Shown piece after piece: positions 1-64,000 of a stretch of DNA of 64,000 bases. The translations under genes were made by a program, and so were the position numbers. This stretch comes from Rhodocyclaceae bacterium (GTDB taxonomy: Bacteria; Pseudomonadota; Gammaproteobacteria; Burkholderiales; Rhodocyclaceae): NCBI GenBank assembly GCA_018883385.1, contig VEQD01000001.1, positions 26,747 to 90,746 of the forward strand, in the 5' to 3' direction. Below the pieces are notes generated by a model. The model searched no databases. It was not told the DNA's origin and saw nothing but the letters and a program-made list of their open reading frames with translations. Each line of letters begins with the position of its first letter. The stretch's first letter is position 1.

Positions 1-324
1 CATGACAGGTAGGTGACGGATATGGCGTTCGGTCATGATGCTCATACAGTCCGCGATAGTCTGCTGCGGCGTGATGGTGATCAGCTGGCTGGTCATGAGT
101 TCCCGAATGACCGTGTCGCGCGAATTCCGACCACGCAGAATCACCTTGCGCGCGTAGTCACGTTCGGTGAAGATCCCCTTGAGTTCTTCTCCCTCGGTGA
201 CCAGTACCGAGCTGATGTCTTCGCGCGCCATAAGTTCCAGAGCTTCCAGAACGGATGCATCCGGGCGAAGCGAATAAATGCCGGAAGATTTACGATCCAG
301 CAGCTGACGTACGGTGAGAGGCAT
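1..324 (-). CDS. CBS-domain protein (C-terminus cut by window edge)
   Basis: The leftward frame starts at ATG 324 and stays open to base 1, giving 108 residues without a stop. The start has an AGGAG on the coding strand at 335-331, six bases away. The translation begins MPLTVRQLLDRK and contains two CBS-type repeats: one around residues 10-60 (SLRPDASVLEALELM, then GIFTERDYARKV) and a second from about residue 75 (MTSQLITITPQQTI). Stand-alone CBS-pair proteins usually bind adenine nucleotides and sense energy state, but the target here cannot be told. It is divergent from cobA. The incomplete 3' end leaves room for an extra domain beyond the window. Confidence 0.8.
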   Translation of the reverse strand, partial: MPLTVRQLLDRKSSGIYSLRPDASVLEALELMAREDISSVLVTEGEELKGIFTERDYARKVILRGRNSRDTVIRELMTSQLITITPQQTIADCMSIMTERHIRHLPVM

Positions 325-464
325 GCCTGTCTCCTGTGTTTTTTTGAACCGGGATCTAACCCGTTTTATGGCCGACGCATTGCGACCCAAGGGTAGTAAG
401 ATATGCTGCCTCGCCACTTCTGGCAAGAGGCTGTGCAACACGATGATTTTTTTTGGCTCACCTT

Positions 465-1253
465 ATGGACTCCCGCCCTGGTATTGAACGACTTGAGCAA
501 CTTTTGCGCCAGCTGGAGCGCTCGCCGGCAGGCGGTCACGTCAGCTTGGTGGGTGCGGGCCCCGGGGATCCGGGTTTGCTGACGTTACGGGCGATGCACC
601 GCATCATGATGGCTGAGGTGGTTTTGTATGACAACCTCGTCGGGCCAGAGATTCTGGCCTTGATACCATCGAGGGCGGAGCGACATTATGTGGGCAAGAA
701 GGCAGCTCAGCACGCGCTGCCTCAGGATGAAGTGAATGCCTGGCTGGTGCGCTTGGCGCAATCCGGCAAACGGGTGGTGCGGCTCAAGGGTGGGGATCCG
801 TTTATTTTCGGCCGTGGCGGCGAAGAAATGGAAGCCCTGTTGGCCGCCGCTGTGCCGGTGGAGATTGTGCCGGGTATTACTGCAGCAACCGGTTGCGCGG
901 CGTTTGCGGGTATTCCGCTGACGCATCGGGATTGGGCGCAGTCTGTGACCTTTGCCACGGGGCATTTAAAGAGTGGCGTAGTTGATCTGGACTGGGTTGG
1001 CTTATCCCGGCCCCAACAGACGGTGGTGTTCTATATGGGCCTAAGCGCCGCTGCGGGCATTGCCGATGCGCTGATTACGCACGGACGCGCACCGGAGACC
1101 CCGGTGGCGGTGATTTACCACGGTACGCGACCCGACCAGCAAGTCCTGGTCGCGACGCTTGAAACGCTTGCCCAAACGATTAACGCCGAAGGTTTAAAGC
1201 CTCCGGCGCTATTGATCGTGGGCGAAGTTGTCCGGCTCTATCGGCCGAACTGA
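465..1253 (+). CDS. cobA: Uroporphyrinogen-III C-methyltransferase
   Basis: Adds two SAM-derived methyl groups to uroporphyrinogen III to give precorrin-2, the branch point to sirohaem and cobalamin. The 262-residue protein has the family landmarks in order: VGAGPGDPG near residue 29, LKGGDPFIFGRGGEE near 107, and VPGITAATGCAA near 135. Length is normal for the stand-alone enzyme, and there is no CysG dehydrogenase/ferrochelatase domain. I chose ATG 465; a TTG at 453 would add four residues. It converges on panD with a 7-base gap. Sirohaem supply would fit the sulfate-assimilation genes found elsewhere in the window (inference). Confidence 0.9.
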   Translation: MDSRPGIERLEQLLRQLERSPAGGHVSLVGAGPGDPGLLTLRAMHRIMMAEVVLYDNLVGPEILALIPSRAERHYVGKKAAQHALPQDEVNAWLVRLAQSGKRVVRLKGGDPFIFGRGGEEMEALLAAAVPVEIVPGITAATGCAAFAGIPLTHRDWAQSVTFATGHLKSGVVDLDWVGLSRPQQTVVFYMGLSAAAGIADALITHGRAPETPVAVIYHGTRPDQQVLVATLETLAQTINAEGLKPPALLIVGEVVRLYRPN

Positions 1254-1260
1254 TCGCTAT

Positions 1261-1641
1261 TTAAGCTGCTTGTGCAGGAATACCGTTGCCGATGCGGGCA
1301 ATCCGGTTGTTGGCATCGGCGTACACCAGTTGCGGCGCGTAGTTAGCCAGCTCGACTTCGTTGTACACGGCAAACGTCGCGATGATCAGCAGATCGCCGG
1401 GCGCAGCGCGGCGGGCGGCCGAGCCGTTGACCGAAATGATGCCCGATCCACGGGCACCGCGGATCGCATAGGTCGTGAAGCGCTCGCCATTGTTGATGTT
1501 CCAGATGTCGATCTGCTCGTATTCGCGAATGTTCGCGGCGTCGAGGAGATCCTCATCGATGGCACAAGAGCCCTCATAGTGCAATTCCGCATGCGTGGTG
1601 GTCACGCGGTGCAGCTTCGACTTGAGCATGGTTCTTTGCAT
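1261..1641 (-). CDS. panD: Aspartate 1-decarboxylase proenzyme
   Basis: Decarboxylates L-aspartate to beta-alanine, the amine half of pantothenate, using a pyruvoyl group. The 126-residue protein has the self-cleavage site YEGSC with Gly24-Ser25, the normal position. Ser25 becomes the pyruvoyl cofactor after cleavage into beta and alpha chains. Conserved Lys9, Arg54-region and Tyr58-type residues appear in the expected context (KLHRV, TYAIRG). It lies 116 bases downstream of panC on the same strand, so it probably belongs to the same pantothenate unit, although the gap could hold a separate promoter. Confidence 0.95.
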
Positions 1642-1713
1642 GGATTCTTAACCCTAAGCGGCAAAAGGAAACGCATTGTGTCGCGTCATTTTAAGCCTGT
1701 CAATAACCTTTTT

Positions 1714-1741
1714 TGGATTTTCATGCGAAGCTAAAAATCCA
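1714..1741. repeat. Inverted repeat in the panC-panD gap
   Basis: TGGATTTT at 1714-1721 and AAAATCCA at 1734-1741 form an 8-base inverted repeat around a 12-base loop. On the leftward (panC to panD) transcript it is followed by a run of A rather than T, so it does not look like an intrinsic terminator in that direction. Its function is unknown; it may be a weak processing or pausing site. Confidence 0.4.
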
Positions 1742-1757
1742 TATAAATCAGTGGGTT

Positions 1758-2594
1758 CTAGATCTCAAGGTTGTCAAGTAGGCGGGGGGTTCCCAGCCGC
1801 GAGGCGGCAACAACGACCAGATTGTGGTCTTCCGGGCTAGCGGGCATGAGATCTTGCTGCCGTCGTATGCTGATGTAATCAGTCTGCCAGCCATGGCTGT
1901 CGAGCTCTGTGCACGCTTTCTGGCAGAGGGCGTCAAAGTTTTTTTCGCCGTTCAGCACCGCCTGACGAATGTCTTGCAGGCATCGCTGCAGGCGTGGCGC
2001 CTCGGCCCGTTCCGCCGGACTCAGGTAGCCGTTACGAGAGGAGAGCGCCAGGCCGTCCTCGGCTCGAACCGTCTCGCCCCCGATAATTTGGATGGGTAGC
2101 ATGAATTGACGGCCCATATTGCGTAGCACCATGAGCTGCTGGTAGTCTTTTTTACCGAACAGAGCGACGTCCGGTTGTACGATCTGGAACAGCTTCATGA
2201 CGACCGTGGCAACACCGCGGAAATGCCCCGGTCGGCATTCGCCCTCGAGCATGAACTGTATGTCCGGTGGTTCGATGGTGTAGGTCTGCGGTTCCGGGTA
2301 GAGATCCGCTTCCGTCGGGGCGAAGAGTACGTCAATACCGGCTTGACGCAGTTGGGTGCAGTCGGCTTCGAAAGTTCGTGGGTATTTGTCAAAATCTTCG
2401 TTGGGCCCGAATTGCAGGCGATTCACAAAAATGCTGGCAACGACAATATCCGCGTGCCCACGTGCCTGGTGCATGAGGCTGATGTGGCCGGCGTGCAGGT
2501 TACCCATGGTCGGCACAAAAGCAATCGTCTTGCCGGCACGGCGCAGCTGACTCAGCGTCGCACGCAAGGCATCGACGGATGCGTGAATTTCCAT
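1758..2594 (-). CDS. panC: Pantothenate synthetase (pantoate-beta-alanine ligase)
   Basis: Joins pantoate and beta-alanine with ATP to make pantothenate. The 278-residue protein has the HIGH-type nucleotidyltransferase motif MGNLHAGH near residue 30, FVNRLQFGP near 58, GKKDYQQL near 150 and the KMSKS-like stretch [11 protein letters not shown] near 185. I chose ATG 2594. The frame is open for another 134 codons upstream, but that stretch lies inside panB and is its shadow. The start is 4 bases after the panB stop, so panB and panC are almost certainly co-translated. Length is normal for the family. Confidence 0.95.
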
Positions 2595-2598
2595 GCGT

Positions 2599-3417
2599 TT
2601 ATTCCGGATATTGCTGATCGGGGCCCGGGAAGGTACCGGCACGGACTTCACCCACGTAGGCATTGATGGCTGCCCCCACCGAGTCTTTGCCAGCCATGAA
2701 ATTCTTGACGAAACGGGGTTTCTTGCCCGGCGCGATGTCGAGCATGTCATGCAACACCAGCACCTGGCCCGAGCAGCGGGCGCTCGCACCGATCCCAATG
2801 GTGGGAATGTGCAGATGATCGGTAATGAAGTCGGCCACTTTGGCGGGCATGGCTTCCAGAACGAGTAGGCTGGCACCGGCTTCTTCCAGAGCCATGGCGT
2901 CGGCCAGGAGGCGTTCGCGCTCACCATCGGAGCGCCCTTGGACTCGGTATCCGCCCAGTTGAAAGACCGACTGGGGCGTGAGGCCGATATGACCACACAC
3001 CGGAATGCCGCGATTGGTCAGGAACGCAGTGGTGGCGGCCATCTCTCGCCCCCCTTCGATTTTAACCATCTGGGCGCCAGCCGCCATAAGTTGGGCGGCA
3101 TTACGGAAGGCCAGCTCGGGGCTCTCCTGATAGGTACCGAAGGGCATATCGGCAATAATCAATGGCCGGTCGCAGCCTCGCGCAACGCAGGCCACATGGT
3201 AGGCCATGTCGGCCTGGGAGACGGGTAGCGTCGAATCATGCCCCTGCAGCACCATGCCAAGCGAATCACCGACCAGCAGCGCATCGACGCCACAGGCTTC
3301 CGAAACGCGCGCAAAGGTCGCGTCGTAGCAGGTGAGCATGACAATCTTCTCGCCGCGCTCACGTTGGCGGGCAAGGTCAAGGGGTGTTAGGCGTCGCTGT
3401 GCAGTTTGGGCAGACAT
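2599..3417 (-). CDS. panB: 3-methyl-2-oxobutanoate hydroxymethyltransferase
   Basis: Transfers a hydroxymethyl group from methylene-THF to alpha-ketoisovalerate to form ketopantoate, the first committed step to pantothenate. The 272-residue protein shows the family motifs [10 protein letters not shown] near residue 29, [18 protein letters not shown] near 49, DMPFGTY near 89, and KIEGG near 118. Lys, Asp and Glu ligands of the Mg-ketoacid site are therefore present. It follows folK by 76 bases in the same direction and is followed immediately by panC. A cytosolic TIM-barrel enzyme of standard length. Confidence 0.95.
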
Positions 3418-3493
3418 GCGGGTATGGGTTCACAAAAGAGTGCGTGAGGTTGCCTAGGATACACAGCTGATTATTTAGGGCAAGCCCCGTCGA

Positions 3494-4012
3494 TTAATCC
3501 GGAATACGGGTAATGGCCTGGTCTGAGACCATAGGAAGATACTGATCGAGACGACCCAGCCCGGGAAGACTGACCTCGGGTAGCAGATCGACTAGCGGTC
3601 GCAGCACAAAGGCGCGCTGATGCAGGCGGGGGTGAGGTAGTGTCAGAAGCGGGGAGTGCAGGGTGACCTGGTCAACTATGAGCAAATCCAGGTCGAGCGT
3701 CCGCGGGGCGTTCGGCGCAACGTCCTGACTTCGGTCGCGACCAAAATGCCGTTCGATGTCCAGTAGCCATTGCATCAGCGCCTCTGGTGCAAGGTCGGTA
3801 CGGCACGCTCCCACCGCGTTAATGTAGTCGGGCTGGGCCAGGTTCGAGCCAATAGGCGCTGTTCGGTAGAAGGGCGATATGCGCCAATCGCTCGTGCGGG
3901 GGTTCGCCTTCAGGGACTCGATGGCGCTCTCCAGTGTGCTGATTGGGTCCCCGAGATTGGCCCCCAGACCCAATATCGCAAGTGCCGAGTGGTGGGGCAG
4001 AGCGCGTGTCAT
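3494..4012 (-). CDS. folK: 2-amino-4-hydroxy-6-hydroxymethyldihydropteridine pyrophosphokinase
   Basis: Transfers pyrophosphate from ATP to hydroxymethyldihydropterin in folate synthesis. The 172-residue protein has LGLGANLGDP near residue 14, YRTAPIG near 49, FGRDRS near 90, and the signature APRTLDLDLL near 102 with the two metal-binding aspartates, then HPRLHQRAFVLRPL. Its ATG overlaps the pcnB stop by 4 bases, a coupling commonly seen for pcnB-folK. Folate feeds methylene-THF to panB just downstream, and formyl-THF to purN elsewhere in the window. Confidence 0.95.
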   Translation of the reverse strand: MTRALPHHSALAILGLGANLGDPISTLESAIESLKANPRTSDWRISPFYRTAPIGSNLAQPDYINAVGACRTDLAPEALMQWLLDIERHFGRDRSQDVAPNAPRTLDLDLLIVDQVTLHSPLLTLPHPRLHQRAFVLRPLVDLLPEVSLPGLGRLDQYLPMVSDQAITRIPD

Positions 4013-5394
4013 TCTGCGCCGCTATCGACGGGATGGTCTGAGCGCGCGTCACCGCCACTCGCCGCACCAGAGCGGCGTCGGCGAGTGCCGCCACGACGAC
4101 GTTTCTTGCTCGGTGCTGCATCTCGCGGGGCACTGGCGATCAGGGTTTCCTGGTCGTTATGGTCGCCTTCGATAAAGGCGGTCCACCAGTCGGCAATGGC
4201 GCTATCGATCTCGCCGGTTTGGGCGCGAAGCAGCATGAAGTCGTAACCCGCTCGGAAACGAGGGTGCACTAGTAAGGCATAAGGACGTTTGCCGCTGCGT
4301 TGCTCGAAACGAGGTTGTAGCGACCAGATTTCTTTGATGTCACCGACCAGGCGTTTGGTGATGGCGAGTTTTTCTGCCTGGCGATCTAGGACGTCGCTCA
4401 TGGCGGCGAACAGCCCCGGGATACTGATTTCTCCCGCTGCTTTGCGTTGATTCCAGTTGCCTAGCACTTCGTGCCAGAGCAGCGCGGCGAACAGGAAGCC
4501 CGGCGAAATCGATTTGTCTTCGCGAATACGCTGATCGGTGTTGGTGAGTGCCTGCTCAACAAAGCGCTCACCCAGGGGTTGCTCCAGAATCACATCGAGC
4601 AGCGGCAGCACGCCGTGATGCAGACCTTCGGCGCGCAGACGCTTGAGGCATGCCAGCGCATCACCGCAGGTGAGCAGCTTGAGCATTTCGTCGAACAATC
4701 GTGCAGGTGGGACATGGTCGAGCAGCGGCGCCATGCCGCGAATCGGCTTGCGCGTATCGGCGTCAATCTCCAGTCCGAGTTTTGCGCCGAGGCGGACGGC
4801 ACGCAACATGCGAACCGGGTCTTCGCGATAGCGTACTTCAGGATCGCCGATCATCCGTAACTTACCAGCCTTGAGATCCGAAAAGCCATGGTGATAGTCG
4901 TGAATGGTTTCGTCGTATGGGTCGTAGTACAGAGCGTTCACGGTGAAATCGCGACGCGCGGCGTCGTCGGCCTGCGAACCAAAGGTGTTATCACGGAGCA
5001 CACGACCGTGTGCATCGGTGGCAGTATCGTCATCGTGGAGCGCACGAAAGGTGGTGACCTCAATGAGCTCCTGTCCGACCATCACATGCACGATCTGAAA
5101 GCGTCGACCGATGATGCGCGACCGACGGCAGACGCGTTTCACTTGTTCGGGTGTGGCGTTGGTCGCGATGTCGAAATCTTTGGGGTCGCGTCCGAGCAGC
5201 AGATCGCGCACGGCGCCGCCAACGACGAAGGCTTGATAACCAGCCCGCTCTAGGTCTTCGCAGACGCGCTCAGCGCCACGGCTCAGCATGTCGTGCGTGA
5301 TGCCATGTTTTTTAACCGGAATAATTTCCGGTTCGGTGCGATGTGTTGCTCTGCCAGGTCTCTGGAATATCTTTTTGACGAAACGGCGAATCAT
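4009..5394 (-). CDS. pcnB: Poly(A) polymerase I
   Basis: Adds 3' poly(A) tails to RNA, promoting decay. The 461-residue protein has the class II nucleotidyltransferase head: GGAVRDLLLGRDPKDFDIAT near residue 58, with the catalytic DxD, then RRDFTVNALYYD near 147, RYREDPVRMLRAVR near 187 and a helical RNA-binding body. The last 40 residues are low-complexity and very basic (KKRRRGG, RRRRSG), a tail often seen in beta/gamma enzymes and probably contacting RNA. It overlaps folK downstream and the HAD gene upstream by 4 bases each. Distinguished from tRNA CCA-adding enzyme by length and the basic tail. Confidence 0.93.
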   Translation of the reverse strand: MIRRFVKKIFQRPGRATHRTEPEIIPVKKHGITHDMLSRGAERVCEDLERAGYQAFVVGGAVRDLLLGRDPKDFDIATNATPEQVKRVCRRSRIIGRRFQIVHVMVGQELIEVTTFRALHDDDTATDAHGRVLRDNTFGSQADDAARRDFTVNALYYDPYDETIHDYHHGFSDLKAGKLRMIGDPEVRYREDPVRMLRAVRLGAKLGLEIDADTRKPIRGMAPLLDHVPPARLFDEMLKLLTCGDALACLKRLRAEGLHHGVLPLLDVILEQPLGERFVEQALTNTDQRIREDKSISPGFLFAALLWHEVLGNWNQRKAAGEISIPGLFAAMSDVLDRQAEKLAITKRLVGDIKEIWSLQPRFEQRSGKRPYALLVHPRFRAGYDFMLLRAQTGEIDSAIADWWTAFIEGDHNDQETLIASAPRDAAPSKKRRRGGTRRRRSGAASGGDARSDHPVDSGAE

Positions 5395-6122
5395 CCGGTG
5401 AGTCCGATCTTCTTGAAAATTTCCGTGGCCGGTGTCTCGTCACGAAGGGAGATGATGGGCCAACAGGCAGCCCGGGCTTTGGCTGTTAGCGTGTCATCGG
5501 CATCCACGGCGACCGGCCGTGTCGACCAGGCGAGTAACGGTAGATCGTTGTGCGAATCGCTGTAGAACCAGCACTCGGCAAAACTGCCTTGCCATAGACC
5601 CAACGATTCTAGCCAGGCTTCAACCCGGGTGATTTTGCCATTCTGGAAAGACGGTGTGCCTACGGGTTTGCCAGTGAATTGGCCATTTTGACAACCGGGT
5701 ATCGTGGCGATGAGGTGCGTCATACCGAAGTCGCGCGCAATAGCGCCAGTAACGAAGGCATTGGTGGCGGTCACGATAGCGCAGAGGTGGCCAAGCTCCA
5801 GATGGCGATCGACCAAAGCGCGGGCCTTGGTCAACATGATGGGGCTGATGTGATCTGACATGAATTCGTGATGCCAAGCGTCAAGCTGTGCACGCGGATG
5901 GCGTGCCAGCGGTGCTAGCTGAAAATCGAGAAATGCGTGAATATCAAGCGTGCCGGCTTTGTAGTCGGCGTAGAACTGGGCGTTCTTGGCTGCCTGCAGT
6001 TCGGGATCGACCACGCCTTTTTTGATTAGAAACTGTGCCCATTCGAAGTCAGAGTCCCCACTGAGCAGGGTGTTGTCCAGGTCGAAGAGGGCAAGTTGAG
6101 ATGGTGTGTGCATAGAGATCAT
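5391..6122 (-). CDS. HAD-IB family phosphatase (SerB-like)
   Basis: A haloacid-dehalogenase hydrolase of 243 residues. HAD motif I is LFDLDNTLLSGDSD near residue 14, motif II is the ATN stretch near 120, and motif IV is SDSHNDLPLL near 186 with the metal-binding aspartates. The helical cap lies between motifs I and II, as in phosphoserine-phosphatase-like HAD-IB proteins. Members beside hda and pcnB are usually annotated only as HAD-IB hydrolase or histidinol-phosphatase-like, so the substrate is not assignable. The chosen ATG overlaps the hda stop by 4 bases; ATG 6113 is an alternative. Confidence 0.85.
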   Translation of the reverse strand: MISMHTPSQLALFDLDNTLLSGDSDFEWAQFLIKKGVVDPELQAAKNAQFYADYKAGTLDIHAFLDFQLAPLARHPRAQLDAWHHEFMSDHISPIMLTKARALVDRHLELGHLCAIVTATNAFVTGAIARDFGMTHLIATIPGCQNGQFTGKPVGTPSFQNGKITRVEAWLESLGLWQGSFAECWFYSDSHNDLPLLAWSTRPVAVDADDTLTAKARAACWPIISLRDETPATEIFKKIGLTG

Positions 6123-6787
6123 CCAATGGGCGCATTCGCCTCGTTGAGTGCCGTGCGCAATAGTGGCAACGTGATGCGCCGCTTCTGTTCCAACGATAGC
6201 TGATCGAGTCGTTCAATCAGGCGCGTGAGATTCGAGAGGTCACGTGGCGCGCGTTGATAGAGCGTGTCGAGCACATCGTCGGTTAATTGCCAACCGCGCT
6301 GTGCTGCTCGTTGCGCGAGTAGGATGCGTTGCTGATTTTCGTTCAAGGGCGTCAATCGGTAGATGTGCCCTGCGCCCAGGCGCGTGCGGACATCCTCGCG
6401 CAAGATCCGTTGCATGTCTGGCGACGTATCAAGGGTCACGAACAGGCGTTGGTTACTCTGTGCCAGATGAATGAGGTGCCGGAATAGATCCTGCTGCCCA
6501 GTGGCGTCGAGGTTCTGGACATCGTCGAGCAGCCAGCCGGTTCGGGTCAAGGGTGCCAACGGCTCGCTCAGTGGCAAAGGGGCAAAGCCTTGTTCGGCCA
6601 GGCAGCGGCTAAGAAAAGATTTGCCGACACCTTCGGTACCCCAGACCACAAACAGATTCGCCGGGTAGGCCTGTGGGGCCTCCAGCCAGCGTCGGAGCGC
6701 TTCAAGCAACTCGGCATTGTCACCGGGCATAAAGTGGCTCAGTGACGGCGTGTGGTCTGGAAGAAGGTTCAGCAGCAGTTGTTGCAT
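6119..6787 (-). CDS. hda: DnaA regulatory inactivator Hda
   Basis: AAA+ DnaA homologue that, with the DNA-loaded beta clamp, stimulates hydrolysis of DnaA-bound ATP and prevents re-initiation. The 222-residue protein begins MQQLLLNL, which resembles the clamp-binding peptide expected at the N-terminus. Walker A is GTEGVGKS near residue 46, Walker B is LLDDVQ near 86, and an arginine-finger region (APRDLSNLTRLIERL) lies near the end. There is no DnaA domain IV, as expected for Hda. ATG 6787 was preferred over GTG 6799. It heads the leftward operon and is divergent from purM. Relevant to the DnaA-box cluster at 45.3 kb. Confidence 0.88.
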   Translation of the reverse strand: MQQLLLNLLPDHTPSLSHFMPGDNAELLEALRRWLEAPQAYPANLFVVWGTEGVGKSFLSRCLAEQGFAPLPLSEPLAPLTRTGWLLDDVQNLDATGQQDLFRHLIHLAQSNQRLFVTLDTSPDMQRILREDVRTRLGAGHIYRLTPLNENQQRILLAQRAAQRGWQLTDDVLDTLYQRAPRDLSNLTRLIERLDQLSLEQKRRITLPLLRTALNEANAPIG

Positions 6788-6909
6788 GGGCGCCTGCACA
6801 GCGAGGCAGGAGAGGCAAGAGGGGGTCTCAATCGGTTACAATTTAGGCCTTACGGCCGCAAGCCGCCATTTTACACGGCATTGCGCCTAACTTTGCCCGA
6901 GGATTGCTC

Positions 6910-8001
6910 ATGTTTTGCCCGCTGATGCCCGTTCGTCAATTGTTTGCTGCCCATGATGCCAAGGCGGGAGGCGGTTTGTCCTACCGCGATGCCGGTGTGG
7001 ATATGGAAGCGGGCGACGCGCTGGTAGAACGCATCAAGCCGATGGCCAAGCGCACGATGCGCGAAGGGGTGATGGCCGGTATCGGCGGCTTTGGGGCCAT
7101 GTTCGAAGTCTCCAAGAAATACAAAGAGCCGGTGCTGGTTTCGGGTACGGATGGGGTGGGTACCAAGCTACGCCTGGCCTTCGCCTGGAATCGGCATGAC
7201 ACGATTGGTCAGGATCTGGTCGCCATGAGCGTCAATGACATCCTGGTGCAGGGTGCCGAACCGCTGTTCTTTCTCGATTACTTTGCGTGCGGCAAGCTGG
7301 ACGTGGATACCGCTGCATCGGTTGTGGGCGGCATCGCCAAAGGGTGTGAACTGGCCGGTGCGGCACTAATTGGCGGTGAAACGGCTGAAATGCCCGATAT
7401 GTACCCGGCCGGTGAATACGATCTGGCTGGTTTTGCCGTCGGTGCCGTCGAGAAGTCGCAGATCATCGACGGCAAGAACATCAAGGCCGGCGATGTTGTG
7501 CTGGGTCTAGCCTCCAGTGGTGCCCATTCGAACGGTTACTCGCTGATCCGCAAGATCATCGAGCGCAGCGGCGCTAAACCGACCGATCTTCTGGAAGACG
7601 TTAGCCTGGGTGATCGGGTCATGGCGCCCACCCGTATTTACGTAAAACCGGTGCTGGCCGCCTTCGCCGCGCTGCCGGGCGCCATCAAGGGTCTGGCGCA
7701 TATTACCGGTGGCGGCATCACTGAAAACGTGCCGCGTATTCTGCAGGCCGGCCTGACCGCAGAGATTCAACGCAACAGCTGGCAGCGTCCGGCGCTCTTT
7801 AACTGGCTGCAAGAAGCTGGCGGCGTGACTGACGACGAAATGCACCGCGTCTTCAACTGCGGTATCGGCATGGTCATCGTCGTTGCCCCGGAAAACGCTG
7901 ATGCGGTCAGTAAAGTACTGGCCGATCATGGCGAACAGGTGAGCCGTGTCGGCGTGATCCGGGCCAGCCAGTCGGGTGAAGCGCCGACGGTGGTTGTCTG
8001 A
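6910..8001 (+). CDS. purM: Phosphoribosylformylglycinamidine cyclo-ligase (AIR synthetase)
   Basis: Closes the imidazole ring of AIR in purine synthesis using ATP. The 363-residue protein has [14 protein letters not shown] near residue 20, the glycine-rich [26 protein letters not shown] near 77 and [11 protein letters not shown] near 155, all typical of AIR synthetase. I chose ATG 6910, preceded by GAGGA at the right distance; a TTG at 6904 is possible. The gene is divergent from hda across about 120 bases and converges on miaA with no intergenic base, the two stops being read from opposite strands of TGATCA at 7999-8004. Confidence 0.95.
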
Positions 8002-8952
8002 TCAGGCGCCTTCCAGAAATGCTCCGACGCGTCGACCGATTTGGTCGGCGTTGTTGTTTTGCAGGCAGTCGAAAGTTTCGCAAGTAATCGAATTCGTCAG
8101 CCAGGTGATCTGGCGCTTGGCCAGCTGGCGTGTCGCGAAGATGCCGCGTTGCTCGAGTTCTTTGGCGGCTAAGGTGTTTTCCAAAACATCCCACGCCTGG
8201 CGGTAACCTACGCAGCGCATGGAAGGCATCTCCGGATTGAGTGTGTATTTGGCGCGGAGCATCTCGACTTCTTCGAGAAAGCCTTGTTGCACCATGTGTT
8301 TGAAACGTCGGGCAATACGTTCGTGCAGCCAGGCGCGGTCGCTCGGCAATAGGGCGAGGGCAAGGAAACGATAAGGCGGTGCCGCTTGTTGCTGTTGTTC
8401 GGCATAGAGCGCCGAAGCGGGTCGCCCACTGAGCAAGCAGATTTCGAGCGCACGCTGGATACGCTGGGAATCGTTGGGTGCCAGGCGAGCGGCGGTTGCG
8501 GGATCGCGTCGCATCAACTCTTCATGCAGCGCCGGCCAGCCCTGTTGTTTGGCGCGCGCGTCGATTTCGGCGCGGATTTCTGGGTTGGCTTGCGGCAAAT
8601 CGGCGAGGCCTTCAAGCAGTGCCTTGACGTAGAGCATGGTACCGCCGACGAGTAACGGGATCCGACCACGCGCCCTGCTGGCAGCCATGGCGCTTAAAGC
8701 ATCGTCGCGGAAGCGGGCGGCAGAGTAGCTTTCTTCCGGCGTAATGACATCAACGAGAGCGTGTGGATGACGCCGCAGGGTCTCGACATCGGGCTTGGCC
8801 GTGCCGATATTCATGTCCTTGAAGACCAGCGCCGAATCAACGCTGATCAGGTCAATAGGATAGTGATCCGCGAGTTGTAGCGCCAGATCGGTTTTGCCGC
8901 TGGCCGTGGGACCAAGGAGCAATAGGGCCGGCGGCAGAGGTTTATCGGCCAT
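8002..8952 (-). CDS. miaA: tRNA dimethylallyltransferase
   Basis: Transfers dimethylallyl from DMAPP to A37 of tRNAs reading UNN codons. The 316-residue protein has the P-loop GPTASGKTDLA near residue 14, DSALVFKDMNIGTAKP near 40 (Asp is catalytic), GGTMLYVKALLEGLADLP near 105 and the DSQRIQRALE segment near 160, all standard. ATG 8952 overlaps the mutL 3' end by 11 bases, the widespread mutL-miaA coupling. A TTG at 8970 would add six residues. DMAPP for this step comes from the pathway that ends with IspH, encoded at 22.6 kb. Confidence 0.95.
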   Translation of the reverse strand: MADKPLPPALLLLGPTASGKTDLALQLADHYPIDLISVDSALVFKDMNIGTAKPDVETLRRHPHALVDVITPEESYSAARFRDDALSAMAASRARGRIPLLVGGTMLYVKALLEGLADLPQANPEIRAEIDARAKQQGWPALHEELMRRDPATAARLAPNDSQRIQRALEICLLSGRPASALYAEQQQQAAPPYRFLALALLPSDRAWLHERIARRFKHMVQQGFLEEVEMLRAKYTLNPEMPSMRCVGYRQAWDVLENTLAAKELEQRGIFATRQLAKRQITWLTNSITCETFDCLQNNNADQIGRRVGAFLEGA

Positions 8953-10759
8953 GTAGGAAGAGCGCGTCAATGGCCGGTAGATCGACGAGGATCCAGGTGG
9001 GACGGCCGTGGTTGCATTGATCGGCGCGCTCGGTGGCTTCCATCTGGCGCAGCAGCGCGTTCATCTCGGTCAGACTAAGGCTGTGTTGACCGCGTATGGC
9101 GGCATGGCAGGCACAGGTGCCGAGCAGTTTTTCACGGCGGGCGATGAGGTTGGCCTGCGCCGGTGATGCCTGCAGCGCATGAAGTAGTTCCTTGATCAGC
9201 GCGGCAGCGTCGATGCGGCCGAGCCCGGCAGGAACCTGGCGTACAACGAGCGTGTTGGGGCCAGCCTCGGACACTTCGAAGCCTAAGTCAGTGATGGCGG
9301 TCGGTTGCTCCTGCCAGGTGGCCATATCGAGATCGCTGATGTGGACCGATACCGGAATGAGCAAGGGCTGGCGGGCGGGTAACTGCAGACCACAATGGGT
9401 CTTGAGTTTTTCGTAGAGCACGCGCTCGTGTGCCGCGTGCTGATCGATAAGAATCATGCCCTGCGCGTTTTGGGCAAGGATATATCGGTCGTGCAGCTGG
9501 CCGATGGCGAAACCCAGCGGTGGGATGTCGTCGTTTGGTGATGCGACACCTGCCGCAGGCGCTTGCCAGGTGATCGCAGCATCGACGCTGGCGGGTGTCG
9601 TTGGAGCGTTTTGATAGGACGAGCGTTGTTCGGCCAGGTGGTGGGTCTGTCCCAGCCCCAGCCCCGGTTGCTGGTAGGTGGCCGCAGGCACCAAGCTGGC
9701 AACACGGTCAAGGCGGATGGGTGGCGCCGCGTCGGTGCTGACGGCGAGTACCTGTTTGAGTGCGTGGTAGATAAACTGGTGGACAGCGCGACTGTCGCGG
9801 AAGCGGACTTCGGTTTTGGCGGGATGGACGTTGACGTCGACCAAGGTCGGATCGATGCTCAGAAACAGACAGCACCCCGGCTGCCGGCTGCCGTGTAACT
9901 GGTCACGATAGGCTTCACGGATAGCGTGCTGGATGACCTTGTCGCGCACATAGCGGCCGTTGACGAAGGTGTGCTGGGCCTCGCGATCCGACAGGATAGC
10001 GGTAGGAATCATGGCCCAACCACGCAGTTGTAAAAGGTCGTTGCCTACCTCAACCGAGCGGCAGGCCTTGAGGAAATCATCACCGAGTACCTGGCGGATG
10101 CGACCTTCGCCACTGTCTTTGAGCCAGTGATGCGATTCCTTGCCGTCGCGGCTGATGGTGAAGGCGATCTCAGGATGTGCCAACGCCTGACGGCGCATGA
10201 CCTCCATGCAGTGCGCCTGTTCGGTACCGGCACTCTTCAGAAATTTTCGGCGGGCGGGCGTATTGAAATACAGATCGCGCATTTCGACGACGGTGCCCGT
10301 GGGCAGCGCGTCGGGGGTTAGTTCTCCATCTGCGTTGATACGCCAGGCATGGTCGCTGTTGCGGGCGGCACTGGCCAGCGTGAGCCGCGAGACACTGGCA
10401 ATGGCCGCCAGCGCTTCACCGCGAAACCCCATCGTGGCAACGCGTTCGAGGTCATCGAGAGAACGGATCTTGGACGTGGCATGCCGGGTAAGCGCCAGAC
10501 CGAGTTGCCCCTGTTCAATGCCGCAGCCGTTATCGGTGATGCGGATCAGGCGCATGCCGCCTTCTTCCAGATCGATGCGGATGCGGCTACTGCCGGCATC
10601 GATCGCGTTTTCCAGGAGCTCCTTGAGCACCGATGACGGGCGTTCAACGACTTCACCCGCGGCGATCTGGCTGATCAGGTGATCAGACAGGGCTTGGATC
10701 ACCGGCGGTGAGGCTGCGGGCTGCTGGTCGGGCAAGAAGGGCGAGGCAGGGACATTCAT
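8942..10759 (-). CDS. mutL: DNA mismatch repair protein MutL (endonuclease-motif type)
   Basis: GHKL ATPase linking MutS to strand incision. The 605-residue protein has the ATP site in order: KELLENAIDAG (Glu-Asn), ITDNGCGI, and TMGFRGEALAAIASV. Further on come NGRYVRD and the DVNVHPAKTEVRF segment. Near residue 437 the C-terminal domain has DQHAAHERVLYE, matching DQHA-x2-E-x4-E, the metal-binding endonuclease motif. CxCHAAIRG and CNHGRPT follow as further zinc/metal elements. E. coli-type MutL lacks this, so nicking here is probably intrinsic rather than by MutH (inference; no mutH in the window). The likely start is ATG 10759, one codon after a TTG. Confidence 0.95.
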   Translation of the reverse strand: MNVPASPFLPDQQPAASPPVIQALSDHLISQIAAGEVVERPSSVLKELLENAIDAGSSRIRIDLEEGGMRLIRITDNGCGIEQGQLGLALTRHATSKIRSLDDLERVATMGFRGEALAAIASVSRLTLASAARNSDHAWRINADGELTPDALPTGTVVEMRDLYFNTPARRKFLKSAGTEQAHCMEVMRRQALAHPEIAFTISRDGKESHHWLKDSGEGRIRQVLGDDFLKACRSVEVGNDLLQLRGWAMIPTAILSDREAQHTFVNGRYVRDKVIQHAIREAYRDQLHGSRQPGCCLFLSIDPTLVDVNVHPAKTEVRFRDSRAVHQFIYHALKQVLAVSTDAAPPIRLDRVASLVPAATYQQPGLGLGQTHHLAEQRSSYQNAPTTPASVDAAITWQAPAAGVASPNDDIPPLGFAIGQLHDRYILAQNAQGMILIDQHAAHERVLYEKLKTHCGLQLPARQPLLIPVSVHISDLDMATWQEQPTAITDLGFEVSEAGPNTLVVRQVPAGLGRIDAAALIKELLHALQASPAQANLIARREKLLGTCACHAAIRGQHSLSLTEMNALLRQMEATERADQCNHGRPTWILVDLPAIDALFLHGR

Positions 10760-10842
10760 CAACGGAATTATAGTGGGATCGGCTAAAATAGCGCCTTTGT
10801 GAATAGACCGGCACTCTGACTGCCCGGCGTGAAAGACCCTTT

Positions 10843-11499
10843 ATGGAATGGCTGACTTCGTTTGCTGATTTGGTGCTGCATCTGGATAAGCACCTGGTGT
10901 TTTTTGTTCAGCAGTACGGTGATTGGGTCTACGGCCTCTTGTTTGCCATTATTTTTACCGAGACCGGTGTCGTGATTGCGCCTTTTCTGCCCGGTGATTC
11001 GCTGCTCTTCGTGGCCGGCGCACTATGCGTGACCGAAGGGTTGAGCCTGTCTGTGTTGATGGTGCTATTGATCGTCGCTGCCATTCTGGGGGATGCGGTC
11101 AATTATTCGGTGGGTCGCTGGTTTGGTGATGCCTTGATGAAACGCACCCGTCTGATTAGCCCAGAGAAGATCAAATACACGCAGGACTTTTTCGAGAAGC
11201 ATGGCCCAAAAACGATTGTGATCGCCCGTTTTCTGCCAATTGTTCGCACCATGGCGCCCTTCGTCGCTGGTTTCAGCGGCATGGATGCCAAGCGTTTTCT
11301 CACCTATAACGTTTCAGGCGGCATCCTCTGGGTAGTCTCGTTGACGGTGGCCGGCTACCTCTTCGGCAATATTCCGCTCGTCAAGAACAATCTCACGGCC
11401 GTGATCCTGCTGATCATCTTCCTATCGATTTTGCCGGGAATCATTGCTTACTTCCGCGCACGCGCCGCCGGAAAAAAGATCCATCAGGTTGGCAACTGA
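10843..11499 (+). CDS. DedA family membrane protein
   Basis: A 218-residue inner-membrane protein of the DedA/VTT superfamily, some members of which flip undecaprenyl phosphate or phosphatidylethanolamine-type lipids. The sequence shows the motif ETGVVIAPFLPGDS near residue 45, conserved Glu and Asp included, and GRFLPIVRTMAPFVAG near 130, whose arginines are typical of the family. Several hydrophobic spans follow, the last near residues 175-200, then a basic C-terminus. It is divergent from mutL, with a TAAAAT possible -10 at 10784-10789, and ends 3 bases before purN. The precise lipid substrate is unknown. Confidence 0.85.
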   Translation: MEWLTSFADLVLHLDKHLVFFVQQYGDWVYGLLFAIIFTETGVVIAPFLPGDSLLFVAGALCVTEGLSLSVLMVLLIVAAILGDAVNYSVGRWFGDALMKRTRLISPEKIKYTQDFFEKHGPKTIVIARFLPIVRTMAPFVAGFSGMDAKRFLTYNVSGGILWVVSLTVAGYLFGNIPLVKNNLTAVILLIIFLSILPGIIAYFRARAAGKKIHQVGN

Positions 11500-11502
11500 C
11501 CC

Positions 11503-12171
11503 ATGGCTGTTGTTAAGACCCGCTGCGTCATCCTCATCTCCGGACGCGGCAGCAATCTTTCAGCAATTTTGAAGGCCACGCAGTCGCCGGATTACCCCGC
11601 AGTGATTGCCGGGGTGGTCGCCAATAGGGCTGAGGCGGCAGGATTGCAACTTGCCCGTGATGCCGGGATACCTGTCTCTGTCGTGCCAAATGGCGACTAT
11701 GCGGATCGCCCCAGTTATGATCTCGCGCTGCAAACCGCGGTGGATGCTTATGCTCCAAATCTGGTCGTGCTTGCTGGATTCATGCGTATTCTTACCCCCG
11801 CATTTGTGGCGCATTACGCGGGCCGTATGATGAACATTCACCCCTCGCTTTTGCCCGCATTTACCGGCTTGAGGACCCATGAGCGTGCTTTGGATGCCGG
11901 GGTGCGTTTGCATGGGTGTACGGTGCATTTTGTAACGGCCGAACTAGATCATGGCCCGATCATTGCCCAGGCGGCGGTATCTGTTCATGATGGCGACGAT
12001 GTAGCGTCGTTGGCGGCGCGCGTACTCAAGGTTGAACATCAGCTCTACCCAATGGCTGTTCGCTGGTTTGCCGAAGGGCGCTTACATATCGACGGCGCGC
12101 GTGTACGGGTCGATGGCATAACGCATGATACGTTGCCATTAATCTCCCCGGTTCTGGAATCATTCCTATGA
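11503..12171 (+). CDS. purN: Phosphoribosylglycinamide formyltransferase
   Basis: Transfers a formyl group from 10-formyl-THF to GAR in purine synthesis. The 222-residue protein has ISGRGSNLSAIL near residue 10 (phosphate loop), the AGFMRILTPAFV segment near 88, MNIHPSLLPAFTGL near 108 with catalytic Asn and His, and GCTVHFVTAELDHGPI near 135 with catalytic Asp. Typical GARTs run LPAFPGLHTH where this one has LPAFTGLRTH, a mild variation. It overlaps the next gene by 4 bases (ATGA) and works in the same pathway as purM. Confidence 0.95.
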   Translation: MAVVKTRCVILISGRGSNLSAILKATQSPDYPAVIAGVVANRAEAAGLQLARDAGIPVSVVPNGDYADRPSYDLALQTAVDAYAPNLVVLAGFMRILTPAFVAHYAGRMMNIHPSLLPAFTGLRTHERALDAGVRLHGCTVHFVTAELDHGPIIAQAAVSVHDGDDVASLAARVLKVEHQLYPMAVRWFAEGRLHIDGARVRVDGITHDTLPLISPVLESFL

Positions 12172-13583
12172 CCAAGAAGACCAATGGCCGCAAGCTGACT
12201 AACCGTCGCCCGGATAACAGGCCTGTGCGCAAGCCAACTGGCCAACAGCCGGATAAACCAAAGAGCCCGGCAGAGCTGGCATTGCCGCGTCCTTTTATTG
12301 CACAAGCAATCAGCTTGCTGGCGGAGGCACTGCGTTTTGAGCGGCCGGCGGATGGGGTGTTGTCTCAGTATTTCAAGACCCATCGTGAGCTCGGGCATAC
12401 TGATCGTGGTCGCCTGGCTGAATTGATGTATGCCATTCTGCGCCACCTCAGTAGTCTGCGCGAGGTCGTAAGCCGCTCCGAGCCGCCTGAAGGTCACGAG
12501 GCGCGTTATCTGGTGTTGGCGGCACTGATTCGTCTGCAACGTCGTAACCTGCGTGAGATCGAACACCTGCTCAAGGGTGATGAGACCGAGTGGTTTGGCC
12601 GTCTGAAGGCGGCGGGTCAGGAAAAGTCCGACATGATCACGTCGGCGGTTCGCCACGAATGGCCCGAATGGCTGGAGGCTGCGCTGTCGGTCATGCCTGA
12701 TGTCGAACGCGATACTTTGGCCAAGTCGCTATTGCAACCGGCGCCGCTGGATTTGCGGATTAATCCGCTTCGAGCCAAGCGCCCGGAGATTCTGGCGCAA
12801 CTGGAGAAGCACGGCATCGTTGCAACGGAAACGCCCTATTCGCCCTGGGGCATGCGCGTCGAAGGCAAACCGGCGATCCAGCGTCATCCAGCCTTTGAAA
12901 AAGGCGATATGGAGGTACAGGATGAAGGCAGCCAATTGCTTGTGGCGCTGCTTGCACCGAAGCGTGGCGAGATGGTGCTGGATTTCTGTGCGGGTGCTGG
13001 TGGTAAAACTTTGTTGATGGGCGCGCTGATGAAGAATACGGGGCGCCTCTATGCGACCGATGTGTCGGAAAAGCGTCTTGCTAGACTGGGGCCGCGCGTG
13101 GCACGTGCCGGCCTGTCCAATGTGCAAGCAATCCGTCTCGCCCATGAACGCGATGATCGTATCCAGCGTCTTGCTGGCAAGTTTGATCGGGTGCTGGTTG
13201 ATGCACCGTGTTCCGGGACGGGTACTCTACGCCGTAACCCGGATTTGAAATGGCGCCAGAAGGGCGAACAGATTGAAGAGCTGACCGCCATGCAGACCAA
13301 AATTCTTGAAGCCGCTGCGCCGCTGGTACGCCCGGGCGGGGTTTTGGTTTATGCGACTTGCAGCTTGCTTCATCAGGAAAATGGCGCCATTCAACTGGCC
13401 TTCAGCGCACAGCATCCGGAATTTGATGTGATTGATCCGGTGCAGCAGTTGTCGGCGGTCGGCATTGACTTGCCGGCCGATGCCGTTACCCATACGGCTG
13501 ATGGGCTACCGGGGCTTCAGCTGCAGCCGCATCGCCACAATACGGACGGCTTCTTCGCGGCCATCTGGCGCAAAAAGATCTAA
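12168..13583 (+). CDS. RsmB/NOP-family RNA (cytosine-C5) methyltransferase
   Basis: A SAM-dependent rRNA or tRNA m5C methyltransferase of 471 residues. The first 50 residues are basic and proline-rich. An alpha-helical region lies at about 45-180, followed by the catalytic fold: VLDFCAGAGGKT near 267 (SAM loop), ATDVSEKRL near 290, DAPCSGTGTLRRNPD near 342 and YATCSLL near 397. The last two carry the paired cysteines of the m5C family. The SAM loop reads CAGAGGKT instead of the CAAPGGKT common in RsmB, so the exact target base is uncertain. Translationally coupled to purN by a 4-base overlap. Confidence 0.85.
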   Translation: MTKKTNGRKLTNRRPDNRPVRKPTGQQPDKPKSPAELALPRPFIAQAISLLAEALRFERPADGVLSQYFKTHRELGHTDRGRLAELMYAILRHLSSLREVVSRSEPPEGHEARYLVLAALIRLQRRNLREIEHLLKGDETEWFGRLKAAGQEKSDMITSAVRHEWPEWLEAALSVMPDVERDTLAKSLLQPAPLDLRINPLRAKRPEILAQLEKHGIVATETPYSPWGMRVEGKPAIQRHPAFEKGDMEVQDEGSQLLVALLAPKRGEMVLDFCAGAGGKTLLMGALMKNTGRLYATDVSEKRLARLGPRVARAGLSNVQAIRLAHERDDRIQRLAGKFDRVLVDAPCSGTGTLRRNPDLKWRQKGEQIEELTAMQTKILEAAAPLVRPGGVLVYATCSLLHQENGAIQLAFSAQHPEFDVIDPVQQLSAVGIDLPADAVTHTADGLPGLQLQPHRHNTDGFFAAIWRKKI

Positions 13584-13931
13584 TTACTGGCCGCCGAATT
13601 CTTCAAAGGCGCGCATGGCCTCGCCGGCGTACATGAGCGACGGTCCGCCACCCATCATGACGGCAACCCCGAGCATCTCCGCCAGTTCGGCCTTGTTGAC
13701 GCCGAGCTTGATCAGGGCCTGCGTATGGAAGCCGATGCAACCATCGCAGCGGGCGGCCACGCCAACGGCCAATGCGATCAGTTCTTTGGTTTTGGCATCC
13801 AGGGCGCCGTCTTTCATGGATGCCTGATGCAAGGCGCTGAAGCCAGCCTGAACCTCGGGTACCTGGGCTCGGAACTGGGCGAGGCCTTTGCTGATTTCCT
13901 GGGTGACGGCTTTGAAAGATTTCTGAGTCAT
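13584..13931 (-). CDS. Carboxymuconolactone decarboxylase/AhpD-like protein
   Basis: A 115-residue all-helical protein of the CMD/AhpD-like superfamily. Near residue 62 it has CDGCIGFH, the CxxC-x2-H signature of AhpD-like disulfide reductases or peroxidase partners, within the helix AVGVAARCDGC. It is probably a redox protein rather than a true decarboxylase. Divergent from the small Cys-rich membrane protein at 14.0 kb across 90 bases. Its stop abuts that of the upstream methyltransferase (TAATTA at 13581-13586). The start ATG 13931 has AGGAG-like purines upstream. Confidence 0.85.
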   Translation of the reverse strand: MTQKSFKAVTQEISKGLAQFRAQVPEVQAGFSALHQASMKDGALDAKTKELIALAVGVAARCDGCIGFHTQALIKLGVNKAELAEMLGVAVMMGGGPSLMYAGEAMRAFEEFGGQ

Positions 13932-14021
13932 GGCGATCTCCTGTGAGGGTTGTTAGGTTATACAAAAACATATAATATCAGCTTGTGGTGTATAAAGGTG
14001 TCATTCATCAAGGAGAAAAAA

Positions 14022-14267
14022 ATGATTCAAAACGTTGGCGGTCTCGACCGTGTGTTACGTATCGTTGTTGGCCTGTTGCTGATTGGCCTTGCCTTCACCG
14101 GCACAGTCGGCGAGTGGGGGTATATCGGTGTCGTGCCGTTGCTGACAGGTCTATTCCGTTATTGCCCCGCCTACAGTATCTTCGGTTGCAAGACCGGTGG
14201 TGCCGGCGGATGTGGCACGGGTTGCGGCACGGGTTGTGGCGCTGGCGGTAACACCGATTGTAAGTAA
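14022..14267 (+). CDS. Small DUF2892 (YgaP-like) membrane protein with Cys-Gly tail
   Basis: An 81-residue protein beginning MIQNVGGLDRVLR, with two hydrophobic spans at about residues 10-28 and 34-50, as in the DUF2892 family. PLLTGLFRYCPAYSIFG is the family's end motif. It then carries a 25-residue tail of Gly, Thr and Cys (CGTGCGTGCGAGG) with five cysteines, ending DCK. The DNA under this tail is a short imperfect tandem repeat. ATG 14022 has AGGAG 6-7 bases upstream; the frame extends 24 codons further but without support. Function unknown; the tail suggests metal or thiol chemistry (inference). Confidence 0.85.
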   Translation: MIQNVGGLDRVLRIVVGLLLIGLAFTGTVGEWGYIGVVPLLTGLFRYCPAYSIFGCKTGGAGGCGTGCGTGCGAGGNTDCK

Positions 14268-14285
14268 GTCGTGGTGACCGCCGCT

Positions 14286-15338
14286 TCAGCTTGAGGTGGT
14301 AAGTTGGTCTAGAGCCCAGTCGATGTGCTCCTGAACGAGGGGGCTGGGTTGGGCTTTTTTGTTTTTTAGGGCTTCGATGTGCGCGGTCGATGGTGTGGCA
14401 TTCCCCAGAGCCACCGCGATATTGCGTTGCCAGCGTTCATAGCCGATTCGACGGATCGGGCTGCCTTCAAAACGGTTCAGGAAGGTTGCTTCGTCCCATG
14501 CGAACAGATCGAGCAGGGTGGTGGCGTCGAGTTGGTGGCGGGGTAAAAACGCCGGGTCGCCAGCGGTCGTGAACCGGTTCCAGGGACAAACCAATTGGCA
14601 GTCATCGCAACCATAGATGCGGTTGCCCATGGGTTTACGGAATTCGACGGGGATGCTCCCGTGATGCTCAATCGTCAGATAGCTGATGCAGCGCCGGGCG
14701 TCGACCCGGTAGGGTGCGATGATGGCACCGGTGGGGCAATGGTCGATGCATTGAGTGCAGTCGCCGCAATGGGACGCAATTGGGGGGTCATACGTTATCG
14801 GCAGATCGCAGAGGATCTCGCCCAGAAAGTACCAAGACCCCTGGCGATCTAGTGATAGGGTGTGCTTGCCCTCCCACCCCAGTCCCGACTGCGTGGCTAA
14901 CGCCACTTCTTTAACGGGCGCGGAATCAGTGAAAGCGCGGTAAGTGAAGGGCCCCACAGTACCGGTCAGATGATCCGCCAGCGTCTGCAGGCGGTTACGG
15001 ATGACCTTATGATAGTCACGTCCGAGCGCGTAACGTGACACATAAGCCGCGTCTCGATCAGACAGTTGTGCCTCAGCCGATTTGGCCTTTGCCGGCCAGT
15101 AGGGGAGACGCACGCTGATCACTGTGCGCGCTCCCGGTACCAGCTGTTCAGGGTGTTTGCGTAATTCCGCGTGACGCGCCATGTAATCCATGGTGCCGTG
15201 ACAGCCATCGCGCAACCACTCATCCAGGCGTTGTTGCATGGCTTGCGGCACGCGCGCCGGGCCTATGCGGACATCGCTAAAGCCGAGTCGTTCGGCTTCT
15301 CGGATGATGCGCGTTTTAAGATCGGGCAAGTCAGTCAA
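14286..15338 (-). CDS. queG: Epoxyqueuosine reductase
   Basis: Cobalamin-dependent iron-sulfur enzyme that reduces epoxyqueuosine to queuosine in tRNA. From the suggested TTG start the protein is about 350 residues. It shows the DUF1730 region (YALGRDYHKVIRNRL, FTDSAPVKEVALA, GWEGKHTLSL) and then two [4Fe-4S] clusters, CGDCTQCIDHCPTGAI near residue 185 and YGCDDCQLVCPWN near 236. The frame is open another 60 codons upstream, but that stretch lies inside the cupin gene. TTG 15338 overlaps the cupin stop by 8 bases and is the best candidate; no good ATG is in range. Cobalamin dependence links it loosely to cobA. Confidence 0.88.
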   Translation of the reverse strand: MTDLPDLKTRIIREAERLGFSDVRIGPARVPQAMQQRLDEWLRDGCHGTMDYMARHAELRKHPEQLVPGARTVISVRLPYWPAKAKSAEAQLSDRDAAYVSRYALGRDYHKVIRNRLQTLADHLTGTVGPFTYRAFTDSAPVKEVALATQSGLGWEGKHTLSLDRQGSWYFLGEILCDLPITYDPPIASHCGDCTQCIDHCPTGAIIAPYRVDARRCISYLTIEHHGSIPVEFRKPMGNRIYGCDDCQLVCPWNRFTTAGDPAFLPRHQLDATTLLDLFAWDEATFLNRFEGSPIRRIGYERWQRNIAVALGNATPSTAHIEALKNKKAQPSPLVQEHIDWALDQLTTSS

Positions 15339-15813
15339 AGCGAACGCGCCATGCCTGCCAGAGTTGCGCGGCGGCCGCTGTCCCTTCGGCCGGTGACCAT
15401 GAAGCGATTTCGTCGATCCTGAGTGGGACAAAGGGCCCCGCCTTCGCTTCGAAGAACACGCTATTGGTTTCCAGTGCCAATAGGGTGTGGGTGGTGCCAT
15501 GTGGAATGTCGATGCCAAAGACGGGTCCTTGTGGACTGAGCGTTACAGCTTCAAGCACGGCGCCTTGATCATCGAAGCTCAGGTAGCCGAAGCGACCTCG
15601 CAGTGCCACGATACTTTCGTCTTTGTTTGGATCCAGGTGCCGGTGTGGTCGCACGTAAGAACCAGGCTGCATGGCGTTGATGAGCCGATGCGCCGGAAAA
15701 TCATCTGACGGATGAAAGTTGGCGTTCTTACGCTGCCGGTCCGCCATGGCGGCTGCCTGGCAAGTTTGATCAAGTAGGGCGTGGTCAATGAGGGTGGTGC
15801 GTGGCATGCGCAT
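15331..15813 (-). CDS. WbuC-like cupin-fold metalloprotein
   Basis: A 160-residue single-domain cupin. The metal-binding core is seen as YVRPHRHLDPNKDES near residue 60 (two His plus downstream Glu) and GTTHTLLALE near 115 (third His). The pattern HPSDDFPAHRLINAMQPGSY preceding it is typical of WbuC-family proteins. These occur beside sugar or LPS genes in some bacteria and have no fixed reaction. ATG 15813 or ATG 15807 could start it. It overlaps queG by 8 bases and is divergent from tsaE across 128 bases. The frame upstream of 15813 is probably not translated. Confidence 0.75.
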   Translation of the reverse strand: MRMPRTTLIDHALLDQTCQAAAMADRQRKNANFHPSDDFPAHRLINAMQPGSYVRPHRHLDPNKDESIVALRGRFGYLSFDDQGAVLEAVTLSPQGPVFGIDIPHGTTHTLLALETNSVFFEAKAGPFVPLRIDEIASWSPAEGTAAAAQLWQAWRVRFD

Positions 15814-15941
15814 GGGCTTTGGTAATGGATGTGCATGAATTATCCGCGATGTTGGAGACAGATCAATGGCATATTCGAACAACTTGCGGCAACATTCGGG
15901 CTTTGCAGAACGATTTCGGATTGACCAAGCCACCTTATTCC

Positions 15942-16424
15942 ATGCAGACGATTTCCCGAATCCTTCCTGACGAGGCGGCCACGCTGGCGGCGGGCGAGTC
16001 TATCGGTCGCCTCTTGGGTACCCAGCAGGGGTCAACCTTGCGGCTCCACGTCGATCTGGTCGGTGATCTGGGGGCCGGTAAAACAACCGTGGTGCGCGGC
16101 GTGCTGCGCGGCCTGGGTTACACCGGGCGTGTGAAAAGTCCGACCTATCCCTTGTTGGAAAACTATCGGGTGGGCGATCTGAATCTGGCCCACTTCGATT
16201 TGTATCGCCTGGAAAGACCCGAGGCTTTTATCGAAGCCGGATTTGACGAGAGCTTTGTCGGCTCTGGCGTCCGTTTTGTGGAGTGGCCTGCGCAAGCCAA
16301 ACCATACTTGCCCGCGGCTGACTGGCGGCTGACATTGAGCGAGACCCCGCAAGAGGGGCGTCTCATGTCGATTGAGGCGCTGAGTTCGGTGGGCGCCGCT
16401 TTATTGGCAGATGGGACCCTATGA
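15942..16424 (+). CDS. tsaE: tRNA threonylcarbamoyladenosine biosynthesis ATPase TsaE
   Basis: P-loop ATPase that works with TsaB and TsaD to place t6A at position 37 of ANN-decoding tRNAs. The 160-residue protein has GDLGAGKTT near residue 41, VKSPTYPLLENY near 65, LAHFDLYRL near 80 and the late FVEWP, all diagnostic. Length is normal. I chose ATG 15942; longer frames start inside the divergent promoter region. Overlaps amiC by 4 bases, the usual tsaE-amidase coupling. Together with miaA and queG it is the third tRNA-anticodon-loop modification gene in this window. Confidence 0.93.
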   Translation: MQTISRILPDEAATLAAGESIGRLLGTQQGSTLRLHVDLVGDLGAGKTTVVRGVLRGLGYTGRVKSPTYPLLENYRVGDLNLAHFDLYRLERPEAFIEAGFDESFVGSGVRFVEWPAQAKPYLPAADWRLTLSETPQEGRLMSIEALSSVGAALLADGTL

Positions 16425-17743
16425 AGTCTCGGGTTTGTCTTGTCCCCCCAATGTCTCAGAACACTCGGCGCCGATTTCTCAAGTCGGTAGGGTCGCTTTG
16501 TCTGATGTCGGTCACACCGGTGGGCGTGCTGGCGGCCGGAGCTTCGTCGATTGTGGCGGTGCGTGTCTGGCCGGCCGAGGATTACACGCGCGTCACCATC
16601 GAGCATAAGGGTCCGGTGAGATTCACCCAAAGTGTCGTTCACAATCCGGAACGGCTGGTGGTGGACATTGAGGGTATCGAGCTGAATGGGGTCATGAAGA
16701 GTTTGGGTGACAAAGTCGGCCCGAATGATCCATATATCCGCCAACTGCGCGCGGCCAATTACAAACCTGGGGTTGTGCGTTTGGTAATGGATCTCAAGGG
16801 CGAAGTGGCGCCGCAGGTATTCAATCTGCCACCGGTGGGTAACTATGAGAGCCGGCTGGTGATGGATATCTATCCCGTTGTTCCGCAGGATCCATTGATG
16901 CAGCTGGTGAACAGCAAACAGGTGCCGGAGCAAAAAGCCAAGAGCGAGATCGCCAAACCGGAGCCTGCTAAGTCGCCGCTCGAGCCAGAGGTGCCGCCCA
17001 AGCAGGCAGAGGCGGTGCCCTCGCGGAGTGCCAAGAAATCGGCCAGGGCAGTGACGATCATGCTGGATCCGGGTCATGGTGGCGAAGATCCGGGTGCGGT
17101 GGGTGCGCGCGGTTCAATGGAAAAGAATGTCACCCTTTCAATCGCCCGGCGTTTACGCGAGCGCATCGAGAACGATCCGGCGATGAGGGCGGCCCTGACC
17201 CGTGATGGAGATTTTTTTGTGCCGTTGCAGACGCGCGTGCAAAAGGCCCGTCGGGCCAAAGCCGATCTTTTTGTGTCGATTCATGCCGATGCCTGGATCA
17301 AGCCTGAGGCGCGGGGCTCTTCGGTCTTTGTTCTTTCGGAAAAGGGCGCATCGAGCGCTGCTGCCCGTTACCTGGCGCAAAAAGAAAACGACGCCGACAA
17401 AGTGGGTGGTGCCAACTTGACGGTGGCGGATCCACACTTGGCGCGTACGCTGATGGACCTGACCCAGACGGCGACCCAGAACGACAGCATGAAGCTTGGT
17501 AAATCCGTACTAACCAACCTGGGGAGTGTGAACGCATTGCACAAACCCGCTGTTGAACAGGCCGGCTTTGCCGTCCTTAAGGCGCCGGATATTCCCTCTA
17601 TCCTGGTCGAAACGGCCTTTATTTCTAATCCAGAAGAGGAAAAGCGCCTCAACGACGAGGAGTATCAGGAAAAACTCGCCGAGGCGATCATGCGCGGTAT
17701 TCGGCAGTATCTGGCAAAAAACCCTGTATTCAATAAGGCCTAA
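16421..17743 (+). CDS. amiC: N-acetylmuramoyl-L-alanine amidase (AmiC-like, Tat-exported)
   Basis: Periplasmic zinc amidase that cleaves septal peptidoglycan during daughter-cell separation. The 440-residue precursor carries a twin-arginine signal (TRRRFLK, residues 15-21, then a hydrophobic stretch ending VLAA). An AMIN domain that binds peptidoglycan lies at about 45-150, followed by a Pro/Lys/Glu-rich linker at 165-205. The Amidase_3 catalytic domain starts at MLDPGHGGEDPG near 216, with EKNVTL and SIHADAW supplying further zinc ligands and catalytic Glu. A late VETAFISNPEEE fits the family. ATG 16451 is an alternative start. Coupled to tsaE. Confidence 0.92.
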   Translation: MKSRVCLVPPMSQNTRRRFLKSVGSLCLMSVTPVGVLAAGASSIVAVRVWPAEDYTRVTIEHKGPVRFTQSVVHNPERLVVDIEGIELNGVMKSLGDKVGPNDPYIRQLRAANYKPGVVRLVMDLKGEVAPQVFNLPPVGNYESRLVMDIYPVVPQDPLMQLVNSKQVPEQKAKSEIAKPEPAKSPLEPEVPPKQAEAVPSRSAKKSARAVTIMLDPGHGGEDPGAVGARGSMEKNVTLSIARRLRERIENDPAMRAALTRDGDFFVPLQTRVQKARRAKADLFVSIHADAWIKPEARGSSVFVLSEKGASSAAARYLAQKENDADKVGGANLTVADPHLARTLMDLTQTATQNDSMKLGKSVLTNLGSVNALHKPAVEQAGFAVLKAPDIPSILVETAFISNPEEEKRLNDEEYQEKLAEAIMRGIRQYLAKNPVFNKA

Positions 17744-17770
17744 AGCCGAAGGCGCCCAGAATCGGGCGGC

Positions 17771-17792
17771 AAGCCTTTATAATGCAAGGCTT
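17771..17792 (+). promoter_or_regulatory. Consensus -10 inside a palindrome upstream of ribF
   Basis: TATAAT lies at 17778-17783, about 36 bases before the ribF ATG. It is flanked by AAGCCTT (17771-17777) and AAGGCTT (17786-17792), a perfect 7-base inverted repeat. No convincing -35 stands at the normal distance. The arrangement could be an operator over a promoter, or simply a hairpin. The promoter would drive ribF and the long operon behind it. Confidence 0.45.
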
Positions 17793-17818
17793 ACCGGTTT
17801 CTGCCCCGTTTTTAATTC

Positions 17819-18799
17819 ATGCGCGTATTTCGCGGTCTTTATCCTGCCGCCGATGCGGATGCCGTCATCACGATTGGTAATTTCGATGGCATGCACCTAG
17901 GGCATCAGGCGTTGTTGCGTCAGCTTCGCGCTGAGGCACACTCGCGCGGCCTCAAATCGTCGGTGCTGACCTTTGCGCCCCACCCGCGAGAGTTCTTCGC
18001 CAAGCAGCGGGGTGGGTTGAATGCCGTGATACCGGCCCGGCTGCATACCTTGCGTGAAAAACTCGAAGCGTTGGCGGCAGCCGGGGTTGAAGAGACCCGT
18101 ATTTGCCACTTTGATGAGGCCTTTGCCAGTCTAAGCCCCGAAGATTTTGCGCGCACCGTTCTGGTGGATGCGATGCGAGCCAAGCACGTGATGATCGGGG
18201 ATGATTTTCGTTTTGGCGCACGACGTGTTGGCGACTTCGCCTTGCTCAAATCGCTGGGCGAACACCTCGGTTTTAGCGTATCTGCCCTGGATGCGCAGTG
18301 CTTGGCTGGTGAGCGTGTTTCCAGCTCACAAGTACGTGATGCGCTGGCGGCCGGCGACCTGGTGCGTGCCGAAGCATTGCTTGGCTACCCCTACGCCATG
18401 GAAGGCCGAGTTGTGTCTGGCCGCCAGTTGGGCCGCACCATTGGTGTGCCAACTGCCAATGTCAAGATTCGACACAACCCAATACCGCTGTGCGGCGTGT
18501 TTGCGGTCGATGTCGCGTTGGATGAAACGCGGGCGGCGGTGCCAGTCGCGACCCGTCGCCATGCCGGTATTGCCAACCTAGGGTACCGTCCCACATTGGG
18601 TGGTGATAAAAGGCCACTACTGGAAGTACACCTCTTCGACTTTGCCGGTGATCTTTATGGCGCACATCTTGATGTGCGTTTCCTCGCCAAGTTGCGCGAC
18701 GAGATGGCTTTTGCCGATTTTGGTGCGTTGACCGCGCAGATCCAGCAGGATTTGACGCAAGCGCGTTCGTTTTTTGATCAGTTTCCGATTCCTTCTTAA
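17819..18799 (+). CDS. ribF: Bifunctional riboflavin kinase / FAD synthetase
   Basis: Phosphorylates riboflavin to FMN and adenylates FMN to FAD. The 326-residue protein has an N-terminal nucleotidyltransferase domain with [16 protein letters not shown] near residue 18 and the late [14 protein letters not shown] near 170. The C-terminal kinase domain has [15 protein letters not shown] near 200 with the GxPTxN motif. Length is typical. No strong ribosome binding site precedes the ATG. First gene of ribF-ileS-lspA-fkpB-ispH, a gene order seen widely in proteobacteria. Confidence 0.95.
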
Positions 18800-18819
18800 A
18801 CCGTCTGTGTAGTCCTCTC

Positions 18820-21666
18820 ATGACCGAAAACAACAAGAATGCCCCGCAAAATGATCAGGCCAAAGAAGCGCGTGCGACGCTGAATCTGGCCGATACCGCG
18901 TTCCCTATGCGGGGTGATTTACCCAAGCGCGAGCCGGGTTGGATCGCCGACTGGCAGAAGCGTGGTCTGTACCAGAAGATTCGGGCGCACACGCAAGGCC
19001 GCCCGCGTTTCGTGCTACACGACGGCCCTCCGTATGCCAATGGCGATATTCATATTGGCCATGCCGTCAACAAGATTCTCAAGGACATCATTGTCCGTTC
19101 GAAAATACTCAGTGGATTTGATGCGCAGTACGTCCCGGGTTGGGATTGTCACGGTCTCCCCATTGAACATCAGATTGAAAAACAACACGGTCGTAATCTG
19201 CCTGCCGACGAGGTGCGAAAGCTTTGCCGTACCTATGCTGCCGAACAGGTGGCACGGCAGAAAAAGGATTTCATCCGTCTGGGCGTGCTGGGCGACTGGG
19301 ATAAACCCTACCTGACGATGAATTTTAGCGCCGAGGCCAATGAAATTCGTGCGCTAGGCAAGATGCTGGCCGATGGGTATCTGTATCAGGGCCTGAAACC
19401 CGTCAACTGGTGTCTGGATTGTCGCTCGGCGCTTGCTGAAGCCGAGGTGGAATACGAAGACAAGCATTCGCCGGCGATCGACGTCGCCTTTGAAGTGCAT
19501 CCGAATCACGCATCTAACGTGGCCAAGGCCTTTGGTCTCGATCATCTGGACGGCCCGGCTTTTGCCGTGATCTGGACGACCACGCCTTGGACATTACCGG
19601 CAAACGAGGCAGTGAGTGTCCATCCGACGGTCGAATATGTTTTGATCAGTACCGCCAAGGGCAACCTGATCCTGGGGGCTGAGCTGGCCGAAAGTGCATT
19701 GCAGCGATATGCGCTGCAGGGGCAGATCTTGGGTAAGTGCCATGGTGCTGCCCTTGAGCATGTTCTACTCAGGCATCCGTTCTACACGAAGGAAGTCCCC
19801 ATGATCTGTGGCGAACACGTCACGACCGAAGCCGGCACTGGTCTCGTGCACACGGCGCCGGCCCATGGCGTTGACGACTTCACCATAGGTAAGAAGTATG
19901 GTCTGCCGGTTGAGAACCCTGTGGGTGACGATGGTTGCTTCCTGCAGAAGACACCGCCACTGCCAACCGGTTCGCTGTCCGGCCTCAGCGTCTGGGAAGC
20001 CAATCCGAAGGTTCTCGAAACCCTGCGTGACAACCGACGACTTTTAGCCGAAGCCAAGCTGCAACATAGCTATCCGCACTGCTGGCGGCACAAGACGCCG
20101 ATTATTTTCCGGGCGACCACGCAATGGTTCGTCGGTATGGATACGCCGCCCAAGCCGGGCGCGCCGACGCTGCGGCATCTCGCCGAAGTTGCGGTGGGTG
20201 ACACCCACTTCTACCCGGCCTGGGGGCGTGCGCGCCTCGAAGCCATGATTCGCAATCGCCCGGATTGGTGCGTGTCGCGTCAGCGCAACTGGGGTGTGCC
20301 GATCCCGTTCTTCCTCAACAAGGAAACGAACGAGCTGCACCCCCGTACGCCGGAACTAATCGAAGAGGTCGCCAAGCGTATCGAGCAGTCTGGTATCGAT
20401 GCCTGGTTCCAGCTGGATCCAACCGAGCTGCTCGGTGACGACGCCAACAATTACCGTAAGCTGTCCGATACCCTGGACGTTTGGTTTGATTCGGGCACGA
20501 CGCACTGGCACGTCATGCGTGGTTCGCATGCCGGTGAACACGCCTTTCCGGCCGATCTGTATCTGGAAGGCTCGGATCAACACCGTGGCTGGTTCCAGTC
20601 GTCTTTGCTAACGGGCTGTGCACTGGATGGCCGTGCGCCTTACAAAGCACTACTGACCCACGGTTTTGTGGTGGATGGCAAGGGCCGCAAGATGTCCAAG
20701 TCGGTCGGCAACGTGATCTATCCGCAAGAAGTCGCCGACAAGATGGGCGCCGAAATTCTGCGCTTGTGGGTGGCCAATACCGACTACTCAGGCGAACTGA
20801 CGATTTCCGATGAAATTCTAAAACGCGTCGTTGAAGGCTACCGTCGTATCCGCAATACGCTACGGTTTCTCCTGGCCAATACCGACGACTTTAATCCGGT
20901 CACCGACAGCGTGCCTGTCGAGCAGATGCTCGAAATCGACCGTTATGCCATCGAGATGGTGCATGCGCTGCAAAGCTCGATCCAGGCCGATTATGACCGT
21001 TACGATTTCCATCACATCGTGCAGTCACTGCAAAACTTCTGCTCGGAAGAGCTCGGCGCCTTCTATCTGGATGTACTCAAGGATCGCCTGTACACCACGG
21101 CGCCTAATTCGCGCGCTCGTCGTTCGGCGCAGACGGCACTATGGCTGATCACGCAGGTGATGCTACGTCTGATGGCGCCGATTCTGGCGTTTACGGCTGA
21201 AGAGGTCTGGACACTGCTGTCAAAGAGGCTGCCTGGTGCCCTGGATTCCATCATGCTCAGCGATGCCGTCGCGCTGCCCGATATCGCCGGTGCGGCGGTG
21301 CTCTCTGACAAGTGGGCGCGTATTCGCGATATCCGTGCCGAAGTTGCACGCGCGATGGAAGCGGTACGCAGTGAAGGTGCGATAGGTTCCTCGCTGCAGG
21401 CCGAGGTGAGCGTCACAGCCACGCCTGCGGACGCGTCGGCGCTGCGGAGTCTGGGCGACGATCTGAAGTTTGTGTTCATCAGTTCCGCTGCCAATGTGGT
21501 GGATGGGGATGACCTGGAGATCCGCGTCACGCCGAGTCAGCAACCGAAGTGCGAACGCTGCTGGCATCAGCGCGACAGCGTCGGACAGGATACCGCGCAA
21601 CCGGGCTGGTGCGATCGCTGCGTTGCCAACGTCAACGGTGCCGGTGAGGTGCGTGTCTGTGCCTGA
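18820..21666 (+). CDS. ileS: Isoleucyl-tRNA synthetase
   Basis: Class I synthetase charging tRNA-Ile. The 948-residue protein has the HIGH motif as [15 protein letters not shown] near residue 72, the CP1 editing insertion ([13 protein letters not shown] near 250; [15 protein letters not shown] near 340), [11 protein letters not shown] near 555 and the KMSKS motif [10 protein letters not shown] near 625. The extreme C-terminus has a zinc finger CERCW...CDRC near 910-930, typical of bacterial IleRS. Length is normal. The stop overlaps the lspA GTG by 8 bases. Confidence 0.97.
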
Positions 21667-22168
21667 TCAATTGAAAAAGTCAGGTAGTGGCGCCCTCGGT
21701 TTTGGCCTATGGGTGTCTGCACTGGTCATCTTGTTCGATCAGTTGACCAAGCTCTGGGTGTTTCATACCTTCGTGCCCGGCGAATCGATTGAGGTGACGC
21801 CGTTCTTCAACATGGTGCTGGTCTTCAACCCGGGGGCAGCCTTCAGTTTTCTGGCTGATCATGCAGGCTGGCAACGCTGGTTCTTCGCGTTGATCGCACT
21901 GGTCATTAGCAGCTGGATTGTCTGGCAGCTCCGTTCGTTGCGTCCTGGGACGTTCTATAGCTTGGCACTGGCGTTGATTATGGGCGGCGCATTGGGCAAC
22001 CTGATCGATCGTCTCTGGCTCGGCATGGTCGTTGATTTCATTGACTTACATGCTGCAGGGTGGCACTGGCCGGCGTTTAATCTGGCGGATAGTGCTGTCT
22101 GTGTCGGCGCTGTCCTCTATGTGCTGTGCCAGTCGCGTCATGGTGATCTTAAGGAATTAAAGGTATGA
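21659..22168 (+). CDS. lspA: Lipoprotein signal peptidase II
   Basis: Aspartyl protease of the inner membrane that removes signal peptides from prolipoproteins. The 169-residue protein has four hydrophobic spans and the family motifs FDQLTKLWV near residue 25, [11 protein letters not shown] near 55, [17 protein letters not shown] near 112 and [11 protein letters not shown] near 141; the two catalytic Asp lie in the last two. The frame extends upstream inside ileS, so I placed the start at GTG 21659, which overlaps the ileS stop by 8 bases. Followed by fkpB with a 4-base overlap. Confidence 0.93.
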
Positions 22169-22617
22169 GTCAGCAACATCAGCAGCACGAGTCATCCATT
22201 CAGGCAGATAGTTTTCTGACCCTGCATTATCGTCTGACGACACAGGACGGGGAGGAGGTTGTGAGCACCTTCGATCTTGGACCGGCGACGATCCAGATGG
22301 GGAATGGCGAGTTGAACGAAAACCTGGAGGCCTGTCTGGTTGGGCTGGTGCCGGGGGAACACGCCATCTTCGACGTGCCTGCCGAGGCAGGTTTTGGTCA
22401 GCATAATCCCGGTCTGGTGCAGCGTATTGCCATCAGTGCCTTGCCCGTGGGGCAGGATCTCAAGGAAAATACCCTGATCGAATTTACGTCGCCGGAGGGG
22501 GCCGAATTTGCAGGTTTTGTTCGCGAGCTCGACGCCACACACGCGCTGATGGATTTCAATCATCCGCTGGCAGGCAAGAGCCTGTGTTTCGAAGTGCAGA
22601 TTATCGGATTGCTATGA
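22165..22617 (+). CDS. fkpB: FKBP-type peptidyl-prolyl isomerase (SlpA/FkpB type)
   Basis: Cytosolic proline isomerase and chaperone. The 150-residue protein has the SlyD-like layout with an insert-in-flap domain: [23 protein letters not shown] near residue 12, the [20 protein letters not shown] loop near 48, then the [14 protein letters not shown] insert and [16 protein letters not shown] near 130. It lacks a His-rich metal tail, which separates it from SlyD. Sits between lspA and ispH, each with 4-base overlaps, its canonical position in many proteobacteria. Confidence 0.92.
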
Positions 22618-23558
22618 GCACGACTGAATCCAACACGATGCCGATCATTCTGGCGAACCCACGCGGTTTCTGTGCCGGCGTGGAACGCGCGATCGCGATC
22701 GTCGAGCGTGCGCTGGAACAGTTTGGCGCGCCGATCTACGTGCGACATGAGGTGGTGCACAACAAATTCGTGGTTGAAGGCTTGCGTGCCCGCGGCGCCA
22801 TCTTCATCGAAGCTTTGGCCGATGTGCCGCAAGGGTCGACACTCATCTTCAGCGCCCATGGCGTTCCTAAATCCGTGCGCGATGAGGCGGCCGAACGGGG
22901 TTTGCGTATTTTTGATGCCACCTGTCCGCTGGTGACCAAGGTGCATGTAGAAGTCTCCAAAATGCGCGCTGAGGGTCGTGAGATCATCATGATCGGTCAT
23001 AAGGGCCACCCGGAGGTTGAGGGTACGATGGGGCAATCCACGGGCGGCATGTATCTTGTCGAGACTATCGACGACGTCGAAAAACTCGAAGTGCCAAATC
23101 CCTTGCTGCTGGCCTATGTGACCCAAACGACCCTGTCGGTGGATGATGCTGCAACGATCGTCAATGCGTTGCGCGCAAAATTTCCGGAAATCGTTGGGCC
23201 AAAAAAGGACGATATCTGCTACGCGACACAGAATCGACAGGACGCTGTGCGTGCACTGGCTCAAAATTGCGATCTGGTGCTGGTGGTGGGTTCGGTCTCC
23301 AGCTCTAACTCGAACCGCTTACGAGAGTTGGCTATATTACTGGGTCGGCAGGCATACCTCATTGACGGTGCCGCGAATATTGACCCCGCCTGGCTGGAAG
23401 GGAGGCCGCGCATAGGAGTCACCGCTGGGGCGTCCGCGCCTGAGGTGCTGGTCGAAGAAGTCATTGCACGGCTTCACGCACTGGGCGCCGGTTCGGTAGA
23501 GAGTCTCGATGGTGTTGTCGAAGACGTGAAGTTTCCGTTGCCAAGTGGGCTGCGTTGA
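22614..23558 (+). CDS. ispH: 4-hydroxy-3-methylbut-2-enyl diphosphate reductase
   Basis: [4Fe-4S] enzyme making IPP and DMAPP in the last step of the MEP pathway. From ATG 22614 the protein has 314 residues. The three cluster cysteines are in [11 protein letters not shown] near residue 18, [11 protein letters not shown] near 102 and [11 protein letters not shown] near 203, and [13 protein letters not shown] carries the conserved active-site His. The ATG overlaps the fkpB stop; an internal ATG at 22638 is also possible. It ends only 9 bases before ccoI. DMAPP made here is used by MiaA, and prenyl chains would feed quinone enzymes such as the MenA-like protein at 56.6 kb. Confidence 0.96.
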
Positions 23559-23567
23559 TCGGAGCCC

Positions 23568-26063
23568 ATGAGCAACCGGGAGCAGGGTAGCGCCGTGCCT
23601 GAACTATTAGTATCAGAGCGCCTCGCCTGTTACCACTGCGGGTTGGAGATTCCTGAGGGTGTCGACCTGCAGGTCTCGATCAGCGGTCAAAATCGTAGGA
23701 TGTGCTGCGAGGGCTGTCGCGCCGTTGCTGAAGCCATTGTGGCGAACGGACTGGAAGCCTATTACAGCAATCGGGATTCGCTACCGGAGTCACCGCGCGA
23801 AGCAAGACCCGACATTCTCGATTCACTATCACTCTACGACCAGGTCGAGTTTCAAAAGACCTTCGTGCGCGCGCTTGGCGAGCATGAGCAGGAAGCGGCT
23901 CTTGTGCTCGAAGGGATTACCTGTGCGGCCTGCGTCTGGTTGAACGAACAGCACGTGGCACGGCTTCCCGGGGTGCTTGCCGCCGAAGTTAATTACACGA
24001 CGCGTCGAGCACGCATTCGTTGGGATGATCGTCGTATTGCCTTGTCACAGATTCTCAAGGCGATTGCCGATATCGGTTACCGTGCGTACCCCTTCGACCC
24101 GGCCCGTCAGGAAGCGCTTGCCCAGAAAGAGCGGCGAGCCATGCTCTGGCGTCTGGCCGTCTCGGGTCTCGGCATGATGCAGGTGATGATGTATGCCTAT
24201 CCGACCTATGTCGCAAATGAAGGGGAGCTGACACCCGATGTCGAGACCTTGTTGCGTTGGTCGAGTCTGCTGCTGACGCTGCCGGTGATTCTCTATGCCT
24301 GTGGCCCGTTTTTCAGAAACGCCTGGCGCGATATCAAACTGCGGCGTGTCGGTATGGATACACCGGTAGCGCTGGGTATCGGCGCGGCGTTTGTGGCGAG
24401 TGTTTGGGCAACGGTGATTGGACAGGGCCACGTCTATTACGACTCCATCAATATGTTCGTGTTCTTTCTCCTGGGAGGACGCTATCTGGAATTGCTCGCT
24501 CGTCAGAAGGCGTTGCGGGCAACCGAGGAGCTGGGTCGTTTGGCGCCGGCGTTTGCCGATCGCTTCATCGGGCGAGGGGATACATCCGACCTGGAGCGGG
24601 TGTTAGTGTCGGCGCTCAACGTAGGCGATGAGGTCCTCGTGAAGCCCGGCACCCAGATACCGGCGGATGGCGTTGTCACTGATGGTGCATCCAACGTCGA
24701 TGAATCATTGCTCACTGGCGAGAGCCATCCGGTTGCCAAGGCCATCGGTTCCGTAGTCACTGGTGGTTCGATGAATATCGACAGTCCTCTGACGGTGCGT
24801 GTGTCTCAGGTCGGCGAGGGGACACGGCTGGCTGCAATTCTAAGATTGATGGAGCGCGGGGCGCTGGAAAAGCCGGTCGCCGTGACCATGGCGGATCGCG
24901 TGGCCTCCCTGTTTCTCTGGGGGCTGTTGGGTTTATCGGCGCTGACGGCGGTGGTCTGGTGGCTGATCGATCCGGCGCGGGCCTTGCCGATCACGGTGGC
25001 GGTGTTAGTGGTCAGTTGTCCTTGCGCCTTGTCTTTGGCCACGCCCGTGGCGCTGACGATTGCCACGGGGCGGCTGGCGCGTGCGGGTTTGCTGGTCACG
25101 CGCGGTCATGCGATCGAGATGTTGGCGCAGGTGACGGACGTTGTCTTTGATAAGACAGGCACATTGACCACGGGCGTGATGCAACTGGGGCATATTGAAA
25201 CCCTGTCTGGGTTGGATGCTCAGGCGTGCCTGACATTGGCAGCCGCGCTGGAGCAACGTTCGTCGCATCCGCTTGGGCACGCCCTGTTGCGGGCAGTCGA
25301 GAATTCGCCTCTGCCAATCATCGTGGACGAGCAGCACGAAACAGGTGGCGGTATCGAGGCCACCATTGCCGGTCGTCGTTTGCGGATCGGGCATGCGGAC
25401 TTCGTGCGTCAACTGGTTGGGCAGGATTTGCCGTCCCAAGCACCTGCAGATAACGCCCGTGCGGTGACAATGCTCTATTTGGGCGAACCCGGTGCTTGGT
25501 TGGCGCGTTTCGAGATCGCTGATGAAATTCGAGACGATGCCCATGAAACCATTCGTGATCTTCAATCGATGGGCTACCGCGTCGCGTTGCTGTCAGGCGA
25601 TGCCCCCGAGGTGGTGGCCGAACTGGCCTCGAAACTGGGCATTTCGCTGGCCTATGGTCGGGAAACCCCGCAATCCAAACTGGATCGGGTTGCCGCGTGG
25701 CAGACCGAGGGTCGGGTGGTTTGTATGGTGGGGGATGGTGTCAACGATGCGCCGGTCCTGGCCCAGGCGCAAGTGTCCGTGGCCATGGGTGAGGGGACGG
25801 AGCTGGCGCGAACACAGGGAGACTGTGTGTTGCTGGGACGCCATCTGTCTGTGCTGGTCGAAGGGCTCGCCCTGGCTCGGGCGGCACGCCGGACCATTCG
25901 CGAGAACCTCTGGTGGGCAGTGATTTACAATACCGTGGCATTACCCGTGGCGATGGGCGGCTTTTTGACCCCCTGGATGGCCGGGATCGGTATGTCGTTC
26001 AGTTCGCTCTGGGTGGTCTTGAATTCTTTAAGGCTACAGCGCAAGGTTGTCGTCGGCCGTTAA
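23568..26063 (+). CDS. ccoI: P1B-type copper ATPase for cbb3 oxidase assembly
   Basis: Membrane ATPase of the CcoI/FixI (CopA2) group that exports copper slowly for oxidase metallation. The 831-residue protein begins with a Cys-rich domain (CYHCG near residue 24, MCCEGC near 46) typical of CcoI. A heavy-metal-associated domain with GITCAAC lies near 122, followed by about eight membrane spans. The metal site is SCPCALSLATP near 484, the phosphorylation site DKTGTLT near 528, and the hinge GDGVNDAPVL near 722. Position before ccoS and ccoN supports the assembly role over bulk copper detoxification, which copA at 35.5 kb probably serves. Starts 9 bases after ispH. Confidence 0.94.
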   Translation: MSNREQGSAVPELLVSERLACYHCGLEIPEGVDLQVSISGQNRRMCCEGCRAVAEAIVANGLEAYYSNRDSLPESPREARPDILDSLSLYDQVEFQKTFVRALGEHEQEAALVLEGITCAACVWLNEQHVARLPGVLAAEVNYTTRRARIRWDDRRIALSQILKAIADIGYRAYPFDPARQEALAQKERRAMLWRLAVSGLGMMQVMMYAYPTYVANEGELTPDVETLLRWSSLLLTLPVILYACGPFFRNAWRDIKLRRVGMDTPVALGIGAAFVASVWATVIGQGHVYYDSINMFVFFLLGGRYLELLARQKALRATEELGRLAPAFADRFIGRGDTSDLERVLVSALNVGDEVLVKPGTQIPADGVVTDGASNVDESLLTGESHPVAKAIGSVVTGGSMNIDSPLTVRVSQVGEGTRLAAILRLMERGALEKPVAVTMADRVASLFLWGLLGLSALTAVVWWLIDPARALPITVAVLVVSCPCALSLATPVALTIATGRLARAGLLVTRGHAIEMLAQVTDVVFDKTGTLTTGVMQLGHIETLSGLDAQACLTLAAALEQRSSHPLGHALLRAVENSPLPIIVDEQHETGGGIEATIAGRRLRIGHADFVRQLVGQDLPSQAPADNARAVTMLYLGEPGAWLARFEIADEIRDDAHETIRDLQSMGYRVALLSGDAPEVVAELASKLGISLAYGRETPQSKLDRVAAWQTEGRVVCMVGDGVNDAPVLAQAQVSVAMGEGTELARTQGDCVLLGRHLSVLVEGLALARAARRTIRENLWWAVIYNTVALPVAMGGFLTPWMAGIGMSFSSLWVVLNSLRLQRKVVVGR

Positions 26064-26080
26064 TTTGTTCGGAGCCCTCT

Positions 26081-26266
26081 GTGGAATCGCTTTACCTGCT
26101 TATTCCCGTATCGATCGTACTGGTCTTCGTGATCGCCGGCTTATTCTGGTGGTCGGTGCGTTCGGGTCAGTTTGATGACCTGGAGGGTCCGGCGCATCGG
26201 ATCCTGATGGATGGCGAAAAACGACGGAATGACCGCAAAAATGTGGCTGATCGCCTTCCGGACTAA
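26081..26266 (+). CDS. ccoS: cbb3-type oxidase assembly protein CcoS
   Basis: A 61-residue single-span membrane protein needed for cofactor insertion into cbb3 oxidase. It begins VESLYLLIPVSIVLVF with the hydrophobic segment at residues 4-22. The family-typical FWWSVRSGQFDDLEGPAHRIL follows, with the conserved SGQFDDLEGPA motif. GTG 26081 has GGAG six bases upstream and lies 17 bases after ccoI. The longer frame upstream overlaps ccoI and is not credible. Last gene of the ribF-ccoS run before the regulatory gap. Confidence 0.93.
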   Translation: MESLYLLIPVSIVLVFVIAGLFWWSVRSGQFDDLEGPAHRILMDGEKRRNDRKNVADRLPD

Positions 26267-26285
26267 AGTTGCGCCGCAGCATAAA

Positions 26286-26299
26286 TTGACGGATATCAA
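26286..26299. promoter_or_regulatory. FNR/ANR box 1 (distal, ccoS-ccoN gap)
   Basis: TTGAC GGAT ATCAA matches the FNR consensus TTGAT-N4-ATCAA at nine of ten fixed positions. It lies 20 bases after the ccoS stop and more than 300 bases before ccoN, too far to act directly as the classical ccoN site. It is about 81 bases upstream of the start predicted for the candidate small RNA (about 26374), a distance compatible with class I activation. Confidence 0.7.
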
Positions 26300-26338
26300 T
26301 AAAGTGTCATGTAGTACCGGTTTGGTGGGTTTTGAGTC

Positions 26339-26367
26339 TTGTATCAGTCATCTGATCTGAGCATACT
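26339..26367 (+). promoter_or_regulatory. Candidate sigma70 promoter of the small RNA
   Basis: TTGTAT (26339-26344) and CATACT (26362-26367) are separated by 17 bases. Each matches four of six consensus positions. Initiation would be expected near 26374, immediately before the first hairpin of the candidate RNA. The weak hexamers would suit activation by FNR from box 1. Assigned by eye. Confidence 0.4.
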
Positions 26368-26370
26368 TGG

Positions 26371-26454
26371 AGCTGCAGGGTCTCAGGACTCGGTCCTCAC
26401 CCTGCTTCTCTGTTGGGGTTGGGGTGCGCTGTCTTGGCAGTGCACCTTTTTTTT
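26371..26454 (+). ncRNA. Candidate FNR-linked small RNA
   Basis: An approximately 80-base transcript unit in the ccoS-ccoN gap. The 5' part folds as GCAGGGT (26375-26381) with ACCCTGC (26399-26405), enclosing AGGAC (26385-26389) with GTCCT (26393-26397) around a TCG loop. A G-rich, probably single-stranded linker (26406-26422, TTGGGGTT core) follows. The 3' part is a 10-base-pair stem and eight T. There is no credible open reading frame. This hairpin, unpaired linker and terminator plan is that of many trans-acting bacterial small RNAs. I recognise no known family. The alternative is an attenuator or terminator of ccoS transcription. Confidence 0.5.
26423..26454 (+). terminator. Intrinsic terminator in the ccoS-ccoN gap
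   Basis: GGTGCGCTGT (26423-26432) pairs with GCAGTGCACC (26437-26446 region) to give ten pairs, two of them G-T wobbles, around a CTTG loop. Eight T follow at 26447-26454. It ends the ccoS-side transcription and the candidate small RNA, so ccoN needs its own downstream promoter. Confidence 0.85.
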
Positions 26455-26505
26455 GCCCTTCTGCCGGCGTCTCAATCCCAAAGACGGCAGGTGTCGGGAG
26501 GAACT

Positions 26506-26519
26506 TTGACGTAGATCAA
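26506..26519. promoter_or_regulatory. FNR/ANR box 2 and ccoN promoter
   Basis: TTGAC GTAG ATCAA is again nine of ten against the FNR consensus, with the same TTGAC left half as box 1. A TAGAAT -10 candidate lies at 26536-26541. That spacing is about six bases shorter than the ideal class II layout, so the exact start is uncertain. The ccoN ATG is about 60-70 bases further on. Activation of ccoNOQP by the FNR encoded at 32.6-33.4 kb is the natural reading. Confidence 0.8.
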
Positions 26520-26609
26520 ACAATGCGAATTCAGTTAGAATTAAGGCTACGTTAAGGAATGGTTTTCGTGCAAAATCATGGTGTTTGTTCAATCAAAGAG
26601 GTGCGTCCA

Positions 26610-28049
26610 ATGTCTGTAATGTCGGATACGCAATCTGTATACAACTACAAGATTGTTCGGCAATTTGCCGTAATGACGGTGATTTGGGGGATTGTCGGCA
26701 TGCTGGTGGGGGTGATCGTTGCCGCCCAGCTCGTCTGGCCTGAACTCAACTTCGCTCCCTGGCTGACTTTCGGTCGTCTGCGTCCGTTGCACACCAATGC
26801 CGTGATTTTTGCGTTTGGTGGCTGTGCCTTGTTCGCGACTTCGTACTATGTTGTTCAGCGCACGTGCTACACCCGCATTTTCTGCGATAAGCTTGCCGCC
26901 TTTACCTTCTGGGGCTGGCAACTCATCATTGTGCTGGCTGCCGTGACACTGCCGCTGGGCATGACCTCCGGTAAAGAGTACGCCGAGCTGGAATGGCCCA
27001 TCGATATCCTGATTGCTGTGGTGTGGGTTGCCTACGCCGTGGTTTTCTTCGGTACAATCGCTAAGCGCAAGGTTCAGCATATCTACGTGGCGAACTGGTT
27101 CTACGGTGCCTTCATCATCGCGGTCGCACTGTTGCACATCGTGAACAGCGCCGAAATGCCGGTCAGCCTCTTTGGCATGAAGTCGTACTCGGCTTACTAC
27201 GGCGCACAGGATGCCATGGTGCAGTGGTGGTATGGCCACAACGCCGTCGGTTTCTTCCTGACGGCAGGCTTCCTGGGCATGATGTACTACTTTGTGCCGA
27301 AGCAAGCGGGTCGTCCGGTGTATTCGTATCGTCTGTCGGTCGTCCACTTCTGGGCGCTGATTTTTACCTACATGTGGGCGGGTCCGCACCATCTGCACTA
27401 CACGGCGCTGCCGGACTGGACCCAGTCGCTGGGGATGGTTTTCTCGCTGATTCTGCTAGCACCCTCGTGGGGCGGTATGATCAACGGCATCATGACCTTG
27501 TCGGGTGCCTGGCATAAGCTGCGTGATGACCCGATCCTGAAGTTCCTGATCACCTCACTGTCTTTCTACGGTATGTCGACCTTCGAAGGTCCGATGATGG
27601 CGATCAAGACGGTGAATGCGCTGTCGCATTACACCGACTGGACCGTGGGTCACGTGCACTCGGGCGCCCTCGGTTGGGTGGCCATGGTGTCGATCGGTTC
27701 GATCTACTTCCTGATTCCGAAGCTGGTGGGTAAGCAGGAGATGTGGAGCACCAAGCTGGTGACCACGCACTTCTGGATCGCCACCGTCGGCGTGGTCTTG
27801 TACATTGCTTCTATGTGGATCTCGGGGGTGATGCAAGGTCTGATGTGGCGTGCGGTTAACGCCGACGGCACGCTGACCTACAGCTTCATCGAAGCCGTGA
27901 AGGCCAGCTATCCGTTCTGGGCGATTCGTGTACTGGGTGGTCTGATGTACCTGGTTGGCATGCTGCTGATGCTCTACAACGTGGTGAAGACGATGCAGGG
28001 TGCGCGTATGGTTGACGACGCGGCTGTCCCGGCACCGGCACACCACTAA
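26610..28049 (+). CDS. ccoN: cbb3-type cytochrome c oxidase subunit I
   Basis: Catalytic haem-copper subunit of the high-affinity cbb3 oxidase. The 479-residue protein has twelve or so membrane spans. Histidine ligands are seen in [12 protein letters not shown] near residue 66 (low-spin haem b), [10 protein letters not shown] near 207 (CuB, with the cross-linked Tyr expected later), [12 protein letters not shown] near 257 (CuB) and [10 protein letters not shown] near 345 (haem b3 and b). I chose ATG 26610, after an AGAGG; the frame extends 17 codons upstream without support. Under FNR box 2. First gene of ccoNOQP. Confidence 0.97.
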
Positions 28050-28073
28050 GCTCAACAGAATCGGAGAATTACG

Positions 28074-28739
28074 ATGAAAATTACGCAAGAACTCGTTGAG
28101 CGCAAAGTAGGGTTGCTGATCGTGCTGACCTTCCTGACCGTTCTGGTCGGCGGCGCGATCGAGATTATCCCGTTGTTCTGGCAGAAGTCGACGACAACCC
28201 CGATTGAAGGCCTCAAGCCTTACGATGCCGTTCGTCTGGTTGGTCGCGACATCTACATCCGCGAAGGCTGCTACAACTGCCACTCGCAGATGATTCGTCC
28301 GTTCCGTGCTGAAACCGAACGTTACGGGCATTACTCGGTGGGCGGTGAGTCGGTGTACGACCACCCCTTCCAGTGGGGCTCAAAGCGTACGGGTCCGGAT
28401 CTTGCCCGTGTTGGCGGCCGTTATTCGGACACCTGGCACATGGTTCACCTGAATAATCCGCGTGACGTGGTGCCTGAGTCAAATATGCCGGCTTATCCGC
28501 ACCTCATGACCACCAAGGCTGCCGCTACGGTGGGCTCGGATGTGGATGCCAAGATGGTTGCCCTGCGCCGTGTCGGTGTTCCTTACTCGGATGAGGACAT
28601 TGCGGGCGCCAAGGAAGCCATTGGCGACAAGACCGAGATGGACGTCCTGGTTGCCTATTTGCAGGGTCTGGGCACGCTGCTACCGAATACCGCGGCCGCG
28701 ACTGCAGCCCCGGCGCCAGCGGCTCCTGCAGCGCAGTAA
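28074..28739 (+). CDS. ccoO: cbb3-type oxidase subunit II (monohaem cytochrome c)
   Basis: Membrane-anchored monohaem c subunit that passes electrons to CcoN. The 221-residue protein has an N-terminal span at about 14-36, a single [12 protein letters not shown] haem site near residue 65, and the downstream methionine ligand region SNMPAYPHL near 140, then an Ala/Pro-rich C-terminus. [14 protein letters not shown] is a CcoO hallmark. It starts 24 bases after ccoN behind GGAGAA and ends 5 bases before ccoQ. Confidence 0.97.
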
Positions 28740-28744
28740 TTACC

Positions 28745-28969
28745 ATGGATCAGAACGATTTTCGTATCGCAGTCACGGTGGTGTCTTTCATCGCCTTTGT
28801 TGCGATTTTGTTTTGGGCATACAGCCGGAAATCGAAGCCCTCGTTTGACGTGGCTTCACGCATTCCGTTTGAAACCCTTGAGCAGGCCAAGCAAGACGAG
28901 GCTCGCGAATCGTCTCTGAAGTCGTCCAAACCCGTTACGAACTTACGGAAGAATCATCATGCTAACTAG
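28745..28969 (+). CDS. ccoQ: cbb3-type oxidase subunit IV (CcoQ)
   Basis: A 74-residue small subunit with one membrane span at about residues 8-26 (VTVVSFIAFVAILFWAYS) and a charged cytoplasmic tail. CcoQ stabilises the complex, probably through CcoP. The motif ASRIPFE after the span is common in the family. Its 3' end overlaps ccoP by 11 bases. Confidence 0.9.
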   Translation: MDQNDFRIAVTVVSFIAFVAILFWAYSRKSKPSFDVASRIPFETLEQAKQDEARESSLKSSKPVTNLRKNHHAN

Positions 28970-29858
28970 TGTTGCTTCGATTATCGTCACCATCGTGGTG
29001 CTGGGCAGCATCCTCGGTTGTGGTTTTATCCTCTGGAACCAGAGCCGGGTGAAGTTGCCCAAGGGCAAGGTTGAGACCACCGGTCACGAGTGGGATGGCC
29101 TTGAGGAATACAACAATCCGCTCCCCAAATGGTGGATGTGGCTGTTCTGGATCACTGTGGTCTTCGCGCTGGCCTATGTCTTTTTGTATCCGGGCCTTGG
29201 AAATAACAAAGGCTTGCTAGACTGGTCCTCGACCGGTCAGTGGCAGAAGGAAGTGAACAAGGCCGATGAGCAGTATGGCCCGCTGTTCGCCAAATACGCG
29301 CAGACACCGATTGCGGATCTTGCACAGGACCCTCAGGCGGTAGAGGTAGGTAAGCGTCTCTACCTGACTTACTGCTACCAGTGTCACGGTTCGGACGCTC
29401 GCGGTGCCAAGGGCTTCCCGAATCTGACTGACAACGATTGGCTATACGGTGGTTCGCCGGAGACCATTCTCCAAACCATCACGGCAGGTCGTAACGGCAT
29501 GATGCCGCCGCATGCCCACTTGGGTGCAGAGGCTATTAAGGATCTTGCCAACTACGTCCGCTCGCTGTCGGGTCTGGCCAATGACTCGCTGGCCGCTGCC
29601 AAGGGCAGGGAGTTGTTTGCTTCATCCGGTTGTGCCGGTTGCCATGGTGCGGATGCTAAGGGCAATCAAGCCATCGGTGCCCCGAACCTGACCGACAATG
29701 TCTGGTTGTACGGTAGCTCGGAAAAGACTATTACCGAAACCATCGTCAATGGGCGTCAGAATATGATGCCGGCGTTTGCCGACCGTCTGAACGAGGGCAA
29801 GTTGAAGCTATTGTCGGCCTACGTCTATAGCCTCTCACAGAAGCCTGCCGCCAAATAA
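28959..29858 (+). CDS. ccoP: cbb3-type oxidase subunit III (dihaem cytochrome c)
   Basis: Entry point for electrons into the oxidase. The 299-residue protein has two N-terminal membrane spans (about 8-28 and 58-78) joined by the conserved HEWDGLEEYNNPLPKWW. Two cytochrome c domains follow, with CYQCHGSD near residue 139 and CAGCHGAD near 225, and methionine ligands in MMPPH and MMPAF. The paired NLTDN-W-LYG segments after each haem show internal duplication. Followed by an intrinsic terminator at 29877. Confidence 0.97.
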   Translation: MLTSVASIIVTIVVLGSILGCGFILWNQSRVKLPKGKVETTGHEWDGLEEYNNPLPKWWMWLFWITVVFALAYVFLYPGLGNNKGLLDWSSTGQWQKEVNKADEQYGPLFAKYAQTPIADLAQDPQAVEVGKRLYLTYCYQCHGSDARGAKGFPNLTDNDWLYGGSPETILQTITAGRNGMMPPHAHLGAEAIKDLANYVRSLSGLANDSLAAAKGRELFASSGCAGCHGADAKGNQAIGAPNLTDNVWLYGSSEKTITETIVNGRQNMMPAFADRLNEGKLKLLSAYVYSLSQKPAAK

Positions 29859-29876
29859 TTGGTCACGGTTTTCAAG

Positions 29877-29910
29877 CGCCCCGCTGGTTTCCGGTGGGGC
29901 GTTTTATTTT
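29877..29910 (+). terminator. Intrinsic terminator after ccoP
   Basis: CGCCCCGCTGG (29877-29887) pairs with CCGGTGGGGCG (29891-29901), eleven pairs including two wobbles, around TTT. TTTTATTTT follows. It separates ccoNOQP from ccoGH, which therefore need either read-through or a promoter in 29911-29973. That stretch is AT-rich, with TATATA and TAAAAT but no clear -35. Confidence 0.85.
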
Positions 29911-29973
29911 GAGCTTCTAATCGATATATAAACGCGTAAAATGTTTGTATCGCAATAGTTCTTCGGAAATGAT

Positions 29974-31398
29974 ATGAGCCAGCAAGAGACGTCCCCACAA
30001 AAACCTTCTGATAACGCGCCGGTTGAGCAGTCGCTTTATGCCAAGCACAAGAAGGTTTATGCACGTGAAACACCGGGTAAGTTTAATTCGCTGCGCTGGT
30101 TCTTCGTTTTCCTGACGCAGGCCATTTTTTATTTCGGGCCCTGGTTAGAGTGGAATGGTCGCCAGGCGCTGTTGTTTGATCTGGCAGAACGTAAGTTCTA
30201 TCTTTTCGGGTTGGTGCTCTGGCCGCAGGACGTGATTTATTTGTCCATTATTCTGCTGCTATCTGCGTTCGGCCTGTTCCTGTTCACCGCCATGGCCGGA
30301 CGCCTGTTCTGTGGTTATGCCTGCCCACAAACGGTGTATACCGAAATCTTCATGTGGATTGAAAACCGCCTAGAGGGAGATCGTAACGCCCGTATCAAGC
30401 TCGATCAGTCACCGATGTCCGGCCGTAAATTGCGCATTAAAGCTACAAAGTTTTTCTTGTGGGGCGTTCTGTCGTTGTGGACCGGGATTACCTTTGTGGG
30501 CTTCTTCATGCCCATGAAGGATCTGATGCAGGAATTGATGGCGTTGACCATCAGTGGCTGGTCTGCATTCTGGGTTTTCTTCTACAGTGCGTTCTGCTTT
30601 CTGCAAGCCGGCTTTATGCGCGAGCAGGTCTGCAAATATATGTGTCCTTATGCCCGGTTCCAGGGGGTAATGTTTGACCCAGACACACTGATTGTGACGT
30701 ATGACGAAGCGCGCGGTGAACCTCGCGGCGCACGCCGTAAGACCGATGACCTCAAAGCCAAGGGTCTAGGCGATTGCGTTGATTGCAAGGTCTGCGTTCA
30801 GGTCTGCCCGACAGGCATTGATATTCGCAATGGGTTGCAGTACGAATGTATCGGTTGCGGCCTGTGTATTGACGCTTGCAATGAGATCATGGCTAAGATG
30901 GACTATCCACCCGGTCTCATTCGTTACGCCACCGAAAATTCTCTGGCCAAACAATACACGCCGGGAGAGACGTTGCGCCATGTATTCCGTCCGCGAATCC
31001 TGCTTTACACCGGCATCTTGTTGCTGATCTTTGCGGCCTTTGTCTATTCATTAGGCACCCGCATTCCGCTGCGTGTTGATGTGCTGCGCGACCGGGGTGT
31101 GATGTCTCGCGAGGTTAGTGACGGTCTCACCGAAAACGTGTACCTCTTGCACATCATGAATATGCAAGATACCACGCGTACCTTCATCGTAAAACCAGAA
31201 GGCCTCGAGGGGATTCGTATGGATGGTCGCAATGCCTTCACGGTGCCGCCGCTCCAGAACGTCACGGAACCCATTAACGTGCGCGTGCCTAGCGGCGAAG
31301 GCAAACCCGGCGCCAATCCCATCGCATTCGTGATTGTCGACACCGAAAATCCCGATGTGCGCCGTGACGAGAAGTCCACCTTTTTTCAGCCGAACTAA
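29974..31398 (+). CDS. ccoG: cbb3 oxidase accessory protein CcoG (polyferredoxin-like)
   Basis: Membrane iron-sulfur protein of the CcoG/RdxA/FixG family, implicated in reducing copper for cbb3 assembly. The 474-residue protein has about five membrane spans, a CGYACPQTVYTE motif near residue 112, KYMCPYARFQG near 220, and two [4Fe-4S] motifs CVDCKVCVQVCP near 268 and CIGCGLCIDAC near 290. A C-terminal immunoglobulin-like domain begins about 380. Length is typical. It lies 6 bases upstream of ccoH. Confidence 0.95.
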   Translation: MSQQETSPQKPSDNAPVEQSLYAKHKKVYARETPGKFNSLRWFFVFLTQAIFYFGPWLEWNGRQALLFDLAERKFYLFGLVLWPQDVIYLSIILLLSAFGLFLFTAMAGRLFCGYACPQTVYTEIFMWIENRLEGDRNARIKLDQSPMSGRKLRIKATKFFLWGVLSLWTGITFVGFFMPMKDLMQELMALTISGWSAFWVFFYSAFCFLQAGFMREQVCKYMCPYARFQGVMFDPDTLIVTYDEARGEPRGARRKTDDLKAKGLGDCVDCKVCVQVCPTGIDIRNGLQYECIGCGLCIDACNEIMAKMDYPPGLIRYATENSLAKQYTPGETLRHVFRPRILLYTGILLLIFAAFVYSLGTRIPLRVDVLRDRGVMSREVSDGLTENVYLLHIMNMQDTTRTFIVKPEGLEGIRMDGRNAFTVPPLQNVTEPINVRVPSGEGKPGANPIAFVIVDTENPDVRRDEKSTFFQPN

Positions 31399-31403
31399 AC
31401 ATC

Positions 31404-31922
31404 ATGAGTGAATTAGGTCAGACGCCACCCGCCCCTTGGTATCGCCACCGTTGGCCCTGGATCCTCATGGCCGGCCCCGCGATTGTGATTGTGGCGGGAT
31501 TTGTGACAGCCTGGCTGGCCATTATCAGTTATGACGGTCTGGTAGAGGACAACTACTATAAAGTTGGCCTGGCCGTGAACCAGCAGCTTCAGCAAAAGCA
31601 TCTCGCAGCCCAGTTGGGGCTCAAGGCAGATTTGAACTATGTCGAAGCTGATCAGGAAGTGCAACTGGTTTTAACCGGCTTGCAGGCTGCGGCCTTGCCT
31701 GATGACATTCGGCTAAAACTGGTGCACCCAACGCGCAAGGGCGAAGATCAGATCGTCATCTTGCGGCGCACTGGAAAACAATTTTCTGGAAAATTCCAGA
31801 ATCCGCCCAGTGCTGGTCGATGGAACGTGATTCTTGAAGATCCGGTCGCCGGTTGGCGCATGGACACCGTCTGGGATTTGCGCACCGACCACCGTGTGAC
31901 CTTTGCAGCAAAATCCCAATAA
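31404..31922 (+). CDS. ccoH: FixH/CcoH-family cbb3 assembly protein
   Basis: A 172-residue protein with a single N-terminal span at about residues 20-42 (WILMAGPAIVIVAGFVTAW), DNYYKVGLAVNQQL just after it, and a periplasmic beta domain ending in WDLRTDHRVTF. DxYYKxGLxIN is characteristic of FixH/CcoH. CcoH interacts with CcoN in assembly. Immediately follows ccoG. Confidence 0.88.
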   Translation: MSELGQTPPAPWYRHRWPWILMAGPAIVIVAGFVTAWLAIISYDGLVEDNYYKVGLAVNQQLQQKHLAAQLGLKADLNYVEADQEVQLVLTGLQAAALPDDIRLKLVHPTRKGEDQIVILRRTGKQFSGKFQNPPSAGRWNVILEDPVAGWRMDTVWDLRTDHRVTFAAKSQ

Positions 31923-31951
31923 GCTTTTATTTGATAGAAAGGAGCAGCATC

Positions 31952-32086
31952 ATGGCCTGGAAAGAACTCTTCACAACCGATGTTGGACTGGCAAGCCTGG
32001 GCGTTATCGTGTTCGTCATTGGCATATCGATCTTTTTTGGTCGCATGTTCAACAAGAAAATGAACGAGAAGCCGGGTCAAGACTGA
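31952..32086 (+). CDS. DUF3149-type small membrane protein
   Basis: A 44-residue protein, MAWKELFTTDVGLASLG at the start, with one membrane span at about residues 12-30 and a basic tail (RMFNKKMNEK). Resembles the DUF3149 family of tiny proteins, which have no known function. ATG 31952 has AAAGGAG-like purines 8-10 bases upstream, 29 bases after ccoH, so it seems to be the last gene of the ccoGH transcript. An intrinsic terminator follows. A role in cbb3 assembly is only suggested by position. Confidence 0.8.
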   Translation: MAWKELFTTDVGLASLGVIVFVIGISIFFGRMFNKKMNEKPGQD

Positions 32087-32106
32087 TCCATCCCCCTCGC
32101 GTTCCA

Positions 32107-32147
32107 GCAAAAAGCCCGGCCAGAAGAAACCAAGCCGGGCTTTTTGC
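32107..32147. terminator. Bidirectional terminator between DUF3149 and uspA
   Basis: A perfect 14-base inverted repeat, GCAAAAAGCCCGGC (32107-32120) and GCCGGGCTTTTTGC (32134-32147), around a 13-base loop. The A/T-rich outer ends give a T-run in both directions, so it can end the rightward cco transcript and the leftward fnr-uspA transcript. Confidence 0.9.
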
Positions 32148-32164
32148 TGACATCAGCCTGGCAA

Positions 32165-32608
32165 TCAGCGATAGACCAGTACCGGTACTTTGGAGTGCGT
32201 CAGTACTTTCTGGGTTTCGCTGCCTAGCAGTAAGCCGCTGATGCCGCGACGACCATGCGAGGCCATGAAGATCAAATCACAGGATTTGTCCTGAGCCATT
32301 TGAACGATGACCTCGTAGGGCGCATCGCTGGTTTCTGTAATCGAACAAGTTGTGACCCCCGCTGCAGCGCAGATCTCTTCAGCGGCTTTTAGGTGACGAT
32401 GAGCGATGGTCGTGGTCAGCTTGGCGAATTCGTCCGGCGGGGTTGGATCCATCATGGCGCCATCGCCATAGTAGCTGATTGGAAACTCCGGTTTCACGAA
32501 GAGGATACTGATGGCGGCCTTGATTTCGCTGGCAAACTCGGCGGCCCTGCGGGTTGCCATCAGCGAGAGTTCTGACCCGTCAATGGGCAGCAGGATGTGC
32601 TTGAACAT
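32165..32608 (-). CDS. Universal stress protein (UspA family)
   Basis: A 147-residue single Usp domain. It starts KHILLPIDGSELS with the family Asp13-type residue and ends with the nucleotide-binding GRRGISGLLLGSETQKVLTHSKVPVLVYR, matching the G-x2-G-x9-G-(S/T) pattern of ATP-binding members. It follows fnr by 9 bases, with AAAGG before the ATG, so the two are probably co-transcribed. Usp genes are commonly under FNR/ANR control. Its job in survival under low oxygen is inferred. Confidence 0.9.
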   Translation of the reverse strand: MFKHILLPIDGSELSLMATRRAAEFASEIKAAISILFVKPEFPISYYGDGAMMDPTPPDEFAKLTTTIAHRHLKAAEEICAAAGVTTCSITETSDAPYEVIVQMAQDKSCDLIFMASHGRRGISGLLLGSETQKVLTHSKVPVLVYR

Positions 32609-32617
32609 GCTTACCTT

Positions 32618-33403
32618 TCAATGAGCCGGGCGACCACTGGCAATGTCCGCCAGGCCCTCCGGGTTGGTGATCTGCAGGTGACGGGTCTGAACATCAACCA
32701 GGCCGTCTTCCTGAAAGCGTGAAAATAGGCGAGAAACCGTTTCCAGAGATAGCCCTAGGTAACTGCCGATTTCTTCGCGCGTCATGCGCAGCACGAAGGT
32801 GTTTGGAGAATACCCGAGTCGCGAGAACCGTTTGCCCAGATCCACAATGAACGCAGCCAAGCGGGACTCGGAGCGCATATTGGCCAAAATCTGGAAAGCG
32901 GCCTGATCCTGAACGATACGCTGGCTCATCAGCCGATTCAGGTGAGCGTGCAGCGTGGGGAAGGATGTCGCAATCTCATCGACGTTGCCGTAGGGCATCA
33001 GGCAAACCTCGCTGACCTCGAGCGCCACGGCGCGACACGCATGACGGCCACCACCGATACCATCCATGCCGAGGATTTCTCCGGTCATCAGAAAGCCGGT
33101 GACCTGGTCACGCTGTGAGTCGTTCGGAACAAGCGTCTTGAAGAAGCCGCTCCGCACTGCATAAAGGGCATTGAACGGCTCGCCCAGGTTGAACAGCGTC
33201 TCGCCACGCTGCAGGCGGCGGCGGGTTGGAAACCATTGGTCCAGGGATTCCAGCTCTTTGACGTCGAGTGAAGGTGGGTGGCAAACAGCGTTCAGGTCGC
33301 AGTGCAAGCACTGCGCCTTCAGCTCCGCAACATCAATCCCACGCGCCTTGTGGGTGCACGGCTCTTTAGTTTTGAAATCCTGAACTTCGTTCTTGCTGGA
33401 CAT
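32618..33403 (-). CDS. fnr: FNR/ANR-type oxygen-sensing transcription regulator
   Basis: CRP-family regulator that binds DNA as a dimer when its [4Fe-4S] cluster is intact. The 261-residue protein has cluster cysteines C32, C35 and C41 (CLHCDLNAVC) and the fourth at C134 (EVCLMPY), matching the E. coli pattern. The cyclic-nucleotide-like fold covers about 55-165. The recognition helix reads ETVSRLFSRF, giving E221, S224 and R225, the residues that read TTGAT-ATCAA. It should therefore recognise the two boxes upstream of ccoN. Divergent from hemN, with only 11 bases between the two start codons. Confidence 0.96.
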   Translation of the reverse strand: MSSKNEVQDFKTKEPCTHKARGIDVAELKAQCLHCDLNAVCHPPSLDVKELESLDQWFPTRRRLQRGETLFNLGEPFNALYAVRSGFFKTLVPNDSQRDQVTGFLMTGEILGMDGIGGGRHACRAVALEVSEVCLMPYGNVDEIATSFPTLHAHLNRLMSQRIVQDQAAFQILANMRSESRLAAFIVDLGKRFSRLGYSPNTFVLRMTREEIGSYLGLSLETVSRLFSRFQEDGLVDVQTRHLQITNPEGLADIASGRPAH

Positions 33404-33408
33404 ATAAT
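33403..33408 (+). promoter_or_regulatory. TATAAT at the fnr/hemN divide
   Basis: A consensus TATAAT lies at 33403-33408 on the hemN strand, overlapping the fnr start codon. A transcript from it would begin close to the hemN ATG (33415), making hemN leaderless or starting at the next ATG, 33430. No -35 at the right distance is obvious. The alternative is chance in an AT-rich start region. Confidence 0.35.
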
Positions 33409-33414
33409 TCGTCT

Positions 33415-34824
33415 ATGAACAGTCTAACTATGGCTCAAACAGGTTTGGTAGATCGGGATCTCTGCCGTCGATTCGACGTTAGCGGACCCCGTTACACATC
33501 ATATCCGACTGCGGATAGGTTTCAAGCCGATCCGGGCGCTGAGTTATTGGTGAACGCATTGGGTCACCGCCCAGCGCCTCAACAGGCTATTTCATTATAT
33601 GTCCATCTGCCATTCTGCAGCACGGTCTGCTACTACTGTGGCTGTAATAAAGTAATCACCAAGGATCACACTAAATCGTCACGATATCTCGACTATCTGG
33701 AGCGCGAGATCGATATGCAGGTTGCCGCACTAAGGGGCACGCGTCAGGTGGCGCAGCTCCATTGGGGTGGGGGCACGCCAACCTTTCTCAATGATGCTGA
33801 AATGGCACGCCTGATGGCGGCATTACGGAGCCGTTTTGACTTTCTCGACGCCGGTGAGTATTCGATCGAGATTGACCCACGTTCGGTCGATCCGCAGCGC
33901 GCACACACCCTTTTTGAATTAGGTTTTAACCGCATGAGTCTGGGCATTCAGGATTTTGACCCATTGGTGCAAATGGCGGTTAACCGGATCCAGAGCTTTG
34001 AACAAACGCGGGATGTCCTCCTGGCCGCTCGTGATGCCGGTTTCAAATCGGTATCGGTCGACCTGATTTATGGCCTGCCGCGGCAGACGCTCAACGGTTT
34101 TCGCACCACGCTGGAAAAGACCCTGAGCCTGTCGCCTGACCGGATTGCGCTATACAGTTACGCGCACCTGCCGCAAATTTTTATGCCACAGCGGCGCATT
34201 CACGATACGGAGTTGCCCAAGCCCGAGGACAAACTATCGCTCATGGCCATGGCGGTCGAAATGCTGGTGGATGCCGGTTATGTCTTCATCGGGATGGATC
34301 ATTTTGCCCGCCCAGATGATGAGCTTGCGTTGGCGCAGCAGGCCGGCAAGCTCCACCGTAATTTCCAGGGGTACGCCACGCACGCGGAACTCGACTTGCT
34401 GGCCTTTGGTGTGTCGGCGATCGCCAAGGTGGGTCCAGTTTATGCGCAGAATGCCAAATCGCTTGATGAGTATTACCACGATATCGATGCCGGCCATCTA
34501 CCGGTGCGGCGAGGCTATCGCATGGATGTGGATGATCAATTGCGCCGTGCGGTGATTCAGGAATTGATGTGCCATTTTGGTCTAAATTTCGCCGCAGTAT
34601 CGCAGGCCTGGGATATCGATTTTCGGACCTATTTTGCCGATGCGTTAGAGCAGCTTCAGCCTCTGGCGGATGCGGGACTGCTCCAGATGGATTCTCAGCA
34701 AATTGACGTGATGCCCAAGGGACGCCTGCTGGTCCGTATCATTGCGATGGCCTTCGACCGGCACCTGCAGGCTGATCGACAGCAGGCACCGGAAGGCCGC
34801 CAGCGATACTCCCGGGTGATCTAG
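33415..34824 (+). CDS. hemN: Oxygen-independent coproporphyrinogen III dehydrogenase
   Basis: Radical-SAM enzyme that converts coproporphyrinogen III to protoporphyrinogen IX without oxygen. The 469-residue protein has the CxxxCxxC cluster as FCSTVCYYCGC near residue 66, followed by GGGTPTFL near 119, the SIEIDPR segment near 148 and NRMSLGIQDFD near 176. GMDHFARPDDEL near 297 is diagnostic for true HemN rather than the HemW homologue. ATG 33415 or ATG 33430 may be used. Provides haem for the cbb3 oxidase at low oxygen; FNR control is usual for this gene. Confidence 0.96.
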   Translation: MNSLTMAQTGLVDRDLCRRFDVSGPRYTSYPTADRFQADPGAELLVNALGHRPAPQQAISLYVHLPFCSTVCYYCGCNKVITKDHTKSSRYLDYLEREIDMQVAALRGTRQVAQLHWGGGTPTFLNDAEMARLMAALRSRFDFLDAGEYSIEIDPRSVDPQRAHTLFELGFNRMSLGIQDFDPLVQMAVNRIQSFEQTRDVLLAARDAGFKSVSVDLIYGLPRQTLNGFRTTLEKTLSLSPDRIALYSYAHLPQIFMPQRRIHDTELPKPEDKLSLMAMAVEMLVDAGYVFIGMDHFARPDDELALAQQAGKLHRNFQGYATHAELDLLAFGVSAIAKVGPVYAQNAKSLDEYYHDIDAGHLPVRRGYRMDVDDQLRRAVIQELMCHFGLNFAAVSQAWDIDFRTYFADALEQLQPLADAGLLQMDSQQIDVMPKGRLLVRIIAMAFDRHLQADRQQAPEGRQRYSRVI

Positions 34825-34851
34825 GGCTGTCGGTGACCAAGAGAAAATGAC

Positions 34852-35514
34852 GTGCCTGAATTGACACTACTCTCAGCCGTATTAATTGGCTGGCTCGGTG
34901 GGGTACATTGTCTAGGCATGTGCGGTGGGATTGTGAGCGCATTGGCGCTCTCGGCTCCTCAGGCGGGGCGGCACGGGATACTGCTAGCCTACAATCTCGG
35001 GCGCTGCCTGACCTACGTTGCATTGGGTGCTTGCGCCGGCGCGTTAGGATTCATCGGGATGGATCGTCTGTCGATTGCACCGGTGCTGCTTTATTCGATC
35101 GCCAATATGTTGCTCATTGGTATGGGATTGTATTTGCTGGGACTGCCATGGCTTGTTCGTCCCCTGGAGCAGGGTGGGCAACATCTGTGGCGCCACATTG
35201 AACCCTTTAGTCGACGGCTGTTTCCGGTCAATACCTTGCCCAGGGCCTTCGGTGTTGGACTGCTCTGGGGTTTTCTGCCGTGCGGTCTGGTCTATAGCGC
35301 CCTAGCGACGGCATTTGCGCTGGGCAGTGCCCAACAGGGGGCACTCTGGATGGGTGCCTTTGCACTGGGTACCCTACCGAATCTGATCCTGGCTGGCTGG
35401 GTGGGTGCGCAGACCTTACAGAAACTCAGGAACTCGTCGTGGCGTTGGTTTGGAGGCGTCCTGGTTGCGGGGTGGGGTGTTTACGGACTTGTCCGGTGGT
35501 GGGTGATGGCTTAA
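34852..35514 (+). CDS. Sulfite exporter TauE/SafE-family (CcoI-associated type) protein
   Basis: A 220-residue membrane protein with about six spans. The motif WLGGVHCLGMCGGIVSAL near residue 14 and the matching LWGFLPCGLVYSALATA near 142 are internal repeats carrying Cys residues, as in the TauE/SafE-like proteins encoded beside copper ATPases and cbb3 genes. Copper or redox handling is therefore a better guess than sulfite export, but it is unproven. GTG 34852 begins 27 bases after hemN; a purine-rich AAGAGA precedes it. The gene is followed 6 bases later by copA. Confidence 0.8.
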   Translation: MPELTLLSAVLIGWLGGVHCLGMCGGIVSALALSAPQAGRHGILLAYNLGRCLTYVALGACAGALGFIGMDRLSIAPVLLYSIANMLLIGMGLYLLGLPWLVRPLEQGGQHLWRHIEPFSRRLFPVNTLPRAFGVGLLWGFLPCGLVYSALATAFALGSAQQGALWMGAFALGTLPNLILAGWVGAQTLQKLRNSSWRWFGGVLVAGWGVYGLVRWWVMA

Positions 35515-35520
35515 TACACC

Positions 35521-37710
35521 ATGACGGATACGACAGAACATCTTTTGAAGCTCACCGGATTACGCTGTGCCAACTGCGCAAATACCGTCCGTAAAGCCTT
35601 AGAGCAGGTCGGCGGCGTCTCAGCGACGGTTAATTTCGCCACGGAAGAAGCCATCGTGCACGCTCCGGGGTCAGTATCACCAGAGACGCTGATTCATGTC
35701 GTCGAGGCTGCGGGCTATGGCGCATCAGAAATCAATGACGCGTTTGAAGACGTGGAACCGGTTGTGGATCATGCGGCGCGCCGCCGTTTCTGGATTGCTG
35801 CAGTGTGTGCATTACCACTGATCCTGCAGATGCCCCTGGCAACATTGGGCATACATGAACACCTCTCCCAGACCTGGCAGTTCGCGTTGGCGACCCCCGT
35901 GCAGGTCTGGGTGGCCTGGCCGTTTTATCGGGGTGCGTGGCACGCACTCAAACTGCGTAGCGCCAACATGGATGTCTTGGTCAGTCTTGGCACGCTCGCC
36001 GCTTATGGGTATTCCACAGCGATCTGGTGGTGGGGGCTAGCAGCTGATGTCTATTTTGAAGCCTCGGTCGTCGTGATCACCTTAGTGATGGCCGGTAAAT
36101 ATCTGGAACATCGCGCCAAACAATCGAGTGCATCGGCGATTACACGATTGCTGCATCTCGCCCCCAAAAGCGCGTGGAAGAAAAATGACGCAGCGGATTT
36201 TGTGCTGGTACCGTTGACGGATATCCGTCCCGGAGACGAGGTCAGGATCACGAGCGGCGCATCGGTGCCAATCGACGGCTGGGTGATCGAAGGTCAATCG
36301 GCCGTCAGTGAAGCCATGTTGACTGGCGAACCAGTCCCTGTTGAAAAGCGTCGTGATGACAAGGTCTATGCGGGCACGCTGAACGGTGACGGCGTTCTGA
36401 TCTGTCGCGTCAGCGGTGTGGGCCGAACCACGGTGCTGGCCGGTATCGCCCGGCTGGTCGCGCAGGCACAAGGGTCTCGGGCACCGGTGCAAGCGCTCGT
36501 GGATCGCGTTTCTGCCTGGTTTGTTCCGGTGGTGGTCCTGATTGCTCTGTTGACGCTCTTGTACGGTGGTCTTGTCCTGGATAGCTGGCAGACTGGCGTG
36601 GTCCGCGCGGTCGCCGTACTGGTGATTTCTTGCCCATGTGCGCTGGGTCTGGCAACGCCTACCGCGATCATGGTGGGGATCGGTGAGGCCGCGCGCCAGG
36701 GGATTCTCGTGCGCGATGCCGATGCCTTGCAACAAGCCGCGAGCGCCGCAGCGGTCGTCTTTGACAAGACGGGAACGCTCACCGAGGGGCAGGTTCGTTT
36801 GACGGATAGGGTGCTGCGTGATGACGATCCCCTGGGTCAACCAGCGACCCTGGTACTCGTCGCCGCCCTGGAGCAGGGCTCATCACACCCCATTGCGCAT
36901 GCTATTCGTACGGCCGCAGGTCATGAATTGCCAGGGTCTGATTTGCCGGCTGTGAGCAACTTCCGAACCGAACCGGGGGTCGGGGTCTTTGGGGTGATTG
37001 CAGGTCAGCTTTATGGGGTGGAGCGTTGGTCAGATCAATGGGCCAATGTGGGCGGGGGTTTCTGGTCACAAGCCGCTGGCCGACTCATGGCCGAGGCAAA
37101 GAGTGTCTCGGTACTCAGCAAAGCGGGACAGCCAATCGCGTTGCTGGGTTTTGCCGACACGGTACGATCGGATGCGATGGCGGCCGTTCGGGTCGTGCAG
37201 GCCCTGGGGCTCAAACCGATTTTGTTGACCGGTGATCAGCCCGAAGCCGCCCGCGTCGTCGCGGCGCAGCTAGGGATTGACGAGGTGCATGCGGGCGTAA
37301 TGCCGGCAGGCAAAGCCGGGCAGGTCAGAAAATTGATGGACGTGTTGCCGGCTGGCGTGATCATGGTGGGGGACGGCATCAATGATGCACCGGCGTTGGC
37401 GGCTGCCTCGGTCGGGGTCGCCATGGGTGGCGGGATGGATATCGCTATGGAAAGCGCCGGCATCGTTCTCATGCATAACCGCTTGACCGGGGTGCCCGAT
37501 GCCATTCGCCTTGCCCGACGCACCCTATCCAAAATCCGGCAGAATCTATTTTTAGCCTTTATTTACAATGTATTGGCGATACCTCTGGCAGTGTCCGGCG
37601 CGCTGAGCCCGATGGTCGCCGGTGCCGCTATGGCCTGTTCGTCAATTTCAGTGGTGGGAAATTCTCTCTTATTGCGCCGCCGATCGTTGCAGACGCATGA
37701 AAAATCCTGA
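35521..37710 (+). CDS. copA: P1B-1 copper-exporting ATPase
   Basis: Exports Cu(I) from the cytoplasm. The 729-residue protein has one heavy-metal-associated domain (GLRCANCANTV near residue 13), eight expected spans, the membrane metal site SCPCALGLATP near 370, phosphorylation site DKTGTLT near 417, TGE-type actuator loop LTGEPVPVEK near 267 and GDGINDAPAL near 617. Conserved N...YN and MxxSS in the last helices (YNVLAIP, MACSSISVV) mark the Cu(I) class. Distinct from ccoI by its lack of the N-terminal Cys-rich domain. Probably the copper-tolerance pump. Confidence 0.95.
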   Translation: MTDTTEHLLKLTGLRCANCANTVRKALEQVGGVSATVNFATEEAIVHAPGSVSPETLIHVVEAAGYGASEINDAFEDVEPVVDHAARRRFWIAAVCALPLILQMPLATLGIHEHLSQTWQFALATPVQVWVAWPFYRGAWHALKLRSANMDVLVSLGTLAAYGYSTAIWWWGLAADVYFEASVVVITLVMAGKYLEHRAKQSSASAITRLLHLAPKSAWKKNDAADFVLVPLTDIRPGDEVRITSGASVPIDGWVIEGQSAVSEAMLTGEPVPVEKRRDDKVYAGTLNGDGVLICRVSGVGRTTVLAGIARLVAQAQGSRAPVQALVDRVSAWFVPVVVLIALLTLLYGGLVLDSWQTGVVRAVAVLVISCPCALGLATPTAIMVGIGEAARQGILVRDADALQQAASAAAVVFDKTGTLTEGQVRLTDRVLRDDDPLGQPATLVLVAALEQGSSHPIAHAIRTAAGHELPGSDLPAVSNFRTEPGVGVFGVIAGQLYGVERWSDQWANVGGGFWSQAAGRLMAEAKSVSVLSKAGQPIALLGFADTVRSDAMAAVRVVQALGLKPILLTGDQPEAARVVAAQLGIDEVHAGVMPAGKAGQVRKLMDVLPAGVIMVGDGINDAPALAAASVGVAMGGGMDIAMESAGIVLMHNRLTGVPDAIRLARRTLSKIRQNLFLAFIYNVLAIPLAVSGALSPMVAGAAMACSSISVVGNSLLLRRRSLQTHEKS

Positions 37711-37718
37711 TCAGCGGC

Positions 37719-37724
37719 TATAAT
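37719..37724 (+). promoter_or_regulatory. Consensus -10 upstream of ppa
   Basis: TATAAT lies at 37719-37724, starting 9 bases after the copA stop and 85 bases before the ppa ATG. A -35 at the usual distance is not clear. It would give a leader of about 78 bases for ppa. Confidence 0.4.
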
Positions 37725-37808
37725 TTTCAAGTTCGACCGCCATCCATGATGCGTTCAACCAGCCACACCAAGACCAAACCACCATCATTCCAAAAATAGG
37801 GAGCAGAC

Positions 37809-38342
37809 ATGAACATCGATAACATTTCCATCGGCAAGGATGTCCCGAACGATTTCAACGTCGTGATCGAGATTTCGGCCAATGCACCAGGCATCAAGTA
37901 TGAGCTGGACAAAGATTCTGGCGCCGTTTTCGTCGATCGCTTTATCGCGACCCCGATGCACTATCCCTGTAACTACGGTTTCATTCCGTCGACCTTGTCG
38001 GAAGATGGGGATCCGGTAGACGTTCTGGTGGTGTCTCCGTATCCGCTGCCCCCGGGCGTCGTGATCCGTTGCCGTGCGATTGGTATGCTGGCCATGGAAG
38101 ATGAAGCCGGTGAAGATGCCAAACTGGTCGCCGTACCGGTGTCGAAGCTGACGGGCATTTATGACAAGGTTCAAAGCACGAGTGACCTGCCGGAACTGCT
38201 GATCAAGCAGATCACGCACTTCTTCGAACACTACAAGGATCTGGAGGCCGGCAAGTGGGTCAAGGTCAAGGGCTGGAAAGACGCCGCTGCGGCCAAGGCT
38301 GAAATTACCTCGGGCGTTGCTCGCGCCAAGACCGGCAAGTAA
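37809..38342 (+). CDS. ppa: Inorganic pyrophosphatase (family I)
   Basis: Hydrolyses PPi to two phosphates, pulling biosynthetic reactions forward. The 177-residue protein has [18 protein letters not shown] near residue 20, [23 protein letters not shown] near 55 (metal-binding DxDPxD type region) and a conserved [13 protein letters not shown] near 97. It ends with the standard [17 protein letters not shown] precedes the ATG. Length is that of E. coli Ppa. A terminator follows. Notable next to the PPi-type-like phosphofructokinase at 49.4 kb, which may compete for or use PPi. Confidence 0.95.
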
Positions 38343-38372
38343 TCCAAGGCTTATAAGCATCAAAGGCCTTAC

Positions 38373-38403
38373 AATGGCCCTGACTTCAGTCAGGGCCATT
38401 TTT
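38373..38403 (+). terminator. Intrinsic terminator after ppa
   Basis: AATGGCCCTGACT (38373-38385) and AGTCAGGGCCATT (38388-38400) are perfectly complementary and are followed by TTT, giving a strong 13-base-pair hairpin with a tight TC loop (a four-base loop if the end pair opens). Confidence 0.9.
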
Positions 38404-38439
38404 CGTGGTGATTCCGAAAATAGGAAACGGGAGCGTTAG

Positions 38440-40053
38440 GTGCGGGTTGCGATTGCTCAGATGAATGTGGTGCTCGGCGATTTGCCGGGTAACGTCCGCC
38501 GCATTACCGAAGCTGCTGAAGAAGCCCTTGCGGCGGGGGCAGATTTATTGCTCACGCCCGAGTTGAGCCTGTGTGGCTATCCGCCAGAAGATTTGCTGCT
38601 GCGCCCGGATTTTTACCGGTTGAATGATGCGGCGCTATCCGCTCTGGCTGAGCGAACGCGGATGCTGGATCTGGCGATCGTCGTTGGCCACCCGTGCATG
38701 GAAGATGCTAAGCATTACAACGCAGCGAGCGTCTTTGTCCGTGGTCAGCGTCTTTGTACTTATCGCAAGCAACATCTACCCCAGTACGAAGTTTTTGATG
38801 AATGTCGTTACTTCTCGCCTGGTCGTGACACCGTTGTTTTTGAACACGCGGGTGTGCGTTTCGGATTGGCAATTTGTGAAGACGTCTGGTACACCGGCCC
38901 GGCTCTAAATGCCAAGGCAGCCGGCGCCGATGTGCTGCTGGTGCTGAACGCGTCGCCGTATCATCTGGACAAAGCTGTCGACCGGCAGAGTATTTTGCAA
39001 CAGCGCGTTGCCGAAACGGGTCTATCGATTGTCTATTGCAACCTGGTTGGCGGTCAGGATGAACTGGTGTTTGACGGCGCCTCCTGCTTGATGACCTATG
39101 ACGCCAGGATCGCGCTGCAGCTGCCACAGTTTCAGGCGTCTGTGGCGACGGCTGACTACGTTCGTGGTGCATGGACCACCCCTGTCGTGAGTGCGGCGCC
39201 GATATCGCTGGATGCACAGATTTATAAGGCGCTGGTGTTGGGGGTGCGGGATTATTTCGCCAAGAATGGCTTTGCCGGAGCCTACATCGGTCTATCGGGG
39301 GGGATCGATTCAGCGCTCACGTTGTGTGTGGCGGTCGAAGCCTTGGGCGTTGATCGTGTGCGGCCGATTATTATGCCGTCGCCTTATACAGCACAGATGA
39401 GTATTGATGATTCTCTGGCGCTGAGTGCAAATCTCGGTGTGAAGTCAGAAATAATCGACATCCAGCCAGCCATGCGAACCTACGAAGACATCCTGGCGCC
39501 TTATTTTGTAGGGCAGCCGGTCGACGCCACGGAAGAGAATCTGCAAGCACGGATTCGCGGCAATTTGCTGATGGCACTGTCCAATAAAAGCGGCTGGCTG
39601 GTGCTGACGACCGGTAATAAGTCGGAAATGGCGGTCGGATATTGCACACTCTACGGCGACATGGCCGGCGGTTTCGCCGTGCTCAAGGATCTGTTCAAAA
39701 CCAAGGTCTACGAGGTCTCGCGCTGGATCAATCGAGACAGGGAGGTCATCCCCTGGCGGATCATCGAACGGCCACCATCGGCCGAGTTGCGCCCGGATCA
39801 GACGGATCAGGATTCGCTGCCCCCTTATGAAGTGCTTGACGCCATCGTCGCTGCCTATATGGAGCAGGATCTCAGCCCGCGCCAAATCATGGCGCTGGGC
39901 TATCGCGAAGACGATGTCAAGCGGGTCGTCCGCCTGCTGCGTATTTCCGAGTACAAACGCCGCCAGTCGCCGGTCGGCATCCGTTTAACGCGCCGGGGTT
40001 TTGGCAAGGATTGGCGTTATCCGATTACCAACCGCTATGCCGATGAGTGGTAA
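38440..40053 (+). CDS. nadE: Glutamine-dependent NAD+ synthetase
   Basis: Makes NAD from nicotinic-acid adenine dinucleotide, using glutamine through a nitrilase-type domain. The 537-residue protein has the glutaminase half with catalytic Glu in LTPELSLCGYPPEDLL near residue 44, Lys in YRKQHLPQY near 112, and Cys in LAICEDVW near 149. The synthetase half has the PP-loop GLSGGIDSALTL near 285 and TTGNKSEMAVGYCTLYGDMAG near 392. GTG 38440 starts it. This two-domain, single-chain form is standard in proteobacteria that lack the short NadE. Confidence 0.95.
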   Translation: MRVAIAQMNVVLGDLPGNVRRITEAAEEALAAGADLLLTPELSLCGYPPEDLLLRPDFYRLNDAALSALAERTRMLDLAIVVGHPCMEDAKHYNAASVFVRGQRLCTYRKQHLPQYEVFDECRYFSPGRDTVVFEHAGVRFGLAICEDVWYTGPALNAKAAGADVLLVLNASPYHLDKAVDRQSILQQRVAETGLSIVYCNLVGGQDELVFDGASCLMTYDARIALQLPQFQASVATADYVRGAWTTPVVSAAPISLDAQIYKALVLGVRDYFAKNGFAGAYIGLSGGIDSALTLCVAVEALGVDRVRPIIMPSPYTAQMSIDDSLALSANLGVKSEIIDIQPAMRTYEDILAPYFVGQPVDATEENLQARIRGNLLMALSNKSGWLVLTTGNKSEMAVGYCTLYGDMAGGFAVLKDLFKTKVYEVSRWINRDREVIPWRIIERPPSAELRPDQTDQDSLPPYEVLDAIVAAYMEQDLSPRQIMALGYREDDVKRVVRLLRISEYKRRQSPVGIRLTRRGFGKDWRYPITNRYADEW

Positions 40054-40083
40054 GATTAAGCCCATCGGAATAATCGTTTTTGA

Positions 40084-40437
<354 letters not shown>

Positions 40438-40458
40438 GCGGCTAGTCTTCATCGCCGG

Positions 40459-40491
40459 GCCCTGCGCTGATCACGCAGGGCTTTTTATTTT
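40459..40491 (+). terminator. Intrinsic terminator after glnB
   Basis: GCCCTGCG (40459-40466) pairs with CGCAGGGC (40474-40481) around a CTGATCA loop, followed by TTTTTATTTT. A standard terminator. Confidence 0.9.
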
Positions 40492-40509
40492 CAAGTACGC
40501 CGTCAGCCG

Positions 40510-41097
40510 ATGCCCCTTATTGCATTCAACAAACCCTATGGTGTCGTTTCCCAGTTCACGCCGGAAGGCCGTTGGCAAGGTTTGTCGGATTATCTGAGAC
40601 TCCCGCAATACCGGGTGGCGGGACGACTAGACGCCGATAGTGAAGGCCTTCTTCTGCTAACGGATGATGGCCGTCTGCAGTCGCGTATTGCAGAGCCTCG
40701 GCATAAGCTTCCTAAAACTTATTGGGTGCAGGTGGAGGGGCAGCCGGATGATGCGGCGCTGGCTGCGTTACGGGCTGGCCCACTGCTCAACGACGGTCCC
40801 ACACAACCCTGCCGCGTCGAGCAGTTGCCGGATGACTTGGAGGAGTCTTGTCTTTGGCCCAGAACCCCGCCGATCCGTTTTCGTAAATCGGTCCCCACCC
40901 GTTGGCTGGCAGTGACCCTGACGGAAGGGCGAAATCGGCAGGTCAAGCGGATGTGTGCCGCGGTGGGCCTCCCAGTCTTGCGTCTAATCCGTGTCTCGAT
41001 CGGCGGCATCCGTCTGTTTGAACTGGATCAGGGTCATGCTTTATCCTTGGGGCAGTCGGTGCCTGTGCCCGTCGCCCATCTGGATGCCATCCTATGA
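40510..41097 (+). CDS. rluE: 23S rRNA pseudouridine synthase (RluE-like)
   Basis: Isomerises a specific uridine of 23S rRNA. The 195-residue protein begins LIAFNKPYGVVSQFT, has the catalytic Asp in VAGRLDADSEGLLLLTDDG near residue 37, KTYWVQVEG near 72, and GRNRQVKRMCAAVGLPVLRL near 140, typical of the RsuA/RluB/E/F group. There is no N-terminal S4 domain, which is typical of RluE. Overlaps the DUF192 gene by 4 bases. Confidence 0.9.
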   Translation: MPLIAFNKPYGVVSQFTPEGRWQGLSDYLRLPQYRVAGRLDADSEGLLLLTDDGRLQSRIAEPRHKLPKTYWVQVEGQPDDAALAALRAGPLLNDGPTQPCRVEQLPDDLEESCLWPRTPPIRFRKSVPTRWLAVTLTEGRNRQVKRMCAAVGLPVLRLIRVSIGGIRLFELDQGHALSLGQSVPVPVAHLDAIL

Positions 41098-41540
41098 AGA
41101 GAATGATTCCCCGTCTTGTCTGCACGTTCATGCTGTCACTACCGATGCTGGCATGTGCGTCTTCCGAATTGTTTCGATTGAGCCTGGGGGATGGGGCGCT
41201 GCAGGTTGAGGTTGCCGCCACGCAAGCCCAGCGCGCGCAGGGGTTGATGAATCGGTCGCAACTGGACGCCTCGCGCGGCATGTTATTTGTTTATCCGGTC
41301 CCGGCTTATTTTTGCATGTGGATGAAGAACACGCTGATCCCTCTGTCGGTGGCCTTTATTGACGCCCAGGGGCGTGTAATCAATATCGCTGATATGGTGC
41401 CGCAGACCGAGACAAACCATTGCACGCGCAGTAACGCCACCTATGCGCTTGAGGCCAATCAGGGCTGGTTTGCCCGGCATGGCGTTCAACCCGGCACTCA
41501 GGTCATCGGGTTAGAAAAAATACCCAAGGGCGAGTATTGA
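41094..41540 (+). CDS. DUF192 family secreted protein
   Basis: A 148-residue protein with an N-terminal signal peptide (MKRMIPRLVCTFMLSLPMLA) that ends near a Cys, leaving open either signal peptidase I or lipoprotein processing. The DUF192 core follows, with the landmark RAQGLMNRSQLDASRGMLF near 44 and WMKNTLIPLSVAFID near 78, then AxYALEAN. Function of the family is unknown. It sits between rluE and ubiC, overlapping the former by 4 bases and lying 3 bases before the latter. Confidence 0.88.
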   Translation: MKRMIPRLVCTFMLSLPMLACASSELFRLSLGDGALQVEVAATQAQRAQGLMNRSQLDASRGMLFVYPVPAYFCMWMKNTLIPLSVAFIDAQGRVINIADMVPQTETNHCTRSNATYALEANQGWFARHGVQPGTQVIGLEKIPKGEY

Positions 41541-41543
41541 TCG

Positions 41544-42116
41544 ATGGGTATGCGTGAAAGCCGAATCAGGTCGGATCGCTTCAAGGGGCGCAGCCGGGGA
41601 AGCCACTGGCACCCCCTAGGTAAAGCGCTGAGTCCGCCATTGACGCTGAGACGCTGGCTGCTCGAACCGCGCTCGCTCACGGTGCGATTGCAGCGACACT
41701 ATGGCGATGTGTCTTTGCGCGTTATACGACAGGCACTGGGTGAGCCCTATAACGATGAAGGAACTGGCCGTTTACCGCTGGCGGTTTGTCGTGCGGTGGT
41801 GCTGTCATCTGGTGATGGCGCGCCTCTGGTGGTGGCACACTCGATTCTTCCTGCCGTACCCCGTGGTCCGCTTTCGGTCATGTTCCGTAAACTAGGTCGC
41901 CAGGCGCTGGGGTCATTGTTGTTTACGCATCGCGGCTTCGAACGTCGGCAGCGGGAGTGGGCGTTTCTGGATAAACGACACCCCCTCTACCGTCTGACCA
42001 GCCTCGAGGATATTTCAACGCCGCCGGAACGGTACTGGGCGCGCCGTGCCGTGTTCAGTATGTCGCGTTATCCAGCGCAGTCAGTTCAGGTGACCGAGGT
42101 ATTTTGTATCAAGTGA
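41544..42116 (+). CDS. ubiC: Chorismate lyase
   Basis: Splits chorismate into pyruvate and 4-hydroxybenzoate, the first step toward ubiquinone. The 190-residue protein matches the UbiC layout: an N-terminal LTLRRWLLEPRSLT, REVIL-type ..CRAVVLSSGDGAPLVVAHSILP near 90, LGRQALGSLLF near 120, and the C-terminal WARRAVFSMSRYP...VTEVFC with the conserved Arg and Glu. Sequence similarity to E. coli UbiC is modest, so the start and function are less sure than for the neighbours. It begins 3 bases after the DUF192 gene. Implies a ubiquinone pathway in the same organism as the MenA-like protein. Confidence 0.75.
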   Translation: MGMRESRIRSDRFKGRSRGSHWHPLGKALSPPLTLRRWLLEPRSLTVRLQRHYGDVSLRVIRQALGEPYNDEGTGRLPLAVCRAVVLSSGDGAPLVVAHSILPAVPRGPLSVMFRKLGRQALGSLLFTHRGFERRQREWAFLDKRHPLYRLTSLEDISTPPERYWARRAVFSMSRYPAQSVQVTEVFCIK

Positions 42117-42210
42117 CATAGATGCCATCTAATACGTGCTATGGTTCACAACGAGTGGCGCGTGGATGGTCTTTATGAACGCACGTCTTTGCAGTTTTTT
42201 AGGCGTGTCT

Positions 42211-43068
42211 ATGACAAATCGCGTATTGCCCTGGGTGGCTACCCTGCTATTCAATAGCCTAGCTTTCCTTCCTCTCGCCATGCTTCAGAGCATGGGGCAG
42301 GCGGCAGGATGGATCGCATGGATTGTACCCGGTTCATTCAAGCGCCTTTCGAATGCCAATTTTGCACATGCGTTTCCGAATGCGTCGCCGCAGATGCTTC
42401 GTGGCGCAATGTTATCTGTGGGGCAGATGTTCTTGGAAATGCCCTATTGGTGGGTGCGCCGAAATGATCATGCATTGAATCAAACTGTCGCCGAGGCCGA
42501 CTGGCATTTGTTTGAAGAAGCTTTGAATCAGGGTAACGGTGTCATATTGCTCTCACCCCATATGGGCTGTTTTGAATTATTGGGTCCCGTTTATAGCTCA
42601 CGTCATCAGTCGACCGTGCTTTTTCGTCCACCACGAATGATTTGGTTGCGGGAGTGGATTGTGGCCATGCGAACCCGTCAGAAACTCAAGATGGCGCCGG
42701 CCAATCAAACGGGTGTTCGGTCCCTGGTACGCGCTTTGCGTAAAGGCCAAACAGTGGGTATTTTGCCCGATCAGGTGCCGGTTTTGGGCGAGGGAGTTTG
42801 GGCGCCTTTTTTTGGGCGTCCAGCCTACACTATGACACTGGTGCAAAGGCTTCAGACGCTAACGAGCGCGAAAATTTTTGTATTAGGCGTAGAGCGGCTG
42901 GGTATCGCGAAGGGTTACAGAATGCACATAGCACCAATGCAGGAAACGCTATCTTTGAATCCTACGGAAGCGGCAACACAAGTCAATCTCGCTTTGGAAG
43001 CGATGATACGGATCGCCCCAGCTCAATATCTCTGGGGTTATAACCGCTACAAACAGCCTGTTGTCTGA
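42211..43068 (+). CDS. LpxL/HtrB-like lipid A or lysophospholipid acyltransferase
   Basis: A membrane-bound acyltransferase of about 285 residues. It has an N-terminal hydrophobic segment at 5-45 and the catalytic HX4E motif in LSPHMGCFELLG near residue 113. LPDQVPVLGEGVWAPFFGRPAYT near 192 fits the lauroyl/myristoyl transferase family. Members finish lipid A by adding secondary acyl chains, which suits the lpxK and kdsB genes nearby. The start is unsure: ATG 42211 puts a membrane anchor near the N-terminus; ATG 42175 and GTG 42136 are alternatives. The DNA looks more AT-rich than the neighbours. Followed by a bidirectional terminator. Confidence 0.85.
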   Translation: MTNRVLPWVATLLFNSLAFLPLAMLQSMGQAAGWIAWIVPGSFKRLSNANFAHAFPNASPQMLRGAMLSVGQMFLEMPYWWVRRNDHALNQTVAEADWHLFEEALNQGNGVILLSPHMGCFELLGPVYSSRHQSTVLFRPPRMIWLREWIVAMRTRQKLKMAPANQTGVRSLVRALRKGQTVGILPDQVPVLGEGVWAPFFGRPAYTMTLVQRLQTLTSAKIFVLGVERLGIAKGYRMHIAPMQETLSLNPTEAATQVNLALEAMIRIAPAQYLWGYNRYKQPVV

Positions 43069-43080
43069 ACGCCAAATAAA

Positions 43081-43115
43081 AAAACCGGCCTAGTTGTGAG
43101 AACTGGGCCGGTTTT
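43081..43115. terminator. Bidirectional terminator, acyltransferase/sodB
   Basis: AAAACCGGCC (43081-43090) pairs with GGCCGGTTTT (43106-43115). The stem is extended inward by TAGTT/AACTG, around a GTGAG loop, so the whole is a continuous stem of about 15 base pairs. The A-run and T-run at the two ends serve both directions. Confidence 0.88.
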
Positions 43116-43132
43116 TCAACTGACTGAATTGC

Positions 43133-43717
43133 TCAGGCGAAGTTGGCTTCGGCAAATTTCCAGTTGGCCAGTTTGTCGAGGAAGGTCTCGACAAACTTCG
43201 GACGCAGATTGCGATAGTCGATGTAGTAGGCGTGTTCCCACACATCCACCGTCAGCAGTGCCTTGTCGCCGGTGGTCAGCGGGGTGCCTGCGGCGCCCAT
43301 GTTGACGATGTCGACGCTACCGTCGGCCTTCTTGACCAGCCAAGTCCAACCCGAGCCAAAGTTACCGACCGCCGAGGTCTGGAAAGCTTTCTTGAACTCG
43401 TCGAACGAGCCCCATTTTTTATTGATGGCATCAGCAAGGGCACCGGTTGGTGCGCCACCGCCGTTTGGCGACAGACAGTTCCAGAAGAAGGTGTGGTTCC
43501 ACACCTGCGCGGCGTTGTTATAGATGCCACCGGCCGGCGCCTTCTTGACGATCTCTTCCAGGCCCAGCTTTTCGTATTCGGTGCCCGGAATCAGATTGTT
43601 GAGATTGGTCACATACGCTTGGTGGTGCTTGGCATAGTGATAGTCGAAGGTTTCCTCAGACATGTGCGGGGCGAGGGCGTTCTTGGCGAACGGCAGAGCG
43701 GGCAATTCAAAAGCCAT
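43133..43717 (-). CDS. sodB: Superoxide dismutase (Fe type)
   Basis: Disproportionates superoxide in the cytoplasm. The 194-residue protein has metal ligands in FDYHYAKHHQAYV near residue 24 (His), NHTFFWNC near 73 (His) and DVWEHAYYIDYRN near 157 (Asp and His). AQVWNHTFFWNCLSPNGGG is characteristic of iron-dependent SodB rather than MnSOD. The start ATG 43717 follows GGAGA. A good promoter lies at 43755-43783, between sodB and xseA. Terminated by the bidirectional hairpin at 43081. Confidence 0.95.
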   Translation of the reverse strand: MAFELPALPFAKNALAPHMSEETFDYHYAKHHQAYVTNLNNLIPGTEYEKLGLEEIVKKAPAGGIYNNAAQVWNHTFFWNCLSPNGGGAPTGALADAINKKWGSFDEFKKAFQTSAVGNFGSGWTWLVKKADGSVDIVNMGAAGTPLTTGDKALLTVDVWEHAYYIDYRNLRPKFVETFLDKLANWKFAEANFA

Positions 43718-43754
43718 AATATTTTCTCCGTGTTTGGGGTACTGCAAACCTCTG

Positions 43755-43783
43755 ATTCTAGACAGAGCTGGTGTGCCCTGCAA
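43755..43783 (-). promoter_or_regulatory. sigma70-type promoter of sodB
   Basis: Reading leftward, TTGCAG (43783-43778), 17 bases, then TAGAAT (43760-43755). Matches are four and five of six. Transcription would start near 43748 and give a leader of about 31 bases before the sodB ATG. The promoter lies between the xseA stop and sodB, showing that sodB can be expressed alone. Confidence 0.55.
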
Positions 43784-43805
43784 GCGTTGATTGTGCCGAT
43801 GGGGC

Positions 43806-45047
43806 TTAAGACCCGTCGGCGAGAACGGATTCAACGCGTGCCTCCAGTCGGCCATCGGCCAGCCGGAGCTGTAGGGTGCTCTGTGGCGGTGCTTTGTGAA
43901 TGCTGTCGATTAGATGCCCGTGCGCATCGGTAATCAGTGCGTACCCCCGCTGCAGTGGTTGGCTTGGATCCAGCGCCTGTAATCGCAGTCCACATTCGCT
44001 TAGGCCGCGCTTGTGTCGATCGAGCGTGCGTTCGATCCAGTGGGTCATCCGGGTCCGGCATTGGTTTAAACGATCCTGTTGCCGCTCGAGTAATGCCATC
44101 GGGCTACGCAAGCGGGCGCTGTAGCCATCAAGACGCATCGCCGCCTCATCGATTTGCCGGGTCAGCCGCTGGCGTAATCGACCTTGCTGCATCTCCAGTA
44201 ACGAGCGCATACGCGCCTGGTCCGGCGCGATCAGTTCAGCCGCGGCGGTTGGCGTGGGCGCCCGCAGGTCGGCCGCGAGATCGGCCAGGGTGGTGTCGGT
44301 TTCGTGGCCAACGCCGCAAACCAGAGGCAGCGCGCTGGCGGCGATAGCGCGGACAACGGCAGCTTCGTTAAAACACCAGAGATCTTCGAGCGAGCCGCCA
44401 CCACGACAGAGCAAGAGCACATCGGCTGCGCCATGGCGGTTGGCGCTTGCTATGGCCTGAACAATCTGAGCGGTCGCTTCGGCACCTTGCACCAGCGTGG
44501 GGTACAGAATCAAGCGGGCATAAGGTGCGCGACGACTCAGGGTCGTGATCACATCATGTAATGCTGCAGCCTGCGGGCTTGTGATGATGCCTATTGTCCG
44601 CGGGAAACCGGGTAGGGGTTTTTTTCGCTCAGCATCAAATAGTCCGCCAGCCTCCAGTTCGGACTTGAGCTGCAGAAATCGTTCATACAGCGTACCCAGC
44701 CCCCCCTTGACCAGGGTATCGATGGTCAGCTGGAATTCTCCGCGGGCTTCGTAGAGCGTGACTTGGGCGCGGGCACGCACTTTGTCCCCCTGGCGGGGTT
44801 GCCAGGCCAGTCGGGCTGCACGGGTGCGAAAAAGCGCGCAACGCACTTGAGCACCGGCATCTTTGAGGGTGAAATAGATATGCCCCGAGCTGGCCATGGT
44901 GAGCTGGGCAATCTCGCCCTCGACCCAAAGCGGCGAAAATCGAGTCTCCAGCTGATGGCGTACTGCGGCGTTCAGGTCAGAAACCGACAGGATCGGCGTG
45001 TCGATCCGGTCGAGTTCACTCGGGTTTGAGAACGTCTCGTTAAGCAT
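43806..45047 (-). CDS. xseA: Exodeoxyribonuclease VII large subunit
   Basis: Catalytic subunit of the single-strand exonuclease ExoVII. The 413-residue protein has the N-terminal OB-fold (ILSVSDLNAAVRHQLE near 20; GEIAQLTMASSGHIYFTLKD near 46) and the nuclease core with GFPRTIGIITSPQAAALHDV near 138, LLLCRGGGSLEDLWCFNEAAV near 190 and CGVGHETDTTLADLAADLRAPTPTAAAE near 225. A long helical region at 285-370 and QPLQRGYALI near the end follow. I chose ATG 45047 over a GTG at 45077. No xseB in the window. Confidence 0.95.
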   Translation of the reverse strand: MLNETFSNPSELDRIDTPILSVSDLNAAVRHQLETRFSPLWVEGEIAQLTMASSGHIYFTLKDAGAQVRCALFRTRAARLAWQPRQGDKVRARAQVTLYEARGEFQLTIDTLVKGGLGTLYERFLQLKSELEAGGLFDAERKKPLPGFPRTIGIITSPQAAALHDVITTLSRRAPYARLILYPTLVQGAEATAQIVQAIASANRHGAADVLLLCRGGGSLEDLWCFNEAAVVRAIAASALPLVCGVGHETDTTLADLAADLRAPTPTAAAELIAPDQARMRSLLEMQQGRLRQRLTRQIDEAAMRLDGYSARLRSPMALLERQQDRLNQCRTRMTHWIERTLDRHKRGLSECGLRLQALDPSQPLQRGYALITDAHGHLIDSIHKAPPQSTLQLRLADGRLEARVESVLADGS

Positions 45048-45329
45048 GGCCGTTACTTTAACGCGGGATTGCGGCACGTGGCGGTCGTTGCACCACAGGT
45101 CGGTTGAAGTCGTTCAAAAAAACCTGAAAAATCTATTGACAGCGGGGCATTTTCTCCACCACCCATGACAAAGCCTTGCTGGGCCTGGTTTGGTGCAACG
45201 CATCACGCTCGCAAGGCCGCCTAGTTCACTTAACCTATTGTTATTTATAGTTTTATTGGAATAGCCCCTTTTTTGAGCGCAGTAAGACAAATTCCTGCCA
45301 CAACACGAGTTAGACAATTTTGTGACAGC

Positions 45330-45364
45330 CTATCCACAAAGTTATCCACGGTTTTTGTGGATAA
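45330..45364. promoter_or_regulatory. DnaA-box cluster in the xseA-exbB gap
   Basis: Three DnaA-box-like 9-mers lie within 35 bases. CTATCCACA is at 45330-45338 and TTATCCACG at 45342-45350; each has one mismatch to TTATCCACA. On the other strand there is a perfect TTATCCACA (45364-45356). The second and third form an 8-base inverted repeat. An AT-rich stretch (45229-45264) lies about 70 bases to the left. The gap of about 416 bases (45048-45463) holds no other gene I can support. It may be a DnaA-responsive promoter or a DnaA titration site; there is no dnaA or dnaN nearby, so it is not an obvious oriC. Confidence 0.6.
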
Positions 45365-45401
45365 GCGGCGGGGTGCTCTAAGTCCTTGATCTGTGGTTCG
45401 C

Positions 45402-45430
45402 TTGCTCAAAACCGGGGGGGTGGCTACACT
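45402..45430 (+). promoter_or_regulatory. Candidate exbB promoter
   Basis: TTGCTC (45402-45407), a 17-base spacer and TACACT (45425-45430) form a weak sigma70-like promoter, with the start expected near 45437 and a leader of about 27 bases before the exbB GTG. It lies just right of the DnaA boxes. Confidence 0.35.
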
Positions 45431-45463
45431 CCCATTTTGCACTTTTTTGTGGTGGGGATACAC

Positions 45464-46069
45464 GTGTTTGCGATTATTCAAGCGGCCGGCTGGCCGATCT
45501 GGCCTTTGCTGATCGCCTCCGTGATCGCTCTGGCACTCATAATCGAACGTCTTTACACCCTGCGTGCAGCACGAATTCTGCCGACGGGTCTATTGCAATC
45601 CGTGCTCTCAACCTTGCGCCAAGGCGGCTACGATGCAGCCCGTCTTCAGAGCTTGGAAGAAAGTTCGCCGCTCGGTCGGGTTCTGGCGGCGGGCATTCGT
45701 AATCAGAATAGCAGCCGTGAAATCATGCGGGAATCGATCGAAGAGTCGGGACGTATGGTGACCCATCAACTCGAGCGCTACCTGACCACGCTAGGAACGA
45801 TTGCCTCGATCGCACCATTGCTGGGCCTTTTGGGTACCTTGGTGGGTATGATCGACATCTTTGGTTCGCAATCGCCGACGACGGGTAGTCCCCAGCAGTT
45901 GGCTCAGGGCATTTCGATCGCCCTCTACAACACTGCATTTGGCCTGCTCATCGCTATACCAGCCTTGATCTTTTGGCGGCATTTTCGTGCATTGGTGGAC
46001 GGTTATGTGGTGGATATGGAACAGCAGGCCGTCAAGCTGGTCGAAGTGATTCACGGCGAACGCAACTGA
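45464..46069 (+). CDS. exbB: MotA/TolQ/ExbB proton-channel protein
   Basis: Inner-membrane proton-channel subunit of the ExbB/TolQ family. The 201-residue protein has three expected spans: about 9-30, 105-135 and 150-175. It has the TTLGTIASIAPLLGLLGTLVGMI segment characteristic of the second span. GTG 45464, behind GGTGGGGA, gives the usual ExbB length; a GTG-less longer frame to 45386 is not credible. First gene of exbB-exbD-lpxK-trm112-kdsB. The physiological partner (TonB-like or other) is not in the window. Confidence 0.88.
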   Translation: MFAIIQAAGWPIWPLLIASVIALALIIERLYTLRAARILPTGLLQSVLSTLRQGGYDAARLQSLEESSPLGRVLAAGIRNQNSSREIMRESIEESGRMVTHQLERYLTTLGTIASIAPLLGLLGTLVGMIDIFGSQSPTTGSPQQLAQGISIALYNTAFGLLIAIPALIFWRHFRALVDGYVVDMEQQAVKLVEVIHGERN

Positions 46070-46085
46070 ACCGGGCAGACACACC

Positions 46086-46511
46086 ATGAATTTTCGCCGG
46101 GGTGCGGGGCGTGATGAACCTGAAATCAATCTGATTCCGTTCATTGATGTGCTATTGGTGATCATCATTTTTTTGATGATGACAACCACCTACAGCAAGA
46201 TTTCGGGGATCGAGATTGATTTACCAACTGCGGCAGTGAGCACTCAGACACCGCCGGATGAAATTGTCGTGACGGTATCGGCATCCGGCATCGTAGTCGT
46301 GGATGGTCAACGTTTGACGCGTCCCGGGATTGATAGCGTTGCGGCGGCGCTCAAGCAGGCATCACAGCGTAAAGGCACTGCTAAGCCACCGGTCGTTTCA
46401 ATCAATGCCGATGCTAAGGCGACCCATCAGAGTGTCATTGATGTGATGCAAGCGGCGCATCAGGCGGATCTGTCGCAGATCTCTTTCGCCACGCGTAACG
46501 GTGGTTCATGA
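46086..46511 (+). CDS. exbD: ExbD/TolR-family protein
   Basis: A 141-residue periplasmic protein with one N-terminal span at about 18-38. The membrane-embedded Asp lies in PEINLIPFIDVLLVIIIFLM (residues 16-35), as needed for proton-driven coupling. The periplasmic domain ends with INADAKATHQSVIDVMQAAHQ. Encoded 16 bases after exbB, with a 4-base overlap into lpxK. Confidence 0.92.
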   Translation: MNFRRGAGRDEPEINLIPFIDVLLVIIIFLMMTTTYSKISGIEIDLPTAAVSTQTPPDEIVVTVSASGIVVVDGQRLTRPGIDSVAAALKQASQRKGTAKPPVVSINADAKATHQSVIDVMQAAHQADLSQISFATRNGGS

Positions 46512-47539
46512 TTCTTAACCCGCAAGACGTCGAGGCCAGTTGGTATGGCCAAAAGCGGCTCGGGTTTGTGCAGCGTGGTCTGCTGATACTGCTGTCCTGG
46601 CTTTATGGGGGCGTCACCCGTTTGCGCAGGGCGCTGTATGATCAGGGGCTTTTGCGCCGCACTCGCTTGCCGGTGCCGGTCATTGTGGTGGGTAATCTGA
46701 TCGTTGGCGGTGCCGGCAAGACCCCGCTCACGCGCTATCTGGCCCAAGCATTGATTGCTGCCGGTTGGCGACCGGGCATCATCAGCCGGGGGTATGGGCG
46801 CCAGGTGCCCGGGATTCGTGCTGTCGGACAGGGCGATCCTCCCCGCTATGTGGGTGACGAGCCTTTGCTCTATGCCGAGGACGGTCTACCTATTTATGTG
46901 GGAGAGCAACGTGTGGCAGCAGGACAGGCCTTACTTGCCGCTAATCCCTTGGTCGATATCCTGATTGCCGATGATGGTTTGCAGCACTATGCGCTCGAGC
47001 GCGACATTGAGCTGGTTGTGTTCGACAACCGTGGTTTCGGTAATGGCCAATTGCTGCCGGCCGGTCCGCTGCGCGAAGGGCTGGAACGCCTCAATGATAT
47101 GAAGATGAAAGCGCTGGTATGGCAGGGTGGTGCCCCGGCGCTTAGCAATCCCGCGATCCATCGCTATCCGTCATTTGCCATGAGACTGGAGCCTGGTGCC
47201 GTTTATGCCGTGAATGATCGGACAAAAGAACAACCCTTGTCTGCCTTTGCAGGACAATCCGTGATTGCAGTTGCGGGTATTGGAAACCCGGAACGATTCT
47301 TCCAGATGCTGCGTGATCATGGCTTGCGGGTCGAAGGGAAGTCATTTCCGGATCACCACCAGTTCACCCAAGACGATATTCCAGTTTCAACCTGTCCGGT
47401 GCTGATGACCGAGAAGGATGCAGTAAAATGTCACGAGTTTTCGGCTGGTCGCGATCGCTGGTTTGTCGTTCCGGTCACTGCGCATATTGACCCGCCGTTA
47501 CCGCTGGCGGATTGGCTAAAGCATAGACATCGCGTTTAG
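46508..47539 (+). CDS. lpxK: Tetraacyldisaccharide 4'-kinase
   Basis: Phosphorylates the 4' position of the lipid A disaccharide at the inner membrane. The 343-residue protein has the P-loop GNLIVGGAGKTPLT near residue 63, ISRGYGRQVPG near 94, GDEPLLYA near 116 and the DDGLQHYALERDIELVVFD segment near 156 that carries catalytic Asp. An N-terminal hydrophobic segment at about 20-38 anchors it. Overlaps exbD by 4 bases. In E. coli the partner upstream is msbA, whereas here exbBD occupies that place. Confidence 0.94.
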   Translation: MILNPQDVEASWYGQKRLGFVQRGLLILLSWLYGGVTRLRRALYDQGLLRRTRLPVPVIVVGNLIVGGAGKTPLTRYLAQALIAAGWRPGIISRGYGRQVPGIRAVGQGDPPRYVGDEPLLYAEDGLPIYVGEQRVAAGQALLAANPLVDILIADDGLQHYALERDIELVVFDNRGFGNGQLLPAGPLREGLERLNDMKMKALVWQGGAPALSNPAIHRYPSFAMRLEPGAVYAVNDRTKEQPLSAFAGQSVIAVAGIGNPERFFQMLRDHGLRVEGKSFPDHHQFTQDDIPVSTCPVLMTEKDAVKCHEFSAGRDRWFVVPVTAHIDPPLPLADWLKHRHRV

Positions 47540-47554
47540 ATGGGGAGTGGTTGA

Positions 47555-47731
47555 ATGGATCCGCGTTTACTGGAAATCCTGGTTTGTCCTGTATGCAAGG
47601 GCAAGCTTGAATTCGACAAGGCCGCTCAGGAATTAATTTGCAAACCTTGCCAATTGGCCTATCCGGTTCGCGATGGGATTCCCATCATGATGCAGGACGA
47701 AGCACGCCCGCTAACGGGTCAACAGGCCTAA
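47555..47731 (+). CDS. Trm112-family zinc-binding small protein
   Basis: A 58-residue protein, [18 protein letters not shown] at the start, ending TGQQA. Four cysteines, CPVC (residues 11-14) and CKPC (29-32), form a zinc ribbon. [11 protein letters not shown] follows, the hallmark of the bacterial Trm112/YcaR-like family. It lies between lpxK and kdsB, the same position as ycaR in E. coli. Function in bacteria is unclear. ATG 47555 has a GGGAG 12-15 bases upstream. Confidence 0.92.
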
Positions 47732-47750
47732 CCCGCGAAAGGATTAAGCC

Positions 47751-48569
47751 GTGAGTTACGTGACCTTTCGTGTGGTGATTCCGGCTCGTTTGAAGTCCAC
47801 GCGGCTTCCTAATAAGCCCCTGCTGGATCTGGGCGGCAAACCGATGGTGGTCCGCGTGTGCGAACGGGCACAACGCTCGGGTGCCGATACGATTGTCGTG
47901 GCGACGGACAGCCGCGATGTGCGAGACGCCGTTCGCGCGGCCGGCTTCGATGTTTGCATGACCCGGGAAGATCATCCGAGCGGTACGGATCGCATCGCCG
48001 AAGTGTGTGATCATTTTGGCTGGGCCGACGAAACAGTCATTGTTAACGTCCAGGGTGACGAGCCGTTTCTGCCACCGTCATTGATTGATCGGGCGGCACA
48101 CCAATTGGTTGATTCGGGTGCCGATATGGCCACCTTGGCGCACGCTATTCATGATCCAGCGGAGTTTTTCAACCCCAATGTCTGTAAGGTCGTCATTAAG
48201 GCGAATGCCGACGCCCTGTACTTCTCGCGGGCGCCGATACCGTTTGCCCGGGATGATTTTGCCGCCGACTGGCAGCAGGGTCGTTTCCCCCCGGCGCTGC
48301 CAGGTGGGGCATTTGCTGCTCACCGTCACATAGGCCTTTATGCCTACCGACGCCGTTTTCTTCGGGATTACGCCAGCCTCACGGCCAGCCCGCTGGAATC
48401 GATCGAAGCCCTGGAGCAATTACGCGCCTTGTGGCATGGCTACCGGATCAGCGTGGCCGTGACCGAGACATTGCCGCCGGCAGGCGTCGATACGCCGGAA
48501 GACGCCGTCCGGGCGCAACAGGTCTTTGCCGAGGACTTCGCTGCATTGCGCATTGACCCGCCGCTGTAA
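47751..48569 (+). CDS. kdsB: 3-deoxy-manno-octulosonate cytidylyltransferase
   Basis: Activates KDO as CMP-KDO for LPS core synthesis. The 272-residue protein starts with the nucleotide-binding [26 protein letters not shown] at residues 8-33. It has [15 protein letters not shown] near 72 and [14 protein letters not shown] near 99. The [15 protein letters not shown] stretch near 155, [12 protein letters not shown] and [14 protein letters not shown] near 210 follow. GTG 47751 starts it, behind GAAAGGA. Length is slightly above E. coli's KdsB. Together with lpxK it serves outer-membrane biogenesis. Confidence 0.95.
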
Positions 48570-48636
48570 TTACCGTAAGTTTTTTGCAAGGTGGATGTCC
48601 CACACTGTCCACATGGCCTATTTGATCCATTATTAA

Positions 48637-49302
<666 letters not shown>

Positions 49303-49321
49303 TCCGTCAGCGCTTGCATTG

Positions 49322-49366
49322 TCGGGCGTCCGGTTGGCTCTGCCAATCTGGCGCCCGATCTGTTTT
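49322..49366 (+). terminator. Long intrinsic terminator between adk and pfp
   Basis: TCGGGCG (49322-49328) pairs with CGCCCGA (49352-49358), and TTGGC (49334-49338) with GCCAA (49342-49346) around TCT. The bases between them pair too, apart from one mismatch, so the stem is almost continuous. TCTGTTTT follows. It isolates adk from pfp; pfp begins 9 bases after it and so would need a promoter within or before the hairpin. Confidence 0.8.
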
Positions 49367-49374
49367 AATGCGGT

Positions 49375-50595
49375 ATGAATAACGCACTGTACTTCCAGTC
49401 AGGTGGCGTCACCGCGGTGATTGGCGCGACTGCCGCAGCACTCATTGAGGCGCATCGGCAGGTGAGCCCGGGTCGGCTCTTTGCTGCTGAGCATGGTCTC
49501 TCCGGTTTAATGAACGCACAGCTGGTTGATGCAACGGCCTTACCAGAATCGATGCGTCTAGCCCTTAGCCACGTCCCCGGTGGCGGGCTGGGATCCGGCA
49601 GAACCCTGCTGATGCCTTACGACGAGAACCCGCAACAGTGGGAACAGGTGCGCGATGTGCTGGTCAGGCACCAGATCGGCACCATCTACGTTAATGGCGG
49701 TAATGGCTCCATGGATACGGCCGCCAAACTGGTCGAATTGAGCGATCGTTTTTACCTCGACCTCAAAGTCATTGGGTTACCCAAAACCATCGACAATGAT
49801 CTGGAGGGCACCGATGCGTCGCCGGGTTTTGGCTCGGCTTTGAAGTATCTGTCGGTGTCGCTGATGGAGGCCGCGCGCGATCACTGCGCCATGGCGACTA
49901 AACCCAGTGTCTTCATCATGGAAGTGATGGGTCGGCACACCGGTTGGCTTGCCAGCTGCGGCGCCGTAGCTCGCTTACCGGAGGCAGTTGCTTCGCCCTT
50001 GATGCTGTTTCCGGAAGTCGATTTTGAGCCGGCGCATTTTGTCAGAGCCATCCGGCAGCGTTTTGAGACACAGCATGCGGTTGTCTGTGTTGTCTCCGAA
50101 GGCATTCACACGGCAGATGGCCGTTTTTATGCCCAGCAAAATGTCGCCGCCAAGTACGGTCATGAACAGCTTGGTGGGGCGGGGCTTGCCGTAGCCGAGC
50201 TGCTCAGAACGGAGCTGGGTATCAAGGTGCATGTGGCGATCCCGGATTACATGCAACGCGCTGCAAGACATCTGGCGAGCGCAACGGATATCGCCCAGGC
50301 AGAAGCCGTTGCCCGCCACGCGATCGTTCTGGCTCAATCCGGCCAGACAGGACTGATGGTTAATATCGTTCGCGAGTCCGACGCGCCCTATCGTTGGCAC
50401 TGTGCTGCCGTTGCATTGACGGATATCGCTAACCGGGAGCGCAGTCTGCCACGTGATTGGATCAATCAGGCGCATTACACCTTGCGGCCAGAAGCGTTGG
50501 CTTATCTGAGGCCGCTGATTGCCGGTGAGATCAGCTTGCCCTGGTCAGAAGGCTTGCCAGAGTACCCTTGGGTCGAGTGGCCGAAGATTGCATAA
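49375..50595 (+). CDS. pfp: Phosphofructokinase, PPi-type-like
   Basis: Phosphorylates fructose 6-phosphate, or reverses that using phosphate when PPi-dependent. The 406-residue length and overall pattern (PKTIDNDLEGTD near residue 136, IMEVMGRHTGWLA near 180, GGAGLAVAEL near 268) match the PPi-dependent or mixed-type branch. The phosphate-donor loop reads GGNGS at 108-112, where PPi enzymes usually have D after GGD/N and ATP enzymes have G. The Lys in PKTIDND is the PPi-type residue. The donor is therefore ambiguous. Starts at ATG 49375. Confidence 0.8.
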   Translation: MNNALYFQSGGVTAVIGATAAALIEAHRQVSPGRLFAAEHGLSGLMNAQLVDATALPESMRLALSHVPGGGLGSGRTLLMPYDENPQQWEQVRDVLVRHQIGTIYVNGGNGSMDTAAKLVELSDRFYLDLKVIGLPKTIDNDLEGTDASPGFGSALKYLSVSLMEAARDHCAMATKPSVFIMEVMGRHTGWLASCGAVARLPEAVASPLMLFPEVDFEPAHFVRAIRQRFETQHAVVCVVSEGIHTADGRFYAQQNVAAKYGHEQLGGAGLAVAELLRTELGIKVHVAIPDYMQRAARHLASATDIAQAEAVARHAIVLAQSGQTGLMVNIVRESDAPYRWHCAAVALTDIANRERSLPRDWINQAHYTLRPEALAYLRPLIAGEISLPWSEGLPEYPWVEWPKIA

Positions 50596-50716
50596 CCCCC
50601 CAGATGAAGGGTTTATTCCAAAACCCCTTATAAGCTAAGAAGATTTATTTCGTTCACAGCACAAGCTGTTGTGCCGCAACATAGCTCCATCAAATCTATT
50701 CCCGATGGAGAACACA
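50596..50716 (+). promoter_or_regulatory. Regulatory gap upstream of the first sulfate-binding protein
   Basis: A 121-base AT-rich stretch. AAGGGTTT (50608-50615 region) and AAACCCCTT (50622-50630 region) form an imperfect inverted repeat with ATTCC in the loop, and TTATTCC lies at 50613-50619. A second AT-rich segment, TTTATTTCG, follows. It may carry a CysB-type activator site, since cysB lies in the same region, but I cannot match a strict consensus. Confidence 0.35.
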
Positions 50717-51727
50717 ATGGCATCAGTACGTAAATCGCTGCTTTCAGCAGTTCTTGGTATTGCGGTCGCAGTCAGCAGTTTCGGTGTTAAAGCCGATACA
50801 GACTTCCTGAACGTATCCTACGACCCGACCCGCGAGCTCTACAAAGACTTTAACGCCGTATTTGCCAACCACTGGAAAAAGCAGACTGGTGAGACGCTCA
50901 ATATTAAAGCCTCTCATGGTGGTTCTGGTAAACAGGCACGTGCCGTCATTGATGGTCTGCAAGCCGATGTGGTGACTCTGGCGCTTGCTTACGATGTGGA
51001 CGCCATTGCCCAGAAGGGTCTGATTGCACCGGACTGGATCAAGCGTTTGCCGAACAACTCCGCACCGTATACCTCGACCATTGTCTTCCTGGTGCGTAAA
51101 GGTAATCCGAAGAACATCAAGGATTGGAATGATCTTGCCAAGCCCGGTATCGAAGTCGTGACGCCAAATCCGAAAACATCCGGTGGCGCTCGTTGGAACT
51201 TCCTGGCAGCCTGGGGATACGCCCTCAAACAGCCGGGTGGTAATGACCAGAAGGCACGTGAGCTGGTCACCAACATTTACAAGAATGTAAAGGTGCTTGA
51301 CTCAGGCGCCCGCGGCTCGCTGACGACTTTTACGGAACGCGCGATTGGCGACGTATTGATCTCTTGGGAAAACGAGGCCTATCTGTCAATTAAGGAGCTG
51401 GGTCCGGATAAGTTCGATATCGTGACGCCGTCGTTGTCGATTCTGGCCGAGCCCTCGGTGGCCGTGGTCGATAAGGTGGTTGATAAGCGGGGTACACGTA
51501 AAGTTGCCCAAGCTTATCTGGAATACCTGTACACGCCGATCGGACAGGAAATTGCCGCACGTCATTATTACCGCCCTCGTAATAAGGAAATTGCCGCCAA
51601 GTACAGCAGCAACTTTGCCAAGGTCAAATTGTTCACGATTGACCAGGTTTTTGGTGGCTGGGACAAAGCGCAGAAGACCTATTTTGGTGATGGCGGTGTC
51701 TTTGACCAGATCATTGCCCGCAAGTAA
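50717..51727 (+). CDS. sbp: Sulfate-binding periplasmic protein, canonical type
   Basis: Binds sulfate (or thiosulfate) for the ABC transporter. The 336-residue precursor has a Sec signal peptide ending VKA near residue 26. The mature protein keeps the classical ligand motifs: [47 protein letters not shown] and ISWENEA, whose Ser, Gly, Ala and Trp make the sulfate site in Salmonella Sbp. ATG 50717 has GGAG six bases upstream. It is 114 bases from the second paralogue and may be monocistronic. Confidence 0.93.
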
Positions 51728-51841
51728 TCCTGATTTGTCCAAGCCTCTTATATCAAATCGGTTATAAACAATGCCAAAAATCATCTATAAACGCCATAAA
51801 GAATCACCTAGACTAGGCATCCCCCAACTAGGAGCATCCCT
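51728..51841 (+). promoter_or_regulatory. Gap between the two sulfate-binding genes
   Basis: A 114-base AT-rich region with two TATAAAC repeats (51763-51769 and 51786-51792) 23 bases apart. A weak TAGACT -10 candidate lies at 51809-51814, lacking a good -35, as expected for an activator-dependent promoter. AGGAG lies just before the start of the second gene. A CysB site is plausible but not proven. Confidence 0.35.
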
Positions 51842-52852
51842 ATGAAAACCCTCAATTTACGTTCGTTGATCGGTACGGCGCTGGCCGCAGTGGCTGTTGC
51901 TTCCTCCGGTGTCGCGTCTGCGCAAACCTCGATTCTGAATGTGTCCTATGACGTGGCTCGTGAACTTTACAAGGACATCAATCCGGCATTCGCCTCGAGC
52001 TGGCAGGCCAAGGGTAATCCCCCCGTGACTATTAACCAGTCACACGGTGGTTCGAGCAAGCAGGTCGGTGCTGTCATCGCCGGACTCGAAGCGGATGTGG
52101 TCACCATGAACCAGGTGCCAGACATTCAGCAGCTCGTTAAAGCAGGCCTGGTCAATAGCGATTGGCAGAAGCGATTACCAAACGACGCTGCCCCCTACAC
52201 GACCACGACCGTGTTTGTTGTGAGAAAAGGGAACCCGAAGGGCATCAAAGATTGGCCGGATCTAATCAAGTCGGGCACGCAGGTCATCGTCCCAAACCCG
52301 AAAGTCACGGGTAACGGCCGGTATACCTACCTGGCGGCCTGGGGTTTTGCCATCAAGAACTACAAAACTGAAGAGAAAGCCCGCGACTTTGTGAAGGCGC
52401 TCTTTGCCAATGTGCCGGTGCTCGATGGTGGCGGCCGTGGTGCAACAACCACCTTCACGCAACGGAATATGGGCGATGTCCTGGTTACCTTTGAAAATGA
52501 AGCGATTCTGCTTGATAAAGAGGTCGGTGGTGATCAATTTGACATCGTGTATCCAAGTCTCTCGGTCGATGCGCCAGCCCCAGTGACGGTGGTCGACAAG
52601 GTGGTCGATAAGCGCGGTACACGTAATGTATCCACGGCTTACCTCGAATACCTGTGGACTCCGGAGGGTCAGGAGATCATCGCCAAGCATTATCTGCGTC
52701 CACGTAATGCGGCGGTGATGAAGAAATACGCCAAGACGTTTCCGGCCGTGAACACCTTCTCGGTGGAAAAACTGCTGGGCCCCTGGGATAAGGTCATGAA
52801 GGAACAGTTCGCCGATGGCGGCATCTATGACCAGATCATGGTGAAACGATGA
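51842..52852 (+). CDS. Sulfate-binding protein paralogue with altered ligand motifs
   Basis: A second 336-residue periplasmic binding protein of the Sbp family, signal peptide ending ASA near residue 27. Alignment by eye with the upstream copy shows [11 protein letters not shown] replaced by [21 protein letters not shown] by NPKVTGNGRY, DSGARG by DGGGRG, and SWENEA by TFENEA. So the positions of Gly132, Ala173 and Trp192 (Salmonella Sbp numbering) are changed. It may bind a different oxyanion or bind sulfate differently. Overlaps cysT by 4 bases, so this paralogue, rather than the canonical one, is the operon's dedicated binding protein. Confidence 0.88.
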   Translation: MKTLNLRSLIGTALAAVAVASSGVASAQTSILNVSYDVARELYKDINPAFASSWQAKGNPPVTINQSHGGSSKQVGAVIAGLEADVVTMNQVPDIQQLVKAGLVNSDWQKRLPNDAAPYTTTTVFVVRKGNPKGIKDWPDLIKSGTQVIVPNPKVTGNGRYTYLAAWGFAIKNYKTEEKARDFVKALFANVPVLDGGGRGATTTFTQRNMGDVLVTFENEAILLDKEVGGDQFDIVYPSLSVDAPAPVTVVDKVVDKRGTRNVSTAYLEYLWTPEGQEIIAKHYLRPRNAAVMKKYAKTFPAVNTFSVEKLLGPWDKVMKEQFADGGIYDQIMVKR

Positions 52853-53688
52853 CGTCTAAGCTGTTCAAGCAAAGCGTGATCCCGGGGTTTGGTGTCACCC
52901 TGGGTTTTACGCTGGCTTATCTGGGTCTGATCGTTCTGATTCCGCTGTCGGCGGTGGTGTGGAAAACAACGGATCTGACTTTGGCCCAGTTTTGGGCGAC
53001 GGTTACCGAGCCCCGTATCGTCGCCTCGTTGCGGTTGAGTTTTGCCGCATCTCTGATCGCAGCGGCCGTGAATGCATGCTTCGGTTTAATTCTGGCCTGG
53101 ATGCTGGTTCGATACCGATTCCCCGGCAAAAAGATCGTCGATACGCTCGTCGATTTACCTTTTGCGCTGCCGACGGCGGTTGCCGGTATTGCATTGACGG
53201 CGATCTACGCCAAGAACGGTTGGTTGGGTCAATATCTTGAACCCTTGGGGATCAAAGTGGCCTTCACGCCATTAGGCATCATGGTGGCGCTGATTTTCAT
53301 CGGCCTTCCTTTCGTTGTTCGCACCGTCCAACCCGTTCTTGAAGACCTGGACAAGGAAATCGAAGAGGCGGCGGCAAGTCTAGGCGCCAATCGAGCGCAA
53401 ACCGTGTTCAAAGTGGTGCTGCCCATTATTCTGCCAGCCTTACTGACCGGTTTCGCGCTGGCTTTTGCGCGTGCTGTTGGAGAATACGGATCGGTCATCT
53501 TCATTGCTGGTAACTTACCCATGGTGTCAGAGATTGCGCCACTGATGATCATTACCAAGCTCGAGCAGTATGACTACGCTGGCGCGACGGCCATTGCAGT
53601 GGTGATGTTGTTTTTCTCGTTCATTCTTCTTCTATTGGTGAATACGCTACAGGCATGGACGGCCAAACGCACCGGGAGGGATCTCTGA
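52849..53688 (+). CDS. cysT: Sulfate ABC transporter permease CysT
   Basis: Inner-membrane permease, 279 residues, about six spans. It has the EAA loop [30 protein letters not shown] near residue 178, which docks to CysA, and [16 protein letters not shown] near 209, a sulfate-permease hallmark. First transmembrane gene of the operon. Overlaps the upstream binding protein by 4 bases and the next permease by 1 base. Confidence 0.94.
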
Positions 53689-54584
53689 TGGCGGGCGGTA
53701 TCTCTACAGCGATTGATGCCAAGTCGATTAAGTGCAACCAGAAGCTGATCGATGCAACGCAGGAGTCATCCTGGGTTCGCCGTCTGTTGATCGGAGTGGG
53801 TCTATGTTATTTCTTCCTTTTTTTGTTACTGCCATTGGGTGCTGTTTTTGTCGAAGCGCTGCGAAAAGGCTGGGATGCTTACCTGGCCGCGCTGGTTGAT
53901 CCCGATGCCTGGTCGGCGATCAAGCTAACGCTACTCATTGCGGTCGTGTCTGTGCCGATGAACTTGATCTTCGGTGTGGCGGCCGCGTGGGCAATCACCA
54001 AATTCCAGTTTCCCGGAAAGCGTTTTTTGATCACATTGATCGATTTGCCGTTTTCGGTATCGCCGGTAATTGCCGGTCTGATTTTCGTGCTCGTTTTTGG
54101 CGCTCAGGGCTGGTTTGGATCCTGGTTTATGGACAATGACATCAAGATCATTTTCGCCGTTCCCGGTATTCTGCTGGCCACCATTTTTGTGACCTTTCCC
54201 TTTGTCGCTCGCGAACTGATTCCACTTATGGAAGCGCAGGGCAAGGAAGAAGAAGAGGCGGCGATTGTCCTCGGTGCCCGAGGGTGGCAGGTCTTTCGCT
54301 ATGTCACGCTACCAAATATTTTGTGGGGGCTCATCTATGGCGTGGTGCTCTGTAACGCGCGCGCTATGGGGGAATTTGGCGCGGTATCGGTGGTATCAGG
54401 ACATATCCGCGGTGAAACGAATAGTATGCCGCTCCACGTTGAAATTCTCTATAACGAGTACAACTTTGCAGCCGCTTTTGCGGTGGCATCGCTCTTGGCG
54501 GTGCTTGCGCTGGTTACGCTACTGATTAAAACCTTTGTGGCATGGAAAGCCGCACGGATTCATGCTGAACTGAAGGAAGACTGA
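53688..54584 (+). CDS. cysW: Sulfate ABC transporter permease CysW
   Basis: Second permease of the sulfate transporter. From ATG 53688 it has 298 residues and about six spans. The EAA loop reads [29 protein letters not shown] near 188 and [28 protein letters not shown] near 224, typical CysW motifs. GGGAGG precedes the ATG. The frame upstream of 53688 lies in cysT and is not used. Followed by cysA 2 bases later. Confidence 0.94.
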
Positions 54585-54586
54585 TT

Positions 54587-55672
54587 GTGAGTATCGAGGT
54601 CAAAAACATTAGTAAGAATTTCGGCGAATTCAAGGCGCTCAATGATGTCAGTCTTGAGTTTCCGACGGGAAAGCTGGTTGCACTTCTGGGTCCATCCGGC
54701 TGCGGTAAAACGACCTTGCTGCGGATCATTGCCGGGCTCGAGACTGCCGATTCGGGCCAGGTCATACTGGATGGTGTCGATGCTTCGGATAGCCATGTTC
54801 GTGAGCGCCAGGTCGGCTTTGTGTTTCAGCACTATGCGCTGTTCAAGCACATGACTGTTTTCGAGAACGTGGCCTTCGGACTTCGTGTCAAGCCCAGAAA
54901 AGAGCGGCCCACAGAGGCGCAGATCCGGGCGAAAGTACACGAATTGCTCGCGCTGGTGCAACTTGACTGGCTGGCAGATCGTTTTCCATCTCAACTCTCG
55001 GGGGGGCAACGCCAGCGGATTGCTCTGGCGCGTGCCTTGGCGGTGGAGCCTAAGGTATTGCTGCTCGACGAGCCGTTCGGTGCGCTCGATGCCAAAGTGC
55101 GCAAGGAACTCCGTCGCTGGTTACGCCGCTTGCATGACGAGATTCACGTGACCTCGATTTTTGTGACGCACGATCAGGAAGAGGCGTTGGAAGTGGCTGA
55201 TGAGGTCGTGCTCATGAATCAGGGGAGGGTCGAACAAGTCGGTACACCAGATCAAGTCTATGATCATCCAGCAACCCCATTCGTTTACAGCTTCCTGGGT
55301 TCGGTCAATCTATTCCATGGTCGTGTTGAGGGCGATGTGGTGCATGTCGGCCCCCACCAGTTAACCCATACCGGATCGACGGCGGATGATGGCTCCCAGG
55401 TGGTGGCTTTCGTTCGTCCGCACGAACTGACCATTTCAGCCGAGGCGGCATCGGGGGGGGTACGTGCCGAAATCGAACGCATTCTCTCGATTGGCGCCTT
55501 CTCGCGCGTCGAACTGATCGGTCTGGATGCAGAAGGACAGCGCACCGCCCATAACTACGAAGTAGAAATGATGCGCTCCGAGTTATTGTCGAAGCATGTG
55601 CGCCAGGGGCAGGAAGTGTATCTGGTTCCCAGAAATCTCCGCGTGTTCCAGGAACCCGATTTCTCGATATGA
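54587..55672 (+). CDS. cysA: Sulfate/thiosulfate ABC transporter ATPase
   Basis: Energises sulfate import. The 361-residue protein has Walker [13 protein letters not shown] near residue 36, the Q-loop [11 protein letters not shown] near 83, ABC signature [15 protein letters not shown] near 138, Walker [16 protein letters not shown] near 160 and the H-loop THDQEEAL near 195. A C-terminal TOBE-like domain covers about 245-355. GTG 54587 starts it. Its stop overlaps cysB by 4 bases, placing the regulator in the same transcript. Confidence 0.95.
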
Positions 55673-56595
55673 ACTTCCAGCAACTCCGTATCGTGCGTGA
55701 AACAGTGCGCCAGCATTTCAACTTGACGGAAGTTGCCGAAGCCTTGTTTACGTCTCAGCCAGGGGTCAGTAAACACATCAAGGATCTTGAGGACGAACTC
55801 GGCGTTGAAATTTTTAATCGCAAGGGCAAGCGACTGACGGGGTTAACCGAGCCGGGCAAGGAGTTGGTCGGCATCGTCGAGCGATTATTGCTGGATGCAC
55901 AGAATATCAAGCAGTTGGCCGATCAATTCACGCAGAGAGATGAGGGGCAGCTGGTGGTCGCGACAACCCATACCCAGGCGCGCTATGTCCTTCCTCAGGT
56001 CGTGAAGCAGTTTAAAGCGGTTTTTCCCAAGGTTCATCTGGTATTACATCAGAGTAGCCCGGAAGAGATCGTTTCCCTGTTACAGACTGGGCAAGCCGAT
56101 ATCGGCATTGCTACGGAAGCGCTGGCGGGTGCCGAACAGATTGCCACCTTCCCTTATTACCAATGGCATCATGCTGTGATCGTGCCAGAGACGCACCCGC
56201 TGGCGAATCAGAAAAACCTGACACTGGCACAGATTGCCGAATATCCGATCATTACTTATCACGAAGGCTTTACGGGTCGAAGCCAGATCGATAAAGCATT
56301 CTCTGATGCGGGTCTTACGACAGATATCATCATGTCGGCGCTGGATGCCGATGTGATCAAGGCGTACGTCGAGCTCGGACTGGGTGTCGGGATTGTGGCG
56401 TCTATGGCGTATTCCCATGCCAGAGATCAAGGGCTGACGCTACTCGATACCGAACAGTTATTCATGTGCAACACAACGTTTATTGGTGTTCGTCGTGGTC
56501 ATTACCTGCGAAATTTTGCCTACCACTTTATGGGGCTGTGTTCTGACGACCTTACAGAGTCAATCGTCAAACAGGGCACCTCAGGCATTGTCTAG
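55669..56595 (+). CDS. cysB: CysB-type LysR regulator
   Basis: Controls sulfur-assimilation genes in response to N-acetylserine and sulfide. The 308-residue protein has an N-terminal winged helix ([45 protein letters not shown] in outline, residues 1-45) and an effector domain with [13 protein letters not shown] near 98, [17 protein letters not shown] near 195 and [21 protein letters not shown] near 225. These are the CysB/Cbl-type motifs. Cbl is the alternative, but position in the operon favours CysB. Its stop directly abuts that of the convergent prenyltransferase. Confidence 0.9.
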
Positions 56596-57504
56596 TCAGC
56601 CCCCAATAATTAATCCGACGGCTAGTAATATCCCGAACAGCAGGCAACTCAGGATCGTCATCGGGATCGCGAATTCAAGCGCTTGCCGGTTTACTGGGTT
56701 CAAATGCAGCCTAGCCAGTGCAAAGCTCGCGGGAATCGCGGCGACCAGTGCTAATCCCGACCAGACAGGTAATCCGTCTTGATCGATACCGATGGCCAGG
56801 AACGTGAACGAAATGCCATACAACAGCAGGCACCCCCACACCGTGATGCTCGGCGTCCAGCGTACGATCAGGGTATGTTTGCCAACAGCCGCATCGGCAG
56901 TTCGATCAGGCACCTGGTTCACAAATAATACGTTGGCGACCCATGGTGTATAAGCCAGCCCGGCATACATTGATGTCACGTTCAGTGAGCATGTTTGAAC
57001 ATAATCGCTACCAACGACAACTGCAAACCAGGCCAGTGCGATCGTAATTTCTCCCAAGCCGCGGCTTTGCAGCTTCAGGGGCGGGGCAGAGTAAGCCCAA
57101 CCGCAAAATAGCCCCATGAGTCCGATACCCAGTAACCATGGACCACTTTGCCAGATGAGCCAAACGCCGCCGACAATAACCAAGGCCAGCAGCAAATAGC
57201 CGTAATTGCGGGTACCCCGTTCTGTGAGCGTGCCATTCTGGATCAACCGGCTGCCACCCGTAAATGGGGCAATACGCTCCTCGTTGAGGGCGTCACAGCC
57301 GCTGCGGGCATCGTAGTAATCGTTGAGTACGTTAGCGCTGGCATGGGCAAGCAGAGCAAAGCCGAGCGTCACCAGGGCGAGTGGCCAAGAGCGGTATGTC
57401 TGGTCGTAGACGGCACACGCGGTGCCGATGAGTACACCTACCAACGTGACGGATAAAAAAGCGGGGCGCGTTGCGGCGATCCAGATGCCAAGGCCCGGGT
57501 TCAT
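56596..57504 (-). CDS. menA: MenA-type UbiA-family prenyltransferase
   Basis: A 302-residue integral membrane prenyltransferase with about eight to nine spans. The first Asp-rich motif is ANVLNDYYDARSGCD near residue 62, followed by the EERIAPFTGGSRLIQNG segment, and the second is NQVPDRTADAAVGK near 196. This pattern is that of 1,4-dihydroxy-2-naphthoate polyprenyltransferase, which attaches the isoprenoid tail in menaquinone synthesis. No other men gene is in the window. ATG 57504 is 16 bases after the PII-like gene, so it may be read from the czc transcript. It may act on another aromatic acceptor. Confidence 0.75.
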   Translation of the reverse strand: MNPGLGIWIAATRPAFLSVTLVGVLIGTACAVYDQTYRSWPLALVTLGFALLAHASANVLNDYYDARSGCDALNEERIAPFTGGSRLIQNGTLTERGTRNYGYLLLALVIVGGVWLIWQSGPWLLGIGLMGLFCGWAYSAPPLKLQSRGLGEITIALAWFAVVVGSDYVQTCSLNVTSMYAGLAYTPWVANVLFVNQVPDRTADAAVGKHTLIVRWTPSITVWGCLLLYGISFTFLAIGIDQDGLPVWSGLALVAAIPASFALARLHLNPVNRQALEFAIPMTILSCLLFGILLAVGLIIGG

Positions 57505-57520
57505 TGCAACGTCAATTGGC

Positions 57521-57874
57521 CTAGGGCCGTCTTGGTTCGGGAGCCCTGCCCGGTGTTGTCTTGTGGACAAATACCGCCCGTTGAACTTCCGTGACCCAGA
57601 CGATGCCATCACCCAAGTGACCCGTCTGCGCGATATCGGTAATGCAGGTCACAATTCGATCCGCAATGTCATCCGGACAAACAATTTCCAACCGTACTTT
57701 TTTGGTGAAATCGGTGAGCTCATCTTTGATTGAGGTGATGGCCCCGTGCCGCGAGGGGGCAGTGCAACCCTCCGCCTGACTGATCGTCATGCCGGGAAAC
57801 CCCTCGAGTGCCATGAGCGCATTGCGAATCTGTGGCAATTTGTTGGGGCGAATGATGGCTTTGATCTCTTTCAT
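57521..57874 (-). CDS. PII-like protein associated with heavy-metal efflux
   Basis: A 117-residue PII-superfamily protein. MKEIKAIIRPNKLPQIRNAL at the start, EIVCPDDIADRIVTCI near 68 and TGHLGDGIVWVTEV near 85 match the PII fold. The T-loop position reads APSRHGAITSIKDELTDF and has no tyrosine comparable to Tyr51, unlike glnB at 40.1 kb. It belongs to the PII-like group found next to CzcA-type efflux genes, whose role is not settled. It begins 13 bases after czcA and probably senses something connected with metal export. ATG 57874 is preferred over TTG 57880. Confidence 0.82.
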   Translation of the reverse strand: MKEIKAIIRPNKLPQIRNALMALEGFPGMTISQAEGCTAPSRHGAITSIKDELTDFTKKVRLEIVCPDDIADRIVTCITDIAQTGHLGDGIVWVTEVQRAVFVHKTTPGRAPEPRRP

Positions 57875-57887
57875 GAGCAATGCAGTC

Positions 57888-60800
57888 TTAGGCTTCTACG
57901 GGCTTGTCTTCAAAGTAAGGATACAACACCGGTAGCACAAGCAGGGTGAGTGCTGTGGATGAGAGTAATCCAGAAATGACAACGACGGCAAGCGGTCGTG
58001 TAACTTCGGACCCGGGACCGGTCGAAAAGATCATGGGTACCAGCGCCAGGAGTGCAACACTGGCGGTCATCATGACGGGGCGGAATCGGTGTTCACATCC
58101 TTCAAAAACTGCATCCTGGGTAGACCATCCCTCATCTCTGAGCTGCCTGATGAATGAGACGAGTACGACACCATTCAGTACCGCGATCCCCCAGAGGTTG
58201 ATGAAGCCAACCGCGGCTGGAACCGAAAGGTACTCGCCCGAGACGAGTAACCCGAAGATGCCACCAATTGAAGCGAACGGCAGCACCAGGATAATCAGTG
58301 CCGCCATACGAAGTGAGTTGAATAGAATAAAGAGCAGAAAGAAAATAGCCGCGATGGTCAGCGGGACGATGATCATCAGGCGTGCCATGGCACGCTCCAT
58401 GTTTTCGAACTGGCCACCCCATTCCAGCGTATAACCCGGGGGAATGGTGACCTGTTGAGCAATGCGGCGCTGTGCCTCACTGACAAAGCCGCCCAGGTCA
58501 CGGCCTTGTACGTTGACCCCCACGACGAGCCGACGTTTTCCCGATTCACGGGAGATTTGCGCGGGGCCGTCGATCACTTCGACCTTGGCGATATCGTTCA
58601 GCGGAATCAGCGCGCCGCCGGGTCCTTTAAGAATGATGTTCTCAAAAGCCTCTGGATGGTCACGGTAAACCTTGGGGTAACGCAGCACGAGTGGAAAACG
58701 TCGCTCGCCATCGTAGACCTGCGTGGCTTCGCGGCCACCATTCGCGATTTCGATGACATTGTTCACATCCTCGACGTTCAGACCATATCGCGCAATAGCC
58801 TCGCGGTCGATATAGAAGGTGAGGTAGTTCTGACCGGTCACCTGTTCGATACGTAAATCCGTTGAACCTTCCACCCCGGACAGCACCCGCCCGATCTGGT
58901 TCCCCAATTTCCGCAGTTCCTGAATATCGTTACCAAAGATTTTGATAGCCACCTGGGATCGCACCCCGGAGACCATTTCATCCACGCGCGCCGCAATTGG
59001 CTGGGAGATGGCTGTCTCGACCCCCGGCAGAATCTTGAGCGCATCACGAACCTGATCCTCGATCTGTGACTGATCAAGATCACGCTGGTTGCTGGGCTTG
59101 AGCGACACAATCGGGTCAGACTCGTTGGGTTGCCCCGGATCGGCAGGAGACTCTCCGCGACCAAGGCGCGACACGGCGGACTTGACGCCCGGGATGGCGG
59201 CAATCCGTTTCATCGCCTCGAACTCCATCCGGATGGATTCGTCGAGCGAGATATTGGCTGCTCTCACAATCACTGGTGTAATGGCACCTTCTTTCATGAT
59301 GGGAATAAACGACTTTCCCAGGAACGGAAATGAGAGAAGGCTGAGCAACAGGGCAACCCCTGCATAGAAAAGCACCCGTTGCGGGTGTTTGACCGACCAG
59401 GCCAAGGCATTGAGGTACGGCGTCTTAATTTTTGCGACAAAGGGCGTGTCATGATCTGCACCCCCTTTGAGGATGTAGGAGCACAGCGCCGGTGATAAGG
59501 TAAAAGAAAGGATCAGCGAGAGCGTGAGCGCAATGGCAATCGTGATGGCCAGCGGGCCAAACATCTTGCCTTCCATCCCCTCCAGCGAGAGTAGCGGCAT
59601 GAACACCAAAATGATGATGCCTACGCCAAACAACACCGGTTTGCCGACTTCGGCCGTGGCATCGAGGATGATCCGGAATCGTGAGACCCCTTCGCTCAGA
59701 CGTTGCCCTAACCGGGCAAAGGTGTTTTCGACCACCACGACGGAGCCGTCAACCATAATGCCGATGGCAATCGCGAGGCCGCCCAGTGACATCAGGTTGG
59801 CAGAGAGCCCGTAATGGTTCATCACCATAAAGGTGAGTAGTGGTGTCAGCAGCAGCGTCCCCGCGACGATAATCGATGAACGAACGTCACCCAGATACAC
59901 ATAGAGCACGATGATGACGAGGAGGATGCCTTCCAGGAGTACTTTTGCGATATTGAAGAGTGCGGCGTCAACCAGGTCGGTGCGGTCATAAAACGGCACG
60001 ATTTGCAGACCTTCCGGTAGCAATCGACGCTTGTTGATGTCATCCACTTTTTGTTTGACAGCGCTGACCACGCGACGCGCGTTCTCGCCGCGCTGCATCT
60101 GTATGATGCCGGCGACCGACTCGGTCACACCATTCTTGATCACGGCACCCTGTCGTATCTCAGTGCCCATGCGCACAGAGGCGATGTTTTTAACAAAGAC
60201 CGGAGTGCCGCTCACTTCCTTGAGAACGATGTTGCCAATATCCTCCGTATCCCGAATCAGACCTACCCCCCGAATCAGGTAGCGCTCCTCATAGACCGGC
60301 ATCTGCCCGCCACCGGTGTTGGCATTGTTTCTGGCCAGGGCGTCATAAACATCCTGAACGCTCAGGTTGTAGTGATGCAGTCGTTCCGGATTGGCCAACA
60401 CCTGGTATTCGCGCGCATAGCCACCCATGGTGTTGATTTCAGCAACGCCCGGCACGCTGCGTAACATCGGCCGTACAATCCAGTCCTGAACAATGCGCCG
60501 TTCGGTCAACTCCTCAACCGTCAGTGCACGCTTGCCATCTGCCGGGTGCTCGATGGTGTACTGGTAGACCTCGCCAAGGCCGGTAGAAACCGGGCCAAGC
60601 ACCGGGGTGACGCCGGGGGGCATCCGCCCCATGACCTCAATCAGTCGCTCCAGGACCATCTGCCGGGCGAAGTAGATATCAGTTTTGTCGGTGAACACCA
60701 GTGTGATCACGGCAATGTTATTCCGGTTGAGCGAGCGCATCTCGGTCAGACCGGGCAGACCCGTCATGGCGATTTCAATGGGCACCGTGACAAAACGTTC

Positions 60801-60983
60801 GACTTCTTCAGGCGAGCGCCCGGGAACTTCGGCCGCAACCTGTACCTGAACATTGGTGACGTCTGGGAATGCATCAACCGAAAGTCGGTTGATCGCCAGG
60901 AGTCCGGCCATAAAAAGCGCGACCGCCAGCACGACAACGACGATGCGCTGGGCGAGTGCCGCACGAACAATCGGTTGAATCAT
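57888..60983 (-). CDS. czcA: Heavy-metal efflux RND pump, CzcA/CusA family
   Basis: Proton-driven inner-membrane pump of the HME-RND family. The 1031-residue protein has the large two-fold repeat with twelve spans and two periplasmic porter regions. Early motifs are DAFPDVTNVQVQV near residue 38, EVERFVTVPIE near 60 and the SRLGRGESP-type segment near 607. In the fourth span region SANLMSLGGLAIAIGIMVDGSVVVVEN (about 390-416) differs both from the CzcA DFG...DGA and the CusA pattern. The exported metal thus cannot be named. It starts 3 bases after czcB. The gene symbol is used for family only. Confidence 0.9.
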   Translation of the reverse strand: MIQPIVRAALAQRIVVVVLAVALFMAGLLAINRLSVDAFPDVTNVQVQVAAEVPGRSPEEVERFVTVPIEIAMTGLPGLTEMRSLNRNNIAVITLVFTDKTDIYFARQMVLERLIEVMGRMPPGVTPVLGPVSTGLGEVYQYTIEHPADGKRALTVEELTERRIVQDWIVRPMLRSVPGVAEINTMGGYAREYQVLANPERLHHYNLSVQDVYDALARNNANTGGGQMPVYEERYLIRGVGLIRDTEDIGNIVLKEVSGTPVFVKNIASVRMGTEIRQGAVIKNGVTESVAGIIQMQRGENARRVVSAVKQKVDDINKRRLLPEGLQIVPFYDRTDLVDAALFNIAKVLLEGILLVIIVLYVYLGDVRSSIIVAGTLLLTPLLTFMVMNHYGLSANLMSLGGLAIAIGIMVDGSVVVVENTFARLGQRLSEGVSRFRIILDATAEVGKPVLFGVGIIILVFMPLLSLEGMEGKMFGPLAITIAIALTLSLILSFTLSPALCSYILKGGADHDTPFVAKIKTPYLNALAWSVKHPQRVLFYAGVALLLSLLSFPFLGKSFIPIMKEGAITPVIVRAANISLDESIRMEFEAMKRIAAIPGVKSAVSRLGRGESPADPGQPNESDPIVSLKPSNQRDLDQSQIEDQVRDALKILPGVETAISQPIAARVDEMVSGVRSQVAIKIFGNDIQELRKLGNQIGRVLSGVEGSTDLRIEQVTGQNYLTFYIDREAIARYGLNVEDVNNVIEIANGGREATQVYDGERRFPLVLRYPKVYRDHPEAFENIILKGPGGALIPLNDIAKVEVIDGPAQISRESGKRRLVVGVNVQGRDLGGFVSEAQRRIAQQVTIPPGYTLEWGGQFENMERAMARLMIIVPLTIAAIFFLLFILFNSLRMAALIILVLPFASIGGIFGLLVSGEYLSVPAAVGFINLWGIAVLNGVVLVSFIRQLRDEGWSTQDAVFEGCEHRFRPVMMTASVALLALVPMIFSTGPGSEVTRPLAVVVISGLLSSTALTLLVLPVLYPYFEDKPVEA

Positions 60984-60986
60984 GCT

Positions 60987-62489
60987 TTAACCACCCGATA
61001 GCCGTTTTTTACGTTCGGTATTCAGGTGATAGGCCTGTTGGGTAACGATCAGTGTGCCCGGTTCCAGCCCAGAAAGCACCGGCCGGACGCCATTACTCTC
61101 AGGACCGAGTTTTACAACAGTCATTTTGTACTGGTTGTCTCCCAGCGCAATAAAGACATGGTCGTACCCGTCTTCACGAACAACCGCAGCGGCAGGGATC
61201 ACGGGGACCTCCACCGGCTTTCCGGAGATCAGCAGGGTAGCCAGCATCCCGGGTTTAATCATTCGGTCCTGATTGGTCAGGACAGTGCGCGCCGGGACAG
61301 TTCTAGTCTCGTTGCTCACCAGCTCACCCACATAGACCAATTGCCCTTCGAATTTCTGATGGGCCAGGGCAGGAATCTCGATCTGCATGGGTTGGCCAAC
61401 AGCAAGCAACGAGGCTTCCTGTTCAGGAACCTGAGCGGTGATCCAGACTTCAGACAGGTCGGCAACCGTAAAGAGTGCGTCTGAGGGTTGTACCACCTGG
61501 CCAAGAACGATCTTACGTTCGACCACTGTGCCAGAAACGCTGGAAGTCACGGCCGAGATCGAATTCACATTGCCGTTTTTGCCCAGCCCCTCAATCTGTT
61601 CGGGGAGCATGCCCAGCACACGCAATTGGTCCGCCATGGCACGGCGTTCGGCAGCGGTCGTCTCTGCCTCACTCTGTCGACGTTGTAGATCTGCCTTGGC
61701 GATCACGTCTTCCTTGTAAAGAATCTTGGCGCGATCAAAAGCGCGGGCGGCCAGTTCATTGGCGGCCCTGGCTTTTAGGTACGCCAGTTGTGCTTGTCCC
61801 AGTTCGGTCGAGTTAATGCGACCTAGTACCGTCCCCTGGTCAACCTCTTGACCGGGCATCGCCAGGATTTCGGTGACGCGTCCGGTGACGGTCGCACCGA
61901 TTCTGGCCACACGTTGTTCGTCAAAGCCCACTTTACCGCTCACGCGGAGCGTTTCAGAAAATGGCATGACCTCAATAGGGAGCACGTTGAGCGCCCAATG
62001 AGGGTTATCCAGATCGGTCGGGTCTATGATCAACTGAATAATATCCGGATCGTTAACAGCCTGGTCATCTAAGGACTTGTGGCTATCCGGAATGAGGATC
62101 ATGAGCAAGATTGCCGCAGCCACAGTCCAGCTGAGTATGCTGCGGCGTTTGCTCTCGGGCATGGCGCGCCATTGAGCCACCTGTGCCGGGGCGACGCGTT
62201 CAACCCCGGTCTTTAGTGGCTGCCAAATCCAGTCTCGGGTTCTGGTCCACAAAAACGTCGTTATGGGGATGACGATTGGGCGAAGGTTGTCCCAGAGTGG
62301 ATCGATCCACTTGGCACGTTGGGGTGCGAGGATCTGCGCAAGATGGATTTTTTCCTGACGATAAATCCGTTTGATTTGATCCAGAAGCGGCTTTGACGTT
62401 GCCAGCGCCAGCTGTACCAGATGATCAAGCTGGCGCGCCAGGTCCCTGAATTGGGCCGCGATTTTCTTTGGAGTTTCTGGAGGCGTCAT
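60987..62489 (-). CDS. czcB: RND membrane-fusion protein with long N-terminal extension
   Basis: Periplasmic adaptor of the metal-efflux pump. Of 500 residues, about 118 precede the only clear membrane segment (SILSWTVAAAILLMIL at 117-132). The rest is a standard HlyD-like adaptor: the lipoyl half-domain and hairpin at about 190-330 (RIGATVTGRVTEILAMPGQEV; VSGTVVERKIVLGQVV), the beta-barrel at 330-410 and membrane-proximal end to 495. The extension is rich in Gln, Lys and Trp (TRTRDWIWQPL) and may be cytoplasmic. ATG 62489 begins 14 bases after czcC; an internal ATG at 62162 would give a normal-length adaptor, so the start is disputed. Confidence 0.82.
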   Translation of the reverse strand: MTPPETPKKIAAQFRDLARQLDHLVQLALATSKPLLDQIKRIYRQEKIHLAQILAPQRAKWIDPLWDNLRPIVIPITTFLWTRTRDWIWQPLKTGVERVAPAQVAQWRAMPESKRRSILSWTVAAAILLMILIPDSHKSLDDQAVNDPDIIQLIIDPTDLDNPHWALNVLPIEVMPFSETLRVSGKVGFDEQRVARIGATVTGRVTEILAMPGQEVDQGTVLGRINSTELGQAQLAYLKARAANELAARAFDRAKILYKEDVIAKADLQRRQSEAETTAAERRAMADQLRVLGMLPEQIEGLGKNGNVNSISAVTSSVSGTVVERKIVLGQVVQPSDALFTVADLSEVWITAQVPEQEASLLAVGQPMQIEIPALAHQKFEGQLVYVGELVSNETRTVPARTVLTNQDRMIKPGMLATLLISGKPVEVPVIPAAAVVREDGYDHVFIALGDNQYKMTVVKLGPESNGVRPVLSGLEPGTLIVTQQAYHLNTERKKRLSGG

Positions 62490-62503
62490 GCGCGTAAGAT
62501 GAT

Positions 62504-63844
62504 TTAGAAATCGGGAAGTTGCGGATTCTGTCCGGTCGGCGTGACGGGTTGATTCTGCTGTGAAATAGAACGAAGCCGGTCAATCTCAACGGCCACGGTG
62601 GCGAGGTCAAAGCGCGCCGCAATCAGCTCATTACGTGCAGCACGATAGGTTCTCTGTGCGTCAAGCCACTCAAGAATGCCACGCTCACCATAGCGGTAGG
62701 CCGATTCTGCAATACGTTGGGCCGCGGCTGCCTGGGAAAGTAGTTCAGACTCCAGAACTCGAACCTGGTTGCTCGCGATCTGATAAAGCTGGTAGGTTGC
62801 TTCCAATGACTCGGAAAAGCTCAGGCGTTGCGCATTGAGCTGATGTCGCGCGCTGGTGGCTTCAGCTCTTGCCTTGGAAATCTGTCCACTGCGCAGATCC
62901 CAGATCGGGATGGTCATGACCAGACCGCCGCGCGCATATTGTTGTGTCGGGTCGACTTCGCGTTCGGCGATCAGCGAAATCTTGGGCAGCCGCATCGACT
63001 TTTCCATACTCAGGCGGTGTTCCGCGGCCCGTTGTTCGGCCTCGGTTTTCATCAGCACCGGATTTCGAGCCAACAGCTCCGCTTTGAGCTTATCCATGGG
63101 CGGCAGTTGAATCTTGTTGGGCAAACTACCCTGGACGCTCCAGCCTTCGGGCAGCGGGTGGCCGACGGCGAGTCTCAGGTTAGCCCGCGACTGTTCGACA
63201 CGCAGTTTGGCCGCGTCAAGATTTTTGCGCGCATTGAGCATTTCGGTATCGGCACGAATCAGATCAAAGCGGGGTGACTCGCCTACCCGGTGCCTTAGGG
63301 CAATGCGGTCACGAATCTGTAAGGTCAGCGTGTAGTCTTCTTGGGCGGCCGCTGCCTCGGCCTCCCGTCGCAATAACTCATAGTAGGCCAGTTTGATGCG
63401 TGCCACAGTATCGTCTTCAAAGCTCTGCCGGTTGGCATCGGTGGCCTTGACGATTTGATCGGCCGCATCGATTCGCGACGATCGCACCATCGGAATTTCG
63501 ATGGGTTGTGCCAGCGCGATGTTGTAAACCTGCCCAGAAACCGGCGTGAGCGTGTTGCGCTCCTTGCTTCGACCAAGTTGCCCGCCCACTTCGGGGTTGG
63601 GGTAGGCCCGGGCAGCGGTGGCATCGCCCTTGGCGGCGGTTACCTGTTCTCTCGAAGCCAGTACGTAGGAATTTTCGTTGAGACCGATATTGATCAGCTC
63701 ATCGAGATTCAGCGCGGGCCCAGCCTGAACCATCGATGACAGCCATAGCCCGGAGATCGCCACAAACGCGGCAGAAAACCGACGTTTTGCCGAATGACGG
63801 GCGATTAGGTGGTGCCCCGAGTGAATCAGGTCTTTGGTGAACAT
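62504..63844 (-). CDS. czcC: TolC-family outer-membrane efflux protein
   Basis: Outer-membrane channel of the RND efflux complex. The 446-residue precursor has a basic N-terminal stretch and signal-like segment (FSAAFVAISGLWLSSMVQA) ending near 41. Two OEP repeats follow: NLDELINIGLNENSYVLASREQV at about 46-68, with AYPNPEVGGQLG after it, and a second half from about 225 with RNPVLMKTEAEQRAAEH. Long helices are rich in Ala, Gln and Glu. First gene of the operon; ATG 63844 is followed 14 bases after its stop by czcB. No Czc-type His-rich region is seen. Confidence 0.88.
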   Translation of the reverse strand: MFTKDLIHSGHHLIARHSAKRRFSAAFVAISGLWLSSMVQAGPALNLDELINIGLNENSYVLASREQVTAAKGDATAARAYPNPEVGGQLGRSKERNTLTPVSGQVYNIALAQPIEIPMVRSSRIDAADQIVKATDANRQSFEDDTVARIKLAYYELLRREAEAAAAQEDYTLTLQIRDRIALRHRVGESPRFDLIRADTEMLNARKNLDAAKLRVEQSRANLRLAVGHPLPEGWSVQGSLPNKIQLPPMDKLKAELLARNPVLMKTEAEQRAAEHRLSMEKSMRLPKISLIAEREVDPTQQYARGGLVMTIPIWDLRSGQISKARAEATSARHQLNAQRLSFSESLEATYQLYQIASNQVRVLESELLSQAAAAQRIAESAYRYGERGILEWLDAQRTYRAARNELIAARFDLATVAVEIDRLRSISQQNQPVTPTGQNPQLPDF

Positions 63845-63918
63845 GCCAATAGCTTAGAGCACAAGGCTTAAGTCCAAATTAATAAAAACGCAACGAATGG
63901 AGCAATAACTGTGCCCGA

Positions 63919-64000
63919 TCAGTGGGATGTCGGGGCGGTTGACGCTAAATCTTGTTGAGAGGCCAGGACTTTGTCGATGCGTTTGCCATCCATATCCACC
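63919..64000 (-). CDS. C-terminal end of an unidentified leftward gene
   Basis: A leftward frame is open from the window edge to a TGA at 63921-63919, giving 26 residues, VDMDGKRIDKVLAS... and ending TSH. The composition looks coding, but the piece is too short for family assignment. It would be the gene immediately upstream of czcC, with a 74-base gap that is AT-rich and holds no clear terminator. It may be chance. Confidence 0.35.
   Translation of the reverse strand, partial: VDMDGKRIDKVLASQQDLASTAPTSH

Follow-up and report, generated by a model that had tools for sequence, protein, structure and literature searches.

The small RNA FnrS of Escherichia coli, whose Rfam number we take to be RF01796, has an intrinsic terminator. 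E. coli fnrS is described as a gene that FNR activates at a class II position, −41.5 (PMC3032703), and its product as a repressor of oxidative-metabolism mRNAs including sodB (PMC10993149). FnrS/AniS of Neisseria, 108 nt in length, is transcribed from a class II FNR promoter and consists of a 5′ stem-loop, an unstructured region and a terminator (PMC3032703); its targets were called elusive in 2017 (PMC5362039). NmsRA and NmsRB of Neisseria meningitidis carry an unpaired UC-rich anti-Shine–Dalgarno sequence and repress mRNAs of the TCA cycle (PMC5362039). S17, described in Bordetella and conserved among Betaproteobacteria including Aromatoleum, has a short seed that is 100% conserved in many species, and is expected to block ribosome binding (PMC11722255). 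For the denitrification genes of Aromatoleum, small RNAs are mentioned merely as a possibility (PMC9765128).

Here we describe a predicted small RNA (sRNA) gene of about 81 nt (26374..26454, forward strand; start deduced from the −10 hexamer, end at the last T) in a Rhodocyclaceae bacterium; coordinates refer to the window, the whole stretch of 64,000 nt that was analysed. The likeness to FnrS of E. coli and other enterobacteria would lie in FNR control, in putative oxidative-metabolism targets including sodB and in the terminator, all of which are predicted here, whereas place, seed and bacterial family differ, and the promoter in the window's genus is of class I. The predicted targets are similar in kind to the ones of E. 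coli FnrS, and the promoter resembles that of E. coli and gonococcal fnrS; the best reading is that the sRNA works like FnrS, a likeness of function put forward with no claim of homology. The layout is that of Neisseria FnrS/AniS, which adjoins bacterioferritin genes and not ccoN (PMC3032703). NmsRA and NmsRB share the unpaired anti-Shine–Dalgarno sequence but are tied to the stringent response. S17 is the nearest RNA in the literature that we found, yet it is a different RNA: it lies beside coq7, is C/U-rich and Bvg-linked, and GUUGGGG, GGGGUU and UUGGGG are absent from the text of the S17 paper (PMC11722255). Neither a description of the present RNA nor its exact core strings occurred in the literature text searched; most subscription papers lie outside that text, so that absence from print does not follow.

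Rfam gave no match at the gathering threshold in the window, and on 14 loci of relatives it gave a tRNA only. At E ≤ 10, seven matches fell within 26250–26620, FnrS not among them. Matches to SorY, suhB/mmgR and NmsRb (E 0.58–6.9) were rejected as chance; that to NmsRb (RF02877) scored 15.2 bits against a cut-off of 52 (E 6.9).

Elements and genomic place of the candidate gene

Downstream of ccoS (26081..26266, +; TIGR00847 above cut-off) lies an FNR box, TTGACGGATATCAA (26286..26299, +), with 9 of 10 consensus bases, centred at −81.5 from the predicted start and thus at class I spacing. It is followed by a −35-like hexamer TTGTAT (26339..26344, +) and, after a spacer of 17 nt, by a −10-like hexamer CATACT (26362..26367, +) of the form [CG]ATACT common to all five genus genes. 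The predicted transcript comprises a two-tier 5′ hairpin (26375..26405, +; predicted fold), a G-rich linker that is unpaired in the predicted fold (26406..26421, +) and an intrinsic terminator found by a terminator scan (26421..26454, +), with a 12-pair stem (26421–26448), a four-base loop and eight T (26447–26454). Within it, the near-invariant core TCTCTGTTGGGGTTGGGG (26407..26424, +) contains the proposed seed (26407–26420), and its last bases open the terminator stem. The 83-nt stretch 26372–26454 folds at −39.0 kcal/mol (z −4.24), and none of 200 shuffles was equally stable. The FNR box, the two hexamers, the 5′ hairpin, the linker and the terminator, which had been picked out from the letters in an earlier note on this DNA, were recovered in place, and the transcript of about 80–85 bases proposed there agrees with the 81–85 nt predicted here; predicted lengths in relatives range from 68 to 158 nt. 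A promoter and an intrinsic terminator of its own, traits of trans-acting anti-Shine–Dalgarno sRNAs, are both present as judged by sequence. No reading frame consistently crosses the motif (26, 21 and 15 of 60 genes for the three frames), and a peptide-coding reading was rejected on these counts.

A sigma-70 scan of 24000–30000 returned no site at the sRNA, the hexamers alone lying under the scan threshold. The hexamers gain weight because TTGTAT, a spacer of 17–18 nt and [CG]ATACT recur in all five genus genes examined, and the combination of the TTGTAT −35 with an FNR box in class I position in the genus makes the promoter, called weak in the earlier note, credible. In these five genes (L001, L003–L006), the FNR box is centred at −81.5, −82.5, −92.5, −92.5 and −92.5; all of these are class I positions, set one turn of the helix from each other and in helical phase. 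Across the family, 60 distinct genes were taken from the best-scoring loci for promoter analysis. In 59 of them an FNR box that agrees with the consensus at 8 or more of 10 bases lies upstream, where mononucleotide shuffles lead one to expect 2.7, and 52 of the 60 have a −10-like hexamer 21–22 nt past the box, which therefore is centred at −41.5 or −40.5, the class II position. The promoter in the window's genus thus seems to have changed class, from the class II arrangement of the family (52/60) to class I. FNR-site spacing of a kind that allows activation is accordingly seen in most genes of the family and in the genus, and from sequence we infer FNR control and a transcript. The window also encodes an FNR-type regulator (32618..33403, −; best match Fnr NF008365, 218.8 bits, just under the cut-off of 228), a candidate activator of the sRNA.

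Between the sRNA terminator and ccoN (26610..28049, +; TIGR00780 above cut-off) there is a second FNR box, TTGACGTAGATCAA (26506..26519, +), absent from the earlier note, which probably drives the promoter of the cco operon itself. In 74 of 77 distinct sRNA loci, ccoN starts on the same strand no more than 600 nt downstream (distance 134–475 nt, median 193); ccoS precedes the sRNA in 70 of the 77. So constant a place before ccoN might point to a terminated leader (attenuator) of the cco operon, whose hairpins would set the read-through from the upstream FNR box into ccoN and in which a weak UCUC/GGGG mini-hairpin could in principle join the switching. We hold such a leader to be quite improbable: ccoN has its own FNR box past the terminator, the spacing to ccoN varies where a cis-acting leader would be expected to keep it constant, the invariant part is the linker and not a pair of competing stems, and no conserved antiterminator was seen. 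Three loci depart from the common arrangement. One (L031) reaches a contig end; in L024, ccoN is absent from the 1.5 kb downstream that were examined, and in L052 it lies 3.1 kb away with other genes in between, so that the latter two count against a ccoN leader. The terminator, the decoupling from ccoN in L052 and L024 and the separate FNR box of ccoN all speak for the earlier view that this is not a simple leader. By eye, the gene next after the sRNA in both L024 (1542–3046) and L052 (889–4001) is an Rrf2-like regulator, and hemerythrin-like and OmpW-like genes, likewise named by eye, also lie between sRNA and ccoN in L052.

Conservation of linker, terminator and 5′ hairpin

The linker sequence UCUCUGUUGGGGUU is identical at 14 of 14 positions in all 40 aligned core rows. 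In the same 40-row alignment, the terminator stem is 98.1% paired and six of its eight pairs show changes at both partners; shuffles average 1.1 such pairs, and none of 500 equalled the observed number. Of 249 family genomes, 216 have a match to a covariance model of linker and terminator (R1) at E ≤ 0.01, and 195 have one at E ≤ 5e-9. Weak matches (E > 1e-5; table counted by hand) account for 21 of the 216. Because all eight genomes of one genus (g6) in the R1 table match weakly, a loss of the sRNA in this genus is suggested and probable, and g6 would be useful for comparing targets with and without the sRNA. A DNA search matched 64 of 199 family genomes, and outside the window's genus the matching part was again linker plus terminator.

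Searched against 274 class genomes including the window's own, R1 gave no comparable match beyond the window itself, the best being 32 bits; in the other 273, most matches outside the family span the terminator half only. The 32-bit match (L142) was rejected as it shares the core in part only. At L142:1500–1550, in another family, a CTCTCTCCTGGGTTGGGGGG stretch is followed by a terminator, a partial likeness to the core, and the preceding gene is by eye an ammonium transporter. Among ccoN loci of named or MAG records, 15 of 80 contain the core, its carriers including Candidatus Accumulibacter contiguus, Denitromonas halophila and a Dechloromonas MAG; it is absent from the ccoN loci of Thauera phenolivorans and Zoogloea dura. 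The names of these loci lead us to regard the family as Rhodocyclaceae in a broad sense. The exact 18-nt core had no match among viral contigs.

The observed conservation of the sRNA, which spans a family of bacteria from water and sludge, far exceeds chance. A ccoS terminator with chance motifs around it and no functional RNA, a reading to which the abundance of terminator-like sites in the region lends itself (14 found, 5.6 expected), deserves next to no credence, since it leaves the invariant 14-nt linker of the 40 rows and the correctly spaced FNR box (52/60) unexplained, and model matches outside the family are mostly confined to the terminator half.

The 5′ part behaves differently from the invariant linker. 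Outside the genus it is variable in sequence and 25–105 nt long; compared with mononucleotide shuffles, its fold is mostly the more stable, 43 of 53 such parts having z < −1 (mean −2.4). Within the genus, the lower stem of hairpin 1 is 100% paired in all five genes, its changes being mainly one-sided G–U with one on both sides, and covariation is suggestive only, as the shuffle test on the five genes was not significant (104 of 500 shuffles). Relatives that keep ccoS and ccoN therefore did not show the lack of conservation in linker and hairpin 1 that had been named as counting against the candidate: the linker is invariant family-wide, and hairpin 1 has kept its shape in the five genus genes but not its sequence.

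Predicted pairing at start codons

The linker is best read as covering Shine–Dalgarno regions of the form CCCCAAC...RGAG. The seed complement CAACCCCAACAGAG was searched with at most one mismatch in 81 family genomes, and 45 places outside sRNA genes were evaluated, of which 38 were fetched by choice (recurring mismatch first) and seven came from loci returned. The start codon of a coding-like frame lies 2–25 nt downstream of the seed complement in 23 of the 45; the script had given 21 of 43, and two places flagged as sRNA for a T run (L223, L227) were recounted as mRNA sites. With a scrambled seed that keeps AGAG, a start codon at this distance was found at 5 of 30 places (Fisher p 0.002 vs 23/45), 30 of 57 matches being examined and orthologues being counted separately. 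In a congener, 2.5% of the occurrences of CRGAG by itself lie near a start. This control without ATG was adopted after an ATG-containing control, the one originally planned, did not favour the real seed: the pattern RGAG...ATG was present in 68 of the 150 family genomes searched and in 16 of the 143 class genomes, its scramble, which resembles codons, in 95 of the 150 family genomes. Raw pattern counts therefore give the seed no support. That search included four genomes of the genus, and the exact RGAG...ATG site occurred in none of them.

At the scale of a single genome, congener G082 with 1,819 predicted starts, duplexes of ≤ −16 were predicted for 48 leaders against a shuffled-seed mean of 48.8, and the tail at ≤ −18 comprised 20 leaders against a mean of 12.4, with shuffles reaching 30, which is not significant. 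Pairing of the linker with targets, as guessed in the earlier note, is supported by the complements that the conserved unpaired seed has at Shine–Dalgarno sequences; in the congener no significant genome-wide excess of duplexes was seen. The absent excess would also suit a real FNR-driven sRNA that does not pair with Shine–Dalgarno regions, its G-rich core acting as a protein sponge or on one special target or another sRNA, as would a core (14/14 positions, 40/40 rows) more invariant than many multi-target seeds. We consider this unlikely in view of the complements before start codons, which are more frequent than with the scramble (23/45 vs 5/30), and of recurrent orthologous targets.

Under the reading that we prefer, pairing at Shine–Dalgarno regions, the genes predicted as targets at one mismatch include sodB, sodC, coxB, cydA, dsrC, a phasin gene and acyl-CoA dehydrogenases, and those predicted by the ATG pattern are sucA, sucB, petA and genes for an iron–sulphur assembly protein and a cysteine-desulfurase-like protein. 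Recurrence was seen for dsrC (four genomes, G073, G010, G041 and G117, of three genera), a secreted-repeat protein (three genomes, two genera) and sodC (two genomes, one genus). Domains were found in 19 of 20 target proteins tested. Pfam backs CoxB, SodB, SodC, DsrC, SucA, SucB, PetA, CydA and one phasin, and gave no match for L203, a phasin by eye. Products that lack a Pfam or NCBIfam result, among them pyruvate kinase, IscR, WrbA-like, HppD, PII and PhaM-like, were named from the N-terminus by eye.

In the window, the putative target sodB (43136..43717, −; NF007832, superoxide dismutase [Fe], with 312.7 bits, short of the 348-bit cut-off) has a predicted pairing site, ACCCCAAACACGGAGAA (43724..43740, −), across its Shine–Dalgarno sequence. 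The RNAduplex energy of −19.7 kcal/mol ranks second among the 537 candidate starts of the window, and the congener sodB has a similar bipartite site (−18.7 kcal/mol). A sodB of the MEHTLP type with CCCC before the Shine–Dalgarno sequence is present in 33 of 249 family genomes, and 13 of these 33 leaders contain CCCCAAC (background 3.2%). By a stricter pattern, 111 of the 249 genomes have a MEHTLP-type sodB, so that most genes of this type are without the CCCC leader. A weaker site is predicted at 13937..13952 (−; RNAduplex −18.2, third best of 537) before an AhpD-type gene (13587..13931, −; TIGR00778 domain above cut-off). Weaker seed complements also occur at the starts of a PII-like gene (40099, +) and of sulfate-binding-like genes (50717 and 51842, +).

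Proposed mechanism and meaning for the family

The conserved gene, its structure, FNR box and synteny and the enrichment of complementary sites before start codons are computed results. In our judgement they probably reflect a stand-alone, FNR-activated, trans-acting sRNA of about 81 nt that masks Shine–Dalgarno regions by means of its linker; transcription, FNR dependence, pairing, repression and a role of Hfq are the parts that we infer. At low oxygen, FNR would bind its box and the RNA would be started, ending at its own terminator before ccoN. Framed by the 5′ hairpin on one side and by the terminator and its U tail on the other, the unpaired seed UUCUCUGUUGGGGUUG would pair through UUCUC with the Shine–Dalgarno sequence GAGAA and through GUUGGGG with CCCCAAC just upstream. 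Such pairing would block ribosome binding, probably with Hfq, and the congener carries a gene with an Hfq sequence, recognised by what we take to be the Hfq motif.

The sRNA would in this way repress aerobic targets (superoxide dismutases, aa3 oxidase, the bc1 complex and 2-oxoglutarate dehydrogenase) together with DsrC, phasins and acyl-CoA dehydrogenases, the neighbouring high-affinity cbb3 oxidase being made meanwhile. Its probable effect at low oxygen is to halt the synthesis of superoxide dismutase and of other aerobic proteins. FNR boxes precede both the sRNA gene and the cbb3 operon, so that at low oxygen the level of the high-affinity oxidase would go up and that of the aerobic proteins would go down together.

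A wider reading, which we put forward tentatively, sees one sRNA with a near-unchanging seed as the basis of an oxygen regulon that spans the family. When oxygen is scarce, this sRNA would silence superoxide dismutases, low-affinity respiration, polyhydroxyalkanoate phasins and the 2-oxoglutarate step together, and in one genus its FNR promoter may have moved by whole helical turns, passing from class II to class I, with the RNA core remaining fixed. The deeply conserved seed offers a concrete, testable regulon and, for the study of regulon evolution, an independent case of the FnrS strategy. With the sRNA, an RNA layer would be added to the regulation of cbb3 respiration and of oxidative defence, and possibly to that of carbon storage. 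Sludge and denitrifying members of the family (Accumulibacter, Dechloromonas and Denitromonas) live by oxygen cycling, and an FNR-linked sRNA is undescribed for them in the literature that we found. If the wider reading is true, the regulon acts in bacteria like Accumulibacter and Dechloromonas, which live through a cycle of anaerobic and aerobic phases.
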